DNA from: Candidatus Aenigmatarchaeota archaeon
GTDB taxonomy: Archaea > Aenigmatarchaeota > Aenigmatarchaeia > CG10238-14
Length of the DNA stretch: 54,028 nt
Reading direction: 5' to 3'
NCBI GenBank assembly: GCA_018920365.1
Contig: JAHLMM010000004.1
Coordinates: 1 to 54,028, forward strand
A program made the position numbers and the translations under genes. Below the pieces are notes generated by a model, which ran no database searches, was not told the DNA's origin, and saw only the letters and a list, made by a program, of their open reading frames with translations. Below, one piece after another: positions 1 to 54,028 of this stretch; position 1 is the first letter of the stretch; every line of letters starts with the position of its first letter.

Positions 1-370
<370 letters not shown>

Positions 371-417
371 CTAAAGTTGGTAACCTATGATGGTATTATA
401 TTTTATTTGTGATGTAT

Positions 418-663
418 ATGGCTGAAAATGTGTTTACGATAAACATTCAAAAAGAGGTTGTAAATAAACCTAGATGGGAAAGAAGCAAGTTTGCAGTTAG
501 GGTTGTCAGGGAATTTTTAAAGAAAAAAATGAAAACTGACAAGATAAAACTGGATAATTCTATTTCTAAAGCTGTGTGGAATAGAGGTGCAACTAAACCT
601 TTGCACAAGATCAAAGTAAAAGTTGAAAAGGAAGAAGATGTTTTTGTTGCAAAAATTGATTAA
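418..663 (+). CDS. rpl31e: 50S ribosomal protein eL31 (L31e)
   Basis: Small basic protein of about 81 residues with the eL31 signature: a KPRWERSKFAVRVVREFLKKK stretch followed by an N-x-x-[IV]-[SN]-x-x-[LV]-W-x-R-G segment. eL31 binds near the peptide exit tunnel of the archaeal 50S subunit. In-frame GTG (409) and ATG (412) codons lie upstream, but ATG 418 gives the family's usual N-terminus (MAEN...). It follows the 23S gene closely and its stop overlaps the convergent gene at 660-923 by 4 bases. Confidence 0.95.
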   Translation: MAENVFTINIQKEVVNKPRWERSKFAVRVVREFLKKKMKTDKIKLDNSISKAVWNRGATKPLHKIKVKVEKEEDVFVAKID

Positions 664-923
664 TCCCGAAAAACAATTATGCACAAACCTTCTAATATGT
701 AAATACTATCTTCAGGTGAAACTGTCTTACCTGATGAATCACGCACTGTATAATTTGTATTGTTGCTTGGAGGAAGTCCTTTATAACCTTTTACATGTAA
801 ATCGCATAAAATCCCAAAAACAAAATCATCAACTGTCCGGCCGTGTGAATGTTCTCTAGGATCAACTTCTCCTCTATAGACAGTTTCATTTTTATATTTA
901 ATTTCAACTTCAATTTCACTCAT
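660..923 (-). CDS. Small beta-grasp (ubiquitin-like) protein, putative
   Basis: 87 residues, no family recognised with certainty. The layout suggests a ubiquitin-like beta-grasp: an N-terminal beta hairpin (EVEIKYKNETVYRGEVD), a helix around TVDDFVFGILCDL, and a C-terminal strand-turn-strand where 'D-S-S-G-K-T-V-S-P-E-D-S-I-Y-I-L-E-G' mirrors the 'G-K-x-L-x-x-D-x-T-L-x-x-x-x-I-x-x-G' rhythm of ubiquitin-like domains. There is no C-terminal di-glycine, so a conjugated modifier is not indicated; a YukD/EsaB-type or simply structural role is possible. A further ATG at 938 is in frame; 923 (MSEIEVEI) looks more natural. Convergent with eL31. Confidence 0.55.
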   Translation of the reverse strand: MSEIEVEIKYKNETVYRGEVDPREHSHGRTVDDFVFGILCDLHVKGYKGLPPSNNTNYTVRDSSGKTVSPEDSIYILEGLCIIVFRD

Positions 924-1067
924 AAAAAAATAAATCATGTAAAACTTAAATATTTGATGTTCATCTTTTTCTACCAGCGATCAATGTATGTTTAAAACCT
1001 GATTTAAAATAAAATGTCTACCAAACCTTTAACTAATTTTAGATAATAATCAAAACTGTATAAAAAT

Positions 1068-1358
1068 TTAAACTAAACACCCAGGGACTGGGTTAACATA
1101 ATCTATTAATTTTTTAACTTGTTCACTAACTTTTTTTATTCTTGCCTGAGGAAAAAAATCTAAATAATAATCTACTTTGCTTGGATCTGGGTGTTGAGGG
1201 TCATGACTTAGAGGATATAATCTTGCTACTACAATATCACCTACTGATATAAATTTTATTCCTCCTCTTTCATTTATTCCAAATCCATTATTTTTCAAAT
1301 ACTGTTCTAATGCGTCAGGATGATCTATTCTATAAGGCATATTATCAGCTATAAACAT
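1068..1358 (-). CDS. Hypothetical protein
   Basis: 96 residues from ATG 1358, or 90 from ATG 1340. The shorter form sits better about 30 bases downstream of the TATA-like ATTTATATATTAAT. No domain recognised. The sequence is a soluble alpha/beta type with an acidic middle (HDPQHPDPSKVDYYLDFF) and a C-terminal helix (VSEQVKKLIDYV). It is divergent from nreA with a 34-base gap. Nothing in it allows a functional guess. Confidence 0.55.
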   Translation of the reverse strand: MFIADNMPYRIDHPDALEQYLKNNGFGINERGGIKFISVGDIVVARLYPLSHDPQHPDPSKVDYYLDFFPQARIKKVSEQVKKLIDYVNPVPGCLV

Positions 1359-1392
1359 TAAAATTAATATATAAATACTTATTTGTTATTTG
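1359..1392. promoter_or_regulatory. Divergent promoter between the 1068-1358 gene and nreA
   Basis: A 34-base gap made almost only of A and T, containing TTAATATATAAATA, which reads as a TATA box in both directions. The short distance to both starts and the lack of a ribosome site before nreA suggest leaderless or near-leaderless transcripts. Confidence 0.4.
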
Positions 1393-2622
1393 ATGTTTTC
1401 AGATAAACCCAACATATGTCCTGCATGTAATAGCAACATATGGTCTCATAAAAGCAACTGTCCTGTTCTCAAAAGAATATTGTTACAGCATAAATTGAAG
1501 CAGAATTACATAAAAAAAGAATTGTTCGGTTCAACGCCACCATCAATAATAGTTGGTGAATGGAATTATCCAAAAGTAAATGTCGGTATACTTTTACCAA
1601 ACGAAACAGGAAATACAACTATATATGATTCGCCAAAAGAATGGTATAAGCAAAAATTTACAATTGAAGATGTCTTTAATCTTAGATTAAAGTTATACAA
1701 TGCTAAAAATACATTTGATAAGAAAATTAATGATAAAAAAATAGAAACTATTCAAGAAATAGCCGCTGCTTCTATGCCGACAGATACAGAAATAAAATTA
1801 AGTAAAAACCCTTTTTTTGCGCTTCATCTTAATCCATTCACAGCACCATATGGACCTACAGGAGATTTTGAGCAAATAAAAATAGTTGAGAATACTAAAA
1901 TTGACAGAAAAGTTGATTATATTATCAGTGATGTTGATTTGAAAGCAGAACAAGCTGTCAAGATATTGTATGATGATTATGACGTTTATAACATAACAAA
2001 ACTTTTATCTGCTGGATTATTAGGAGTAAAAAAACAAAGAAAACTTGTACCAACAAGATGGGCAATAACAGCAATTGATTCTATTTTGATAAAGGATATG
2101 CTTAGATCAATCAAACAATTCGATTCTATAAGTGATCATATGCTCTTTCAATCCAACTATATGGGAAATTACTTCAATATTTTGTTAATACCTGAAAAAT
2201 GGATGTTCGAAGTTATAGAAATAGCTGTACCGGGTGCAACATGGATGAGTAGCAAAAATCCGATAATAGTAAATGATTATGAATTTTATGAAGGCAGAAA
2301 GGATTATGCTGCTGATGTTGCTGGTGGTTATTATGCGGCTGAGCTAGCTATATTAGAATATTTATCTAGCATAAAAAAACAAGCAGGCGTGTTGGTAGTA
2401 AGAGAAATAAGGCCAGAATATTATGCTCCTGTTGGCGTTTGGAAAGTAAGAGAATGTATAAGAGATGCTTTTAGTAAAAAACCATTAGTGATTAAAGGAA
2501 TTGACGAATTTTTTGAAATAGTTGACAAGCAGTTTATAATCAAAAGCGATGAATGGAAAAGAAAAAGTAAGATTTTACAATTTATAAAAAATCAAAAAAG
2601 AATTTTCTCATTTCTAAAATAG
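1393..2622 (+). CDS. nreA: DNA repair protein NreA
   Basis: 409 residues. The N-terminus has the NreA zinc-binding pattern (C-P-A-C ... C-P-V), then the family signature F-G-S-T-P-P-S-I-I-V-G-x-x-x-Y-P-K-V-N-V-G, and later P-T-R-W-A-I-T-A-I-D. NreA proteins are archaeal DNA-damage-response factors that contact the sliding clamp. The last residues, Q-K-R-I-F-S-F-L-K, fit a PCNA-interacting (PIP) box Q-x-x-h-x-x-a-a, matching the known clamp link. An upstream in-frame TTG (1390) exists; ATG 1393 is preferred. It is convergent with cdc48, stop to stop with no gap. Confidence 0.9.
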   Translation: MFSDKPNICPACNSNIWSHKSNCPVLKRILLQHKLKQNYIKKELFGSTPPSIIVGEWNYPKVNVGILLPNETGNTTIYDSPKEWYKQKFTIEDVFNLRLKLYNAKNTFDKKINDKKIETIQEIAAASMPTDTEIKLSKNPFFALHLNPFTAPYGPTGDFEQIKIVENTKIDRKVDYIISDVDLKAEQAVKILYDDYDVYNITKLLSAGLLGVKKQRKLVPTRWAITAIDSILIKDMLRSIKQFDSISDHMLFQSNYMGNYFNILLIPEKWMFEVIEIAVPGATWMSSKNPIIVNDYEFYEGRKDYAADVAGGYYAAELAILEYLSSIKKQAGVLVVREIRPEYYAPVGVWKVRECIRDAFSKKPLVIKGIDEFFEIVDKQFIIKSDEWKRKSKILQFIKNQKRIFSFLK

Positions 2623-5218
<2,596 letters not shown>

Positions 5219-5324
5219 ATTTTAGATTATTTAAACACTAAATATTTAAATTTTATTGATATTTATACGGCAAAAAATGAAAACACTTAAATTTTAGTAT
5301 GCTATTTAATTTGAAGGTAATTTT
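5219..5324. promoter_or_regulatory. Divergent promoter region, cdc48 operon / eS8
   Basis: 106 bases rich in A/T with TATA-like ATATTTAAATTTTATT (about 5241-5256) serving the minus-strand cdc48 operon and TTAAATTTTAGTATG (about 5286-5300) about 30 bases before the eS8 start. Confidence 0.35.
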
Positions 5325-5711
5325 ATGGTATTGTGGAATTTAGATAGAGGTAAAAAAATAACTGGTGGAAAGGTTCATTTAAATAGAAAGAAAAAGAAAT
5401 ACCAACGTGGCTCTTCTTCAACTCTTACATCATTAGGTAAAATTAAAAAAAGAGTCGACAGAAGAAGATTTGGTATTAAAAAACTTAGACTAGTCAATAT
5501 TGATTTTGTTAATGCATTAAACCCGAAAACAAAAAAATCTAAAAAAGTAAAGATATTGGACATTGTTGAACATAAAGATAATTTAAACTATACAAGAAGA
5601 GGTATAATAACAAAAGGTTGCATAGTAAAAACAGAAGTTGGTTTAGTAAAAATAACAAGTCGTCCATCCCAAACAGGAGATATTAATGGAGTTATAATTG
5701 AAAGCAAATAA
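5325..5711 (+). CDS. rps8e: 30S ribosomal protein eS8 (S8e)
   Basis: 128 residues, normal length for archaeal eS8. The N-terminus (M-V-L-W-N-L-D-R-G-K-K-I-T-G-G) is a clear variant of the S8e start, and the C-terminus ends with the family's T-K-G-C-I-V-K-T-E-x-G ... T-S-R-P-S-Q-x-G-D-I-N-G-V motif. It belongs to the body of the archaeal small subunit. Monocistronic or leading a short run with sepF. Confidence 0.95.
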   Translation: MVLWNLDRGKKITGGKVHLNRKKKKYQRGSSSTLTSLGKIKKRVDRRRFGIKKLRLVNIDFVNALNPKTKKSKKVKILDIVEHKDNLNYTRRGIITKGCIVKTEVGLVKITSRPSQTGDINGVIIESK

Positions 5712-5776
5712 ATTTATTTTGCTAAATTAAATAGTTATTTAAGTTTAATTGTTATAAGCAAATAAGGTGAAAATAA

Positions 5777-6133
5777 ATGGTTTTTGATCTGATATTTGGT
5801 AAAGAAAGAGATGACGACGAAGATAAGGAATCTTTTGTAGAAATTGACAAATCAGGCGAGGAAGGCAGAAAGGTTCAGGTAAGAGTAGAATCTCTTGAAG
5901 AATATGCAGACACAGACAAAGTGCAAAAATTGCTAAGAGAAGGAAATATAATATTTTTAAAGATAAAACCAATGAGAGACAAAGATCTCGGCGAACTAAA
6001 AAGAGCTGTAGCAAAAATAAAGAAAACAATAACAGCAATGAATGGCGACATTGTAGGTGTTGATGAAAACTATTTGATAATAACACCAGATTTTGCAAGA
6101 GTTTACAGAGGAGAAGCAACAAGCCAAGTATAA
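5777..6133 (+). CDS. sepF: SepF-like cell division protein
   Basis: 118 residues. The N-terminal MVFDLIFGK followed by an acidic linker (DDDEDKE) matches the membrane-targeting helix plus linker of archaeal SepF. The C-terminal ~75 residues form the SepF core (V-R-V-E-S-L-E-E-Y-A-D ... G-N-I-I-F-L-K-I-K-P ... L-K-R-A-V-A-K-I-K-K ... G-D-I-V-G-V-D-E-N-Y-L-I-I-T-P). Archaeal SepF tethers FtsZ to the membrane. GGTGA lies 7 bases before the ATG. FtsZ is not in this window. The next gene follows after 13 bases. Confidence 0.9.
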   Translation: MVFDLIFGKERDDDEDKESFVEIDKSGEEGRKVQVRVESLEEYADTDKVQKLLREGNIIFLKIKPMRDKDLGELKRAVAKIKKTITAMNGDIVGVDENYLIITPDFARVYRGEATSQV

Positions 6134-6146
6134 ACTTGAGATTTTT

Positions 6147-6590
6147 ATGCCAAAAAAAGATTCTGCAAAACAGAGAGTTTTAGCTCTAATTTTTATATTT
6201 ATTCTTTTAGGTTCTACAGTTGCTTATGGTATCATTGCATTATTTGGACCCAAGCAGCAAATAATACCAAATGAAAGAATATTAAATTATAAGCTTAACA
6301 GCATGCAAACTAATTTGCTTGTTCAAAACTACTTTACAGTAATAGAATATAATTATCAACCAAGCTGTATTGAATGTATTCAAGTAAAAAATGTATTAGA
6401 AGAAATTACTCAAAATTCTGAAAACCAGATATATCTTCAAGAAATAGAAAATTATACTCAAACAAGTTTGTATGTTGTTAATATTTTTAATGAAACCATG
6501 ATCTATAACCCTACTGTAAACCAATCAATAAATGTTGTTTGTGATAGCTTAATCTATACACCTACATGGTGTGCGATAAATAGAATATAA
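6147..6590 (+). CDS. Membrane-anchored thioredoxin-like protein with CxxC
   Basis: 147 residues from ATG 6147; an earlier in-frame ATG (6093) would overlap sepF by 41 bases and is rejected. One transmembrane helix (about 10-32, VLALIFIFILLGSTVAYGIIAL) precedes an extracytoplasmic domain with strand-C-I-E-C-helix (Q-P-S-C-I-E-C-I-Q-V-K-N-V-L-E-E-I), the layout of a thioredoxin-fold active site. A second cysteine pair sits near the end (V-V-C-D ... T-W-C-A). A disulfide or redox role outside the membrane is inferred. It follows sepF by 13 bases and is probably cotranscribed. Confidence 0.65.
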   Translation: MPKKDSAKQRVLALIFIFILLGSTVAYGIIALFGPKQQIIPNERILNYKLNSMQTNLLVQNYFTVIEYNYQPSCIECIQVKNVLEEITQNSENQIYLQEIENYTQTSLYVVNIFNETMIYNPTVNQSINVVCDSLIYTPTWCAINRI

Positions 6591-6605
6591 AAAAGCACCG
6601 CAAAA

Positions 6606-6773
6606 TTAAAGAGGTACAGGCGGTGCTGTGTTTACAATGCTTTCTTTTCTTTCAAATGGAACTGCTTTTAGCTTTTTTATCCCACCACATCTTCTGCATT
6701 CATACACTCCCATTTTCTGTCTTTTTTCTTTTAGCGTCATTATATTTCCGCAAGCAGGGCAAAATATTAGCAA
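6606..6773 (-). CDS. Short zinc-ribbon protein (TFS/RPOL9-like N-terminal ribbon)
   Basis: 55 residues from TTG 6773. A strong GGAGGTGA lies 5 bases upstream, so the start is TTG; a longer TTG start at 6788 would place this ribosome site inside the gene. Pattern C-P-A-C-(x)~17-C-R-R-C is the N-terminal zinc ribbon seen in RNA polymerase subunit M/TFS proteins, but the catalytic C-terminal ribbon of TFS is absent. It could be a stand-alone ribbon or a relic. Convergent with the thioredoxin-like gene. Confidence 0.65.
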   Translation of the reverse strand: MLIFCPACGNIMTLKEKRQKMGVYECRRCGGIKKLKAVPFERKESIVNTAPPVPL

Positions 6774-6851
6774 CACTTTCACCTCCAAGTCTAATTTTCA
6801 TGCCCTTTACCATCCAAAATGGTCATCCAACAGAAAAAGAAAAACTTGGAA

Positions 6852-6888
6852 TCATCCCAATTTAAATTGCGTTAATATTTTGGGATGA
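6852..6888. repeat. Inverted repeat, 9-bp stem, 19-base loop
   Basis: TCATCCCAA at 6852-6860 is the exact reverse complement of TTGGGATGA at 6880-6888. Six bases later a second inverted repeat begins. Confidence 0.5.
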
Positions 6889-6893
6889 ATAAC

Positions 6894-6945
6894 AGTATGC
6901 CAAATTAAACTTCATCTTTGTAAAAATAATTTTAGCTGGCATACT
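6894..6945. repeat. Inverted repeat, 9-bp stem, 34-base loop
   Basis: AGTATGCCA at 6894-6902 is the exact reverse complement of TGGCATACT at 6937-6945. With the preceding repeat it makes a two-hairpin segment upstream of tRNA-Pro. Confidence 0.5.
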
Positions 6946-7110
6946 CAATAAAAATTATTTTGAAACAAAAATATAAAAGCATATATGTAATTTATTTCAC
7001 AATTCTTTAAGCCTATGATTTATAAATTTTGTGTATAAAATAAATTAAGGTGAGTGTATTCCAAAAATCCAAACTTTTTAATTCTACATTCTTTTGTATA
7101 TCTTTAATAA

Positions 7111-7185
7111 GGGGCAGTGGTCCAGCTTGGTCTACGATTCCTGCCTTGGGAGCAGGCGACCCGAGTTCAAATCTCGGCTGCCCCA
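7111..7185 (+). tRNA. tRNA-Pro (UGG)
   Basis: Cloverleaf by eye: acceptor GGGGCAG/CTGCCCC, anticodon stem CCTGC/GCAGG with loop CTTGGGA (anticodon TGG), T arm CCGAG-TTCAAAT-CTCGG, discriminator A. CCA is not encoded. It sits 15 bases before csaA and just upstream of the prolyl-tRNA synthetase gene. Confidence 0.95.
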
Positions 7186-7199
7186 TAAAAGGTGTTTGA

Positions 7200-7529
7200 A
7201 TGATTGAGTACAAAGACTTTGAAAAGGTTGAAATGAGGGTTGGAAAGATAATCAAAGTTGACGACTTTCCAGAGGCAAAAAAACCTTCTTATAAGCTTGA
7301 AATTGATTTTGGTGATTTTGGGATAAAAAGATCAAGCGCACAAATAACAAAACTATATCAAAAACAAGAATTAATAGGGAAGAATGTGGTTGCAGTAACA
7401 AATTTCAAACCAAAACAAATAGCAAACTTTATTTCAGAAGTACTTATTTTAGGTGTAAATGATGAAAATAATAATGTGGTGTTGTTAACAACAGAAAGAG
7501 AGGCAAAGATTGGAGAAAGAGTTTATTAA
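7200..7529 (+). CDS. csaA: CsaA-like tRNA-binding (EMAP II/OB-fold) protein
   Basis: 109 residues: a single tRNA-binding OB domain of the CsaA / MetRS beta-subunit type. Signature pieces: D-F-x-K-V-E-M-R-V-G-K-I, A-x-K-P-S-Y-K-L-x-I-D-F-G, S-A-Q-I-T, G-K-x-V-V-A-V-T-N-F-x-P and a conserved S-E-V-L-I-L-G-V. Such proteins bind tRNA or chaperone nascent chains. GGTG is 5 bases before ATG 7200. It lies between tRNA-Pro and proS with only a 10-base gap to the latter, suggesting service to the tRNA charging machinery. Confidence 0.9.
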   Translation: MIEYKDFEKVEMRVGKIIKVDDFPEAKKPSYKLEIDFGDFGIKRSSAQITKLYQKQELIGKNVVAVTNFKPKQIANFISEVLILGVNDENNNVVLLTTEREAKIGERVY

Positions 7530-7539
7530 TGGTGAATAT

Positions 7540-8967
7540 ATGAGTGAGCAGCTTGGAATAACTGTCAAAAAAAATGAAAATTTCTCAGAATGGTACACTC
7601 AGGTTATTCAAAAATCTGGTTTAGCTGATTATGGGCCTGTAAAAGGATGTATGATAATAAAACCTTATGGTTATGCAATCTGGGAAAATATGCAAAAAAT
7701 ATTTGACAAATGGTTAAAAGAAACTGAAGTTGAAAATTGCTATTTCCCGATGTTCATACCTGAATCATTATTAAAAAAAGAGGCAGAGCATTTTGAAGGT
7801 TTTGTACCAGAAGTTGCATGGATAACAAAAGGCGGTGATAGTGATCTAGATGAAAAATTAGCTGTTAGACCAACATCAGAAACAATAATGTACACTGTTT
7901 TTTCAGAATGGATAAGAAGCCATAGAGATTTGCCTCTTAGAATAAATCAATGGTGTAATGTGGTAAGATGGGAAACAAAAGCAACAAAACTCTTTTTAAG
8001 AACAAGAGAGTTTTTGTGGCAAGAAGGACATACTGTTCATGCAACTCATCAAGAGTCATGGGAAGAAGTGTTATTGCGATTAAAACAATACAAAAAATTA
8101 GTAGAAGAGTACTTGGCAATACCTGTTATTGAGGGCGAAAAGAGTGAAGGTGAAAAGTTTGCTGGCGCATTGAAGACAACTGCTATTGAAGCATTAATGG
8201 CTGATGGCAAAGCTTTGCAGATAGCTACTTCGCACGACCTTGGTCAACACTTTTCAAAAGTTTTTGATGTCAAATTTATGGATAAAGACAAAAAAGAAAA
8301 AAACGTATGGCAGACATCATGGGGGATAAGCACAAGATCTATTGGCGCACTTGTAATGGTGCATGGAGATGATAAAGGACTTGTTTTACCGCCAAAAATA
8401 GCACCTATACAAATAGTGATAATACCCATAGGACATGAAAAGCATAAAGGTGTGTTTGCAAAAGTAGATGAAATAAAAAGAAAACTATCAGAATACAGGG
8501 TTTATGTTGATAAAAGAGAATATACGCCTGGTTGGAAATTTAATGACTGGGAGCTTAAGGGTGTGCCTATTAGAATAGAAATTGGACCAAAAGATATTGA
8601 AAACAAGCAGATTACTGTTGTAAGAAGAGATAAAAATGAAAAACTTGCTATCAAAGAAACTAGTCTGGAAAGAGAAATTGAAATTTTGCTTGATGATATA
8701 CAGAAAAACATGTTTAAAAAGGCAAAAGAAATGCTTGAAATGAATACTTATGAAGTTAATTCATTTGATGGTTTTAAAGAAATAATTGAAAAGGGTGGAT
8801 TTATCAAAGCTAAATGGTGTGGTAATATAGATTGCGAAAAGAAAATTAAAGAGGTGACAACAGCAACTGTAAGAGTGATACCATTCAAACAGGAGAAAAT
8901 AAAAGGAAAATGTGTGTTTTGTGACAAAAACGCAAGTGTAATTGCTTATTTTGCAAGGTCATATTAG
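7540..8967 (+). CDS. proS: Prolyl-tRNA synthetase (archaeal/eukaryotic type)
   Basis: 475 residues. Class II synthetase: motif 2-like R-x-N-Q-W-C-N-V-V-R-W-E ... T-R-E-F-L-W-Q-E-G-H-T-V-H, motif 3 region G-W-K-F-N-D-W-E-L-K-G-V-P-I-R-I-E-I-G, and the archaeal C-terminal zinc domain (W-C-G-N-x-x-C ... G-K-C-V-F-C) ending in tyrosine. No bacterial editing insert. ATG 7540 has GGTGA 4 bases upstream; the longer frame overlapping csaA is unlikely. It charges tRNA-Pro, encoded 430 bases upstream. Confidence 0.97.
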   Translation: MSEQLGITVKKNENFSEWYTQVIQKSGLADYGPVKGCMIIKPYGYAIWENMQKIFDKWLKETEVENCYFPMFIPESLLKKEAEHFEGFVPEVAWITKGGDSDLDEKLAVRPTSETIMYTVFSEWIRSHRDLPLRINQWCNVVRWETKATKLFLRTREFLWQEGHTVHATHQESWEEVLLRLKQYKKLVEEYLAIPVIEGEKSEGEKFAGALKTTAIEALMADGKALQIATSHDLGQHFSKVFDVKFMDKDKKEKNVWQTSWGISTRSIGALVMVHGDDKGLVLPPKIAPIQIVIIPIGHEKHKGVFAKVDEIKRKLSEYRVYVDKREYTPGWKFNDWELKGVPIRIEIGPKDIENKQITVVRRDKNEKLAIKETSLEREIEILLDDIQKNMFKKAKEMLEMNTYEVNSFDGFKEIIEKGGFIKAKWCGNIDCEKKIKEVTTATVRVIPFKQEKIKGKCVFCDKNASVIAYFARSY

Positions 8968-9030
8968 ATAAATATTTAAATTATTATTAACGGTATTATT
9001 ATATTAACAAATTCTAAGGAGGTTGTTTCT

Positions 9031-9666
9031 TTGGAAGAACAAATTAAAAAATTAAAAACTGGAACTACAACAGTAGGTATTGTATGTAAAGATGGAATAG
9101 TGCTAGCCGCAGAAAAAAAGGCTACTTTAGGTTATCTAGTAGCTTCAAAGGATGATATAAAGATAGTAGAAGTAATGCCTCATATTGGAATGACACAAGC
9201 TGGTTCTGTTGGTGACATACAAGCACTAGTAAGATATCTAAAAGCAGAGGCAACTTTGTATGAGTTAAGAGAAAATAAAAGAATAAGTGTAAATGCCGCT
9301 GCTTCTTTGCTTGCAAATATCATGTATGGTGGAAGATGGTATCCATACTTGGTTCAAGTTATACTAGCAGGTGTTGACGAAAGAGGGCCACAGCTATTTA
9401 TATTGCATCCAGACGGCTCAAAATTGGAAGAGAAAAAATTCTTCTCAACTGGTTCAGGCTCGCCTATGGCATTCGGTGTCTTAGAGTTGCTTTACAAAGA
9501 TGGTATAACAATAGAAGAAGCAAAACAAATTGCTGTAAAGGCTGTTAAGGCCGCAGTTGAAAGAGATATAGCATCAGGTGGAAAAGGAATAGATGTTGCT
9601 GTTATTGACAAAAATGGTTTTAAACTCTTGAGTCAAGAAGAGGTACAAAAAATTTTAAAGAACTAA
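9031..9666 (+). CDS. psmB: Proteasome beta subunit (20S)
   Basis: 211 residues. An 11-residue propeptide ends in Gly11, followed by the catalytic Thr12 (mature Thr1: T-T-T-V-G-I). Mature Glu17 and Lys33 of the Thr/Glu/Lys triad are present, and later G-S-G-S-P-M-A and an S-G-G-K-G-I-D-V-A-V-I-D segment. It forms the proteolytic inner rings of the archaeal 20S proteasome; no alpha subunit is in the window. The start codon is TTG, supported by AAGGAGGT 7 bases upstream. aCPSF1 follows after 19 bases. Confidence 0.97.
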   Translation: MEEQIKKLKTGTTTVGIVCKDGIVLAAEKKATLGYLVASKDDIKIVEVMPHIGMTQAGSVGDIQALVRYLKAEATLYELRENKRISVNAAASLLANIMYGGRWYPYLVQVILAGVDERGPQLFILHPDGSKLEEKKFFSTGSGSPMAFGVLELLYKDGITIEEAKQIAVKAVKAAVERDIASGGKGIDVAVIDKNGFKLLSQEEVQKILKN

Positions 9667-9685
9667 AATTCTCAAGCTGATTGAA

Positions 9686-11551
9686 ATGGATATTTTAGAA
9701 AAGGTAAAGTCTAGCTTTCCAAAGGATGTAATTGAAAGAGTGGAGTTAGAAGGGTGTGAAATAGTCATATATACAAAGGACAAAGTGTTTTTCCTTGACG
9801 CTGCTGAGCAAGTAAGAGAACTTGTTAGTGAATTGAAGAAAAGAATTGAAGTCAGGCTTGAAAACAGCATGTGTATGCAGCCTGAAAATGCAAAGAAAAA
9901 AATTGAAGAAATTGTACCGGCTGAAGCAGCAATAAAAGATATATATTTTGAGCCAGAGAGAAGTATAGTCTTTATAATAGCTGAAAAACCTGGTTTGGTT
10001 ATAGGTAAAGGTGGCGAGACATTAAAAAAATTAAAAGAATCTATTTTATGGGTTCCAAAAATAGAGAGATCACCTGAGATTACATCAAACATAGTTAAAT
10101 CAACAAGAAATTTAATTCATGAAGAAGCAAAATGGAGAGTGAAATTCTTAAAGCAAGTTGGAAAGAATATATTTTCTGAAAAAACAACAAACAGGGATTG
10201 GGTAAGAATGTTTTGTTTAGGTTCATTCAGAGAAGTTGGAAGATCATGTATAATGTTTGAGACACCAAAATCAAAAGTGCTTGTTGATTGTGGAATAAAT
10301 GCAGGTGGCTCTGGTAATAACAGATACCCTTATATTAATGTCAAAGAGTTTGATTTGTCAGAAATAGACGCAATAATCCTAAGTCATGCACATTTAGATC
10401 ACTGTGGCTTTGTTCCATATTTGTATGAATACGGCTTTGACGGGCCTTTATATTGTACGCCGCCTGTTTTGGATCTGTTTACACTGCTTAATATGGATTA
10501 TATTGATGTAATGCAAAAACAAGGTACACAACCATTATTCACTGCAAAAGGTGTTAAAGAAGCGATAAAGCATGCAATAACAATCGATTATAATGAGGTA
10601 TCAGATGTTGGTCCTGATATAAGGTTGACATTCCAGCCAAACGGCCATATGCTTGGTGGCGGTCAAGTTCATTTACATATAGGTCAAGGTTTGCATAACA
10701 TTGTTTATACAGCTGATATAAAGTTTACAAGATCAAGATTGTTTGATCCAGCTTTTACAAACTTTCAAAGAATTGAAACATTGATAATTGAATCAACATA
10801 TGGTTCAAGCAATGATGTCATGCCGTCAAGACAAGAAGCAGAAGATGCTTTGATGGATATAATAAATAGGACTATGCAGAGAAACGGAATATGTTTGATA
10901 CCTAGCTTTGCTGTTGGAAGAGCACAAGAAATAATGGCTATTTTGGATTATTATAAATTTGAATATCCAGTTTTTGTTGATGGAATGATTTGGGATTCTA
11001 CTGCAATACACACAGCTTATCCAGAATATATGTCTAAAAGCATTGAAAGCAAAATATTGCAAGGTGAAAATCCTTTCACTAATTCAATATTCAAACGTCT
11101 AGCATCTCAGCAAGATAGAGAAAAAGCATGGGAAAATAGACCTTGTGTCATTATATCAACATCAGGCATGCTTGAAGGTGGTCCTATAATGTCGCATTTG
11201 AGTGCATTGGGTGAAGATAAAAGAAACTCGCTTGTTTTTGTTGGATATCAAGCAGAAGGTAGCTTGGGCAGAAGGATACAAAAAGGTTGGAGAGAGATAC
11301 CTATTAACTCAAATGGTAAAAATGTGACGCTGAAACTTGAATTAGAGGTGAAAACAATTGATGGGTTGTCAGGTCATGCTGATGTCAAAGAGTTATTCAA
11401 CTTTGTTCATAGATTAAGATCAAGACCAGAAAGAATTATTGTAAATCATGGCGAGGAAAATAAACCAATAGCATTAGCTAGCGCTTTGCACAAAGCTTTT
11501 AGGGCTGAAACGATTGCTCCTAAAAATTTAGAAACAATAAGGCTTGTGTGA
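9686..11551 (+). CDS. fttA: aCPSF1/FttA beta-CASP ribonuclease (transcription termination factor)
   Basis: 621 residues. N-terminal KH-type RNA-binding region (~1-150; G-K-G-G-E-T motif around 110), then metallo-beta-lactamase and beta-CASP domains with H-A-H-L-D-H (~233-238), N-G-H-M-L-G, and late G-L-S-G-H-A-D and N-H-G-E-E motifs. The archaeal protein cleaves nascent RNA at U-rich ends and terminates RNA polymerase. Close linkage to the proteasome beta gene is common in archaea. Full length with all metal ligands visible. Confidence 0.97.
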   Translation: MDILEKVKSSFPKDVIERVELEGCEIVIYTKDKVFFLDAAEQVRELVSELKKRIEVRLENSMCMQPENAKKKIEEIVPAEAAIKDIYFEPERSIVFIIAEKPGLVIGKGGETLKKLKESILWVPKIERSPEITSNIVKSTRNLIHEEAKWRVKFLKQVGKNIFSEKTTNRDWVRMFCLGSFREVGRSCIMFETPKSKVLVDCGINAGGSGNNRYPYINVKEFDLSEIDAIILSHAHLDHCGFVPYLYEYGFDGPLYCTPPVLDLFTLLNMDYIDVMQKQGTQPLFTAKGVKEAIKHAITIDYNEVSDVGPDIRLTFQPNGHMLGGGQVHLHIGQGLHNIVYTADIKFTRSRLFDPAFTNFQRIETLIIESTYGSSNDVMPSRQEAEDALMDIINRTMQRNGICLIPSFAVGRAQEIMAILDYYKFEYPVFVDGMIWDSTAIHTAYPEYMSKSIESKILQGENPFTNSIFKRLASQQDREKAWENRPCVIISTSGMLEGGPIMSHLSALGEDKRNSLVFVGYQAEGSLGRRIQKGWREIPINSNGKNVTLKLELEVKTIDGLSGHADVKELFNFVHRLRSRPERIIVNHGEENKPIALASALHKAFRAETIAPKNLETIRLV

Positions 11552-11787
11552 ATAATTATCATTTAAATATTGTAGCATAAAGAAATCTAACAGTTTAATT
11601 TGAAAACATTGTTTTTTATTTTATAAAAACTGATGTGTTGCTAGCAATAAAACAATTATGATCATCATCTTAACAGCTTAGAATACAACCATTTTTACCA
11701 AACTTCAAAACTCATTAAAAAAATCAAAAATATTACTCGAAATTTGTCTCGAAAATAAAAACATTTATATTCTCGTATTAGTAAATT

Positions 11788-12117
11788 ATGTTAATGGAAA
11801 AAAATGAGCAACTAACACTAATCTTTTTTGCAATAGTAATATTATTATTCGTTGTAGATATGTTTGTAACCAGTGAAATCTTTAGCATAATAATCGCATT
11901 AATACAGTTCGGGTTTTCAGTTGCCGGAGTTGTATATTCAATAAAATTAATTGCACAAAAAAAATTAGGATTTGGGATCACCTTTCTTATTTTATTTTCA
12001 ATCATGTTATTAATGTTTATAATAGCATTTTTTGTTGGTTTTATTATTGGTTTGTCAGGAGTACTTGATGAATCTGCAATGACTGGTAATTTTATAGCAA
12101 ATTTAATAAAGACTTAA
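11788..12117 (+). CDS. Small membrane protein
   Basis: 109 residues, three or four transmembrane helices (about 10-30, 33-52, 62-92) and short loops. No recognised family. A TATA-like TTTATATT lies about 20-25 bases before the start, with no ribosome site, so the transcript may be leaderless. The 236 bases before it (11552-11787) hold no visible gene. Confidence 0.55.
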   Translation: MLMEKNEQLTLIFFAIVILLFVVDMFVTSEIFSIIIALIQFGFSVAGVVYSIKLIAQKKLGFGITFLILFSIMLLMFIIAFFVGFIIGLSGVLDESAMTGNFIANLIKT

Positions 12118-12126
12118 TTTTGCCTC

Positions 12127-12300
12127 TTATAATTTATTATTCATTTTAAACAGGTTTGATAGCATAAATTTAATGTTATCAAAAGCTTCAGTTTGATCTA
12201 TTGAAATTGAATTTTTAAGAACATTCGATTTGCCGCCACCGGAAATAACTTGTATTCATTTATAAAGACAAAATTTTTGTCTAATACAAAAATAGTTTAT
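12127..12300 (-). pseudogene. Decayed coding remnant downstream of the pilus operon
   Basis: Minus-strand reading gives a protein-like tail with a G-G-G-K-S-N-V-L segment, then S-I-D-Q-T-E-A-F-D-N-I and a normal TAA at 12127-12129. Upstream the frame hits TGA near 12256, while another frame reads F-V-L-D-K-N-F-V-F-I-N-E-Y-K into the same point, as expected for a one-base frameshift near 12250. No start codon is found. An inverted repeat (12157-12181) lies in its end. Family not recognised. Confidence 0.35.
12157..12181. repeat. Inverted repeat, 9-bp stem, 7-base loop
   Basis: TGATAGCAT (12157-12165) pairs with ATGTTATCA (12173-12181) with one G-T pair, around the loop AAATTTA. It lies 40 bases after the stop of the membrane-protein gene and could end its transcript or simply fall within the decayed gene. 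Confidence 0.35.
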
Positions 12301-12324
12301 TGAAACTGGCAAACATATTTGAAT

Positions 12325-12717
12325 TTAAAATACATAGCCCAAGTAAAGTGTAAAACTATAAACTCTAAACGCTCCGTTATAATTTACAACATCAACTATT
12401 GTTGCTTTTTTTGCTTTAGTAAAATATAGCTTTTCTGTGTTTTGTGCACCGGGAAGATTATCAACACTCTTCCACCAGATATAAACAGAGTTTGGAAATA
12501 ACCTTCTCATAAAACTGTCAAAATTTTGGTTGTTTCTTGCAAAATTATACACTTGATTTGTGTTATCAATTATCAATAAAACATCATTTGTTGTCTGCTG
12601 AAGCAGATTTGAAGTCCATTCTGTCTTTATTGAAAATTGTGGAAAGAAGTACATAAACAGCATTATCAAAATAATTCCTGCAAGCGTGGCCTCCAACAAA
12701 GCTGTTACTCCTTTCAT
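12325..12717 (-). CDS. Type IV prepilin-like protein (MKG class III leader)
   Basis: 130 residues from ATG 12717; the longer frame (to 12816) lies inside the upstream gene. M-K-G|V-T-A-L-L-E-A followed by a hydrophobic helix (AGIILIMLFMYFF) is a class III signal, cut after Gly by a FlaK/PibD-type peptidase. The start overlaps the upstream stop as TAATG. Last intact gene of the pilus operon; probably a minor pilin. Confidence 0.75.
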   Translation of the reverse strand: MKGVTALLEATLAGIILIMLFMYFFPQFSIKTEWTSNLLQQTTNDVLLIIDNTNQVYNFARNNQNFDSFMRRLFPNSVYIWWKSVDNLPGAQNTEKLYFTKAKKATIVDVVNYNGAFRVYSFTLYLGYVF

Positions 12718-13208
12718 TATATTTGCACCATTAATTCCATTAAACCATTTTGATAAACAGCATATCTGCTTATTGTTATATTTATTTGTTCTTTGACTAT
12801 TTGTGGCGGCAAACACGAAGCTAAAAGATTCCTGTTACCAGAATTATCTATGGAAAATATAAACAAATGAAAATTTCTCTCTGCGCCTATCAACCTTTTG
12901 ACTTCGTTATAGTTTGAGCATAGACCATTCAAAGCGTTTATTTTGTCTAAAGACAAATAATTTTGTTTTGAATTCACTTCAGCTAACCCTATTCTTTGTA
13001 TATTTCCAGTAGAATGCCAATTTTGAGGTTCTCCTGGATCATTTAATAGCAATTCTGAGATTTGAAATGCTTCTGCACTTTTATCCTCTTTCTCAATTAT
13101 TTCAATGAAAGGCTGAATAAACCTATTGTAATTTAGATAAATATATGACAAAACACCAATGATAATTGTAAAAGCAAGCAGATATTCAATTGTTATTTGA
13201 CCTTTCAT
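12717..13208 (-). CDS. Type IV prepilin-like protein (MKG-Q-x-x-x-E class III leader)
   Basis: 163 residues. N-terminus M-K-G|Q-I-T-I-E-Y-L-L-A-F-T-I-I-I-G is the textbook archaeal class III signal peptide with Glu at +5. The rest is a polar extracellular domain with cysteine residues near 116 and 130. Immediately follows the platform protein gene. Confidence 0.85.
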   Translation of the reverse strand: MKGQITIEYLLAFTIIIGVLSYIYLNYNRFIQPFIEIIEKEDKSAEAFQISELLLNDPGEPQNWHSTGNIQRIGLAEVNSKQNYLSLDKINALNGLCSNYNEVKRLIGAERNFHLFIFSIDNSGNRNLLASCLPPQIVKEQINITISRYAVYQNGLMELMVQI

Positions 13209-14150
13209 TCAACCACCTAAAAGGCCTAACCTAACAAGAATCATAAATATTCCTGATGATGATGCAAGTAATATCATGCTATGTTTTATGCCAGCTTTTA
13301 TAGATCCTTCACTTATTTGACCTGCTACCAAGCCACCGCATATAGACTGGACAACTATCATTGAAAAGAATAATCCTGTATAATAGCAGCCTATTGTTTC
13401 TGATGCTGTCCCAAGAAGTTTGCATATGCTAAAATACATATAACAAGGTGAGCACTCTATTCCAGGTGTATAAACACATTGTTCGCATGGGTTGCCTACA
13501 ATTGTACCTATAGGGCCACCACTTAAGCCAGCTGATGACGAAAATATTGGTACTAGCAGTCTATTTATGCCAACTATTATACCAATGAAAATATAAGTTA
13601 TAGCATACATCGCAGTTACATATTGATTTAATGTGCTTTTTCTTTCATTTTCAGTTTCTTGTATAGTTAATATTGCGTTTGCTATACTGTCTAAAGTTCT
13701 ATCAATATTTCCACCTGCTTTGTAAGTTTCAATTACTATTCTAATATTCTTTGATATAAGTGGACTTGAACTTAATCTTTTTTCTGCTTGCTCTAAAACT
13801 TTGATGACACTAACACCCCATGTAAGCTGATAAGCCATTTTTTTTACTTCTTTGCTTAACTTGCCATAATCAACTTTTCCAGCCATGATAATTGCTTTGT
13901 GCAATGGCATGCCAGATCTTATAGATTCTGTCAAATCTCTTAAAAAGTAAGGAAACCTCTCTTCCATCTCTTTTATGTCTTTATATTCTGTATAAGTGTA
14001 AACAAGCTGTGGAAATGCTACAATAAATATTGAAATTAATATAACATTCCCTGTTATTCCGACATCGCTTAGCAAAAAAGATATAACAAGCATTACTAGA
14101 GATATCATTAATGTAATCAAAAGCAATCTGGTTCTTTTTGACATTGCCAT
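13209..14150 (-). CDS. Type II/IV secretion platform protein (TadC/FlaJ-like), second copy
   Basis: About 313 residues. Three or more transmembrane helices with the T2SSF cytoplasmic helical domain between (F-P-Y-F-L-R-D-L-T-E-S-I-R-S-G-M-P-L ... I-E-T-Y-K-A-G-G-N-I-D-R-T-L). It anchors the motor ATPase and extrudes pilins. ATG 14150 is chosen because GGTGA ends 5 bases upstream; the GTG at 14159 overlaps that site. The stop of the preceding platform gene is just upstream, so the two form a pair like TadB/TadC. A cysteine-rich loop (C-E-Q-C ... C-S-P-C) near residue 215-235 is unusual. Confidence 0.88.
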   Translation of the reverse strand: MAMSKRTRLLLITLMISLVMLVISFLLSDVGITGNVILISIFIVAFPQLVYTYTEYKDIKEMEERFPYFLRDLTESIRSGMPLHKAIIMAGKVDYGKLSKEVKKMAYQLTWGVSVIKVLEQAEKRLSSSPLISKNIRIVIETYKAGGNIDRTLDSIANAILTIQETENERKSTLNQYVTAMYAITYIFIGIIVGINRLLVPIFSSSAGLSGGPIGTIVGNPCEQCVYTPGIECSPCYMYFSICKLLGTASETIGCYYTGLFFSMIVVQSICGGLVAGQISEGSIKAGIKHSMILLASSSGIFMILVRLGLLGG

Positions 14151-14151
14151 A

Positions 14152-15021
14152 TCATTCACCGCCAGGGGATGCTGATTTTATCAAAACAATAAAACCAAAT
14201 GTAACTAATGGTATGAAAAGAAATACTATGAAAAATTGAATCATGACAGCATTTTGTAATCCCCCACCTATTCCCATCATAATTGATGTCAATATAGTGA
14301 AAAATATAGCACCCAATATTAGAACTGTCAAGTAAATTTCAAGGAAAATTGCTAAACTTCTTGAGAATTCTGTTAATTTCCTTCTATAGTTGCTTAGATA
14401 GTTTAACGATCTTTCTCTCAAAAATACTGACAAATCTCCTCCTGTTTTCATTATTGACGTCATTGACCAAAGCAGATCTCTAAATTCAATTGAAGGCACT
14501 CTTTCTATAGATCTTAACAAAGCATCATATATGTTTAATCCAAATGCCTTCATATCAAGAACTATTCTTTTAGCCTCTTCAGAAATTTCTTCTTCTCTGC
14601 TAAACTTGGCAAATATTTCAAAGACTTTGTTTACAGGTATACCAGAACTGCTTATTGTTGAAAGATATATCGTTGCAAATGGCAAGCTTCTTTCAATAGA
14701 TTTTACTTTATCCCTGATTATAAACTTTGGGTAATTTAGAAAAAACAAAAAAAGCAAAATACAAAAAATTGTAGAAATTGTCAATGATAAAAATAGGCTA
14801 AACATTGGGCCTAGCTTTAAAAGTGAAAAAATAACAGCAAGTAAGGGTAGCTCAACAACAAATACAATAGTGCAAGTAAGTAAGGCTGTTGAAACATATT
14901 CTATAAGTGTTTTTTTCATTCCACTTTTTTTTATATCACTCCTCAATTCTGTGAATAAATTTAAATTTGCCTCGACAATCTTGCCAAAGATTTCTATGGC
15001 AATCTTTGAGTATTCTTCCAC
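14152..15021 (-). CDS. Type II/IV secretion platform protein (TadB/FlaJ-like), first copy
   Basis: 289 residues, same T2SSF build as its neighbour: paired hydrophobic segments near 45-95, the F domain (S-L-P-F-A-T-I-Y-L-S-T-I-S-S-S-G-I-P-V ... S-I-M-K-T-G-G-D-L), and two C-terminal membrane helices. The start is GTG overlapping the stop of the ATPase gene as TAGTG, so translation is coupled to the motor. Confidence 0.88.
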   Translation of the reverse strand: MEEYSKIAIEIFGKIVEANLNLFTELRSDIKKSGMKKTLIEYVSTALLTCTIVFVVELPLLAVIFSLLKLGPMFSLFLSLTISTIFCILLFLFFLNYPKFIIRDKVKSIERSLPFATIYLSTISSSGIPVNKVFEIFAKFSREEEISEEAKRIVLDMKAFGLNIYDALLRSIERVPSIEFRDLLWSMTSIMKTGGDLSVFLRERSLNYLSNYRRKLTEFSRSLAIFLEIYLTVLILGAIFFTILTSIMMGIGGGLQNAVMIQFFIVFLFIPLVTFGFIVLIKSASPGGE

Positions 15022-16742
15022 TATGTTTCACCAGTTATTGCATCAATTATCTGGGTTGGATACTTGTAATATGCTTCTATTACTTTGGCAACATCATTGT
15101 AATCTGTTATATTGTTTTCTTTCATCCAATTCAAAACAACCATTCTTCTCTTTAACTCGTCTACTATCTGCCTTTCAGTAAACCCATATCTCTTCTTTAT
15201 TTTTTCAAGAATGCTACTCTTGTTAACTACATCAAATGTATTCAAATCAGAATTCCATTTTATAACTTCTTTGAACAAAGGTTTATTTTCAGAATAATTA
15301 AAACCAACAATTTCTGCTATTGATTTTACCTTTCTTACAAATTTACCTTTATATCTTGTTGCTGTTACAAAAACTACTATATCCAAACTTTCAATCAAGC
15401 TTGGTGGCAATTGTATAGGTGGTGTTATCAATCTATCTATAAGTTTTTCCATTGATTCTGCATGAATTGTTGCCAAAGAATAGTGGCCTGTTGCCATTTG
15501 CTGGAATAAAACATATGCTTCTTTGCCTCTAACCTCACCAACTATTATATAATCAGGTCTTTGCCTCAAACTTTCTTTCAACAAATCAAATAGATCAATT
15601 TCGCCTCTTGATTTACCTTGTTCAGATGATATTGGAACTCTTGCTACTTGAGATACCCAATGCGGATGTGGCAATACTATTTCGCCTGTATCTTCTATGC
15701 TGACAATTTTCATCTCTGGTCTTATAAATAATGAGAGTATGTTAAGCAAAGTTGTTTTACCTGTTGCAGTACCACCAGAAAGCAATACACTGCTACCATA
15801 ATCTATTGCAGTCCATAAATAGGCAAGCGTCTTTACATCAATAGTTTCAGAATTTAATAAATGTGTTGGTGTATACGGTGTTTTTGTAAACTTTCTTATT
15901 GTAAAATTAGTTCCTCTTTTTGCAATGTCTGTTGACAGTGTACCCTGAATTCTTGATCCGTCTGGTAATGCACCGTCTAACAAAGGATTCATGATAGATA
16001 CTGAGCTACCGCATAGCTGTGCAAATCTTATCAAAGAGCCGTCAAGTTCATCTGCATCAGTGAATACGACATTAGTCTGTACTGATCCTATTTTTGGATT
16101 TCTGTGAAAGACAAACACAGGTATGTTCAAGCCATCACAACTTATATCCTCTATATTTGGATCATGCATTAATGGCTCTATTTTGCCTAAGCCAAGAAAA
16201 TCTCTTTCAATATAATATTGTATTATCTTTTTTTCTTCACCTGTAATGTTAAAGGAGAATACTTTTAATATCTCGTCAAGGTTTTTTGCCAAATAATCTT
16301 TTGCTTCATGTGATTTCAACTTTGCAAAATCAATGTCTATTTTCTCTTCTATCAAGTCTTTCAACTTTTCTATAACTCTTTTCATTTCATCAGAAATAGG
16401 AGGCTCTACAAGCAAATACTCATATTGATTCTTGTTTTGATTCCATGATATCTTAGCATATGCCATTATACTTTCATCTTTAGCAGGATTTTCTGGTATT
16501 AGCGGATATGTCATTTCTAGCCTTTCATTGTCCTCTTCAATTCCAAATGATGAAACTTTGGTTGTAAAATCTGGGATTTTGATTCCTTCCAACAAGAATT
16601 TGTTTATTTCTTCTGTTTTTTTTATCGAAACTTCACCAGATATTTGTATGGGTCCTCTAATGTTTGTGACTCCTATATTTTCAACTTCTTTTACTTTGTT
16701 TAAATTCAAATAACCTTTGACTAGTTTAGAGAAAACACTCAT
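15021..16742 (-). CDS. Type IV pilus/archaellum-type secretion ATPase (TadA/FlaI/VirB11 family)
   Basis: 573 residues. The C-terminal motor has Walker A G-G-T-A-T-G-K-T-T-L-L-N (~323-334), Asp box I-V-S-I-E-D-T-G-E-I, Walker B-type Y-I-I-V-G-E-V-R-G-K-E and the His box T-G-H-Y-S-L-A-T-I-H-A-E-S. An N-terminal ~150 residues with basic and acidic helices serve assembly. It powers pilin insertion or rotation; one ATPase with two platform proteins and five prepilins is encoded in this operon. Confidence 0.93.
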   Translation of the reverse strand: MSVFSKLVKGYLNLNKVKEVENIGVTNIRGPIQISGEVSIKKTEEINKFLLEGIKIPDFTTKVSSFGIEEDNERLEMTYPLIPENPAKDESIMAYAKISWNQNKNQYEYLLVEPPISDEMKRVIEKLKDLIEEKIDIDFAKLKSHEAKDYLAKNLDEILKVFSFNITGEEKKIIQYYIERDFLGLGKIEPLMHDPNIEDISCDGLNIPVFVFHRNPKIGSVQTNVVFTDADELDGSLIRFAQLCGSSVSIMNPLLDGALPDGSRIQGTLSTDIAKRGTNFTIRKFTKTPYTPTHLLNSETIDVKTLAYLWTAIDYGSSVLLSGGTATGKTTLLNILSLFIRPEMKIVSIEDTGEIVLPHPHWVSQVARVPISSEQGKSRGEIDLFDLLKESLRQRPDYIIVGEVRGKEAYVLFQQMATGHYSLATIHAESMEKLIDRLITPPIQLPPSLIESLDIVVFVTATRYKGKFVRKVKSIAEIVGFNYSENKPLFKEVIKWNSDLNTFDVVNKSSILEKIKKRYGFTERQIVDELKRRMVVLNWMKENNITDYNDVAKVIEAYYKYPTQIIDAITGET

Positions 16743-17153
16743 TTAAACCACTTTTATGCTTTTAGTTATATTATTGATTTCTACTTTTATTTTTTTATTG
16801 CTGTTTATATTCCCACTCAAATCAAAAGTCTTATCAATATTCAAAGAAGTTGTGTTTATTTGATATCTTAAAATTTTAACTGTAACATTATTTTCTATTG
16901 TTATATTATAAAAATTGTTGCCAATTTTCTGCGGCACATCTGGGTATAATTCAATATAGCTGCAAGATTTACATGTGAATATTTTTATCATATCACCTGC
17001 GACAGCCCTATTTATAATTTTTGCAGTACCCATTCCCATTCTTGAAGAGATATAATCTGTTTGTTTGTAAAAGATATAACTTATTGTAGAAAAAATAAGA
17101 AATGCTATACCAAACATGAGAATATATTCTATTATATAACTTTGTCCTTTCAT
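16743..17153 (-). CDS. Type IV prepilin-like protein (MKG class III leader)
   Basis: 136 residues from ATG 17153 (an upstream in-frame TTG at 17162 would add MRI). M-K-G|Q-S-Y-I-I-E-Y-I-L-M-F-G-I-A-F gives leader, cleavage Gly and hydrophobic helix with Glu near +6. A C-K-S-C pair lies near residue 70. The stop abuts the ATPase start directly. Confidence 0.8.
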   Translation of the reverse strand: MKGQSYIIEYILMFGIAFLIFSTISYIFYKQTDYISSRMGMGTAKIINRAVAGDMIKIFTCKSCSYIELYPDVPQKIGNNFYNITIENNVTVKILRYQINTTSLNIDKTFDLSGNINSNKKIKVEINNITKSIKVV

Positions 17154-17158
17154 TATCC

Positions 17159-17758
17159 TCAAATTATTATTTTGATTTCTGTAGTAGTTAAAGATTGACT
17201 TGTTGTTGTTTCACCTCTTTGTATTCTTATATAACCTGTTGTGCTTTCAAGGATTTGATTACCTGATGTTGTGATTTTTATTCTATATTTATTCCCATTT
17301 GACCTATCTATTAAATCTCTATACCAAACTTTATATTGGATTTCCATAAAATCTCTTTTCTTTACAGCTTTTGCCATTATAACACCAAAAGGATCTGTAC
17401 CAAGTGTTGCAGTTTGATTAGTATTAGGTGTAAATGCTATCCAATCATTCAAGGCTACATTTGAAACTTTGCTAGTAAACATAAAATTGATGCTGTTGCT
17501 GTTTTCTCCAACCAAACCATCAGGATAGATAATAAGTTTGCCTGGAACATTTAAATTCAATGTCTGTTCTCCACCACTTACAGCAACTTCTCTTATTTTA
17601 GAATCTAGTAAAAAGAAAAAATTGAAAACATCGTCAACAGCTTTAGCATCCTTCCTCTTCTGTATCATGCTTATTGACCAAGGGGTTATAGTAGCAACTA
17701 GAGCTAAAGTTATTCCAACAACAAGTAATACAGAGATTACTTGTGTTTGTCCTTTCAT
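17159..17758 (-). CDS. Type IV prepilin-like protein (MKG class III leader), FlaF/FlaG-like size
   Basis: About 199 residues from ATG 17758 (GTG 17767 would add MFQ). M-K-G|Q-T-Q-V-I-S-V-L-L-V-V-G-I-T-L-A-L leader and helix, followed by a beta-rich domain with many Asn/Thr/Gly, typical of extracellular pilin or archaellum stator (FlaF/FlaG) proteins. Which of these it is cannot be told. Confidence 0.78.
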   Translation of the reverse strand: MKGQTQVISVLLVVGITLALVATITPWSISMIQKRKDAKAVDDVFNFFFLLDSKIREVAVSGGEQTLNLNVPGKLIIYPDGLVGENSNSINFMFTSKVSNVALNDWIAFTPNTNQTATLGTDPFGVIMAKAVKKRDFMEIQYKVWYRDLIDRSNGNKYRIKITTSGNQILESTTGYIRIQRGETTTSQSLTTTEIKIII

Positions 17759-17767
17759 TTGAAACAC

Positions 17768-18160
17768 TTAGCATACTACTACTTGCCTTGTTGTTCCTGC
17801 TGGCGATATAATTACTAATGTATTTGATCCTATATTAGCACCTTGTATTTGGCCAACTGCAGGGTTTCTAGGTTGTATTGGATAACTGGTACCTGATGCC
17901 AATGGAAGATTTTGTGCATTACCTGAATTTAATATAAATTTAATATCGCCGTCTAGTATATCACTTGTTCCCACATTTGAAAATACAACTGAAATTGTCC
18001 TCGATGTACCAGAAGCTGTACAGTATACTGTTTCAATGTTTATTACTTTTTCTGTAGATTTTCCTGCTAAATTGTTCACATAAAAGTATACAGTCATTGC
18101 TAAGCCAATAGTTATTACAAGTAACAGCAAAGTTGCTATTACAGCAGATATTCCTTTCAT
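17768..18160 (-). CDS. Pilin/archaellin N-terminal domain protein
   Basis: 130 residues. M-K-G|I-S-A-V-I-A-T-L-L-L-L-V-I-T-I-G-L-A-M-T is the archaeal pilin N-terminal motif (I-S-x-V-I-A-x-x-L-L-L). The remaining beta-rich domain has cysteines near 47 and at the very C-terminus that may pair. This is the best candidate for the major subunit because it is the first pilin of the operon and the most standard. It starts 4 bases after the upstream stop. Confidence 0.85.
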   Translation of the reverse strand: MKGISAVIATLLLLVITIGLAMTVYFYVNNLAGKSTEKVINIETVYCTASGTSRTISVVFSNVGTSDILDGDIKFILNSGNAQNLPLASGTSYPIQPRNPAVGQIQGANIGSNTLVIISPAGTTRQVVVC

Positions 18161-18164
18161 TTTT

Positions 18165-18707
18165 TCACCTCAATTGTTTTTGAGCATTAACATTATTTGG
18201 TAATGGTTGTGAAGGAAGTGGTGGTCTAACAGGTATAGGTGGTTTTGCTTGTTGCAAAACAGGAATGTTAGCAGGCGGTTGTGGTGTTGTTGTCCTTTTC
18301 AATCTTTTATTCAATTCATCAAACAACTCCATCATTGCGTCATTTTTGTCTGCCAATGTTTTGTTGACTTGAACCAAATCTTCCAATTTTTCAACAACAG
18401 GCTTCATTATATTTGGATCTAAACCAACTTGTTCTGATTCACCAGAAGCTTTAATAAAAGCTATTAATTGTCTCATGTCAGTTATCAATTCCTCCAACTT
18501 TCCAGGAATTTTTGATAATTCTACTCTCAAAGCATCATTTGATTTTGCCATTTCATCAACAATTTGTTGATTCATTCTGACTATTTCTATAATGTCTTTG
18601 AAAATAGATTTTGGATCTTCAACAGAATATGATTCTAATCTTTCAATCCTTTTTTCCAGTCGTCTTATTGGATTAACAGGAATTATTTCAAACTCTTCAT
18701 CCACCAT
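18165..18707 (-). CDS. Coiled-coil protein with proline-rich tail, first gene of pilus operon
   Basis: 180 residues, no signal or membrane segment. Long helical heptads (about 10-50 and 95-135) and a C-terminal Pro/Gln-rich tail (P-P-I-P-V-R-P-P-L-P). Its position at the head of the pilus operon and the coiled-coil make-up recall the cytoplasmic archaellum proteins FlaC/FlaD, but no diagnostic motif was seen. A TATA-like TTTATATTTA lies upstream and GTGAT precedes the ATG. Confidence 0.7.
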   Translation of the reverse strand: MVDEEFEIIPVNPIRRLEKRIERLESYSVEDPKSIFKDIIEIVRMNQQIVDEMAKSNDALRVELSKIPGKLEELITDMRQLIAFIKASGESEQVGLDPNIMKPVVEKLEDLVQVNKTLADKNDAMMELFDELNKRLKRTTTPQPPANIPVLQQAKPPIPVRPPLPSQPLPNNVNAQKQLR

Positions 18708-18790
18708 AAAAATATCACTAAATATAAATAAATTTTCTGCTTTAAATTGTTTTTTGTTTTAATAACAAAAATTAGAAGAAAAAAGAAAAT

Positions 18791-20440
18791 TTAGTATTCT
18801 TCTTCGCCACCACTAGGCATTTGTGGCATATTGCCACCTTTGTCTAGTTTTGATGCAGCAATAACGTCATCAATTCTCAAAATCATTTCTGCTGCTTCTG
18901 CTGCTGATTTCAATGCTTGTGTCTTTACTTTTAGCGGTTCGATTACTCCTTCTTTTAACATATCCATTACTCCGCCGTCAAAAACATTGACACCCATTTG
19001 TATGTTGCCATGTTCATGTTCAGCTCTCAAAGCAACTAGCGTGTCTATAGGATCTAATCCGGCGTTCTCTGCCAAACTTCTTGGTATTATTTCCATTGCA
19101 TCTGCAAACGCGTTTACTGCTAATTGCTCTCTACCTTTTAATGTTTCTGCATATTTCTTTAATCCTTTTGCAACTTCTGCTTCTGGTGCACCGCCACCTG
19201 GTACTATTTTACCTAATTCAATTGCAGATGAAACTGCGCCTATTGCATCTTCTATTGCTCTGTCAACTTCGTCAACTACATGTTCTGTTCCGCCTCTAAC
19301 AAGAATGCTAACTGCTTTTGGATTTTTGCAATCTCTTACAAACACCATCTGTTCGTCGCCTATTTTTTGTTCTTCAACTAGTTTTGCATAACCCAAATCC
19401 TTTGCTTCCAAATCATCCAAACTTGTTACTATTCTGCCACCCGTTGCTTTTGCTAATGCTTCCATGTCAGATTTTTTCACTCTTCTTGCTGCTAGTATAC
19501 CTTTCTTAGCTAGATAATGTTGAGCTGCATCATCTATTCCTTTTTGACAGAAAAGCACATTTGCACCTGATTTTGCTATCTTTTCAACCATATCTCTTAG
19601 CAGCTTTTCTTCTTGCTCTATGAATGCTTGCAACTTTAAAGGATCTGTTATTTGTATTTGCGCATCTGTTTCTGTTTCTTTTACTTCCAAAGCCGCATCA
19701 ACTAGAGCAATCTTTGCATCTTTCACTTGTTTTGGCATCCCTGGATGAACAACTTCTTTATCAATTATCACACCTTTTATCAATTCTGTATCCTGTGAAG
19801 AACCTCCTTGCTTCTTTTCTCTTTTAATGTTTTGTGTATCAATGCTTACTTTGCCATTTTTTGTTTCTGCTACCATTGAAACTGCTTCAACAACCAAATC
19901 AGCAACTTTGTCTAAATTACCGTAACCAGACTTGCCGCTCATGCTTGTCCTTGCTATTTTTACTAGCATCTCTTTATCATCTATTGAAATTGGCTTTGCC
20001 ATTTTTTCTAATATTTCTATTGCTCTTTTCAACGCTAAGCTGTATCCTCTTATAATAACTGTAGGATGTATGTCCTGATCAAGCAAGTCTCCTGCTTTTC
20101 TTAAAAGCTCTCCTGCAATTACTGCTGCTGTTGTTGTACCGTCTCCTACCTCTTCATTTTGTGTTTTTGCTACTTCAACAAGCATTTTTGCAGCTGGATG
20201 CTCTATTTCCATTTCTTCAAGTATAGTTACACCGTCGTTTGTTATTACGATATCGCCAATACTGTCTACAAGCATCTTGTCCATTCCTTTTGGACCTAGA
20301 GTAGTTCTGACTGCATCTGCAACTGCCTTTGCAGCTGCTATATTGTTTTCTTGTGCAGTCTTACCTCTTGTTCTTAAAGTACCTTCAGGCAAAATAAGAA
20401 CAGGTTGTCCACCTAATTGACCAATAGTTGCGTTTGTCAT
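18791..20440 (-). CDS. thsA: Thermosome (group II chaperonin) subunit
   Basis: 549 residues, full length. Opening [14 protein letters not shown], nucleotide motifs [10 protein letters not shown] and G-D-G-T-T-T-A-A-V, the apical lid region, and [10 protein letters not shown] in the equatorial domain are all present. The tail is Met/Gly/Glu-rich and ends E-E-E-Y. It folds cytosolic proteins; its co-chaperone prefoldin alpha is at 30443. GGAGGTG is 7 bases before ATG. Only one subunit type is in the window. Confidence 0.97.
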
Positions 20441-20567
20441 CTTTCAGCACCTCCGTTTAATTATGAAAGAATTGTCAATATGTGTTTGTAGTAATTCAAA
20501 CATAAATAATTAATTTATCAATCCAAAAAATTAATTTAAATGTTATAATTTATAAATTTTTCAATCT

Positions 20568-20676
20568 GGGCCGGTAGCTCAGCCTGGTTAGTGCCTGTAG
20601 GCAACTAAAGCAACGGTCTTATAAGGCCTCTGAGCGTAAAAACCGTAGGTCGCGTGTTCAAATCGCGCCCGGCCCA
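20568..20676 (+). tRNA. tRNA-Ile (UAU), with two 17-nt intron-like insertions
   Basis: Acceptor GGGCCGG/CCGGCCC, T arm GCGTG-TTCAAAT-CGCGC, discriminator A, all isoleucine-like. Removing 20592-20608 (17 nt) restores a perfect D stem GCTC/GAGC. Removing 20624-20640 (17 nt) restores anticodon loop CTTATAA, anticodon UAU. The second insertion folds as a bulge-helix-bulge: TTAT (20619-20622) pairs with GTAA (20636-20639) between two three-base bulges. At the first, TTAG (20588-20591) pairs with CTAA (20605-20608), but the bulges are not standard. The mature tRNA would be 75 nt. Confidence 0.85.
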
Positions 20677-20690
20677 TTTTTGATGATTAT

Positions 20691-21128
20691 ATGATAAAAG
20701 AGCAAGTTGTTGGTGTTTTGGCTGTTATTAAAAAAGGAAAAAAGTTTCTTTTTGTTAAAAGAAGCAACAAACTTAGATTCGAACCGTCCAAATGGGGATT
20801 TATAGGAGAGACTATGAAATATGAAGAAAGTTTTGAAGATACATTAAAAAGAGGTTTAAAAGAAGAGGTCAGAATGAAGCTAACATCTTTTAATCTAATG
20901 AATGTTTATTCTTTCAATTTCAAATCTCAATATAATGACAAACACAGACATGCTATTGTAATAGCTTTTTTATGTTCTGCGAAAGGAAAGATAAAACTGA
21001 ATAATGAGTTAGAAGATTACATATGGCTGGAAATTGATGAAGCAAAAAAACTTGATTTAATAAATAGCAATAAACAAATAATAAAGGATATTAAAAAATG
21101 GTGCAAATTAAATGGCAAGAAAATCTAA
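20691..21128 (+). CDS. Nudix hydrolase with divergent Nudix box
   Basis: 145 residues. Fold-typical start (V-V-G-V-L-A-V-I-K-K-G-K-K-F-L-F-V-K-R) and a Nudix-like segment G-E-T-M-K-Y-E-E-S-F-E-D-T-L-K-R-G-L-K-E-E. Compared with G-x5-E-x7-R-E-U-x-E-E, there is one extra residue and the Glu after Arg is Gly, while the metal-binding E-E is kept. It would hydrolyse nucleoside diphosphate derivatives; substrate unknown. It starts 15 bases after tRNA-Ile and overlaps the rhomboid gene by 17 bases. Confidence 0.8.
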   Translation: MIKEQVVGVLAVIKKGKKFLFVKRSNKLRFEPSKWGFIGETMKYEESFEDTLKRGLKEEVRMKLTSFNLMNVYSFNFKSQYNDKHRHAIVIAFLCSAKGKIKLNNELEDYIWLEIDEAKKLDLINSNKQIIKDIKKWCKLNGKKI

Positions 21129-21705
21129 AACAAAGGTAACATGGCTAATTTTGCTAGCCAATATTATAGTATTTTTCTTTAGTTTTATACCAACTGTGTT
21201 TAACTTTCTTGCACTAACACCAACTCAGGCTTTAACAGGAAAATATTGGCAATTTTTCACATTTATGTATGTTCACGGTAGTTTTGAGCATATATTGCTT
21301 AATATGTTTGCCTTGGTAGTTTTTGGTCCAAGAATAGAAGCAGAACTAGGCAAATTCAAATTTTTTGTATTTTACACAATAGCAGGAGTGTTTTCAGGTA
21401 TATTTCATATATTACTTAGCGGTGTTAGCTCTATACCATTAATAGGGGCATCAGGAGCTATATTTGCAATATTAACAGCATTTGGTCTATTCTACCCGAA
21501 AGACATAATATATGTCAACCTTCTGATACCAGTTCCAGCTTTTGTTTATGTTATATTCATAGGTGTTTTACAATTTGTTTATGCTATATCAGGTGCACAG
21601 CCAGGTATATCTAATTTTGGTCATCTTGGAGGGATGATTGCTGCATTTATAATGATAAAGTTTCTTGGTTTTAACAAAAAGAAAGTAAGATATTGGTATG
21701 AATAA
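21112..21705 (+). CDS. Rhomboid family intramembrane serine protease
   Basis: 197 residues with six transmembrane helices. Signatures: H-G-S-F-E-H-I-L-L-N in helix 2 (Asn64), G-A-S-G-A-I-F with nucleophile Ser114, and F-G-H-L-G-G with catalytic His171. It cleaves membrane proteins within the bilayer; substrate unknown. ATG 21112 lies inside the end of the Nudix gene, implying coupling. Confidence 0.93.
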   Translation: MARKSKTKVTWLILLANIIVFFFSFIPTVFNFLALTPTQALTGKYWQFFTFMYVHGSFEHILLNMFALVVFGPRIEAELGKFKFFVFYTIAGVFSGIFHILLSGVSSIPLIGASGAIFAILTAFGLFYPKDIIYVNLLIPVPAFVYVIFIGVLQFVYAISGAQPGISNFGHLGGMIAAFIMIKFLGFNKKKVRYWYE

Positions 21706-21739
21706 ACGTTTTTTATTTTTAAAAACAAAATAATTTTCA

Positions 21740-23281
21740 ATGAAAAGTGAAGAGTCAGGATTAAAAGATATAATGGAAAAAAGGAAAAAGGCACTAGAGG
21801 AAATGGAAAAGCTTGGTGTTTATCCCTTTAAAACAAACAAATATGAAAAAACATACAGAATTTCTCAAATTCACATGAGATTTTCAAAAATTCAACCAGG
21901 AGAAAAATTAGAGTATGAAAATGTAAAAATAGCTGGAAGGATAAGAAGTATAAGAATCCATGGCAAGTCATGTTTTATAGATCTAGAAGATTTTGATGGA
22001 AGAATTCAAATTTTTCTTGAAGTTAAAACATTGGGTGAAAAAAAGTATAAAATCGTGAAACTGCTAGATACAGGAGATTTTATTGGTGTTGAAGGGTTTG
22101 TATTCAAAACAATGAAAGGAGAGTTAAGTGTATGGTCTAAAGATTTTGAAGTTTTGGCAAAGGCCTTGCGCCCATTACCATCAGAATGGTTTGGATTAAA
22201 AGATACTGAAGTAAGATATAGACAAAGATATGTTGATTTACTGATGAATCCTAAGGTTAAAGAAACTTTTCTTACAAGAACCAAAGTTATAGAATTGCTA
22301 AGAGAAAAGATGAAGTCATTGGGTTTCATTGAAGTCGAAACACCGGTATTGCAGCCAATAGCAGGTGGTGCAAATGCAAGACCTTTTATAACATATCATA
22401 ATGCTCTTGGTATAAATCTCTACTTAAGAATAGCAACTGAACTTTATCTTAAAAGATTGATAGTAGGTGGTTTTGAAAAAATATTTGAAATTGGCCCTGA
22501 TTTTAGAAATGAAGGTGTTGACACAAAACATAATCCAGAATTTACAATGATGGAATTTTACTGGGCATATGCAAATTATGAAGATAACATGAAATTAACT
22601 GAAGAATTGTATACATCAATTGTTAAAGAAATAAAAGGTGGTTACAAAATAAAGTATCAAGGCAAGGAAATAGATTTTACACCACCATGGAAAAAGCTTA
22701 CAATGGAGCAGGCAATAAAAGAGTTTGCAGGTATTGATGTTGAAGGTAAAAATGAAGATCAGTTGAAAAAAATAGCAAGAGTAAAAAATATTGAAATACC
22801 TGATCAAGCTACAAGAGGCGAAATAATAGGAATATTATTTGAGGAATTAGCCGAATCAAAAATAATCAATCCTACTTTTATTATAGATCATCCTGTTGAG
22901 CTTTGTCCGCTTGCAAAAAAGAAGAAAGCAGAACCAAAATTAATTGAAAGATTTGAAGTTTTTGTTGCTGGGAAAGAGTTGATAAATGCATATTCAGAAA
23001 TAAATGACCCAATTGATCAGAAAAAAAGATTTGAAGAACAAGTTGCAAAAAGGGCTAAAGGTGATGAAGAGGCCCATCCTTTTGATAAAGACTTTATTAG
23101 AGCATTAGAATATGGAATGCCACCAACAACAGGACATGGTATTGGTATAGATAGATTTGTTATGCTTTTGACAGATTCTCCATCAATTAGAGATGTTATA
23201 TTTTTCCCAACATTGAAACCTGAACAAGAAATAATTTTATACGGTGATCAAGTTTCAAACAAAGCTACAAAGAAAAAGTGA
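21740..23281 (+). CDS. lysS: Lysyl-tRNA synthetase, class II
   Basis: 513 residues. N-terminal OB anticodon-binding domain (V-K-I-A-G-R-I-R-S-I-R) and class II core: R-Y-R-Q-R-Y-V-D-L-L, E-V-E-T-P-V-L, motif 2 F-E-I-G-P-D-F-R-N-E-G and motif 3 G-H-G-I-G-I-D-R-F-V-M. Many Euryarchaeota use class I LysRS instead, so the class II form is a lineage clue. It stands just before the tRNA-editing gene alaX. Confidence 0.96.
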   Translation: MKSEESGLKDIMEKRKKALEEMEKLGVYPFKTNKYEKTYRISQIHMRFSKIQPGEKLEYENVKIAGRIRSIRIHGKSCFIDLEDFDGRIQIFLEVKTLGEKKYKIVKLLDTGDFIGVEGFVFKTMKGELSVWSKDFEVLAKALRPLPSEWFGLKDTEVRYRQRYVDLLMNPKVKETFLTRTKVIELLREKMKSLGFIEVETPVLQPIAGGANARPFITYHNALGINLYLRIATELYLKRLIVGGFEKIFEIGPDFRNEGVDTKHNPEFTMMEFYWAYANYEDNMKLTEELYTSIVKEIKGGYKIKYQGKEIDFTPPWKKLTMEQAIKEFAGIDVEGKNEDQLKKIARVKNIEIPDQATRGEIIGILFEELAESKIINPTFIIDHPVELCPLAKKKKAEPKLIERFEVFVAGKELINAYSEINDPIDQKKRFEEQVAKRAKGDEEAHPFDKDFIRALEYGMPPTTGHGIGIDRFVMLLTDSPSIRDVIFFPTLKPEQEIILYGDQVSNKATKKK

Positions 23282-23285
23282 TTTT

Positions 23286-23972
23286 TTGACTAGAAAACTT
23301 TTTTGGGAAGACGCATACATGAAGGAATTTCAAGCCACTGTCGTCAATGCAGATGGAAATAAAATTATACTTGATCAAACAGCATTTAATGGTAGAGGAG
23401 GTGGCCTGCCTGGAGATGTTGGGTGGATTAACGAAATAGCTGTTACTGATTCAATAAAACAAGGTGATGAAATAATTCATATAATTGACGGCGAATTAAA
23501 AGTCGGGCAAAAAGTTCATGGGAAAATTGATTGGGAAAAAAGATATAAAATAATGAGAATGCATACAGCTGCTCACTTGCTCATTGGATTGCTTGCAAAC
23601 AAAGAAGGACTTCTTGTTACAGGAAATCAACTAGGGTATGAAGAATCAAGAATGGATTTTAATATGGAGGTTTTGGACAGAGATAAAATATTGGGATATG
23701 TAGATGAAGCAAATAGTATAATTAGCAAAGGCGGCAAAGTAAAAATTTATTTTTTGAAAAGGGATGAAGCTTTGAAAGACAAAGGGTTGATAAAAATGGC
23801 TGCTGCAATGCCACCTGAAGTAGATGAATGGAGAATAGTTGATATCGGAATAGACAAACAGCCAGATGGTGGCGTACATGTTGCTGATTTAAATGAGATT
23901 GGAAGAATAGTTATAACAAAGTTTGAGAATAAAGGCAAAAGCAACAGAAGATTGTACTTTAAACTTGAATAA
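23286..23972 (+). CDS. alaX: Alanyl-tRNA editing protein AlaX
   Basis: 228 residues from TTG 23286, preceded by GTGAT, giving the family's usual start (M-T-R-K-L-F-W-E-D-A-Y); an ATG at 23244 lies inside lysS and is rejected. Zinc/catalytic motifs: H-T-A-A-H (family H-x-x-x-H) and D-G-G-V-H in place of C-G-G-T-H, with Asp where cysteine often sits. The G-R-G-G-G-L-P-G-D segment of the N-terminal glycine-rich domain is present. It removes Ser or Gly from mischarged tRNA-Ala. Confidence 0.9.
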   Translation: MTRKLFWEDAYMKEFQATVVNADGNKIILDQTAFNGRGGGLPGDVGWINEIAVTDSIKQGDEIIHIIDGELKVGQKVHGKIDWEKRYKIMRMHTAAHLLIGLLANKEGLLVTGNQLGYEESRMDFNMEVLDRDKILGYVDEANSIISKGGKVKIYFLKRDEALKDKGLIKMAAAMPPEVDEWRIVDIGIDKQPDGGVHVADLNEIGRIVITKFENKGKSNRRLYFKLE

Positions 23973-24003
23973 AGCTTTACTTTTATTTTTTATAAATAAT
24001 TTT

Positions 24004-25053
24004 ATGCAATTTTTCAAAAATCAAGAAGCTTTATCACCAGAGTATTTGCCAGAAATATTGCCGCATAGAGAAGCTCAAATAAAATATATAGCTGATATTT
24101 TATCCAGAACAACAAAAGGTTTAAGCCAGAATATTTTCATTTTTGGCTCACCTGGTATAGGAAAAACTGCTAGCATCAAATTTATTTTCAGACAATTTCA
24201 AGAATATTCAAACATAGACACTATTTACATAAACACATGGGATTATAACACTCCTTTGGCAATTTTAACAAAAATTGTTATTAGTTTAAATTATCCAATA
24301 CCAAGAAGAGGTCTATCGAAAGACGAAGTCTTGGAAAAACTGATAGAGGTTTTGAAAAAATTAAAAAAAGGGTTAGTTATATGCTTGGATGAAGTTGATC
24401 AACTTTTTTCAAAAGATCAAAGTGTACTTTATGATCTGCTTAGAATAAACCAATATGTTGATATGCCTGTTTGCATTGTAATGATTTCTAATTATAAAGA
24501 TATTTTGCTAAAACTAGAGCCAAGGATTCAAAGCAGTTTGAATGTAGAAGAAGTTGAATTCAAACCATACACACTTGAAGAGATGAAAGATATTTTGAAT
24601 GAAAGGTGTAAAGAGGCTTTTGTCGAAAAGCCTGAAGAAGGTGTTGTGCTTATATGTGCAAATCATGCAATAACAAGAGGTGGTGATGTAAGAATAGGCT
24701 TAGAATGTTTAAGAAAAGCTAGTATCATAGCTGAACATGATGGTAAATTGAAAGTTGAGCATGTTAGAAAGGTATTAAATCAAATAAAATCTGTAAAAAT
24801 GGATTTGATGAAATCAAACTTGCAAGGAGTTGAAAAAAATTTAGTTGATATACTTTCAAATTATAAAACTTTTACATCAACAGAATTATGGAAGGAATAT
24901 TGCGATAGGTTTGGTGGCATAAGCCAAAATGCTTTGACTGAACATATAAAAAGACTGCAACAAATAGGTTTGATAAGCATAAAAGAAAGTAGAAAGGAAA
25001 GTAGAGGTAGAAAAGTTTTTATAAGGTTAATGAAAAGAAAGAAATTTAAGTAA
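24004..25053 (+). CDS. cdc6: Orc1/Cdc6 replication initiator
   Basis: 349 residues from ATG 24004 (an upstream in-frame ATG overlaps alaX). AAA+ ATPase with Walker A G-S-P-G-I-G-K-T, Walker B V-I-C-L-D-E-V-D-Q-L, sensor 2 region G-G-D-V-R-I-G-L-E, and a C-terminal winged helix (S-Q-N-A-L-T-E-H-I-K-R-L ... R-G-R-K-V). It binds origin DNA and loads MCM. The gaps on either side are under 35 bases, so the origin is not directly beside it in the usual way. Confidence 0.95.
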   Translation: MQFFKNQEALSPEYLPEILPHREAQIKYIADILSRTTKGLSQNIFIFGSPGIGKTASIKFIFRQFQEYSNIDTIYINTWDYNTPLAILTKIVISLNYPIPRRGLSKDEVLEKLIEVLKKLKKGLVICLDEVDQLFSKDQSVLYDLLRINQYVDMPVCIVMISNYKDILLKLEPRIQSSLNVEEVEFKPYTLEEMKDILNERCKEAFVEKPEEGVVLICANHAITRGGDVRIGLECLRKASIIAEHDGKLKVEHVRKVLNQIKSVKMDLMKSNLQGVEKNLVDILSNYKTFTSTELWKEYCDRFGGISQNALTEHIKRLQQIGLISIKESRKESRGRKVFIRLMKRKKFK

Positions 25054-25077
25054 TTGAGTTCTTGATTATATAGATAT

Positions 25078-25152
25078 AGCGAGGTAGAGCAGCCTGGAGT
25101 GCTCGCTGGGCTCATAACCCAGAGGTCGGAAGTTCAAATCTTCCCCTCGCTA
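25078..25152 (+). tRNA. Initiator tRNA-Met (CAU)
   Basis: Acceptor AGCGAGG/CCTCGCT with the A1-U72 pair of archaeal initiators. Anticodon stem CTGGG/CCCAG includes the three consecutive G-C pairs diagnostic of initiators, loop CTCATAA. T arm CGGAA-GTTCAAAT-like. Discriminator A, no CCA encoded. It ends 3 bases before the convergent DUF655 stop. Confidence 0.95.
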
Positions 25153-25154
25153 AA

Positions 25155-25688
25155 TTATAGAACAAAAAGTTTGTGTCTATCTATTTCATTCAATTCATCA
25201 ATTATCCTTTTCTTTATCATTTTCTTAGGATCAGGTAGCATTTCAACTCTTTGTCTTAAATCGTCAAAACTCTCGAATTTTTTTTGTTTTCTTGCCTCTA
25301 GAATTGCCCACATGTGTTTTTTGCCTATACCCTGCAAAAGTTCTAAGCTATGAAGCCTTGTCGTTAGAGGACCTGCTTTGTTAAAGAAATCAACATATTT
25401 TTGTTGGTTTTCATCTATTATTTTTTCCAAAACTATTTCTAATTCCTGTTTAGCAAAACTTGTCAGTTCGCTATATTTTATTCTACCTTTTATAAGTTTC
25501 ACTTTATCCCATTTACCCTCGCCTATATAAACCAAATCACCTGGTTTGACACTTTCACCAGGTTTTAAAATGACCTCGAGCAAATTCATGAACTTTGTTC
25601 CTATACCTTGAACAGTGGGTTCCATCCTTCTACTATCTGCATGACCTGTTGGAAGAAAATCTAAGGCTATAATATATTCTTCTTTCAT
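25155..25688 (-). CDS. DUF655 protein (putative nucleic-acid binding)
   Basis: 177 residues. Recognised as the archaeal DUF655 family: Y-I-I-A-L-D-F-L-P-T-G-H, V-Q-G-I-G, an OB-like middle (G-D-L-V-Y-I-G-E-G-x-R/W-D-K-V) and a helix-hairpin-helix-like L-L-Q-G-I-G-K-K-H-M-W-x-I-L-E-A-R. An RNA-related role is suggested by its constant neighbours eL21 and RpoF. ATG 25688 follows GGTG by 6 bases. Last gene of the SRP-Pus10 operon. Confidence 0.88.
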   Translation of the reverse strand: MKEEYIIALDFLPTGHADSRRMEPTVQGIGTKFMNLLEVILKPGESVKPGDLVYIGEGKWDKVKLIKGRIKYSELTSFAKQELEIVLEKIIDENQQKYVDFFNKAGPLTTRLHSLELLQGIGKKHMWAILEARKQKKFESFDDLRQRVEMLPDPKKMIKKRIIDELNEIDRHKLFVL

Positions 25689-25701
25689 AACAAACACCGC
25701 C

Positions 25702-26031
25702 TTATTTAGCAGCCTTTACGGCATCAAGAATTTGATCTTTATCCTGGTCTGTAAAGTTTTTATAATCTTTCTCCAAGATGACTCTAAGGTCATCTCTATC
25801 TTTTGGCATTAGATTTATTATTGTAACTATTTGTCTTTCAGTCAGCTTGCCAGTGCTCATTAACTTTTCAAACAATTCTTTTGCTTTTTCCTCTTTTATT
25901 TGAGTATACTTTTTCAAGTGATCGAGAGCGTTTTTCTGCTCATAGTTTAATTCTTTTTCCTTTGATCTCTTCTCAATAATAGTTAAAGCCTCAGCATTAG
26001 TAATTATCTTTTCTTTTAGAAGTTCATCCAT
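25702..26031 (-). CDS. rpoF: RNA polymerase subunit F (Rpo4/Rpb4)
   Basis: 109 residues from ATG 26031. Helical Rpb4-type: T-N-A-E-A-L-x-I-I-E-K-R near the start and T-E-R-Q-I-V-T-I-I-N-L-M-P-K-D-R-D-D-L-R-V-I-L-E-K near the end. It forms the stalk with Rpo7. Between eL21 and DUF655 as in many archaea. Confidence 0.93.
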   Translation of the reverse strand: MDELLKEKIITNAEALTIIEKRSKEKELNYEQKNALDHLKKYTQIKEEKAKELFEKLMSTGKLTERQIVTIINLMPKDRDDLRVILEKDYKNFTDQDKDQILDAVKAAK

Positions 26032-26041
26032 ACAAATCATC

Positions 26042-26326
26042 TCATATTTGTTTTAGGTGTTCGGGTCTTGAGATTATTTGTTTTTCCTTTCCACCATCTT
26101 TTATTTTAATAATATAGGATTCTCCCCTTTTATCTATTACTACTCCTGTTTTACCTATAAACCTTTTAAATGGTCTGCCTTTTGGTTGACTTGGGACTAG
26201 ATCTATCATAACTTTTGATCCTATGGGGAATTGTTGTAAAAACCTGTTAACAGTAAACTTTTCCCTTAACTTTCTTTTCAATATCCTTCTAGTCCTTCTA
26301 TGTGGACCTTTTGATTTTACTACCAT
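26042..26326 (-). CDS. rpl21e: 50S ribosomal protein eL21 (L21e)
   Basis: 94 residues with G-P-H-R-R-T-R-R near the N-terminus, F-P-I-G-S-K-V-M-I-D-L-V-P-S-Q-P-K-G-R-P-F-K-R, then G-K-T-G-V-V and the C-terminal R-P-E-H-L. Standard length. It lies 6 bases after pus10 in the operon. Confidence 0.95.
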   Translation of the reverse strand: MVVKSKGPHRRTRRILKRKLREKFTVNRFLQQFPIGSKVMIDLVPSQPKGRPFKRFIGKTGVVIDKRGESYIIKIKDGGKEKQIISRPEHLKQI

Positions 26327-26332
26327 TTTACA

Positions 26333-27544
26333 TCACTCATGTATCTTTATTACATCTAATTCAATATTTTTAACTTTATTGTTTAATAACTCTTGCACAC
26401 TAGGCCTCGTCCTACCATTGTCTCCATGTATAAGTTCTTTTATATATAAACCTGATTGTGCATGTATCTTCAGCTCTAATTTATTTTTAGAAATCAATTT
26501 ATACTTTATATCTTTAACTCTTCTCTTTCTTAGCAAATCTGCCCTTCTCTGAATAACCCTCATAGGTGTCTGCTGATTTATAACACAATCCTTCAAGCTC
26601 TTTAATATTTTGACATTTTCTATTTTATTTTCAAATGTTACTATAGCTAGATATGTTTTGTCTGGTTTTGCTGCTTTTACAGCTTTTACATCAATTTTTG
26701 AAGCAATTCTTAGATTTTTTACTTTTACATATTTTGATTTGTTTATCTTTGCCTTCAAAACATCAAGATCAACTCTTCTCTTTTTAGGGTTTAATACTTC
26801 AATAACAAAAGGTCTCCAGCCCAAACAGCGAACATCCACATCCTCTCTACCTTCGCCGTGAAAACTAGTCTTTTCACCTCTTGTCTGAGCAAGCAATGGT
26901 TTTTCTATAACAGATTGTACAGAATGCTTGTATACAGCTGACTTCCATCTACATTGTGGCATTTTTCTAGATAGCTTTTGATACTTACCATAAACAAAAA
27001 CAGATCTAACAATGAAATCTATTCTTTTTTTATTAAAATCATAAAGTATGGTTATGTCAGGTGATTTTCTATCAAGCTCCTTCCCCATCAATTTTGATAT
27101 TATCTTTCCCATTTCTCTGTTGATTTCTGTGTTTATTGATTCCGCCCATTCTATACCATATTCCTCCCAAAACTCTGTCTCTCTCTTCATTATTTCATTT
27201 GGTGGGTTCGTTCCTAAAAGAAATGTATTGAACTCATAACTTTGTATTTTTTTTGCAATCTTTTTTGCCTTTTCATCGATTTTTGTAAAAATATCATCAC
27301 ACAAATAGCATTTTTCTTTTTCTGCTTTCATCTTTTTCAGCCTAAATTGCATGCCGTAAAAATTTGACTGCTTTATCTTTATTTGATCTGCTTCAGCTAG
27401 AAATGCTAAATACATCCTTATAGCTTGACCTCTTTGCTTGTTTGTATAACCTGTAAGCAAGGAAGCAAATTGTCTGCCTAGGCAATTGTCACACAAATAC
27501 TTATCCTTCAATATCTGCTCAAGAAAATCTGTTATTTGCTGCAT
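26333..27544 (-). CDS. pus10: tRNA pseudouridine synthase Pus10
   Basis: 403 residues. N-terminal THUMP-related zinc region (C-D-N-C-L-G-R-Q ... C-Y-L-C) and the catalytic H-G-E-G-R-E-D-V-D-V-R block with Asp, then P-F-V-I-E-V. C-terminal G-L-Y-I-K-E-L-I-H-G-D-x-G-R-T-x-P-S. In archaea it makes pseudouridine 54 (and 55) in tRNA. Its start overlaps trmY, whose product methylates the same position. Confidence 0.95.
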   Translation of the reverse strand: MQQITDFLEQILKDKYLCDNCLGRQFASLLTGYTNKQRGQAIRMYLAFLAEADQIKIKQSNFYGMQFRLKKMKAEKEKCYLCDDIFTKIDEKAKKIAKKIQSYEFNTFLLGTNPPNEIMKRETEFWEEYGIEWAESINTEINREMGKIISKLMGKELDRKSPDITILYDFNKKRIDFIVRSVFVYGKYQKLSRKMPQCRWKSAVYKHSVQSVIEKPLLAQTRGEKTSFHGEGREDVDVRCLGWRPFVIEVLNPKKRRVDLDVLKAKINKSKYVKVKNLRIASKIDVKAVKAAKPDKTYLAIVTFENKIENVKILKSLKDCVINQQTPMRVIQRRADLLRKRRVKDIKYKLISKNKLELKIHAQSGLYIKELIHGDNGRTRPSVQELLNNKVKNIELDVIKIHE

Positions 27545-28092
27545 TCAATCCTCCTATCTAATTCATTTTGGACTATTGAAATTACTTGAGAAGACAAATA
27601 AACTTTTTTCCCAACCGAAACTTTTATTGACTTGTCTTTAAGAAATTCTCTGTCTTCATCACTTAAACCTTTGTCATCACCCAAAATAAAAAGCACATCA
27701 TCTTCTATGTAAACTTTTCTAATGTCTTCGCCATATTTGTCTAGAAATACTATTTGTGTTTTTGCTTGATTTATAAAATCTTTGAATGATATTTCTTCTA
27801 CTTTTATTGATTTTTGATTCCCTAGCAAAGCCAGACGTATGTGTGATGCTATGTTCCTCTCATCTGGATAGAATCTCTTCATCTTTAAAGGATCAAATGT
27901 CAACAGCTTTGGGGGTTTTGGTTGACCTTCTAGTAAAGCATAAAAAATAGTATCATCTCTTAATTTATCAGAAAGCCATAAAGCTGCTGTCAAAGATCTG
28001 CAAACAACATCCATTCTTCCGGCGCCAGATATGTTGTTTATGGAAAAATCACCTGTAGCAGCCCGAGATGCTTTTAACAAAAACCTCCTAAT
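27532..28092 (-). CDS. trmY: tRNA (pseudouridine54-N1)-methyltransferase TrmY
   Basis: SPOUT methyltransferase of the TrmY (DUF358) family: G-A-G-R-M-D-V-V-C-R, A-L-L-E-G-Q-P-x-P-P-K, Y-P-D-E-R-N-I-A and the knot segment V-L-F-I-L-G-D-D-K-G-L-S. TTG 28080 would give M-L-K-A and lose the start of strand 1. ATT at 28090-28092 lies directly after an in-frame TAA, has GGTGAT 4 bases upstream, and gives x-R-R-F-L-L-K-A, matching the family's M-R-x-F-x-x-K-A. A rare ATT start is therefore proposed; the rest is secure. Overlaps pus10 by 13 bases. Confidence 0.9.
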   Translation of the reverse strand: MRRFLLKASRAATGDFSINNISGAGRMDVVCRSLTAALWLSDKLRDDTIFYALLEGQPKPPKLLTFDPLKMKRFYPDERNIASHIRLALLGNQKSIKVEEISFKDFINQAKTQIVFLDKYGEDIRKVYIEDDVLFILGDDKGLSDEDREFLKDKSIKVSVGKKVYLSSQVISIVQNELDRRIECSK

Positions 28093-28107
28093 TTAAATCA
28101 CCTTCAG

Positions 28108-29427
28108 TTAAAATTTCAATCCGAATTTCTTTGCAAGCTTTGCAAGCTGACCTCTTTTTATTGAAGCTGTGCCGCCAACTTTTTTTATTACTTTTTTTGT
28201 CAAATCATATTGTTTTAGCAATTCTCTAACATCTCTTTCGCTGACGCCAGCACCTTTTGCTATCCTTTTTATTCTTGAAGAATTGACTATTTCAGGTTCA
28301 TTTCTCTCTTTTTCAGTCATACTATCAATTATATACTTGAATTTCTTCAATTTGGCTTCTTGTATGTTGACAAGATCTTCTGGTAAAGCTGAACTAAAGC
28401 CAGGAATCATTTCAACTATTCCACTCAAAGGGCCCATTTTTTGTATTCCTTCTATCTGATCATAAAAATCTTTCAAAGTGAATTTACCAGACATTATTCT
28501 TTTAGCATCATCCTCGTCTAACTCTGCTTCTTTCACCTTTTCCATTAATGCTTCCAAATCACCCATTCCTAAAATTCTTGAAACAAACCTTACAGGATCA
28601 TATTCTTCAAGTTGTTCAAGCTTCTCGCCAACGCCTATAAATTTGACATTCGCACCTGTAGCATAACATGATGAAAGAGCAGCACCACCTTTTGCCGTAC
28701 CATCCATTTTTGTGACAATCACTCCAGTAATGCCGACAAGCTTGTTGAATTCTGCTGCTTGTTGCCCTGCTGTTCTGCCTAAATCAGCTGGAATCACAAG
28801 CAAAACTTCATCAGGTTTTGCTATCTTGCCTATTTTCTTCAGCTCATCACTTAATTCTTTATCCAAAGCGTCTCTTCCAGCAGTGTCTATGATTATAACA
28901 TCATTTTTTGCAAACCTTTTCAACCCATTTTCAACAGCATTAAAAGGATTTTTGTTTTCATCTATGTGTACAGGCACATTCAATTTTTCAGCTATCTGTC
29001 TAAGCTGCTCAGTTGCAGCCGGTCTGTGATAATCGCAAGCTATTAAAGCTGGCTTTGATCCGTGTTTCTGAAAATATTTTACAAGCTTGCCACAAGTGGT
29101 TGTCTTGCCAACTCCATATAAACCCAAAAGCATTATCCTGTTTTTTGCTTTCAGTCCAGCTTTCTCTTTGCCAAGCAAATTGACAAGCTCTTCATAAATT
29201 ACCTTTGTCACATGCTCTCTTAATGTCAATCCCTCTTGCACTTTTTCCTTGAAGCATCTGTCTCTTATTTTGTTTGATAATTCGTAAACAAGTTTGACAT
29301 CAACATCTGATTGTAAAAGGATTCTTTGCAATCCTTTGATGATTGATTCGACAGTTTCTCTATCGATTGTTGACCTACCTAATGCTTTGCTTATAAGCTC
29401 TGTTATTTTTTTGCCAAAATCCAACAT
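28108..29427 (-). CDS. srp54: Signal recognition particle GTPase SRP54
   Basis: 439 residues: N helical bundle, G domain (G-L-Y-G-V-G-K-T-T-T, D-T-A-G-R, T-K-M-D-G) and M domain with the final basic helices. It binds signal peptides on ribosomes and delivers them to FtsY, encoded just upstream. The first glycine loop reads G-L-Y-G-V-G-K-T-T, slightly different from the common G-x-Q-G-x-G-K-T-T. 43 bases separate it from ftsY. Confidence 0.96.
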   Translation of the reverse strand: MLDFGKKITELISKALGRSTIDRETVESIIKGLQRILLQSDVDVKLVYELSNKIRDRCFKEKVQEGLTLREHVTKVIYEELVNLLGKEKAGLKAKNRIMLLGLYGVGKTTTCGKLVKYFQKHGSKPALIACDYHRPAATEQLRQIAEKLNVPVHIDENKNPFNAVENGLKRFAKNDVIIIDTAGRDALDKELSDELKKIGKIAKPDEVLLVIPADLGRTAGQQAAEFNKLVGITGVIVTKMDGTAKGGAALSSCYATGANVKFIGVGEKLEQLEEYDPVRFVSRILGMGDLEALMEKVKEAELDEDDAKRIMSGKFTLKDFYDQIEGIQKMGPLSGIVEMIPGFSSALPEDLVNIQEAKLKKFKYIIDSMTEKERNEPEIVNSSRIKRIAKGAGVSERDVRELLKQYDLTKKVIKKVGGTASIKRGQLAKLAKKFGLKF

Positions 29428-29470
29428 ATTCTCTTTAAGATAAATGAAAAATATATTTTAAATATTAACC

Positions 29471-30442
29471 TTAAATGAGCTTTTCAGCTATCTCTCTCGG
29501 ATCGTACTCATGCAAATCCTTGTAGGATTGGCCTGTGCCTAAAAATAAAATTGGCTTTTTAAGAACATAAGCCGCTGATAGTATGCTGCCGCCTTTGTTT
29601 GAAACATCTGTCTTTGTCAGCACCAAAGCATCAACACCGACTGCCTGGTCAAACATTCTACATTGATTTATTATATCATTACCTGTCATGCTGTCTATGA
29701 CAAGGATTTTCAAATCAGGTTTATTTACTCTAACTATTTTTTCTAGCTGATCCATCAAATTTTTGTTAGTGTGTGTCCTTCCTGCTGTGTCTGCCAAAAC
29801 AACATCTATTTTTTTTGCTTGAGCATACTTCACAGCGTCAAATATAACAGCAGCTGGATCTGCACCATATTGGTGTTTGATGACATTTACATTAAGTTTT
29901 TTGCCGTGCTCTTCTAGCTGTTCTATGCTAGCCGCTCTAAAGGAATCGCCTGCAGCAAAAACGCATGACAGCTTTTTGGATTGAAGCCAATATGCTATTT
30001 TAGCCATTGTCGTTGTCTTTCCTGACCCATTAAAGCCTAAAAACACAAAAAGTGTCGGCCTCTTTTCCAGTTTTTTCATTAAATCTATTTTCGGAACATC
30101 AAGCATTTCATTCAAGGTCTTTTTAAACACATTTCTTATTTGCTTTTCCAACTCAGATTTTTTGATGCTTTTACCAACAATCTCTTTTTTCAAATCCTCT
30201 TTTATCTTGTCAATAGCTTCAACAGCAACATCTGCCTCAAGCAAATCAATCTCTATTTCTTGAAATATTTCATCAACTTTTTCAGAACTAACATTTATCT
30301 CAGTAAAGGCTTTGACAATTTTTGATGTAAATGTTTCCTTTTCTTTTTTTGGCTTTGCTTTTTTTTCTTTTTCTTTAGGTGCTACTTTATCAGTTACTTT
30401 TTTGACTACTTCATTCAACTTCTTTTTCAGGAAATCAAACAT
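29471..30442 (-). CDS. ftsY: SRP receptor FtsY
   Basis: 323 residues. Short lysine-rich acidic-poor leader (~1-45) and NG domain with G-F-N-G-S-G-K-T-T-T, A-G-D-S-F-R-A-A-S, D-T-A-G-R, T-K-T-D and F-L-G-T-G-Q. Membrane-side partner of SRP54. It starts directly after the prefoldin stop (no gap). Confidence 0.95.
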   Translation of the reverse strand: MFDFLKKKLNEVVKKVTDKVAPKEKEKKAKPKKEKETFTSKIVKAFTEINVSSEKVDEIFQEIEIDLLEADVAVEAIDKIKEDLKKEIVGKSIKKSELEKQIRNVFKKTLNEMLDVPKIDLMKKLEKRPTLFVFLGFNGSGKTTTMAKIAYWLQSKKLSCVFAAGDSFRAASIEQLEEHGKKLNVNVIKHQYGADPAAVIFDAVKYAQAKKIDVVLADTAGRTHTNKNLMDQLEKIVRVNKPDLKILVIDSMTGNDIINQCRMFDQAVGVDALVLTKTDVSNKGGSILSAAYVLKKPILFLGTGQSYKDLHEYDPREIAEKLI

Positions 30443-30856
30443 CTAACCACTTTGTTGTTTTTCTATAAAACTTCTAATTTCAGGCTCTAATTTCATCATT
30501 TCCTCTTGTATTTTCATCATATCATTTTCTATCATTCCCAAAGCTTCTTCAAGTGTTTTTTTGTTTTTCTGTATATTCTCCTTAACTTTTTGTCTGTCCA
30601 TTTCAACTCCTGTATCTCTGCTTATCATATATATCATCTTGTCTACATCCTTTACTATTGCTTTGATAAAAACACCGCCGCCTATTGGAATAATAGTTTC
30701 TTTATCGTTCTCTATCTCATCTAAAGTTGATTTACACATGTCAACTTCTGCTAATCTAGCTGCTAAAAGCTGCCTTCTGTTGTCATACATTTTCAGCTTT
30801 TCGCCTAATACTTGGTATCTAGATATTTTTTCCTGAGCTTCTTTCAAACTCACCAT
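30443..30856 (-). CDS. pfdA: Prefoldin alpha subunit
   Basis: 137 residues: two long coiled-coil helices flanking the beta-hairpin segment I-P-I-G-G-G-V-F-I-K-A, which is the prefoldin alpha signature. It delivers unfolded chains to the thermosome (18791). First gene of an eight-gene operon running to 25155. Confidence 0.93.
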   Translation of the reverse strand: MVSLKEAQEKISRYQVLGEKLKMYDNRRQLLAARLAEVDMCKSTLDEIENDKETIIPIGGGVFIKAIVKDVDKMIYMISRDTGVEMDRQKVKENIQKNKKTLEEALGMIENDMMKIQEEMMKLEPEIRSFIEKQQSG

Positions 30857-30924
30857 AAAATCAACTTGAATATTGAATTTAAAATATAAATAAAAACCTA
30901 TTCACTAATTATATTAGTTGAAGT
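30857..30924. promoter_or_regulatory. Divergent promoter, prefoldin/SRP operon and glycosyltransferase
   Basis: 68 bases with AATTTAAAATATAAATAAAAA (about 30874-30893), TATA-like on both strands, about 25-35 bases from each start. Confidence 0.4.
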
Positions 30925-32040
30925 ATGAAGATATTGATATTTACAGCAATAACAGGCCATACTAGTCTTGCGCAAGCAGCAAAAAGTTTTTTAAAGGAAA
31001 TACCCGGCGCAAGAATAAAAATAATAAACATAATTGAAGATAGATTTGCATGGGGTTTTTATAAAGCATCATATAGATTTCTGCCTTTTATGACAAAAAT
31101 ACCATACGAGATAATAAAAAATGGTAATTTCTCTGAAATTATAAGAAATTATTTTTTAATGAAATATAGAAAAAAGATCTTAAATATTCTAAAAAAGGAA
31201 AAGCCTGATATTGTTATTTCGACTTATTTTGGCTATAATCCTGTTCTTGATGAAATAAGGCCTATTTCAAAATTTAAATTCATAAATGTTGTTTCAGATC
31301 CTGTAACAATACATCCTTTGTTGTTTGCAAAAGAAGCAGACTATAATTTCGGATTTAACCACTATGTTGTTTCTGTCGGCAAACAAAACGGTGTAAATAA
31401 AAACAAAATAGTTCAAACAGGCTGGTTAGTTAGAAAAGAGTTTTTGGAAGAGCATGATGTGGAAAAAATAAGAAAAAGGTATGGGATAGAAGACAATTTT
31501 ACTTTGCTATTTTGTGGTGGTAGTGAAGGAAACAATGCTATAATAATGTTATTACCAAGTTTGTTTTTGTCAAAACACAAAGATTTACAAATAATTTTCA
31601 TTTGTGGAAACAACAAAGGTTTGGAGAAAATAATAAAGCAAACTTATGCTATGTTTAAGGCAATAAACACAAACATACCAAACATAATTGTTAGAGGTTT
31701 TACAAAGAATATGGATGATTTTATTGCAGTTTCAGATGTTGTTGTAGGCAAAGCTGGGCCAAATTTGCTTTTTGAAAGTGTTTCGATGAAAAAGCCGTTT
31801 ATAGCAATCTCACACATAAGTGGTCAAGAAGATGGCAATCTTGAATTAATAAGAAAATACAATTTGGGTTGGGTTGCAGAGGAACCGGCAAAGGCCGCTA
31901 ATTTAATAAAGACAATTGTAGAGAAGAGATGGATTTTAAAGAAGAAGAAATCAAGTTTAGAAAAAGTTGCTAGTATGAATTTGCAAGCAGGGAAAAAGCT
32001 TGTTGACATTGTTTCCAAAAGCCTAAATGTCAAGACCTAA
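30925..32040 (+). CDS. MGDG-synthase-like glycosyltransferase (GT28 type)
   Basis: 371 residues. The N-terminal domain (I-F-T-A-I-T-G-H-T-S-L-A-Q-A-A ... P-D-I-V-I-S-T-Y-F) and C-terminal nucleotide-sugar site (G-G-S-E-G-N-N, V-V-G-K-A-G-P-N-L-L-F-E-S-V, G-Q-E-D-G-N-L-E-L) match the monogalactosyl/processive diacylglycerol glycosyltransferase group of GT28. It probably glycosylates a membrane lipid. Its last 18 bases overlap the convergent regulator gene. Confidence 0.85.
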   Translation: MKILIFTAITGHTSLAQAAKSFLKEIPGARIKIINIIEDRFAWGFYKASYRFLPFMTKIPYEIIKNGNFSEIIRNYFLMKYRKKILNILKKEKPDIVISTYFGYNPVLDEIRPISKFKFINVVSDPVTIHPLLFAKEADYNFGFNHYVVSVGKQNGVNKNKIVQTGWLVRKEFLEEHDVEKIRKRYGIEDNFTLLFCGGSEGNNAIIMLLPSLFLSKHKDLQIIFICGNNKGLEKIIKQTYAMFKAINTNIPNIIVRGFTKNMDDFIAVSDVVVGKAGPNLLFESVSMKKPFIAISHISGQEDGNLELIRKYNLGWVAEEPAKAANLIKTIVEKRWILKKKKSSLEKVASMNLQAGKKLVDIVSKSLNVKT

Positions 32041-32493
32041 ATCATTTTTTGCAACATCTCTTAGCAATCTTATCAAATTAACAACACTTTTCTTTTTTAT
32101 TGCTATAGCACCAACAGATCTATATTTGCTGCTTGATCTTGTCAAGTTATCATGCTTTGTTTGGTTTATTCTTATCAGTTCCTCTTCTTCTGAATAATAT
32201 GGTTTGAAAACATCAATCCACAAAGTATCATGCTTTCCTTGATCTATTTTGCCAACAAATTTCCCTTCGCCAACATAATAAAATATTTTTGCTGCACCTT
32301 TCTCATCATAATTTACTCTTTTTTCTATCAGAAGTTTTTCAAGGATTTTTGTAACTGTATGCCTATTTAATAGCAATTTATCTGCTATTTCAGTTATAGT
32401 AAGGCCTCTTATGTTTTGTTTTAACAAATCAAGAATTTTATAAGTGTTTTTTGTATCATACTCAAATTTGTCTGACTCTTTTTCATCTTTCAT
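32023..32493 (-). CDS. Winged-helix transcriptional regulator
   Basis: 156 residues. N-terminal HTH (I-L-D-L-L-K-Q-N-I-R-G-L-T-I-T-E-I-A-D-K-L ... R-H-T-V-T-K-I-L-E-K-L) and wing (R-V-N-Y-D-E-K-G-A-A-K-I-F-Y-Y). The C-terminal ~80 residues may be a ligand or dimerisation domain; family not recognised. It faces the 32583 gene across an inverted-repeat-bearing promoter, so autoregulation and control of the neighbour are likely. Confidence 0.8.
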   Translation of the reverse strand: MKDEKESDKFEYDTKNTYKILDLLKQNIRGLTITEIADKLLLNRHTVTKILEKLLIEKRVNYDEKGAAKIFYYVGEGKFVGKIDQGKHDTLWIDVFKPYYSEEEELIRINQTKHDNLTRSSSKYRSVGAIAIKKKSVVNLIRLLRDVAKNDLGLDI

Positions 32494-32582
32494 ACAAACT
32501 TCACCCTAATTGTATATATAAATTGGGATTTAAATGTATTATTATTAATGTATATACAATAAAATATATAAAAGGTGGTGGG
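32494..32582. promoter_or_regulatory. Divergent promoter with 12-base inverted repeat (candidate operator)
   Basis: ATTGTATATATA (32509-32520) and TGTATATACAAT (32549-32560) are inverted copies matching at 11 of 12 positions, centres 40 bases apart. Both overlap TATA-like sequence. GGTGGTGG precedes the ATG at 32583. Confidence 0.5.
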
Positions 32583-33284
32583 ATGACAACAATAAGTTTG
32601 TTCAAATTTGATGAAATAATATCCAAAAGTCAAGTAGTAAAATTGCTTGACGGTAGAAGAGAAAATGGCTTTACTTTCAGAGCAAAAGAATCTAGATTTA
32701 GGGAAGATGAAGTTGAGATTGATGTTTGGTTTGAAGAAAACATAGAAAATGGATTGTCAAGGCTATTTCCAGATGATGCATCGGAAATAGTACAATATCT
32801 GAAGGAAAATGGCAAAGAAAAGATAATAAGAAAGATATATTGTTTTTTGGATGCCAGAAAAAGAACACTAGAAATTTATAGAGGTTATGATGCAATAACA
32901 GAAGCAGTAAAACAAAAATTAGAAAAAATACTTTCAGCAAAATTCTACAATTATTCATTAACATCAGAACAACTTGCAAAGATTGTAAAAAATTATAGCA
33001 GTGAATTAAAACAAGCCATGTTCAAGTATATTCACGGTTTGTGGTATAGTATAATAAGAGGAAGACATCTTGAAAACAATGAAAAATATAGCAGTTATTT
33101 GCAAGCAAAACCAGACTCTTTAAGGATGATATCAGTAATACCAAAAATAAAATACATGTCAAGGGAATATATGGTTACAATAAACGGAGACAAAGGAACA
33201 ATAAAAATGGCAGATGGATATTTCAAATGGAAACCTAGGTTTGAAATAAAACAGATAGTTGATATAATAACAACATTTGCGTGA
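32583..33284 (+). CDS. Hypothetical protein paired with a PIN nuclease
   Basis: 233 residues from ATG 32583, which has GGTGGTGG just upstream; the longer frame crosses the promoter and is rejected. No family recognised. It is mixed alpha/beta, with a helical middle (Q-K-L-E-K-I-L-S-A-K-F-Y-N-Y) and C-terminal beta-rich stretch. The PIN gene starts within 5 bases of its stop, so the two form one unit. Confidence 0.7.
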   Translation: MTTISLFKFDEIISKSQVVKLLDGRRENGFTFRAKESRFREDEVEIDVWFEENIENGLSRLFPDDASEIVQYLKENGKEKIIRKIYCFLDARKRTLEIYRGYDAITEAVKQKLEKILSAKFYNYSLTSEQLAKIVKNYSSELKQAMFKYIHGLWYSIIRGRHLENNEKYSSYLQAKPDSLRMISVIPKIKYMSREYMVTINGDKGTIKMADGYFKWKPRFEIKQIVDIITTFA

Positions 33285-33288
33285 TTTT

Positions 33289-33774
33289 GTGCGTTTTTAT
33301 TTGGATACTAATGTAATTTTTGGATTTTTTAAGAATTTTTCAAGCAAAAATTTAATTTTAATCAAAAAATTTTCAAAACAAGCTGGCATTTACACATCAT
33401 TTCTGACAATATCAGAAATTATCTGCAATTTGGATCAGCTGAAACTGTCATACGATGATGTCAAATCAGCAATAAAATCATTTGGAATAAAAATAATTGA
33501 AAGAGCTGAAATTGACGAAGATATATTGTTGTTCAACATGTATCAAATCGATGAAAAGGATGGGATTCATCTTGCAATCTCTAAAAAGAAAAGGATGATA
33601 ATGGTTACAAATGATAAAAAATTGATAGAAAGAGGTAGATTATTCTATAGTAATATAATAAGTTTCGAAGAATTCAAGCATTTAATGGGCCAACGCAGAA
33701 TTGAACTGCGCTCTCAGCCTTGTAAGGGCTGCGTCCTAGCCGATAGACTATTGGCCCATTCTGGTTTATATTAA
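33289..33774 (+). CDS. PIN-domain nuclease (VapC-like)
   Basis: 161 residues from GTG 33289 (M-R-F-Y-L-D-T-N-V), with GTGAT just upstream; TTG 33277 is an alternative. PIN acidic residues: L-D-T-N, S-E-I, K-D-G-I-H-L-A and T-N-D-K-K-L. The domain is complete by about residue 135. The last ~29 codons (33686 onward) read through the antisense strand of tRNA-Val, giving a tail unlikely to be conserved. Overlap with the preceding gene suggests an operon, possibly toxin-antitoxin-like, though the partner is too large for a typical antitoxin. Confidence 0.78.
   Translation: MRFYLDTNVIFGFFKNFSSKNLILIKKFSKQAGIYTSFLTISEIICNLDQLKLSYDDVKSAIKSFGIKIIERAEIDEDILLFNMYQIDEKDGIHLAISKKKRMIMVTNDKKLIERGRLFYSNIISFEEFKHLMGQRRIELRSQPCKGCVLADRLLAHSGLY
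33686..33757 (-). tRNA. tRNA-Val (UAC)
   Basis: Acceptor GGGCCAA/TTGGCCC, anticodon stem CAGCC/GGCTG with loop CTTACAA (anticodon TAC), T arm CGCAG-TTCAATT-CTGCG, discriminator A, no CCA. It lies wholly within, and antisense to, the 3' end of the PIN reading frame. Confidence 0.93.
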
Positions 33775-33813
33775 ACTTAAAAGTTTAATTGTTTTTCTAA
33801 ATATAAGATTATT

Positions 33814-34068
33814 ATGTTTAGAAGAAATGAAGAAGAGACATTCAATTTTGCTGTTTTTAAGCCTGAGTTAAAGGCATTAAGAGATGTCAAAAGAGAGGAA
33901 TTGGAAGCCAAAATAGATGAAATTTTAAGCCAGATTAACATAATAACCAAATATTTTAATCATTTGTCAAAAAAGACAGACGATTCATTGATGCTGATAA
34001 AGGTTTTGGAAGAGAGGGTTAAAGATTTGGAAAGCAGGGTAGAAGCTTTAACAGCTAGAGAATTATAG
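33814..34068 (+). CDS. Small coiled-coil protein
   Basis: 84 residues, almost fully helical with leucine/isoleucine heptads (about 22-80: E-E-L-E-A-K-I-D-E-I-L ... V-L-E-E-R-V-K-D-L-E-S-R-V). No signal or membrane segment. Function unknown. Its end overlaps the convergent HAD gene by 14 bases. Confidence 0.6.
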   Translation: MFRRNEEETFNFAVFKPELKALRDVKREELEAKIDEILSQINIITKYFNHLSKKTDDSLMLIKVLEERVKDLESRVEALTAREL

Positions 34069-34687
34069 CCTCGTCATATCCTTTGATAATTTTCAGGGCT
34101 CCTGGATATTCTGGGTTTTTGAGATAAGGATTATAAAGGACTATTACTTTCATGCCAGCTGATTTTGCAGAAGCAAAACCTGTCGGTGTATCTTCAAAAA
34201 CAAGACATTGTTCTGGTTTTACTTTGAGTCTTTCTGCTGCAAGAAGATATCCCTCAGGATCTGGTTTTGGTTTTTTTATATCCTCTCTGCCTATGATAAC
34301 ATCAAAATATTTTAAAAGATCGAATCTTGCAAGCACATCTTTCAAATATTGTTTTTTGTTTGGGGAATATAAACCTATTTTCAAGCCTTTCTGATGCAAA
34401 AATTTTATATAGCCAGCTGCTTTATCTCTTAGCTTGATCTTTTTTGAATAGGTTGAAAGATAATTATCATAAGCGTGCTTTGCTATTTTTTCTGCTTCCT
34501 CATCTTTTATTCCTGGAATTAGCCTTTTCAGCTTTTCTTGATATGTCATTCCTGCTAAAAGACCTATTTGTTTTGGTGTTATATTCAAGCCTTTAAGCTG
34601 TTTGATGGAATTACTCAAGCTTATGCAGTGCATTTCTTCACTTTCAACAAGTGTTCCGTCAAAATCAAAGATAACTGCTTTAAACAT
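34055..34687 (-). CDS. HAD-superfamily phosphatase (beta-phosphoglucomutase-like)
   Basis: 210 residues. HAD motif I D-F-D-G-T-L-V, helical cap, motif II Y-S-P-N, motif III Lys in K-K-P-K-P-D-P and motif IV V-F-E-D-T-P-T-G. This is the subfamily I phosphatase/phosphomutase build; substrate cannot be told. Single gene with A/T-rich promoter. Confidence 0.9.
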   Translation of the reverse strand: MFKAVIFDFDGTLVESEEMHCISLSNSIKQLKGLNITPKQIGLLAGMTYQEKLKRLIPGIKDEEAEKIAKHAYDNYLSTYSKKIKLRDKAAGYIKFLHQKGLKIGLYSPNKKQYLKDVLARFDLLKYFDVIIGREDIKKPKPDPEGYLLAAERLKVKPEQCLVFEDTPTGFASAKSAGMKVIVLYNPYLKNPEYPGALKIIKGYDEAIIL

Positions 34688-34782
34688 GAAAAAATATACA
34701 ATAGAAAAAATTAAATATTAAATGTAAAGTTTGTTATCAACTAAGTCTTGGGATATTGAATCTTATGGCTTTCTAATCACAT

Positions 34783-35016
34783 TTAACATTCTTCTAAATC
34801 TTTGATCAAAATTGCTGTATAAAGCCATGTCATGCCTGTTATAAAGAACATTATAAGTGAAACAATGATCATTATTGCAAAATCAGCCTGAGAAACATTT
34901 GCTGAGATTTCTGCTTTTCCAGCTATGGCTGAACCTAGCAATGCTGTTATAGCACCCATTAAAATTAGAAAAACAATTCTCTTTGCAAGAACTTGCTTTA
35001 TTCTCTTTCTAGCCAT
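34783..35016 (-). CDS. Small membrane protein
   Basis: 77 residues, two transmembrane helices (about 12-31 and 46-70) after a basic N-terminus (M-A-R-K-R-I-K), so the N-terminus is probably cytoplasmic. No family recognised. It is downstream of the EF-1 beta gene by 33 bases and may share its transcript. Confidence 0.6.
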   Translation of the reverse strand: MARKRIKQVLAKRIVFLILMGAITALLGSAIAGKAEISANVSQADFAIMIIVSLIMFFITGMTWLYTAILIKDLEEC

Positions 35017-35049
35017 TAATAAAAATTGGTAAAACTATATAATAAAACT

Positions 35050-35310
35050 TTAGAGTCCTCTTGTCATTTCAATTATATCAACTGTTTGCACGCCTTTTAT
35101 GGATTGGATTTTTTCAGCAAATCTGTCAGCTTCTCCTTCAATCTCAGGCAAAACTTTGACCATTATTATTGCGTTCAAACCAAATGCTATTGGCTCTATC
35201 TCCATCTTTTGTGGTTGGAATTTTTCCAATTCTTTTTGTAGCTTGTCTAAATTCACTTCTAAACCTTCAGGGGTTATCTTATAAGTGACAATAACAGTAG
35301 CCTGTCCCAT
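35050..35310 (-). CDS. ef1b: Elongation factor 1-beta (aEF-1B)
   Basis: 86 residues of the archaeal aEF-1 beta family: V-I-V-T-Y-K-I-T-P-E-G near the start, I-E-P-I-A-F-G-L-N-A-I-I-M in the middle and V-Q-T-V-D-I-I-E-M-T-R-G-L at the end. It exchanges GDP for GTP on aEF-1A. It starts directly after the zinc-finger gene, a conserved archaeal pair. Confidence 0.95.
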   Translation of the reverse strand: MGQATVIVTYKITPEGLEVNLDKLQKELEKFQPQKMEIEPIAFGLNAIIMVKVLPEIEGEADRFAEKIQSIKGVQTVDIIEMTRGL

Positions 35311-35496
35311 TTAAGGTCCCTCAAAACCGCATTTAGAGCATTTGTATATATTCGACAAACGCCTGCATTTAGAGCATCTGAATATATCAACCTCACCGCA
35401 GTTAGGACATTTAAACTGCACAAATTTAGTGTCTCCTAACAAATTCACCTTGCAGCTTGTGCAAACCATCCATTTTTCGCCGACTTGTGTATTCAA
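35311..35496 (-). CDS. Zinc-finger protein (HVO_2753-like), upstream of EF-1 beta
   Basis: 61 residues with four zinc knuckles C-T-S-C, C-P-N-C-G, C-S-K-C and C-S-K-C-G, enough for two zinc ribbons. This small family usually lies just before EF-1 beta in archaea. The start is TTG 35496 with GGTGAT 3 bases upstream; ATG 35469 would cut off the N-terminus but keep all cysteines. Role likely linked to translation. Confidence 0.85.
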   Translation of the reverse strand: MNTQVGEKWMVCTSCKVNLLGDTKFVQFKCPNCGEVDIFRCSKCRRLSNIYKCSKCGFEGP

Positions 35497-35560
35497 ACAA
35501 TCACCTTAGATATAATACTTTTTTCTTTTAGTTTTAAAACTTTATTAATATATCGTTATT

Positions 35561-35634
35561 ACTCCCGTCGTCTAACCTGGATAGGACAGGGCCCTGCGGA
35601 GGCTCTAATCCGAGTTCAAATCTCGGCGGGAGTA
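35561..35634 (+). tRNA. tRNA-Arg (GCG)
   Basis: Acceptor ACTCCCG/CGGGAGT, anticodon stem GGGCC/GGCTC (one G-T pair) with loop CTGCGGA (anticodon GCG), T arm CCGAG-TTCAAAT-CTCGG, discriminator A, no CCA encoded. Confidence 0.93.
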
Positions 35635-35686
35635 TGATTTTCAAAATATTATGACTAATTTTTAAAACAACTGACACATAAAATTT

Positions 35687-36241
35687 ATGGAATTTGATGA
35701 AATTGAAGCAAGATATATTTCGTCTTGTCATCCATATGAAGGCAGGCCGTTTTCCGAGTTAGCAGAAAAATATAAAATGCAGTTTATAGAGGGTAAAAGG
35801 GAAATATCTGAAGAGGAATTCGCCAAAGCATTTCCACATGCTTATAGAATATATAAATCTGGCAGAGACTTGCAAGATTATTTTGAATCTTTAGATAAAG
35901 GTTCACACAACTGGCTTATATGGATGTTTGTTGCAAACTCATTAAAAAGAAAATTGCCGGAACAAATTTTGTCATCTATAATAAAACATGCCGAATATTG
36001 CAGTGTCAAAGTTGCTGAAATTAGCAACAAAATAATATTCCCTTCGTTGACAGGTGAACATATTGTTGAAGAAGCCAATTTTTTGTGTGAACCTAGTTCG
36101 GGATGTTATTATATACACGGTTTTTCTGATGGAAAGATCTTTGTTATAAGACATGCATCAAGAGAAGATTTTGAAAGATATAAAAACTGGTTTAACTCTT
36201 TAAAACTACCTTCATCATATCCTTTGCAATCATTGTATTAG
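35687..36241 (+). CDS. Hypothetical protein
   Basis: 184 residues, soluble, no family recognised. Features: S-S-C-H-P-Y-E-G near the N-terminus, an aromatic N-W-L-I-W-M-F-V-A-N segment near 74-84 and a cysteine-containing middle. The last 50 bases overlap the convergent RNase Z gene, a long overlap that may mean the true stop region is tolerated rather than functional. Confidence 0.6.
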   Translation: MEFDEIEARYISSCHPYEGRPFSELAEKYKMQFIEGKREISEEEFAKAFPHAYRIYKSGRDLQDYFESLDKGSHNWLIWMFVANSLKRKLPEQILSSIIKHAEYCSVKVAEISNKIIFPSLTGEHIVEEANFLCEPSSGCYYIHGFSDGKIFVIRHASREDFERYKNWFNSLKLPSSYPLQSLY

Positions 36242-37103
36242 CAAAAGATTTTCTTGCTTGTTCTTCTAGCTCTTTTGTGTCAGTATATCTTCTGCTTATG
36301 TGAGTCAATACTAACTGCTTGACTTTGGCTGTTTCAGCAAGCTCAGCAGCTTTTTTTACATCGCTGTGTGACTTGTCTGAGACATCTTCCTCTAAAAAAG
36401 TGCCGTCATGTATAAGCAGATCTGCCTCTTTAGCCAAATTAGCAATGTTTTTGTGTGGTTTTGTATCACCAGAATAAACTACTTTTAAGCCTTTTTTCAC
36501 ATAACCTATTTCCTTTATATCAATCTTTTTGCCTTTAACTTCAACTGATCCATCTTTTTTAAGTTTTCTCAACCAAGCACCCCTTTTCAAGCCTAGTTTG
36601 TCTAGCTTGCCCTCATCAATATTCCATTTATCCTTTTCCTTGAAGCAATAAGCAACCGATGGCACAGTATGATAAGCAGGAGTGGTATATATTTCATAAT
36701 CATCTGTTTCATCTATTTTTGTTATAGCATTTCCCTCAAACTCAACATTTCTAGCCTCTATAGGGAAGCGTACACCAAAATAACCTAGATCAAGAATATT
36801 TGAAACAAACTTTTCAGCTTCTGGTCCATAAATAATTAATGGTTTTTTTCTTTTCTCCAAATTCATTGTTTGTATCATTGGTATCAACCCAGCAAAATGA
36901 TCGGCGTGCCAATGAGTGATAAAGATTTTGCTTATTTGCATAAAGCTTATTCCTGCCTTCATTAACTGTTTTTGCGTGCCTTCACCACAATCAAAAAGCA
37001 AGACGTCTCTTGTATTTGTATAATGCTCCAAAACAATAGCTGGATGATTTCTATCCAAAGTAGGAATACCAGATACTGTGCCTAAAAATGTGATGACTAT
37101 CAT
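36192..37103 (-). CDS. rnz: Ribonuclease Z
   Basis: 303 residues. Metallo-beta-lactamase core with F-L-G-T-V-S-G-I-P-T, D-C-G-E-G-T-Q-K-Q-L, H64-x-H66-x-D68-H69 (H-W-H-A-D-H), Y-S-G-D-T-K-P and L-T-H-I-S-R-R-Y. It trims tRNA 3' ends so that CCA can be added, which fits the CCA-less tRNA genes here. Confidence 0.95.
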   Translation of the reverse strand: MIVITFLGTVSGIPTLDRNHPAIVLEHYTNTRDVLLFDCGEGTQKQLMKAGISFMQISKIFITHWHADHFAGLIPMIQTMNLEKRKKPLIIYGPEAEKFVSNILDLGYFGVRFPIEARNVEFEGNAITKIDETDDYEIYTTPAYHTVPSVAYCFKEKDKWNIDEGKLDKLGLKRGAWLRKLKKDGSVEVKGKKIDIKEIGYVKKGLKVVYSGDTKPHKNIANLAKEADLLIHDGTFLEEDVSDKSHSDVKKAAELAETAKVKQLVLTHISRRYTDTKELEEQARKSFANTMIAKDMMKVVLKS

Positions 37104-37179
37104 TGAAATAATTTATGAAAACAAAGGTTAATTAATTTTGCATGATAAATGTAATAATTTCTAAAACCAAAAAAATATA

Positions 37180-37311
37180 ATGCCATTAGTAGCAACTCAT
37201 ATTTTGCTTATAGTTATAATAGCCTGATCTACTAAGAAACAAATTCATTCACAAAAAATACTTACAAATCACACAATATTATTGGCTGGCATAGTTGGAA
37301 CAATTTTTTAA
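37180..37311 (+). pseudogene. Remnant of a membrane-bound metal-dependent hydrolase (DUF457/YdjM-like)
   Basis: In the 309-base gap 37104-37412, one frame from ATG 37180 reads M-P-L-V-A-T-H-I-L-L-I-V-I-I-A, stop (TGA 37225), S-T-K-K-Q-I-H-S, then H-T-I-L-L-A-G-I-V-G-T-I-F, stop (TAA 37309). The T-H-I-L start and the H-T-x-L-x-A-G-I-x-G segment recall the N-terminus of small membrane hydrolases of the DUF457 type, whose next residues would be P-D-x-D. Both stops and the missing body mark it as dead. Confidence 0.4.
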
Positions 37312-37412
37312 TCACGGAGGAATAACACACATTATTTTTGTTTATGAAGAAAAAAGCATAAAATCACTGTTTTCTTTTGAAATTTTTATTTACATAAAAC
37401 AATGATATTTTA

Positions 37413-38129
37413 ATGATTGATATTGTTATAAGTGCAAACAATTTGACAAAAAAATTTGGAAATTTTATTGCAGTAAATAATCTTTCACTTGAAATAAAAA
37501 AAGGTGAATTGTTTGGTCTTCTAGGTCCTAATGGTTCTGGCAAGACAACAACAATAAAAATGATGACAGGGCAATTAAAACCGACGAGCGGAAGTGTAGA
37601 TGTTCTTGGGGTTGATGCTATAGCACAACCTATAAGAGTAAGAGAAATTGTTGGCATAATTCCAGAACAAGAAAGCCCGCCTAGTTTTTTAACAGCTGAA
37701 GAATATTTGCATTTTGTTGCAAAGATAAGAAAATTGGATAATATAGAAGAGAAATGTGATTATTGGTTTGATTTTTTGGAGTTTGAAGATCAGAGACAAA
37801 TTTTATGCAAAGATTTGTCAAGAGGCACCAGACAAAAATTAATGTTCGCCCAAGCGTTTTTGCACGAACCTAAATTAGCATTTATAGATGAGCCATTAAT
37901 AAATCTTGACCCAATTATACAAAGAAAGGTGAAAGACTATCTTTTGGGTTATGTGAAAAAAGGTGGAACAATATTCTTTTCAACACATGTGCTTGAAATA
38001 GCAGAAGAGATATGCACACAAATAGCAATAATAGATAAAGGCAAACTTCTTTATCAAGGTCGAATAAAAGATTTGAAAAAGAAAAGACAAACATTGGAAA
38101 ATTTCTTTTTAAAATTGGTGAAAGAATAG
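37413..38129 (+). CDS. ABC transporter ATP-binding protein
   Basis: 238 residues. Walker A G38-P-N-G-S-G-K-T45, signature L-S-R-G-T-R-Q-K (usually L-S-G-G-x-x-Q), Walker B L-A-F-I-D-E-P and a switch His in F-F-S-T-H. ABC-2-type exporter ATPase. The permease gene starts at the next base after its stop. Confidence 0.93.
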   Translation: MIDIVISANNLTKKFGNFIAVNNLSLEIKKGELFGLLGPNGSGKTTTIKMMTGQLKPTSGSVDVLGVDAIAQPIRVREIVGIIPEQESPPSFLTAEEYLHFVAKIRKLDNIEEKCDYWFDFLEFEDQRQILCKDLSRGTRQKLMFAQAFLHEPKLAFIDEPLINLDPIIQRKVKDYLLGYVKKGGTIFFSTHVLEIAEEICTQIAIIDKGKLLYQGRIKDLKKKRQTLENFFLKLVKE

Positions 38130-39497
38130 ATGTTTGAAACTTTGTTTGGTATGGTAAAAGAAGAATGGCGAATACACTCATCATTGTTCGGCAATTTTTT
38201 ATTTGCGTCATTCCCTTTAATTATCTTGGCATTTTCATTCTTGCTTTCATTTTACACATTAAATAATATCATAACTTTGAACAAATTGTTGTTGATATAT
38301 CATTGCATATTCATTCTAGTCGGTTTAAGTGTAGGTGCTTTTGGTATTTTAGGAAGAGAAGCTATGAACAGAAGATTTGGTCATGCCAGTCTAATCGCAT
38401 TTTCTTCTAGAACTTTGCCTTTGTCTGAAAAATTCATTTTTTTAAATTTCTTCATCAAAGATTTAATTTATTATTTCATTCTTTGGATTTTGCCTTTTGT
38501 TGCAGGAGCATATATTGCTTTTACAATAAAAAATGTTTATGTTAATTTCTTTGTTATAATAGCATCAATTTTTATGTCTTTTCTAGCAAGTTTATCTTTT
38601 TCATTTTTCTTGTCAACAATTTATATTTACTCTAAAAAATTGGTTATAGCCGTTATATTTTCAATAATTTTGTTGTCAAAATATGTTTTTCACTATATTG
38701 AGATGCTTCCTTCTATATCTTTCATGCTCAAACCTTCTCTAGAAAACCTTATTTACTCTCTGCTAATATCATGTTTACTGTCTTTGACTTCGGTAAATTT
38801 GTTGAAAGTGGATTATGCTGAAAACAAAAAAAGGTACAAAAACATGGTTATATCTTTGGAAAAATTCCTTAGATTTAGCAGATATAAAGATTTTATAGCA
38901 AAAGATTTTATTGATTTAAACAGAAGTGAAGGTGGTTTGGCAAAATTAATATTTTCTTTAATCCTTCCAACAATTTTAATATGGTTCATACTTTCTCTTA
39001 ATTTCATTCCTTTTGCAGATTTTCTGATAGTTTTTGCTATAATGCTGGGGGCGATTTCATCATCAACTTATAACTGGATCACTGAGTTTGATGTTTTTTC
39101 ATCTTATTCATTTCTTCCAATAAAGGTTTCAAGTATAATAAAAAGTAAAATTGCAACCTATTCAATAATCAATTCGTTATGTTTCATCATTCTTTTTATT
39201 GCATCTATCAAAGCAGGACTAAGCAATTTAATTCCCTCGTTGATGGCTTTTGCGAGTGTTTCTTCATATGTTCTTGCTATGAATATATATCTTACAGGGC
39301 TTCATCCAAACATACTTTTATACAATAGCAAAATCCTGATTCAATATTTGCTTTTGACTTCACCTATACTTTTAATTCTTATGTTTTCATCCAAAAGCAT
39401 CTTATTCTATTTTTTTGTTCTGGCTGTTTTAGCTATTGCATATCTCATAATCAAAAAAAGTCTTGAAAAATGGGATAAAGAAGAAATTGTATTTTAG
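38130..39497 (+). CDS. ABC transporter permease
   Basis: 455 residues with about ten hydrophobic helices in two clusters (about 20-240 and 270-450) split by a basic cytoplasmic stretch (N-K-K-R-Y-K-N-M). No substrate clue. Adjacent to the ATPase with no gap, so they form an exporter. Its last bases overlap the convergent epimerase gene by 4. Confidence 0.85.
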   Translation: MFETLFGMVKEEWRIHSSLFGNFLFASFPLIILAFSFLLSFYTLNNIITLNKLLLIYHCIFILVGLSVGAFGILGREAMNRRFGHASLIAFSSRTLPLSEKFIFLNFFIKDLIYYFILWILPFVAGAYIAFTIKNVYVNFFVIIASIFMSFLASLSFSFFLSTIYIYSKKLVIAVIFSIILLSKYVFHYIEMLPSISFMLKPSLENLIYSLLISCLLSLTSVNLLKVDYAENKKRYKNMVISLEKFLRFSRYKDFIAKDFIDLNRSEGGLAKLIFSLILPTILIWFILSLNFIPFADFLIVFAIMLGAISSSTYNWITEFDVFSSYSFLPIKVSSIIKSKIATYSIINSLCFIILFIASIKAGLSNLIPSLMAFASVSSYVLAMNIYLTGLHPNILLYNSKILIQYLLLTSPILLILMFSSKSILFYFFVLAVLAIAYLIIKKSLEKWDKEEIVF

Positions 39498-40519
39498 TTT
39501 TTCTTATACCATTCTATTACTCTTTTTAACCCATCCTTCAAATCAATTTTAGTATCAAAGTCAAGGTATTTTCTTGCTCTACTTATATCAGGACATCTTC
39601 TTCTTGGGTCGTCTTTTATATTATAGTTCGGTTTGGCATTCAATATAATTTCAGATTTTGACTTTGTTAATTCTTTTACAAGTTTCGCCAATTCAAAAAT
39701 GCTTGTTTCTTTATAATTACCTATATTAAACACATTAAAAGGCAAATCATCTTCCAACAGCAATTTTGACAGTCCTATTATTTGATCTGTTATATAGCAA
39801 AAGCTTCTTGTTTGTTTGCCATCCCCATAAACCGTTATAGGTTGATTGGATAAAGATTGTTGGACAAATCTTATCAACACTCTACCATATTGTGAAGTTT
39901 CTTGATCCAATCTAGGACCATATGTATTGAATATTCTTGCAACTCTGAAATTAACTGCAGGGTGCTTCTTGATAAAAGAATATATAATTGCTTCAGAGAC
40001 TCTTTTTGATTCATCATACATACTTCTCTCGCCAAAACTATTGACATAACCATAATAATCTTCTTTTGTTGGCACTTGATCATCAGGTGGGTTGCCATAA
40101 ACTTCGCTTGTGCTTGTAAAAAGAAAAGATGCTTTGTTTTTAACTGCAATTGATAACGCATTTTTTGTACCTATATAACCTATGTCTAATGTTTCTAAAG
40201 GATGAAGTTGATAAAGTGGCGGTGATGCTATACTAGCCATGTGAACAACATAATCAACTTTGTTGTTGAATTTCAAAGTGCAAAAATCTTTTTTTATTAG
40301 TTTAAATCTCTTGTTTTTTTGTAAATGCTCTATGTTTTTTTTGCTACCAGAAACAAAATTATCCACACATATCACTTTAGCATTAAAAGAAAGCATTGCA
40401 TCGCAAAACCAGCTTCCTATAAAACCAGCACCGCCTGTTACTAGAAATGTTTTATTTTCTATTTTTTCTCTGTATTTTTCTATTTCTTTTGATATTTCGT
40501 TTATTTCCCGAGCGATCAT
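39494..40519 (-). CDS. NAD-dependent sugar epimerase/UDP-glucuronate decarboxylase-like
   Basis: 341 residues, extended SDR. NAD motif G-G-A-G-F-I-G (~29-35), D-N-F-V-S-G, catalytic S-T-S-E-V-Y-G and Y-D-E-S-K, R-I-F-N-T-Y-G-P-R, and V-Y-G-D-G-K-Q-T-R-S-F. The arrangement is closest to UDP-xylose synthase (UXS). A helical N-terminal extension of ~20 residues precedes the Rossmann fold. It would supply UDP-pentose or related sugars for glycans. Confidence 0.88.
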   Translation of the reverse strand: MIAREINEISKEIEKYREKIENKTFLVTGGAGFIGSWFCDAMLSFNAKVICVDNFVSGSKKNIEHLQKNKRFKLIKKDFCTLKFNNKVDYVVHMASIASPPLYQLHPLETLDIGYIGTKNALSIAVKNKASFLFTSTSEVYGNPPDDQVPTKEDYYGYVNSFGERSMYDESKRVSEAIIYSFIKKHPAVNFRVARIFNTYGPRLDQETSQYGRVLIRFVQQSLSNQPITVYGDGKQTRSFCYITDQIIGLSKLLLEDDLPFNVFNIGNYKETSIFELAKLVKELTKSKSEIILNAKPNYNIKDDPRRRCPDISRARKYLDFDTKIDLKDGLKRVIEWYKKN

Positions 40520-40554
40520 ACAAAATATTTTATGAAAAAAACAATTATTAAATA

Positions 40555-40935
40555 ATGTTTTTTAGGCTGATGAAAATCACTCTTTTTATAGGAATATTTT
40601 TTAGCTCTTTAGCAATACTAATTACAAAAATAATGCAACCAGGCAAAGAGGTAATGATATTGATTTTTTATACAATAGTTTTATCTAGTGTTGCTTCTGG
40701 ACTGGCAATATATTACGAGTTTTATCTAAAACCAAAAAATTACATGAAAAAAATTGAAAAGATTATCAAAGATATTGAAATTTCAAAAAACAGTTTGAAA
40801 AAAAATTATAACAATTATAATAGCCTTGTTTTTAGCATGGATCAAACTCTAACACTTTTAGAGAATTGCTTGGGGAAGATAGAGAAAAAAATAGAAAAAA
40901 TAGAAAATCAGGTTATGGATAAGAGTAAGTGCTGA
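40555..40935 (+). CDS. Membrane protein with coiled-coil tail
   Basis: 126 residues. Two transmembrane helices (about 6-25 and 33-54) followed by a lysine-rich coiled coil (62-124, K-K-I-E-K-I-I-K-D-I-E and K-I-E-K-K-I-E-K-I-E-N-Q-V). No family recognised. It overlaps the convergent lamin-tail gene by 23 bases. Confidence 0.6.
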   Translation: MFFRLMKITLFIGIFFSSLAILITKIMQPGKEVMILIFYTIVLSSVASGLAIYYEFYLKPKNYMKKIEKIIKDIEISKNSLKKNYNNYNSLVFSMDQTLTLLENCLGKIEKKIEKIENQVMDKSKC

Positions 40936-41827
40936 CCGTATTTCCATCAGCATCTCTCAAAGTAGCTGTGTCTCCACTATCATTCCATATTGAGCTTCCT
41001 TTCCAGCATAGAGATGCTTGATTTGATGTACAACTTGTATAAGCAGCGCCACTATATATTCTTACAGTTGCACCTGGTTGTAATGTAAATTCAGGGAAGG
41101 TAAATATATTGCTTGAAGCATCTTGCAATGTCCATCCTGTTAGGCTAACTGGGTTTTCGTCTGTGTTTATTATTTCAACCCATTCTGACTTTGAATCCAA
41201 CCCATTTATGCGCACTAGAGATGATTGTCCTTGCTGTTGCTGTTGATTGACAACAGGTGTGCTATAGCTGTAAGCACTTATTTCCGGTAATATTGTTTGA
41301 AGTTTTATTTGTTCCATTTTATTAACTTCGCTTTCAAGTAAAGCTCTTGCTGCTTCCATATCTCTCGTTAGCACCGCTGGGTTAAATCCTTTGAAAGTTT
41401 CATTCACACCGCCGTTTTGTTTGACTCTTGTTATGCTGCCGTCTGCGTTGCTAAACTCTTCTATTGTTTTGTCAGGATCTTGTGCCACTTTGAGCATATA
41501 CTTGTGTGTTGTCAATTGCCATATACTTTGATCAGAACTTGCTATCACTCTTACTGTTGTACCCGGCCTGCTTAGTTCTTGTATTATATTGTCTGGGGCC
41601 ATCAAAAAGTAAAACTTGCCAAAAGCTGTCTCATATGTTCTTTCAAATCTGTCATAAGACATACTTTTGCTTGCCTTTGCTGGTATTTTTGTCACTTGGC
41701 TTTCGTTTATCCCTAAAACAGATTTGCCTGCTGGTATATAGTCATCAAACGAGTTTGTTGCTAGGAAAGGTATGCTCAAAAGTCCTGTTATTATAGAGCT
41801 TACTATTATGATATCAGTCAAATTCAT
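40913..41827 (-). CDS. Cell-surface protein with lamin-tail domain
   Basis: 304 residues. N-terminal hydrophobic signal/anchor (8-24), a helical/linker region with Q-Q-Q-Q-Q (~196-200), then a C-terminal lamin-tail (LTD) Ig-like domain: E-W-V-E-I-I-N-T-D-E-N-P-V-S-L-T-G-W-T-L-Q-D, F-T-L-Q-P-G-A-T-V, and W-N-D-S-G-D-T-A-T-L-R-D-A-D-G. Probably exported and extracellular. Partner unknown. Confidence 0.82.
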   Translation of the reverse strand: MNLTDIIIVSSIITGLLSIPFLATNSFDDYIPAGKSVLGINESQVTKIPAKASKSMSYDRFERTYETAFGKFYFLMAPDNIIQELSRPGTTVRVIASSDQSIWQLTTHKYMLKVAQDPDKTIEEFSNADGSITRVKQNGGVNETFKGFNPAVLTRDMEAARALLESEVNKMEQIKLQTILPEISAYSYSTPVVNQQQQQGQSSLVRINGLDSKSEWVEIINTDENPVSLTGWTLQDASSNIFTFPEFTLQPGATVRIYSGAAYTSCTSNQASLCWKGSSIWNDSGDTATLRDADGNTVSTYSYP

Positions 41828-42156
41828 GATATCACTTGAAGAAAATTTGCTAATGTTACCTTATAAATGACTTGTTTACTTTTTTGCTTAAAAACGGTTT
41901 TTTATCTAGTAAAATTTTCACTACTTCCTGATGAAGTAATCTTACCAGCATTTCTCTCACTCACAGTTTAATGTCACACTTGAATTTTAAAATATATATT
42001 TTATTATATATTTTATTTTTTATAATTTTTTTAATAACAATTTTATATATATTTTTTAATATATAAATAATATTAGTTGTAATAATAAATAATTAATACA
42101 ATAATAGTTACGAAAGATATAAATATATCCTTTACTAATATTTGTAAAGATGTGAT
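41828..42156. other. AT-rich intergenic region before winged-helix gene
   Basis: 329 bases without a gene. The left part contains a small inverted repeat TACTTC-CTGAT-GAAGTA near 41930. From about 41990 to 42110 the sequence is nearly only A and T with repeated ATATATTTTA-type words. A TATA-like AAAGATATAAATATATCC lies 27-43 bases before the 42157 start. Confidence 0.5.
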
Positions 42157-42453
42157 ATGGCTGAAATGGATTTGAAAAGATTGTTTTTAAGACCAAAACC
42201 AGTAAAGATAATAACAAATCTTAAAAAAGGCCCAAAATACGCGACACAAGTTTCCAAGGATATAGACTGCACATATTCCCATGTAGTAAAGTTGCTAGAG
42301 CATTTTGAAAAACTAGGATTAGTAGAATTCAAAAAACAGGGAAGAATAAAGGTAATAGAACTAACAGAAGACGGGCAGGATCTCGCTCATGCCATAGAAG
42401 GAGTTATAATGAAGCTAAATAGAATATCAGAGAATGCAAAGACTAAGAAATGA
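42157..42453 (+). CDS. Winged-helix DNA-binding protein
   Basis: 98 residues. HTH (P-K-Y-A-T-Q-V-S-K-D-I-D-C-T-Y-S-H-V-V-K-L-L-E-H-F) and wing (G-L-V-E-F-K-K-Q-G-R-I-K-V-I-E-L-T-E-D-G) form a compact MarR/ArsR-like domain, followed by a helix for dimerisation. It lies between two AT-rich tracts and probably acts on nearby promoters. Confidence 0.83.
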   Translation: MAEMDLKRLFLRPKPVKIITNLKKGPKYATQVSKDIDCTYSHVVKLLEHFEKLGLVEFKKQGRIKVIELTEDGQDLAHAIEGVIMKLNRISENAKTKK

Positions 42454-42655
42454 TTTGGTCCATTGTTCTTTAATGATAAATAGCCTTATCTGGCATATCA
42501 TCTTGGTCATTTGGTATTTTTTTGCTAATTTCTTGAAAGAGTTAACGAAAGTGTTTCATGGTGGGTAAATAATTATAGCTTGTTTTTATTGGCTCTTATC
42601 TAGTAAAGCTGAATTATAGTTAAGCTTTTTATTTACTCTTTCAATATATTTGTTT

Positions 42656-43048
42656 ATGATTGAGTTTAAGCATTGGGAAATCACACAAAGGGCTAGGATA
42701 GAAGATGTTATGAAGATCATATTCAAGACTAGCTCTCAAGCTAGAGTAGCTGTTCTAATAATAAATAGCATCCTGGAGAAAGGTAAATATAGCGAAGAGT
42801 TTGGACATCAACAGTTTGGTGTGTATGAAGAGGATATGCACAAGATATTTCTAGATAGCAAAGTAAGCAGGCCTACATTCTTCAAGGTGCTTAAAAGGTT
42901 AAGAAATATTGGGTTGATTAAGAAAGATTACTCTTTTTATTATCTAAGCATGGATTTTGCAAATGCTTTAAGAAGGCTAGAAAGGACTGTTAGAAGTATT
43001 ATAGGAAGCAAGATTAAAGATGTAAAGCCTGCAGAAGAGGAAATTTGA
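42656..43048 (+). CDS. Winged-helix-type regulator
   Basis: About 130 residues from ATG 42656. The middle has an HTH-like D-S-K-V-S-R-P-T-F-F-K-V-L-K-R-L-R-N-I-G-L-I followed by a short wing, and the C-terminus is basic. The 200 bases before it hold no gene, only a TATA-like TTTTTATTTAC about 25 bases from the start. Confidence 0.7.
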   Translation: MIEFKHWEITQRARIEDVMKIIFKTSSQARVAVLIINSILEKGKYSEEFGHQQFGVYEEDMHKIFLDSKVSRPTFFKVLKRLRNIGLIKKDYSFYYLSMDFANALRRLERTVRSIIGSKIKDVKPAEEEI

Positions 43049-43077
43049 TGGCAAAAGATATAGCCTTTTTGAGTGAA

Positions 43078-43252
43078 AGATGCTCGTGGAGAAGGGGTTT
43101 TTTAACAAAAAATATATTATATGTTAGATATATTTTATTAATTTTATTTTATTATATTGAATTTAATATAGTTGAATTGAAATATATAAAAAATTATATA
43201 AATTTAAATTGTTTAATTTAAAATATATTTTGTAGTATATAGAATTTGACAA
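43078..43252. other. AT-rich tract downstream of the winged-helix genes
   Basis: About 170 bases almost entirely A/T with ATATATT, AAATATA and TTTAAA words, like the tract at 41990-42110. No coding frame. The following 43253-43332 is purine-rich and holds the ribosome site for the DUF192 gene. Confidence 0.45.
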
Positions 43253-43332
43253 AAAAGTGAGAGTGAGAGTTAAAATTGAGCAATAAACCTTGCCAGGCAA
43301 AGGGTAGAAAAAGCTAGGAGAGGATGAGTTAG

Positions 43333-43710
43333 GTGGAGATCTGGAATAAGAGTAAAAAAGTAAGGGTTGCTAAGGATGCAATAGTCAGGAGAAGCTTTCT
43401 AGAGCTTGTTACAGGGTTAATTCCATATAAAGCTGAAAAAAGTAAGAGTTTTCTGGATATTTTCAAGTTTAAGGTGTTTAAAGAGGATCAAGCGATGCTA
43501 TTCTTTGTTAGAGATGGTAGCGTGCATTCATTATTTATGAGTTTTCCCATAGTTGTTGTCTTTCTGGACAAGCAGTTGAAAGTGGTTGATGTTAAAAAAT
43601 TAAAGCCTTTTAGCATAGTGAGAGCAAGTAGAGAATTTGATTGCTTTATAGAGTTGCATGAAAGTAAAGAAAAGCTAATAGAAGTGGGGGATCTTTTGAT
43701 TTTTAAATGA
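43333..43710 (+). CDS. DUF192 family protein
   Basis: 125 residues from GTG 43333, after purine-rich GGAGAGGATGAG. The DUF192 pattern is visible: A-M-L-F-F-V-R-D-G-S-V-H-S-L-F-M-S-F-P-I-V-V-V-F-L-D, V-V-D-V-K-K-L-K-P-F, and a final I-E-V-G-D. This small beta-rich family is of unknown function. There is no signal peptide. First palindrome of the 18-base family lies 30 bases after its stop. Confidence 0.72.
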   Translation: MEIWNKSKKVRVAKDAIVRRSFLELVTGLIPYKAEKSKSFLDIFKFKVFKEDQAMLFFVRDGSVHSLFMSFPIVVVFLDKQLKVVDVKKLKPFSIVRASREFDCFIELHESKEKLIEVGDLLIFK

Positions 43711-43738
43711 TTGTTTTAATGTTTTTAAAATGTATAAG

Positions 43739-43755
43739 TGTTATACGTGTAACAT
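43739..43755. repeat. 18-base palindrome family, copy 1 (imperfect)
   Basis: TGTTATACGTGTAACAT-like sequence (first base differs at the left edge): core GTTATACGTGTAAC, one mismatch from perfect symmetry. It lies between DUF192 and the 43843 gene. Confidence 0.7.
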
Positions 43756-43842
43756 ACTAAAAAATATAGATTAAAATATATAATAAAATTATTTTGAAAA
43801 AAATACTTTACATATATATTAAATAAAACAAGTGAGAGATTT

Positions 43843-44304
43843 ATGAATAAAGATCTTCTTTTAGAACTTGAGAAATCATTCATGGAATGGAAAAAAGAAT
43901 CAGGGTTTAAAGCATCTTTTGATGAATTAGATGAAATTTTTTTCATAAGAGATTATATTCAGCATGCAGGTTTTGTAAGTGATAAAATAAATAGAATGAT
44001 CTGTGGCAGAATAAGAGATACATTTTCTGTCTGGGTTAATCAAATATCTTTATGGTTGTTTCCTTCTCAAACATTAATCAGCTTTTCTGAAAGCAAAGTA
44101 TTTGATGAAAAAGATAGGGAAGAATTAAATTTAATTCTATCTGAATTTATGTATATTATTTCTTTAAACACAGAAATAGGTTTGACAAAAGATAAGAAAA
44201 AAGAAGGTGAATTTGTCGATAAATCTTTGGAAGTGTGGAAAAAGAATTTACCTTTATTAATAAAATTCACAAGCAAAGTGAGAGAATTCTGGATGAAAAA
44301 ATAA
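43843..44304 (+). CDS. Hypothetical helical protein flanked by palindromes
   Basis: 153 residues, mostly helical, with aromatic W-V-N-Q-I-S-L-W-L-F near the middle and K-V-R-E-F-W-M-K-K at the end. No family or membrane segment recognised. Palindrome copies lie 88 bases before its start and 10 bases after its stop. A TATA-like TTACATATATATT is ~30 bases upstream. Confidence 0.65.
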   Translation: MNKDLLLELEKSFMEWKKESGFKASFDELDEIFFIRDYIQHAGFVSDKINRMICGRIRDTFSVWVNQISLWLFPSQTLISFSESKVFDEKDREELNLILSEFMYIISLNTEIGLTKDKKKEGEFVDKSLEVWKKNLPLLIKFTSKVREFWMKK

Positions 44305-44314
44305 ATTTTGGATA

Positions 44315-44332
44315 ATGTTATACGTGTAACAT
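44315..44332. repeat. 18-base palindrome family, copy 2
   Basis: ATGTTATACGTGTAACAT, one mismatch pair from perfect symmetry, same core as copy 1. It lies at the left edge of the defence region. Confidence 0.8.
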
Positions 44333-44363
44333 AATTGTTTTGAATTAATATATTTATTAATTC

Positions 44364-44437
44364 GATACAAGTTTTAAATACAATATGATAATTGATACAA
44401 GTTTTAAATACAATATGATAATTGATACAAGTTTTAA
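44364..44437 (+). repeat. 30-bp tandem repeat, about 2.5 copies, in frame with gene start
   Basis: Units begin at 44364, 44394 and 44424, each starting GATACAAGTTTTAA; the first two are identical over 30 bases. Thirty bases is ten codons, and the unit contains ATG ATA ATT GAT ACA AGT TTT, the start of the DUF6994-like gene, so that start is duplicated in frame. There are no spacers, so this is not a CRISPR array. Confidence 0.85.
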
Positions 44438-45121
44438 TTTTTATACTGATGCAAAAAGTGGTGATCCAGATATCAAAAGTCCGACGCTCAAAAAATATCA
44501 TAAAATATTATGAGCAAACCCTTACCAAACGGTAAGATTTTTGAATTAACAGATAATAGAAAAGGTGCTTATCTATATCATAAATCAGAACTTGGAGAAT
44601 TCTTTTTAGGTAGCGATTGTATAATAAATTCTTATAAAAATCATAAGAGAAAGAATTGGATTATAAAACAAATTCCTGAAGAAGTGAATGAACTTTTTAA
44701 CGCAGGTTCTACCATTGGAGCTTATATTATTTTTCCAAATAAAAGAATTAACAGAAAATATACAATCAATCAGGCGCGTGGAGTAAATAGTTTTATTGAT
44801 GATAGATTCGACTTGACATTAGAATGTATTCGTCTTTTTTACTTAGGTAAAAAAAGTCCGCTTTATGAAACTTTATTGAGATACAAGAATTTCTTCGATT
44901 TATTCGAGAATTTTATTGGATATGTCAAATTCTTTCTGTTGGAAGATCTAATTGATGACAAAAATAAAATTAAATTTTTTTTACCATTTGACAACTTCAA
45001 AACTCGTCCAAAATTCTCTAACATAAATGAATATTTATTATACAAAAAAAGAGTAATGGAATTTATTAGATCAAGAAACAAAAGAATAGAGAACTATGTT
45101 AAACTTGTAAAAATTGATTAA
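44385..45121 (+). pseudogene. DUF6994-like protein, split by one-base frameshift
   Basis: Frame 1 starts at ATG 44385 or, more naturally, ATG 44415 (M-I-I-D-T-S-F-N-F-Y-T-D) and ends K-Y-H-K-I-L at TGA 44511. Frame 2 opens at ATG 44510 and runs 203 residues (S-K-P-L-P-N-G-K ... R-F-D-L-T-L-E-C-I-R ... K-F-F-L-P-F-D-N-F) to 45121. Related proteins read Y-H-K-x-L-W-S-K-P-L-P-N-G without interruption, so a single G seems lost at TTATG(G)AGC. The resulting ATGA overlap could allow re-initiation. Function of the family unknown. Confidence 0.8.
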
Positions 45122-45140
45122 ATTTAATTCTGGTTTATAG

Positions 45141-45388
45141 TTTTATCGATATATTGTAAGTGATATTTTAGAAAAGTTAATAAAAATAGCTAGATTACGG
45201 CTATTAAATTCATTGAAAAACTTGGTTGTACAGATCTGAATAATGCTAATGGAATAGATGTTCAACAAAACGTTTTTCATTTTCATCTACATGTTATTCC
45301 TAGATATATCAATGACGGTATAGATTTGTGGTTTCATAAAAGAAATACCAAAAAAGATATTGATTTAGAAGAAAATTACAAATTTTAA
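45141..45388 (+). pseudogene. HIT (histidine triad) family remnant
   Basis: Frame from 45141 reads Y-I-V-S-D-I-L-E-K-L-I-K-I-A; a second frame from 45194 continues I-K-F-I-E-K-L-G-C-T-D-L-N-N-A-N-G and V-F-H-F-H-L-H-V-I-P-R-Y to TAA 45386. The H-x-H-x-H-x-x motif and NANG/Q-x-V context are those of HIT hydrolases. The N-terminal third is missing and a frameshift lies near 45190. It fills most of the 355-base gap before the helicase gene. Confidence 0.75.
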
Positions 45389-45476
45389 ATTTTCTTGTTT
45401 TTTAGAGTTTAAACTATATATATGACTAAATTTTATTATAAATTATTGAAATGTCAAAAATTCCAAAGGATGAAAA

Positions 45477-48400
45477 ATGATCATAGTTAATAATAGAGCA
45501 GGTATATTAGATGGTGAAAAAACAGTATTAGATGTATTTAAAGAACGTATAGCTAGAGCATTAAAAAATAATGAAGAAATATCCTTTTACGTAGCTGTTG
45601 GGTTCTTCTTTTTTGAAGGTTTTCAGAAGATATATCCACTATTGAAAGATTTAGATGAAAAGAATCTTCTTAAAGAATTCAAAATTGTCATGGGTCCAGA
45701 GACAAGAAAAAACACAAAAGAAATTCTAGAAGCATTAAAAAAAGATGCTGTTGTCCTTAATGATGAAATATTTGAATTTATTAAAAAATTATATGATGTA
45801 AATAAATTTGATTTTAGAATTTTTTTAGAAAGAGCTTTTCACATAAAACTTTATATATTTGATTTTGCTAGAAGCGGTTCAGAAGTTTGGGCTGGTTCCG
45901 CAAATTTAACTGAAGCTGGTTTAGCAGAAAATATTGAATTAATTGTACCGACAGGGATTACGATCGAGGAAAAAGATCTCTACAAGCAATTTTTTAATAA
46001 AATATGGAATAAATCAAGTGATAAAGTTGATAATTTAAAAGTAATAGATATAGTTAGAAAAGCCTCTTTATCTGAAACACTTTATCTTTATCCTCGTGAT
46101 TTTATAGCAAGTTTGTTAAAGATAATGGGTAAGGAATATTTAGTAAAAAATATAAGTTTGGATCTTTCTTATCTCGGGGAGTTTCAAAATATGAGCTACT
46201 ATCTTTGTTTAGAAAAAATGAAAACTTATGGTGGAGTAATTTTAGCAAACTCATATGGATTAGGTAAAACTTATGTTGGTTGTTTGATAGCTAGATATTA
46301 CAAAGATCTTGGAAAAAGGGTTTTGATAATTTATCCACCTGTTCTTGAAGATCATTGGAAAAAAACTTTAGAGAAGGTTGGTTTAAATATAACTGACGTA
46401 GAATGGCTATCAAGAGGTCTACTTCAAAAAAGCAATTTTAATTATGAAAAATACAAAAATATTGACTTAATTTTAGTTGATGAAGCGCATCATTTCAGAA
46501 CTTCAAAACCTAAATCAAATAGAAGGGAAAATTTAGAAAACATAAGTAAAATAAACCCGAATTCTCAAATGCTTTTGATAACAGCAACACCAATAAATAC
46601 TTCTTTATTAGATTTTACAGAACTTATCAAACTTTTTGCGAAAAGTATTTATAAGGAGAGATTTGAAACAGAAGGTATACTTTCAAAAATATACGAAATT
46701 GAACATAATGTAAAATCAAAAGAAATAACAAAAAATACAATAGAAAAATTGAATGAATTGATAAGAAAATTCACTATAAGAATAGAATGGTCAGACATAA
46801 TAAAATATTTTCCTGATGATCTGAGGAAAATATCTGGAAAAGAAAAAATTGAAAATCCTGAAGTATTTCAGGTAACATATAAATATGATGAAGAAATTAT
46901 AAGGAATATTTTTGACAATATAGTACCTTTCTTAGATAACTTAAACTTTGAATACACAAAACTTTGGGAAAAAGAATATAAGGAGGATAAAAACCTAATA
47001 TGGTGGTACAAATGGAGATTGTATAAAAGACTTGAGAGTAGCATAACAGCTTTTAAAATCAGTCTTGAAAATATTTTAGAAAAAAATATTTTTCTTAAAG
47101 AATTTTTAACAAAAGTAATCACAAATATTAAATATGAAGAGAAAACAAATTTATTTTCCAAAGAAAGACTAGAAAATATAAAAAATACTTTTCTTTCTCT
47201 TTCTAAATCTAAAAAAGAAGAAATTTTGGACAGATTTAAATCAGATATAAATTTTGTTAATAATATGTTAAAAAATATTCAAATGATTCAAGATTTAGAA
47301 GTTAGAGATGAAAAAATTAATAAGTTAATTGAAATTCTAGAAAAAGAAAAAAAACCGACGATTGTATTTTCTGAATCAAGAGATACTGTTATCTACATAG
47401 GAAATAAACTCAAGAAGTATGGAAAGTTTAAATTTCAATTGGCATATGGTGGCGAAATACGAGATGAGGAATTTGATGGTGAATTTGAGATACCTACAAT
47501 TGACAAAGATAAAATTCAAGAATATTTTAATAAAGGCAAATTTGATATTTTAATAACTACTGATATAATGGGAGAAGGTACAAATTTACCAGGACCAGAA
47601 AATAAGAATCCTATTATAATAAATTTTGATCTTAGTTATAATCCAGTGAGATTAATTCAAAGAGATGGGAGAGCAATAAGAATTGATCATCCAAAAAAAG
47701 TTTTTATTTATAATTTTGAACCAGATGAAAGAATTGACAAGGAACTAGAACTTTGTGATAGGGTTGCAAAGAGAATAGAAAATATAATTTCTACAATAGG
47801 TCTAGATTTCATTATTTGGGCAATTGAAGAAAAAAAGATAAAAAAATTTTCTGAAAAAAATAGAAAGAGGACAATAAAATTAATTCGTGAATATAAAGAT
47901 CTATTGGCAACGAAAACACCAGAAGAAATTAGAAAGAGATTTACCCCAACTCTTTCTAAAGAAGATAAATCTCTTAGGGAATTTATAAAATATTGGGGAA
48001 TTTCGGAAGAAACATTAAATTATTTTTCTGGAAATTATAGAAAACCTATATTTACTGGACTCAAGAAAAATAATAATATAGATTATTTTGTTGTTTTTGA
48101 ATATAGAGGTGGTATTCATACTTTAGGTGAAATTATATTTTCTGAAAAAAATTTTGAAGCTAATATAACAAAAATAGATTTGGAAAAAATTAACTCCTTA
48201 ATTTCAGAAAAATGTCTAGAACTTGATAAAGAGTTTTTAAAAGTAGTCTATAGAAAAGATAGACTTGATTTTCAAATAGAAAAACTATTAGAAAAAAACG
48301 AGAAATTAAAAAATATTTTTAGAAATATAGATATTTCGTGTTTTACCAAAAATAACAAAAAAATTATCTTGGATAGTCTTAAAAAGATTGACAAAATACC

Positions 48401-48521
48401 ACCTTGGAAAAAAGAAATAGAAATAGAAAAATTACAAGCATTAATTAACAAAAAAATAATAAATGGTTATCAAAAAAGTATGGCTAAACCAAAGCTACTA
48501 GCAGTGATAAAATATGTCTAA
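45477..48521 (+). CDS. PLD-like nuclease / SNF2-type helicase fusion
   Basis: 1014 residues. N-terminal phospholipase-D-like domain (~1-170) with one H122-x-K-x4-D129 motif and G-S-A-N, as in PLD nucleases that act as dimers. Helicase core: Walker A S-Y-G-L-G-K264-T, box II D-E-A-H (335-338), T-A-T-P-I-N, then after a long helical insertion D-I-M-G-E-G-T-N-L and R-L-I-Q-R-D-G-R-A-I-R. It would translocate on and cut DNA. The methylase gene overlaps its stop by 8 bases. Codons are very A-rich, more than in the housekeeping genes. Confidence 0.9.
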   Translation: MIIVNNRAGILDGEKTVLDVFKERIARALKNNEEISFYVAVGFFFFEGFQKIYPLLKDLDEKNLLKEFKIVMGPETRKNTKEILEALKKDAVVLNDEIFEFIKKLYDVNKFDFRIFLERAFHIKLYIFDFARSGSEVWAGSANLTEAGLAENIELIVPTGITIEEKDLYKQFFNKIWNKSSDKVDNLKVIDIVRKASLSETLYLYPRDFIASLLKIMGKEYLVKNISLDLSYLGEFQNMSYYLCLEKMKTYGGVILANSYGLGKTYVGCLIARYYKDLGKRVLIIYPPVLEDHWKKTLEKVGLNITDVEWLSRGLLQKSNFNYEKYKNIDLILVDEAHHFRTSKPKSNRRENLENISKINPNSQMLLITATPINTSLLDFTELIKLFAKSIYKERFETEGILSKIYEIEHNVKSKEITKNTIEKLNELIRKFTIRIEWSDIIKYFPDDLRKISGKEKIENPEVFQVTYKYDEEIIRNIFDNIVPFLDNLNFEYTKLWEKEYKEDKNLIWWYKWRLYKRLESSITAFKISLENILEKNIFLKEFLTKVITNIKYEEKTNLFSKERLENIKNTFLSLSKSKKEEILDRFKSDINFVNNMLKNIQMIQDLEVRDEKINKLIEILEKEKKPTIVFSESRDTVIYIGNKLKKYGKFKFQLAYGGEIRDEEFDGEFEIPTIDKDKIQEYFNKGKFDILITTDIMGEGTNLPGPENKNPIIINFDLSYNPVRLIQRDGRAIRIDHPKKVFIYNFEPDERIDKELELCDRVAKRIENIISTIGLDFIIWAIEEKKIKKFSEKNRKRTIKLIREYKDLLATKTPEEIRKRFTPTLSKEDKSLREFIKYWGISEETLNYFSGNYRKPIFTGLKKNNNIDYFVVFEYRGGIHTLGEIIFSEKNFEANITKIDLEKINSLISEKCLELDKEFLKVVYRKDRLDFQIEKLLEKNEKLKNIFRNIDISCFTKNNKKIILDSLKKIDKIPPWKKEIEIEKLQALINKKIINGYQKSMAKPKLLAVIKYV

Positions 48522-51500
48522 ATATGATATAAATTGGCTTAAAGAAAAAGGGTTTTTCGAAAAACCAATTTCTCTTAGAATTGAAGATAGAGATATTTTT
48601 TTAGATGGTAATAATCTAATTGCTTATGCAGAAGTTTTCAGTAATGAAGAAGTTGAAAAAATAAGGAAAAAAATATCATATTATGCTAAAAAAATCAAAT
48701 ATATATGGTTTTATTTTCCATATGAAGAAAAATCAAAAGTTTTCAGAAGAGATATCGGAGAATTATCTTGGTTTTGGTACAAACCACAACTCAGAAATGA
48801 ATTTCTTAAAAGCAAAGAAGACAAACTCAATAAATTTTCTACAAAAAATATAGATATTCTTTTTGATACTCGTGACGTTGCTGAAAAGTTTTATTTGAAA
48901 TTATGGGAAGTAAGAATAAAACTTGCAATAAGCATAAATGATTTAGAAAAAGATGGAAACAAACTTTTAGTTGTTCAACATCTTCTAGATAGATTAATAT
49001 TTTTTTATTTTCTAGCTCAATTAGGACTTGTAAGAATAAAAAATAATGAAAAAGATTGGAAACTCGACAGAAAAAGAACCAGGCAATTTTTTAAATGGAT
49101 TTGTGATGTATTATCTGAAAAGGATTTACAAGATTTTCTCAACAGAATATTTTTCGATGTTTTAGGAAAAGTAAATGAAATAGGTTGGTCAACAGAATAT
49201 TTTGAAATAGGTGGTGAAAAGTTTTCTGTGACAGCACCATCTCTAAACGGAGGTCTTTTTATAGAAAAAGAATTTGAAGGAAAAAACGAGAGAGAAATAA
49301 AAATTAACGGAATAAGAGAACTTATATTAGACGTTCTTAATAAATATAATTGGATTTTAGGTGAAGAACTACCAGAAGAAGAAGATGTAATTGGGGATTT
49401 AACACCAGAAATAATTGGACATATTTATGAAAAGTTTGTTGTATCATTAGAAAAAATAGGATTGGAAAAGATAAGACTAAAAGATATTAAAATAGTTAAA
49501 GAAGAATTAAGATATGCTAGAAAAAAAATAGCGGCTTATTACACACCGGAAAAAATCACAAAATATATTTCCAAAAATACAATTTATCCTTATATTCAAG
49601 ATAGATTGAAAGAGAAATTTGGTGATGATGGTAAAATTTTACTCAAAGAGTTGTTCAAAAAAAACAATTTTAATAAGAAAGAACTTGAAATTATAAGATA
49701 CCTTTACTTTGAAATTTTAAGGAAAATAAAAATATGTGATAATGCTTGTGGTTCCGGTTCTTTTTTAATTGCTGCTGGTAATATTCTTTTAAGACTTAAC
49801 AGTAAAATAATAAAAATTCTTCAAGAAAATCTTAGTGATAACGAAGTAAAAAAAATCATTGAAAAAATTAGAGAAAGTCCGACAAGAAATTATTTCATAG
49901 TTAAAGAAATAACAACAAATAATCTTTATGGTGTAGATATAATGGAAGGTGCCATAGAAATTGCCAAGCTCAGATTCTGGTTATGGTTAACTTCTCAAAT
50001 TGATCCTAATAAAATTGAAAGAAAAAGAATAGATACACTACCAAATTTAGACTTTAATTTAATGGTTGGTAATAGTTTGATTGGATTTGTAGATATCGAA
50101 GACATTGATTTATCTAAAATTTTAAGGGAATCTAAGAAACTTAAAAAAGCATTATATGAATTCAAGGGTTTTGAAGAATTTAAAAAAGTTAATGAAACTA
50201 TAATTTGGTTAAAAAATTTGATTAAAAGAAAAGAAGAATTTAAAAATTTACCTACATATGAAGCCATTAAAATAAAAGAAGAATTTAAGGAAGAATTAGA
50301 AAAAGCGAGAAATTTTTTGAATGAAAAATTCTATGAAATGTTAAAAGATAAAAAGCTAAATTTTTCTAAGGAAGAATTTTTAGAACTAAAACCATTTCAT
50401 TGGGGTTTTGAATTTTGTGAAGTTTTTGATTTAGAAAAACCAAAAGAAGAGAGAGGGTTTGATATAATAATTGGAAACCCACCTTATATTAATATATACG
50501 AAATCCCTATTTTAGATAAAGAAATTTACTCAAAAACATTCAAACTTAGATATAAAAAATATGATATATTAATATTATTCATAGAAAGATCGATTCAACT
50601 TATGAATTATTTAAGCCATTTTTCTTACATTACATCTGACAAATGGGTAGCAGAAGAATATGGTTTATATCTAAGAAAATTTATTTCTGAAAACAGAAAT
50701 ATTAAAGAAATAGTTGATTTTGAAGACTATCACGTATTTGACGAACCTAAAGTATATAATGTTATATTTATTTTAACTAAACAAAAGTTCGATAAGATCA
50801 TAATTAAGTCAAAAGATTTTTCAATTAAAAACATACTATCTTATGAATTTATTAAAAAACATCCAAAACTTCATTTAAGATTAGATATGGGAAGTATAGA
50901 AAAAGAAATAATTGATTTTATTCTTTCTAATAAAATCATGATAAAAGATATATGTTATGTAAATTGGGGATGTAGACCTTCTCCCTCAAAAGAATATATT
51001 TTTGATAAATATGAAGAATGTTTAAAAGTAACTAAAGATGAAAAAAAATGTAAAAAACTAATTAAGGGATCAAATATCAGACGTTATGGTTTAAATCCAC
51101 CAATAAAATGGTTAGCATATTTACCTTCTATGTATAATCCAATGTTTCCTGATTTATTCGAAAACGATAGAATAATTATTAAAGATATCGGTATTAAACC
51201 ACTAAAAGCTAATTTCTTAAGTGGAAAAGATAAAATATATTCTGACCATACAACAATAAATTTAATTCTTTATAAAAATTTACCTAGGAAAAAAAAGGAA
51301 CAACAAAATTCAATTAAATTTTTCGATGTTAACTTAAAGTATTTATTATCGTTGATTAACTCAAAATTAATAAACTTTTATATATGGATCTTTCTTTCGG
51401 ATCGTCTTCATGTGCTTCCAGAAAACACAAAACAAATACCAATTGTGATACATGAAAATATGAAAATTTTAACAGTATTTTGTGACTATATGCTTTTTCT

Positions 51501-51810
51501 TAACGAGAAAGAAGAAAGAAAAAAATCCGAAGAAGAACTCATTGAATTTATTGATAGGCAAATCATCGATCCTTTAGTTTACGAACTTTATTTTAAAGAA
51601 AAATTTGAAGAAGATGGAATAAAAGTAAATCTTTTAAAATTAGTTGAACCGCATTTGAAAAATATTGAAAATATAAAATCAGATGAAGATAAATTGAAAA
51701 TAATTAAACAAGTTGTTGATAAAATTAAAAATGATGAAAAAATTATGAAAGAAATTGATAAAATTAAAAATCATAAATGGGTCAAAATAATTGAAGGTTT
51801 GAAAACGTGA
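48514..51810 (+). CDS. Adenine-specific DNA methyltransferase with TaqI-like target domain (type IIG/ISP-like)
   Basis: 1098 residues. Helical N-terminal region (~110-180, F-D-T-R-D-V-A-E-K-F-Y), Y-Y-T-P-E-K-I-T before the methylase core, SAM motif I D-N-A-C-G-S-G-S-F-L (~407-416), N-L-Y-G-V-D-I, and motif IV G-N-P-P-Y (~652-656) of N6-adenine methylases. The C-terminal third (~860-1010) looks like a TaqI-type recognition domain, and the end is coiled coil. No nuclease motif of its own was seen; cutting would come from the partner. ATG 48514 lies inside the helicase gene. Confidence 0.9.
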   Translation: MSKYDINWLKEKGFFEKPISLRIEDRDIFLDGNNLIAYAEVFSNEEVEKIRKKISYYAKKIKYIWFYFPYEEKSKVFRRDIGELSWFWYKPQLRNEFLKSKEDKLNKFSTKNIDILFDTRDVAEKFYLKLWEVRIKLAISINDLEKDGNKLLVVQHLLDRLIFFYFLAQLGLVRIKNNEKDWKLDRKRTRQFFKWICDVLSEKDLQDFLNRIFFDVLGKVNEIGWSTEYFEIGGEKFSVTAPSLNGGLFIEKEFEGKNEREIKINGIRELILDVLNKYNWILGEELPEEEDVIGDLTPEIIGHIYEKFVVSLEKIGLEKIRLKDIKIVKEELRYARKKIAAYYTPEKITKYISKNTIYPYIQDRLKEKFGDDGKILLKELFKKNNFNKKELEIIRYLYFEILRKIKICDNACGSGSFLIAAGNILLRLNSKIIKILQENLSDNEVKKIIEKIRESPTRNYFIVKEITTNNLYGVDIMEGAIEIAKLRFWLWLTSQIDPNKIERKRIDTLPNLDFNLMVGNSLIGFVDIEDIDLSKILRESKKLKKALYEFKGFEEFKKVNETIIWLKNLIKRKEEFKNLPTYEAIKIKEEFKEELEKARNFLNEKFYEMLKDKKLNFSKEEFLELKPFHWGFEFCEVFDLEKPKEERGFDIIIGNPPYINIYEIPILDKEIYSKTFKLRYKKYDILILFIERSIQLMNYLSHFSYITSDKWVAEEYGLYLRKFISENRNIKEIVDFEDYHVFDEPKVYNVIFILTKQKFDKIIIKSKDFSIKNILSYEFIKKHPKLHLRLDMGSIEKEIIDFILSNKIMIKDICYVNWGCRPSPSKEYIFDKYEECLKVTKDEKKCKKLIKGSNIRRYGLNPPIKWLAYLPSMYNPMFPDLFENDRIIIKDIGIKPLKANFLSGKDKIYSDHTTINLILYKNLPRKKKEQQNSIKFFDVNLKYLLSLINSKLINFYIWIFLSDRLHVLPENTKQIPIVIHENMKILTVFCDYMLFLNEKEERKKSEEELIEFIDRQIIDPLVYELYFKEKFEEDGIKVNLLKLVEPHLKNIENIKSDEDKLKIIKQVVDKIKNDEKIMKEIDKIKNHKWVKIIEGLKT

Positions 51811-52056
51811 GTGTTTTAAAAAAATACTATTGGTCGTGCCCTTTTTGTGATAAAGTAACTATAAGACTATTTTATAAATATTAAAGAACCTATGATATGG
51901 GAAAGTATATTTAAATTAAGTTATTATTACAAATCAAAGACGTCTAATTGTAGAAAATTTTCTGATGTAATTAAAAAAAGAATTGAATGAAAAGAAATAT
52001 CTTATAGAGATATAGAATTTTTAAAAAATTTTGGCTGCATCTTAAATCAACATTAA
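51807..52056 (+). pseudogene. Broken small zinc-finger gene, third gene of the methylase cassette
   Basis: GTG 51807 overlaps the methylase TGA as GTGA and reads 25 codons with Y-W-S-C-P-F-C-D-K to TAA 51882. Another frame takes over at 51883 (K-E-P-M-I-W-E-S-I-F-K-L-S-Y-Y-Y-K-S-K), passes an in-frame TGA (51988) and goes on E-I-S-Y-R-D-I-E-F-L-K-N-F-G-C-I-L to TAA 52054. One frameshift plus one stop in ~80 codons of protein-like sequence marks a recent pseudogene. Family unknown. Confidence 0.6.
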
Positions 52057-52104
52057 ATAAATTTAATTAAACCTTTATATTTTTTCATTTACCAATTATC
52101 AATT

Positions 52105-52416
52105 ATGGCCAAACCAGAAATCATCGAAATAAAATGCCCTTTTTGCGGCTATGAAAAAATAAAAGCAAACTTCTATCCTTCAGTTTTACAAACAGCTGTT
52201 TCTCGCTCAGCAGCAAAAGGCTCGGTAACAAAATTCTATAGAACAAAAGAAAAATATGAAGTATTAAGTGACTGCGAAAAATGCGGTAAAAAGGCAAAAG
52301 AAATAGAGAAAGCATTAAAGGATGGTATAAAAGATCCTGAAAAGGAAAAAAAGATAGAAGATAGATTAAAGCAACAAGGTTTATTTATACCAGAAATTAA
52401 AACTAAATTGAAATAA
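52105..52416 (+). CDS. Zinc-ribbon protein
   Basis: 103 residues. C-P-F-C-G at 12-16 and C-E-K-C-G near 58-62 make one split zinc ribbon with a 40-residue insert, then a charged helical tail (K-D-P-E-K-E-K-K-I-E-D-R-L-K-Q-Q). It starts after a TATA-like AACCTTTATATTTTT. It may be a housekeeping or defence-linked gene; the opening C-P-F-C resembles the broken gene just upstream. Confidence 0.7.
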   Translation: MAKPEIIEIKCPFCGYEKIKANFYPSVLQTAVSRSAAKGSVTKFYRTKEKYEVLSDCEKCGKKAKEIEKALKDGIKDPEKEKKIEDRLKQQGLFIPEIKTKLK

Positions 52417-52471
52417 TTTCATTCATAATTTCTAACTTTATTTTCAAAATCATAAACGAATTTCTAAATAA

Positions 52472-52489
52472 ATGTTATACGTATAACAT
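52472..52489. repeat. 18-base palindrome family, copy 3 (perfect)
   Basis: ATGTTATACGTATAACAT, perfectly symmetrical. It lies between two convergent gene ends (zinc ribbon stop 52416, aldo/keto reductase stop 52496), where no promoter is expected. Confidence 0.85.
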
Positions 52490-52495
52490 TCTCAC

Positions 52496-53302
52496 TCAAT
52501 AATCAAAATCTGAAAACACAGGATTAACAAATCTAATATTCCTATTTAACCCGTCTATCTCTTTAACATCTTTTTGATCCAAAGAAAAATCAAAAATATC
52601 AATATTCTCTTTCAGCCTTTCAACAGAGCTAGACTTTGGTATAGCTGCTATTCCTTTCTGATAAAGCCATCTCAAGCAAACTTGCGCAGCTGTTTTATTA
52701 TGCTTTCTAGCAATCCTAACCAAAACATCATCTTTTAATATATTGCCTCTACCTAAAGGCGAATAAGCAATAACAGCTATTCCATTCTTTCTGCAAAACT
52801 CTAACAGCTTTTCCTGATACAAATAAGGGTGAAACTCAACTTGATTAGCCACTATCTTCACTTTAGTCTTTAAAGCATCTTTCAAATGATTTATTGTGAA
52901 ATTGCTGACACCAATATTCCTTATTAAACCATCATCCAATAATTTTTTCATCGCCTTTATCGTCTCTTCTATTGCTACACTTCTATTAGGCCAATGAATC
53001 AAATACAAATCCAAATAATCTGTTTTTAACTCTTTTAACGTCTGCTCACAAGCTTCTAAAACATCTTGATAATGCAAATGCTCAAACCAAACTTTAGATG
53101 TTATGAATAGCTTTTCTCTCTTGCCTTTTATTGCTTTACCAATCTCTTTTTGGTTATCATAAATTTCAGCGGTATCTATATGTTTATAGCCTATTTCAAT
53201 TGCTTTAGCAACAATCTCTCTACATTTCTTTCCTTCCAATTGCCAAGTACCTAATCCAATAAAAGGCATCTCATAACCAGAAGATAACTTCAAATTAAAC
53301 AT
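52496..53302 (-). CDS. Aldo/keto reductase
   Basis: 268 residues, (beta/alpha)8 barrel. Family blocks: G-L-G-T-W-Q, H-I-D-T-A-E-I-Y-D-N (catalytic Asp and Tyr), F-I-T-S-K-V-W (Lys), Y-L-I-H-W-P-N (His), I-R-N-I-G-V-S-N-F, Q-V-E-F-H-P-Y, A-Y-S-P-L-G-R-G and I-P-K-S-S-S. NADPH-dependent carbonyl reductase; substrate unknown. Confidence 0.95.
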   Translation of the reverse strand: MFNLKLSSGYEMPFIGLGTWQLEGKKCREIVAKAIEIGYKHIDTAEIYDNQKEIGKAIKGKREKLFITSKVWFEHLHYQDVLEACEQTLKELKTDYLDLYLIHWPNRSVAIEETIKAMKKLLDDGLIRNIGVSNFTINHLKDALKTKVKIVANQVEFHPYLYQEKLLEFCRKNGIAVIAYSPLGRGNILKDDVLVRIARKHNKTAAQVCLRWLYQKGIAAIPKSSSVERLKENIDIFDFSLDQKDVKEIDGLNRNIRFVNPVFSDFDY

Positions 53303-53323
53303 ACTATAATATTGTTTTTTCTT

Positions 53324-53788
53324 TTATTTTTTTGTCACTTCTTCTGGTGCCCTATACTCATCCCAATAAACTTTCTTTTCTTTTATTATTTCTCTTATTT
53401 TTTTCTGCAGATCACTCAATTGAGATTTGCCTGATTTTACTTCCAAAAAAACAATTTCTTCTGGATCTTTCTTGCTTAAACCTTTAAAAACGATAAAATC
53501 TATTGGTGTACCTATAAAACGAATCTCAGTGGGATCATACTTAAAATCAGGCAAATATGGTGCTATGTTTTCTGCAAATTTACCACCTACTGTTTGTCTA
53601 GATTTTTCTGCAGATTCTTTTCTTGCTTGCTCAATCAACTTCTGCCATTCCCTTATTGATCTTTCTCTTTCAATAATTTTTCCAATATTATATCCAATAA
53701 TAACAAGGAAAAAACCTATAACAATCAACAGCAAAATTTCAAAAATTCCCATGAAATTATTTATAATAATTTGGTTAAAAACTTTCAC
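53324..53788 (-). CDS. Membrane-anchored Holliday-junction-resolvase-like endonuclease (Endonuc_Holl type)
   Basis: 154 residues from GTG 53788, or 142 from ATG 53752. N-terminal transmembrane helix (M-G-I-F-E-I-L-L-L-I-V-I-G-F-F), a coiled linker, then the nuclease-like core G-T-P-I-D-F-I-V-F-K-G-L ... E-I-V-F-L-E-V-K-S-G-K-S-Q-L with the E-V-K of the PD-(D/E)xK fold, and Q-K-K-I-R-E-I-I. GTG overlaps the stop of the Cas2-like gene as GTGA. Family name says resolvase-related; activity is unproven. Confidence 0.82.
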   Translation of the reverse strand: MKVFNQIIINNFMGIFEILLLIVIGFFLVIIGYNIGKIIERERSIREWQKLIEQARKESAEKSRQTVGGKFAENIAPYLPDFKYDPTEIRFIGTPIDFIVFKGLSKKDPEEIVFLEVKSGKSQLSDLQKKIREIIKEKKVYWDEYRAPEEVTKK

Positions 53789-53994
53789 TTTATTGCATGC
53801 TTTTTATCAAAAATCATTGCCTTTCCGCCATTTGTTTTTATAACTTGATATATTGTTTTCAACTCATCCAAATTATCGCTTTCCCAAACAGAATCTTGAA
53901 CCATCCTAGCTTTTATTCTATTAAGCAGTCTGTTAACTTTAACTCTTAAAGATGCTTTCTCTCTTTTTATATCAAATATCAGCAAATAACCCAT
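53785..53994 (-). CDS. Solitary Cas2-like small protein
   Basis: 69 residues. M-G-Y-L-L-I-F-D-I-K-R (strand with Asp as in Cas2), a basic helix V-N-R-L-L-N-R-I, then A-R-M-V-Q-D-S-V-W-E-S-D-N-L-D-E-L, which matches the Cas2/VapD-like ferredoxin fold Q-x-S-V-[WF]-E/Q segment. No cas1 or CRISPR repeat is in the window, so it is not an adaptation gene here. The perfect palindrome ends 3 bases before its ATG. Confidence 0.65.
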   Translation of the reverse strand: MGYLLIFDIKREKASLRVKVNRLLNRIKARMVQDSVWESDNLDELKTIYQVIKTNGGKAMIFDKKHAIK

Positions 53995-53997
53995 AAT

Positions 53998-54015
53998 ATG
54001 TTATACGTATAACAT
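53998..54015. repeat. 18-base palindrome family, copy 4 (perfect)
   Basis: ATGTTATACGTATAACAT, identical to copy 3, ending 3 bases upstream of the Cas2-like start codon, where a bound protein would block transcription or translation. Confidence 0.85.
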
Positions 54016-54028
54016 CTTTTTAAAAATT

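Follow-up and report, generated by a model that had tools for sequence, protein, structure and literature searches.

The stretch of DNA analysed here (the window) comprises 54,028 nucleotides from an archaeal genome of 752 kb in 19 contigs, estimated to be 94% complete; LSU rRNA marks the window as archaeal. On its forward strand, on which all gene features below lie, two ORFs with ATG starts occupy positions 45477–51810. One (45477–48521) encodes a 1014-residue fusion of a PLD nuclease to an SNF2 helicase, the putative restriction subunit, and the other (48514–51810) a 1098-residue N6-adenine methylase with a recognition domain, the putative modification and specificity subunit. The two genes share eight nucleotides, ATGTCTAA (48514–48521), and an overlap of the same length occurs in the pairs of Haloferax marinum and Natronococcus. 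ORFs, starts, domains and overlap were all as described in a first-pass annotation of the window.

In the 1014-residue protein, Pfam-type profiles identified an N-terminal PLD nuclease domain (residues ~1–195; 45477–46061), with matches to PLDc_2 (E 3.5e-6) and the NgoFVII PLD domain (RE_NgoFVII), and an SNF2-type helicase core (residues ~236–785; 46182–47831), with matches to SNF2-rel_dom and Helicase_C. The nuclease had been proposed to be of the single-motif type, and indeed the chain holds just one HxK, at H122/K124, with GSxN (GSAN) at 140–143. The helicase motifs are Walker A (GLGKT, 261–265), DEAH (335–338) and QRxGRxxR (728–735). An AlphaFold2 model of the protein had a mean pLDDT of 72, with mostly low confidence in the C-terminal 230 residues (786–1014). 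In Foldseek it matched SNF2 remodellers and SauUSI (7clg), the latter as second match over 956 columns, with low TM-scores because the placement of domains in the models is uncertain.

The 1098-residue protein had been read as an N6-adenine methylase with a TaqI-like domain, in agreement with its matches to Eco57I (1.8e-33), MmeI_Mtase and TaqI_C (3.3e-7). Its catalytic domain (residues ~331–790; 49504–50883) contains an intact motif I (409–417) and NPPY (655–658), and is followed by the TaqI-like target-recognition domain (residues ~790–1020; 50881–51570), delimited by the TaqI_C match at 848–977 and by the exchange test described below. Nuclease, motor and methylase motifs, the components of an ATP-dependent restriction-modification (R-M) system, are thus encoded intact and together at this locus. 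Profile matches of the methylase in the PDB were CamA, BseCI, BrxX, BpuSI and MmeI. Its AlphaFold2 model (mean pLDDT 63) was poor at residues 1–118 and 761–937, that is, at the N-terminus and in the recognition domain; the best Foldseek matches were PglX/BrxX, with CamA, BsaXI, MmeI and the Type ISP enzyme LlaGI also retrieved.

The pair lies in a variable island (44337–52115) whose edges are where similarity to a sister genome, G001, ends: near 44336 on the left and, on the right, 300 bp past the methylase stop, from where positions 52116–54028 are 98% identical to G001. Across the right junction G001, whose own island is split over contigs, carries a ResIII-type restriction enzyme. Replacement of this kind is usual for restriction loci, and the slot looks like that of an R-M system.

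To follow the pair across genomes, 90 PLD-SNF2 loci were gathered by helicase similarity alone, from a scan of genome contigs, relatives and plasmids. The arrangement is not specific to the source genome: 79 of the 90 loci have a methylase belonging to this broad family, and the two-gene form spans many phyla, both bacterial and archaeal. The methylase lies within 100 bp of the helicase gene at 51 loci (downstream at 44 and upstream at seven) and 0.1–5 kb away at the other 28, some of these with the methylase upstream and intervening genes. Of the methylase-profile matches, 71 fell in the 945 kb lying no more than 4.5 kb from the helicase and three in the remaining 555 kb, a density near the helicase about 14-fold above the background of the same 90 loci. 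Eight of the 11 loci without such a methylase form one clade situated in Type III R-M loci, and three show none, among them L024, whose contig ends 170 bp past the helicase; Pfam matches at L101–L128 were to Type III Mod, DUF4391 and Res. The closest relative of the window helicase (67% identity), in genome G053, shows no methylase in the 170 bp of contig left beyond it, and a search of that genome (92% complete) with the window methylase gave no match, so that the helicase may sometimes act alone. Among other near loci, the Methanothermococcus okinawensis plasmid pMETOK01 encodes a 46% identical helicase with the methylase upstream, and further relatives occur in Haladaptatus and a Pacearchaeon; together, the G053, pMETOK01, Haloferax, Natronococcus, Haladaptatus and Pacearchaeon helicases make up a supported group in the tree. 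Viral contigs yielded no relatives, and annotated phages gave weak, partial matches at most.

Loss of catalytic residues in orthologues had been named in the first-pass annotation as evidence that would speak against its reading; we found the HxK, helicase and methylase motifs kept. Walker A (GxGK), DEAH (D/E/H) and motif VI (Q/R/G/R/R) are invariant in all 90 helicase sequences. H122 and K124 are retained in every methylase-paired sequence except L028, which is truncated, and L103, which is odd, and are lost in the eight-member clade placed in Type III R-M loci. The third residue of HKD, the D, is not conserved among the helicases; SauUSI likewise departs from HKD, having HxK(x)4E (PMC7913695). 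In the methylases, motif I (D, G) occurs in 66/66 sequences and NPP in 64–65 of the 66.

We then compared how the two proteins vary between loci. In 25 locus pairs with 63–82% identical helicases, the helicase-nuclease remained similar from end to end, with 47–74% identity in its lowest 150-residue window. The lowest methylase window, by contrast, was 3–33% identical in 23 of these pairs and usually lay in the C-terminal half; similarity of the methylase N-terminus stayed higher than that of this half. For L062, L075, L079 and L082, some pairings left only methylase residues 1 to 150–200 still similar. Between the window and pMETOK01, helicase identity is mostly 44–56%, and that of the methylase 38–46% up to about residue 600 and ~22% from there on. 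Across 60 loci, the rank correlation with helicase identity was 0.42–0.52 (rho) for methylase residues 1–150, not far from the 0.43–0.62 of the helicase domains versus each other, and 0.11–0.21 for the recognition domain. Because the 25 pairs share member loci, and so are not independent, and because the alignment is hard, these exchange and correlation figures are guides. The C-terminal half of the methylase has usually been exchanged between related loci. Since the N-terminus tracks the helicase and the recognition domain hardly does, we infer that the recognition domain is swapped freely and that the N-terminus, with residues 1–150 (48514–48963) as the candidate region, docks onto the helicase. 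Docking is deduced from sequence only, the methylase model being poor at residues 1–118 and 761–937. The pattern suggests that the methylase carries an exchangeable address, and restriction may use the same exchangeable module as modification.

The pair probably constitutes a two-subunit ATP-dependent R-M system in which the methylase sets the target and paired PLD domains cut. The 1098-residue protein would methylate an adenine, its C-terminal recognition domain choosing the target, and would use its N-terminal region to keep the 1014-residue PLD-SNF2 protein there. At an unmethylated site the SNF2 motor would move along the DNA, and paired PLD domains, each contributing one HxK, would cut when motors collide or stall. 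Complex formation, dimerisation, translocation, cleavage, a methylated motif and a role in defence are thus all predicted parts of this scheme. We count in its favour that the PLD site and the methylase were lost together in one clade while HxK is kept in paired loci, and that a ResIII-type enzyme sits at the same junction in G001; the 28 loci with the methylase 0.1–5 kb away count against it. A distinct ATP-dependent restriction system with specificity given by the methylase was what the first-pass annotation had envisaged, and the recurrence of the pair, the kept motifs, the absence of DUF1998, DUF499 and DUF3780 from the genome, and domain exchange confined to the methylase lend support to it.

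Other readings of the same locus have to be weighed against this one. Were the PLD-SNF2 protein a SauUSI-like Type IV enzyme acting alone on modified DNA, the methylase beside it would be independent or merely protective; such a reading would account for SauUSI being the second-best fold match over its full length, for SauUSI acting without a methylase partner (PMC7913695) and for the G053 relative with no visible methylase. It is difficult to reconcile with a methylase at 79 of 90 loci, with the joint loss of methylase and PLD site in one clade, with a methylase N-terminus that co-varies with the helicase and with variation that is concentrated in a module of the methylase, the helicase being conserved uniformly, and we consider it unlikely. 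The resemblance of the methylase to PglX/BrxX, the best Foldseek matches, and its 77 bits against BREX_1_MTaseX raise the alternative of BREX/PglX-like exclusion, in which methylation would mark self and a helicase complex would stop unmarked DNA from replicating, cutting it little or not at all. This, too, appears improbable, given that PglZ (PF08665) had no match in the genome, whereas the control matched in two genomes, and that paired loci retain the HxK of the PLD domain, which is a signature of nucleases.

That the pair is what remains of a DISARM class 1 system or of a DUF499 'Type-2 BREX-related' system after loss of the other genes seems very unlikely. There is homology to those systems: the helicase scores 102.5 bits with the DrmD equivalog and 116 bits with NF042964, the equivalog for the PLD-SNF2 protein of the DUF499 system, the methylase scores 90 bits with DrmMI, and plasmids of Bradyrhizobium and Oscillatoria encode DrmD and then a methylase. 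The helicase scores are nonetheless far under the respective cut-offs of 610 and 1100; 40 pair-type helicases form one clade (SH-aLRT 99) apart from DrmD and from the DUF499-system helicase, the NF042964 protein, which sits on a long branch in the same tree; and the two-gene form recurs across many phyla, with DUF499 (PF04465) absent from seven of the nine other genomes that hold the pair. In the source genome, neither DUF499, for which the positive control worked, nor DUF3780, for which the positive control in the plasmid of L151 matched at 1.4e-75, had any match. The earlier remark that DrmA and DrmB are missing stands for the locus, where neither adjoins the pair, and extends to the whole genome for the DrmB-type DUF1998/MZB domain (PF09369; control matched in eight genomes), while for DrmA it applies to the locus, where it was checked.

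Returning to the two-subunit R-M system, the new element here is that the methylase C-terminal part is exchanged between loci with close helicase-nucleases while the N-terminus tracks the helicase. On balance, we lean towards regarding the pair as an unnamed, widespread kind of ATP-dependent restriction system, present in numerous phyla of both bacteria and archaea and of separate descent from DISARM and DUF499 systems, in which a PLD-SNF2 motor-nuclease is joined by an N-terminally docking methylase with an exchangeable address for modification and cutting. The pair apparently occurs in many bacteria and archaea without a name, REBASE being outside the scope of our search: in the full-text literature, subscription papers likewise being outside scope, we found no description of the two-gene form, though the four-gene DUF499 system and PbeA were found, and no PADLOC or NCBIfam model names the arrangement. 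The best PADLOC match, C3a139 'HKD+Snf2' (107 bits), of which no mention was found in the literature, scores highest (376 bits) on the HxK-less Type III R-M clade and, as it best fits that derived clade, is a name unsuited to the present pair. If our reading is correct, a common arrangement annotated as 'helicase-related protein' plus 'DNA methyltransferase' would itself be a restriction system, present also in a small-genome archaeon, and a source of methylases with readable, swappable specificities. Moreover, the exchange pattern opens a direct test of whether a methylase supplies the address to a PLD motor-nuclease that lacks an evident recognition domain of its own.

Of the named systems tested (Type ISP, DISARM class 1, the DUF499 system and BREX), the pair belongs to none; membership in an already named system was what the first-pass annotation had held up as overturning its distinctness. 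Assignment to DISARM, BREX or the DUF499 system was ruled out by defining genes that are absent or not adjoining and by scores far under cut-offs. Of known systems, the pair most resembles the four-gene DUF499 system, which likewise has a fusion of PLD to SNF2. The Acinetobacter baumannii plasmid at L151, which encodes an NF042964 protein, has the four genes DUF499-DUF3780-DUF1156-PLD/SNF2, an arrangement matching the Type-2 BREX-related systems. These share with the present pair an N-terminal HKD/PLD fused to SWI2/SNF2, an N6-methylase in the locus and a proposed RM-like action (PMC12839542), but have a DUF499 ATPase, DUF3780 (98% of loci) and a DUF1156-type methylase. DISARM class 1 (DrmD, DrmMI, DrmA, DrmB and DrmC) also encodes an SNF2 helicase and, after it, a large adenine methylase, and counts a PLD nuclease among its proteins, whereas in the window pair PLD is fused to SNF2. 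CglI and NgoAVII likewise restrict in an ATP-dependent manner by means of a PLD nuclease subunit and an SF2 helicase subunit (PMC5737866), but in them a B3 recognition domain is attached to the PLD, the helicase forms a subunit of its own, and protection comes from a separate methyltransferase. Type IIG methylases, PglX and CamA share the Eco57I-type gamma-class adenine methylase; as a difference from this set, the methylase chains of 22 relatives gave no sign of a nuclease domain.

As regards mechanism, SauUSI (PLD-SF2) and the Type ISP/Type I enzymes come closest. SauUSI has PLD and an SF2 ATPase in one chain, with one HxK per chain; it translocates, and cutting is done by a PLD dimer, which forms the active site (PMC7913695); it differs in its own 5mC-reading domain and in lacking the methylase partner seen at most loci of the present family. 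The Type ISP enzymes LlaGI and LlaBIII have the same order of nuclease, SF2 motor, gamma-type adenine methylase and C-terminal recognition domain (PMC3874165). As the first-pass annotation had pointed out, they do so in one chain and with an Mrr-type nuclease. This nuclease is N-terminal and of the PD-(D/E/Q)xK kind, and Type ISP action involves ATP-driven translocation and two head-to-head sites; the window pair has two ORFs, a PLD and an SNF2-type motor instead. By analogy, the pair is best read as operating in the manner of a Type ISP/Type I enzyme that has been split and whose PLD-motor subunit resembles SauUSI and, if so, would link SauUSI-like, Type ISP-like and DISARM-like designs.

The junction occupied in the window by the PLD-SNF2/methylase pair has, in the sister genome G001, a gene for a ResIII-type restriction enzyme (L135:9162-11816, on G001:C12), and this shared junction is a restriction hot spot. 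A short distance upstream of the pair lies a gene for a DUF6994 protein (44510-45121; E 1.7e-76). Decayed coding remnants flank the pair on either side (45190-45390 and 51811-52090); the left one, judged by eye, resembles the final stretch of a HIT-family protein (HFHLHVIPRY).

The relative G053 carries, in addition to its 67% identical homologue of the window PLD-SNF2 protein, a second, distant pair (L027, on G053:C75), with the helicase at 1884-5237 and the methylase at 2-1900, both on the minus strand. A short reading frame (L024:7320-7481) lies 3' of the close homologue, where the contig end is reached; Pfam gave no identification of this frame, which on visual inspection looks like a helical, HEPN-like protein and not like a methylase. 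The pair also occurs on the 14.9-kb plasmid pMETOK01 of the methanogen Methanothermococcus okinawensis, and its presence there alongside integrase and RelE/MazF-type toxin genes suggests that it is mobile.

In a derived PLD-SNF2 clade (loci L101, L107, L115, L119, L123, L124, L126 and L128), both the catalytic HxK site and the Eco57I methylase have been lost. Its four-gene locus, seen also on an E. coli plasmid (L152:3213-12241), encodes DUF4391, a Mod-type methylase of the Type III kind and a Res helicase-nuclease besides PLD-SNF2. This locus looks like a Type III restriction-modification system with an extra, nuclease-dead SNF2 motor.
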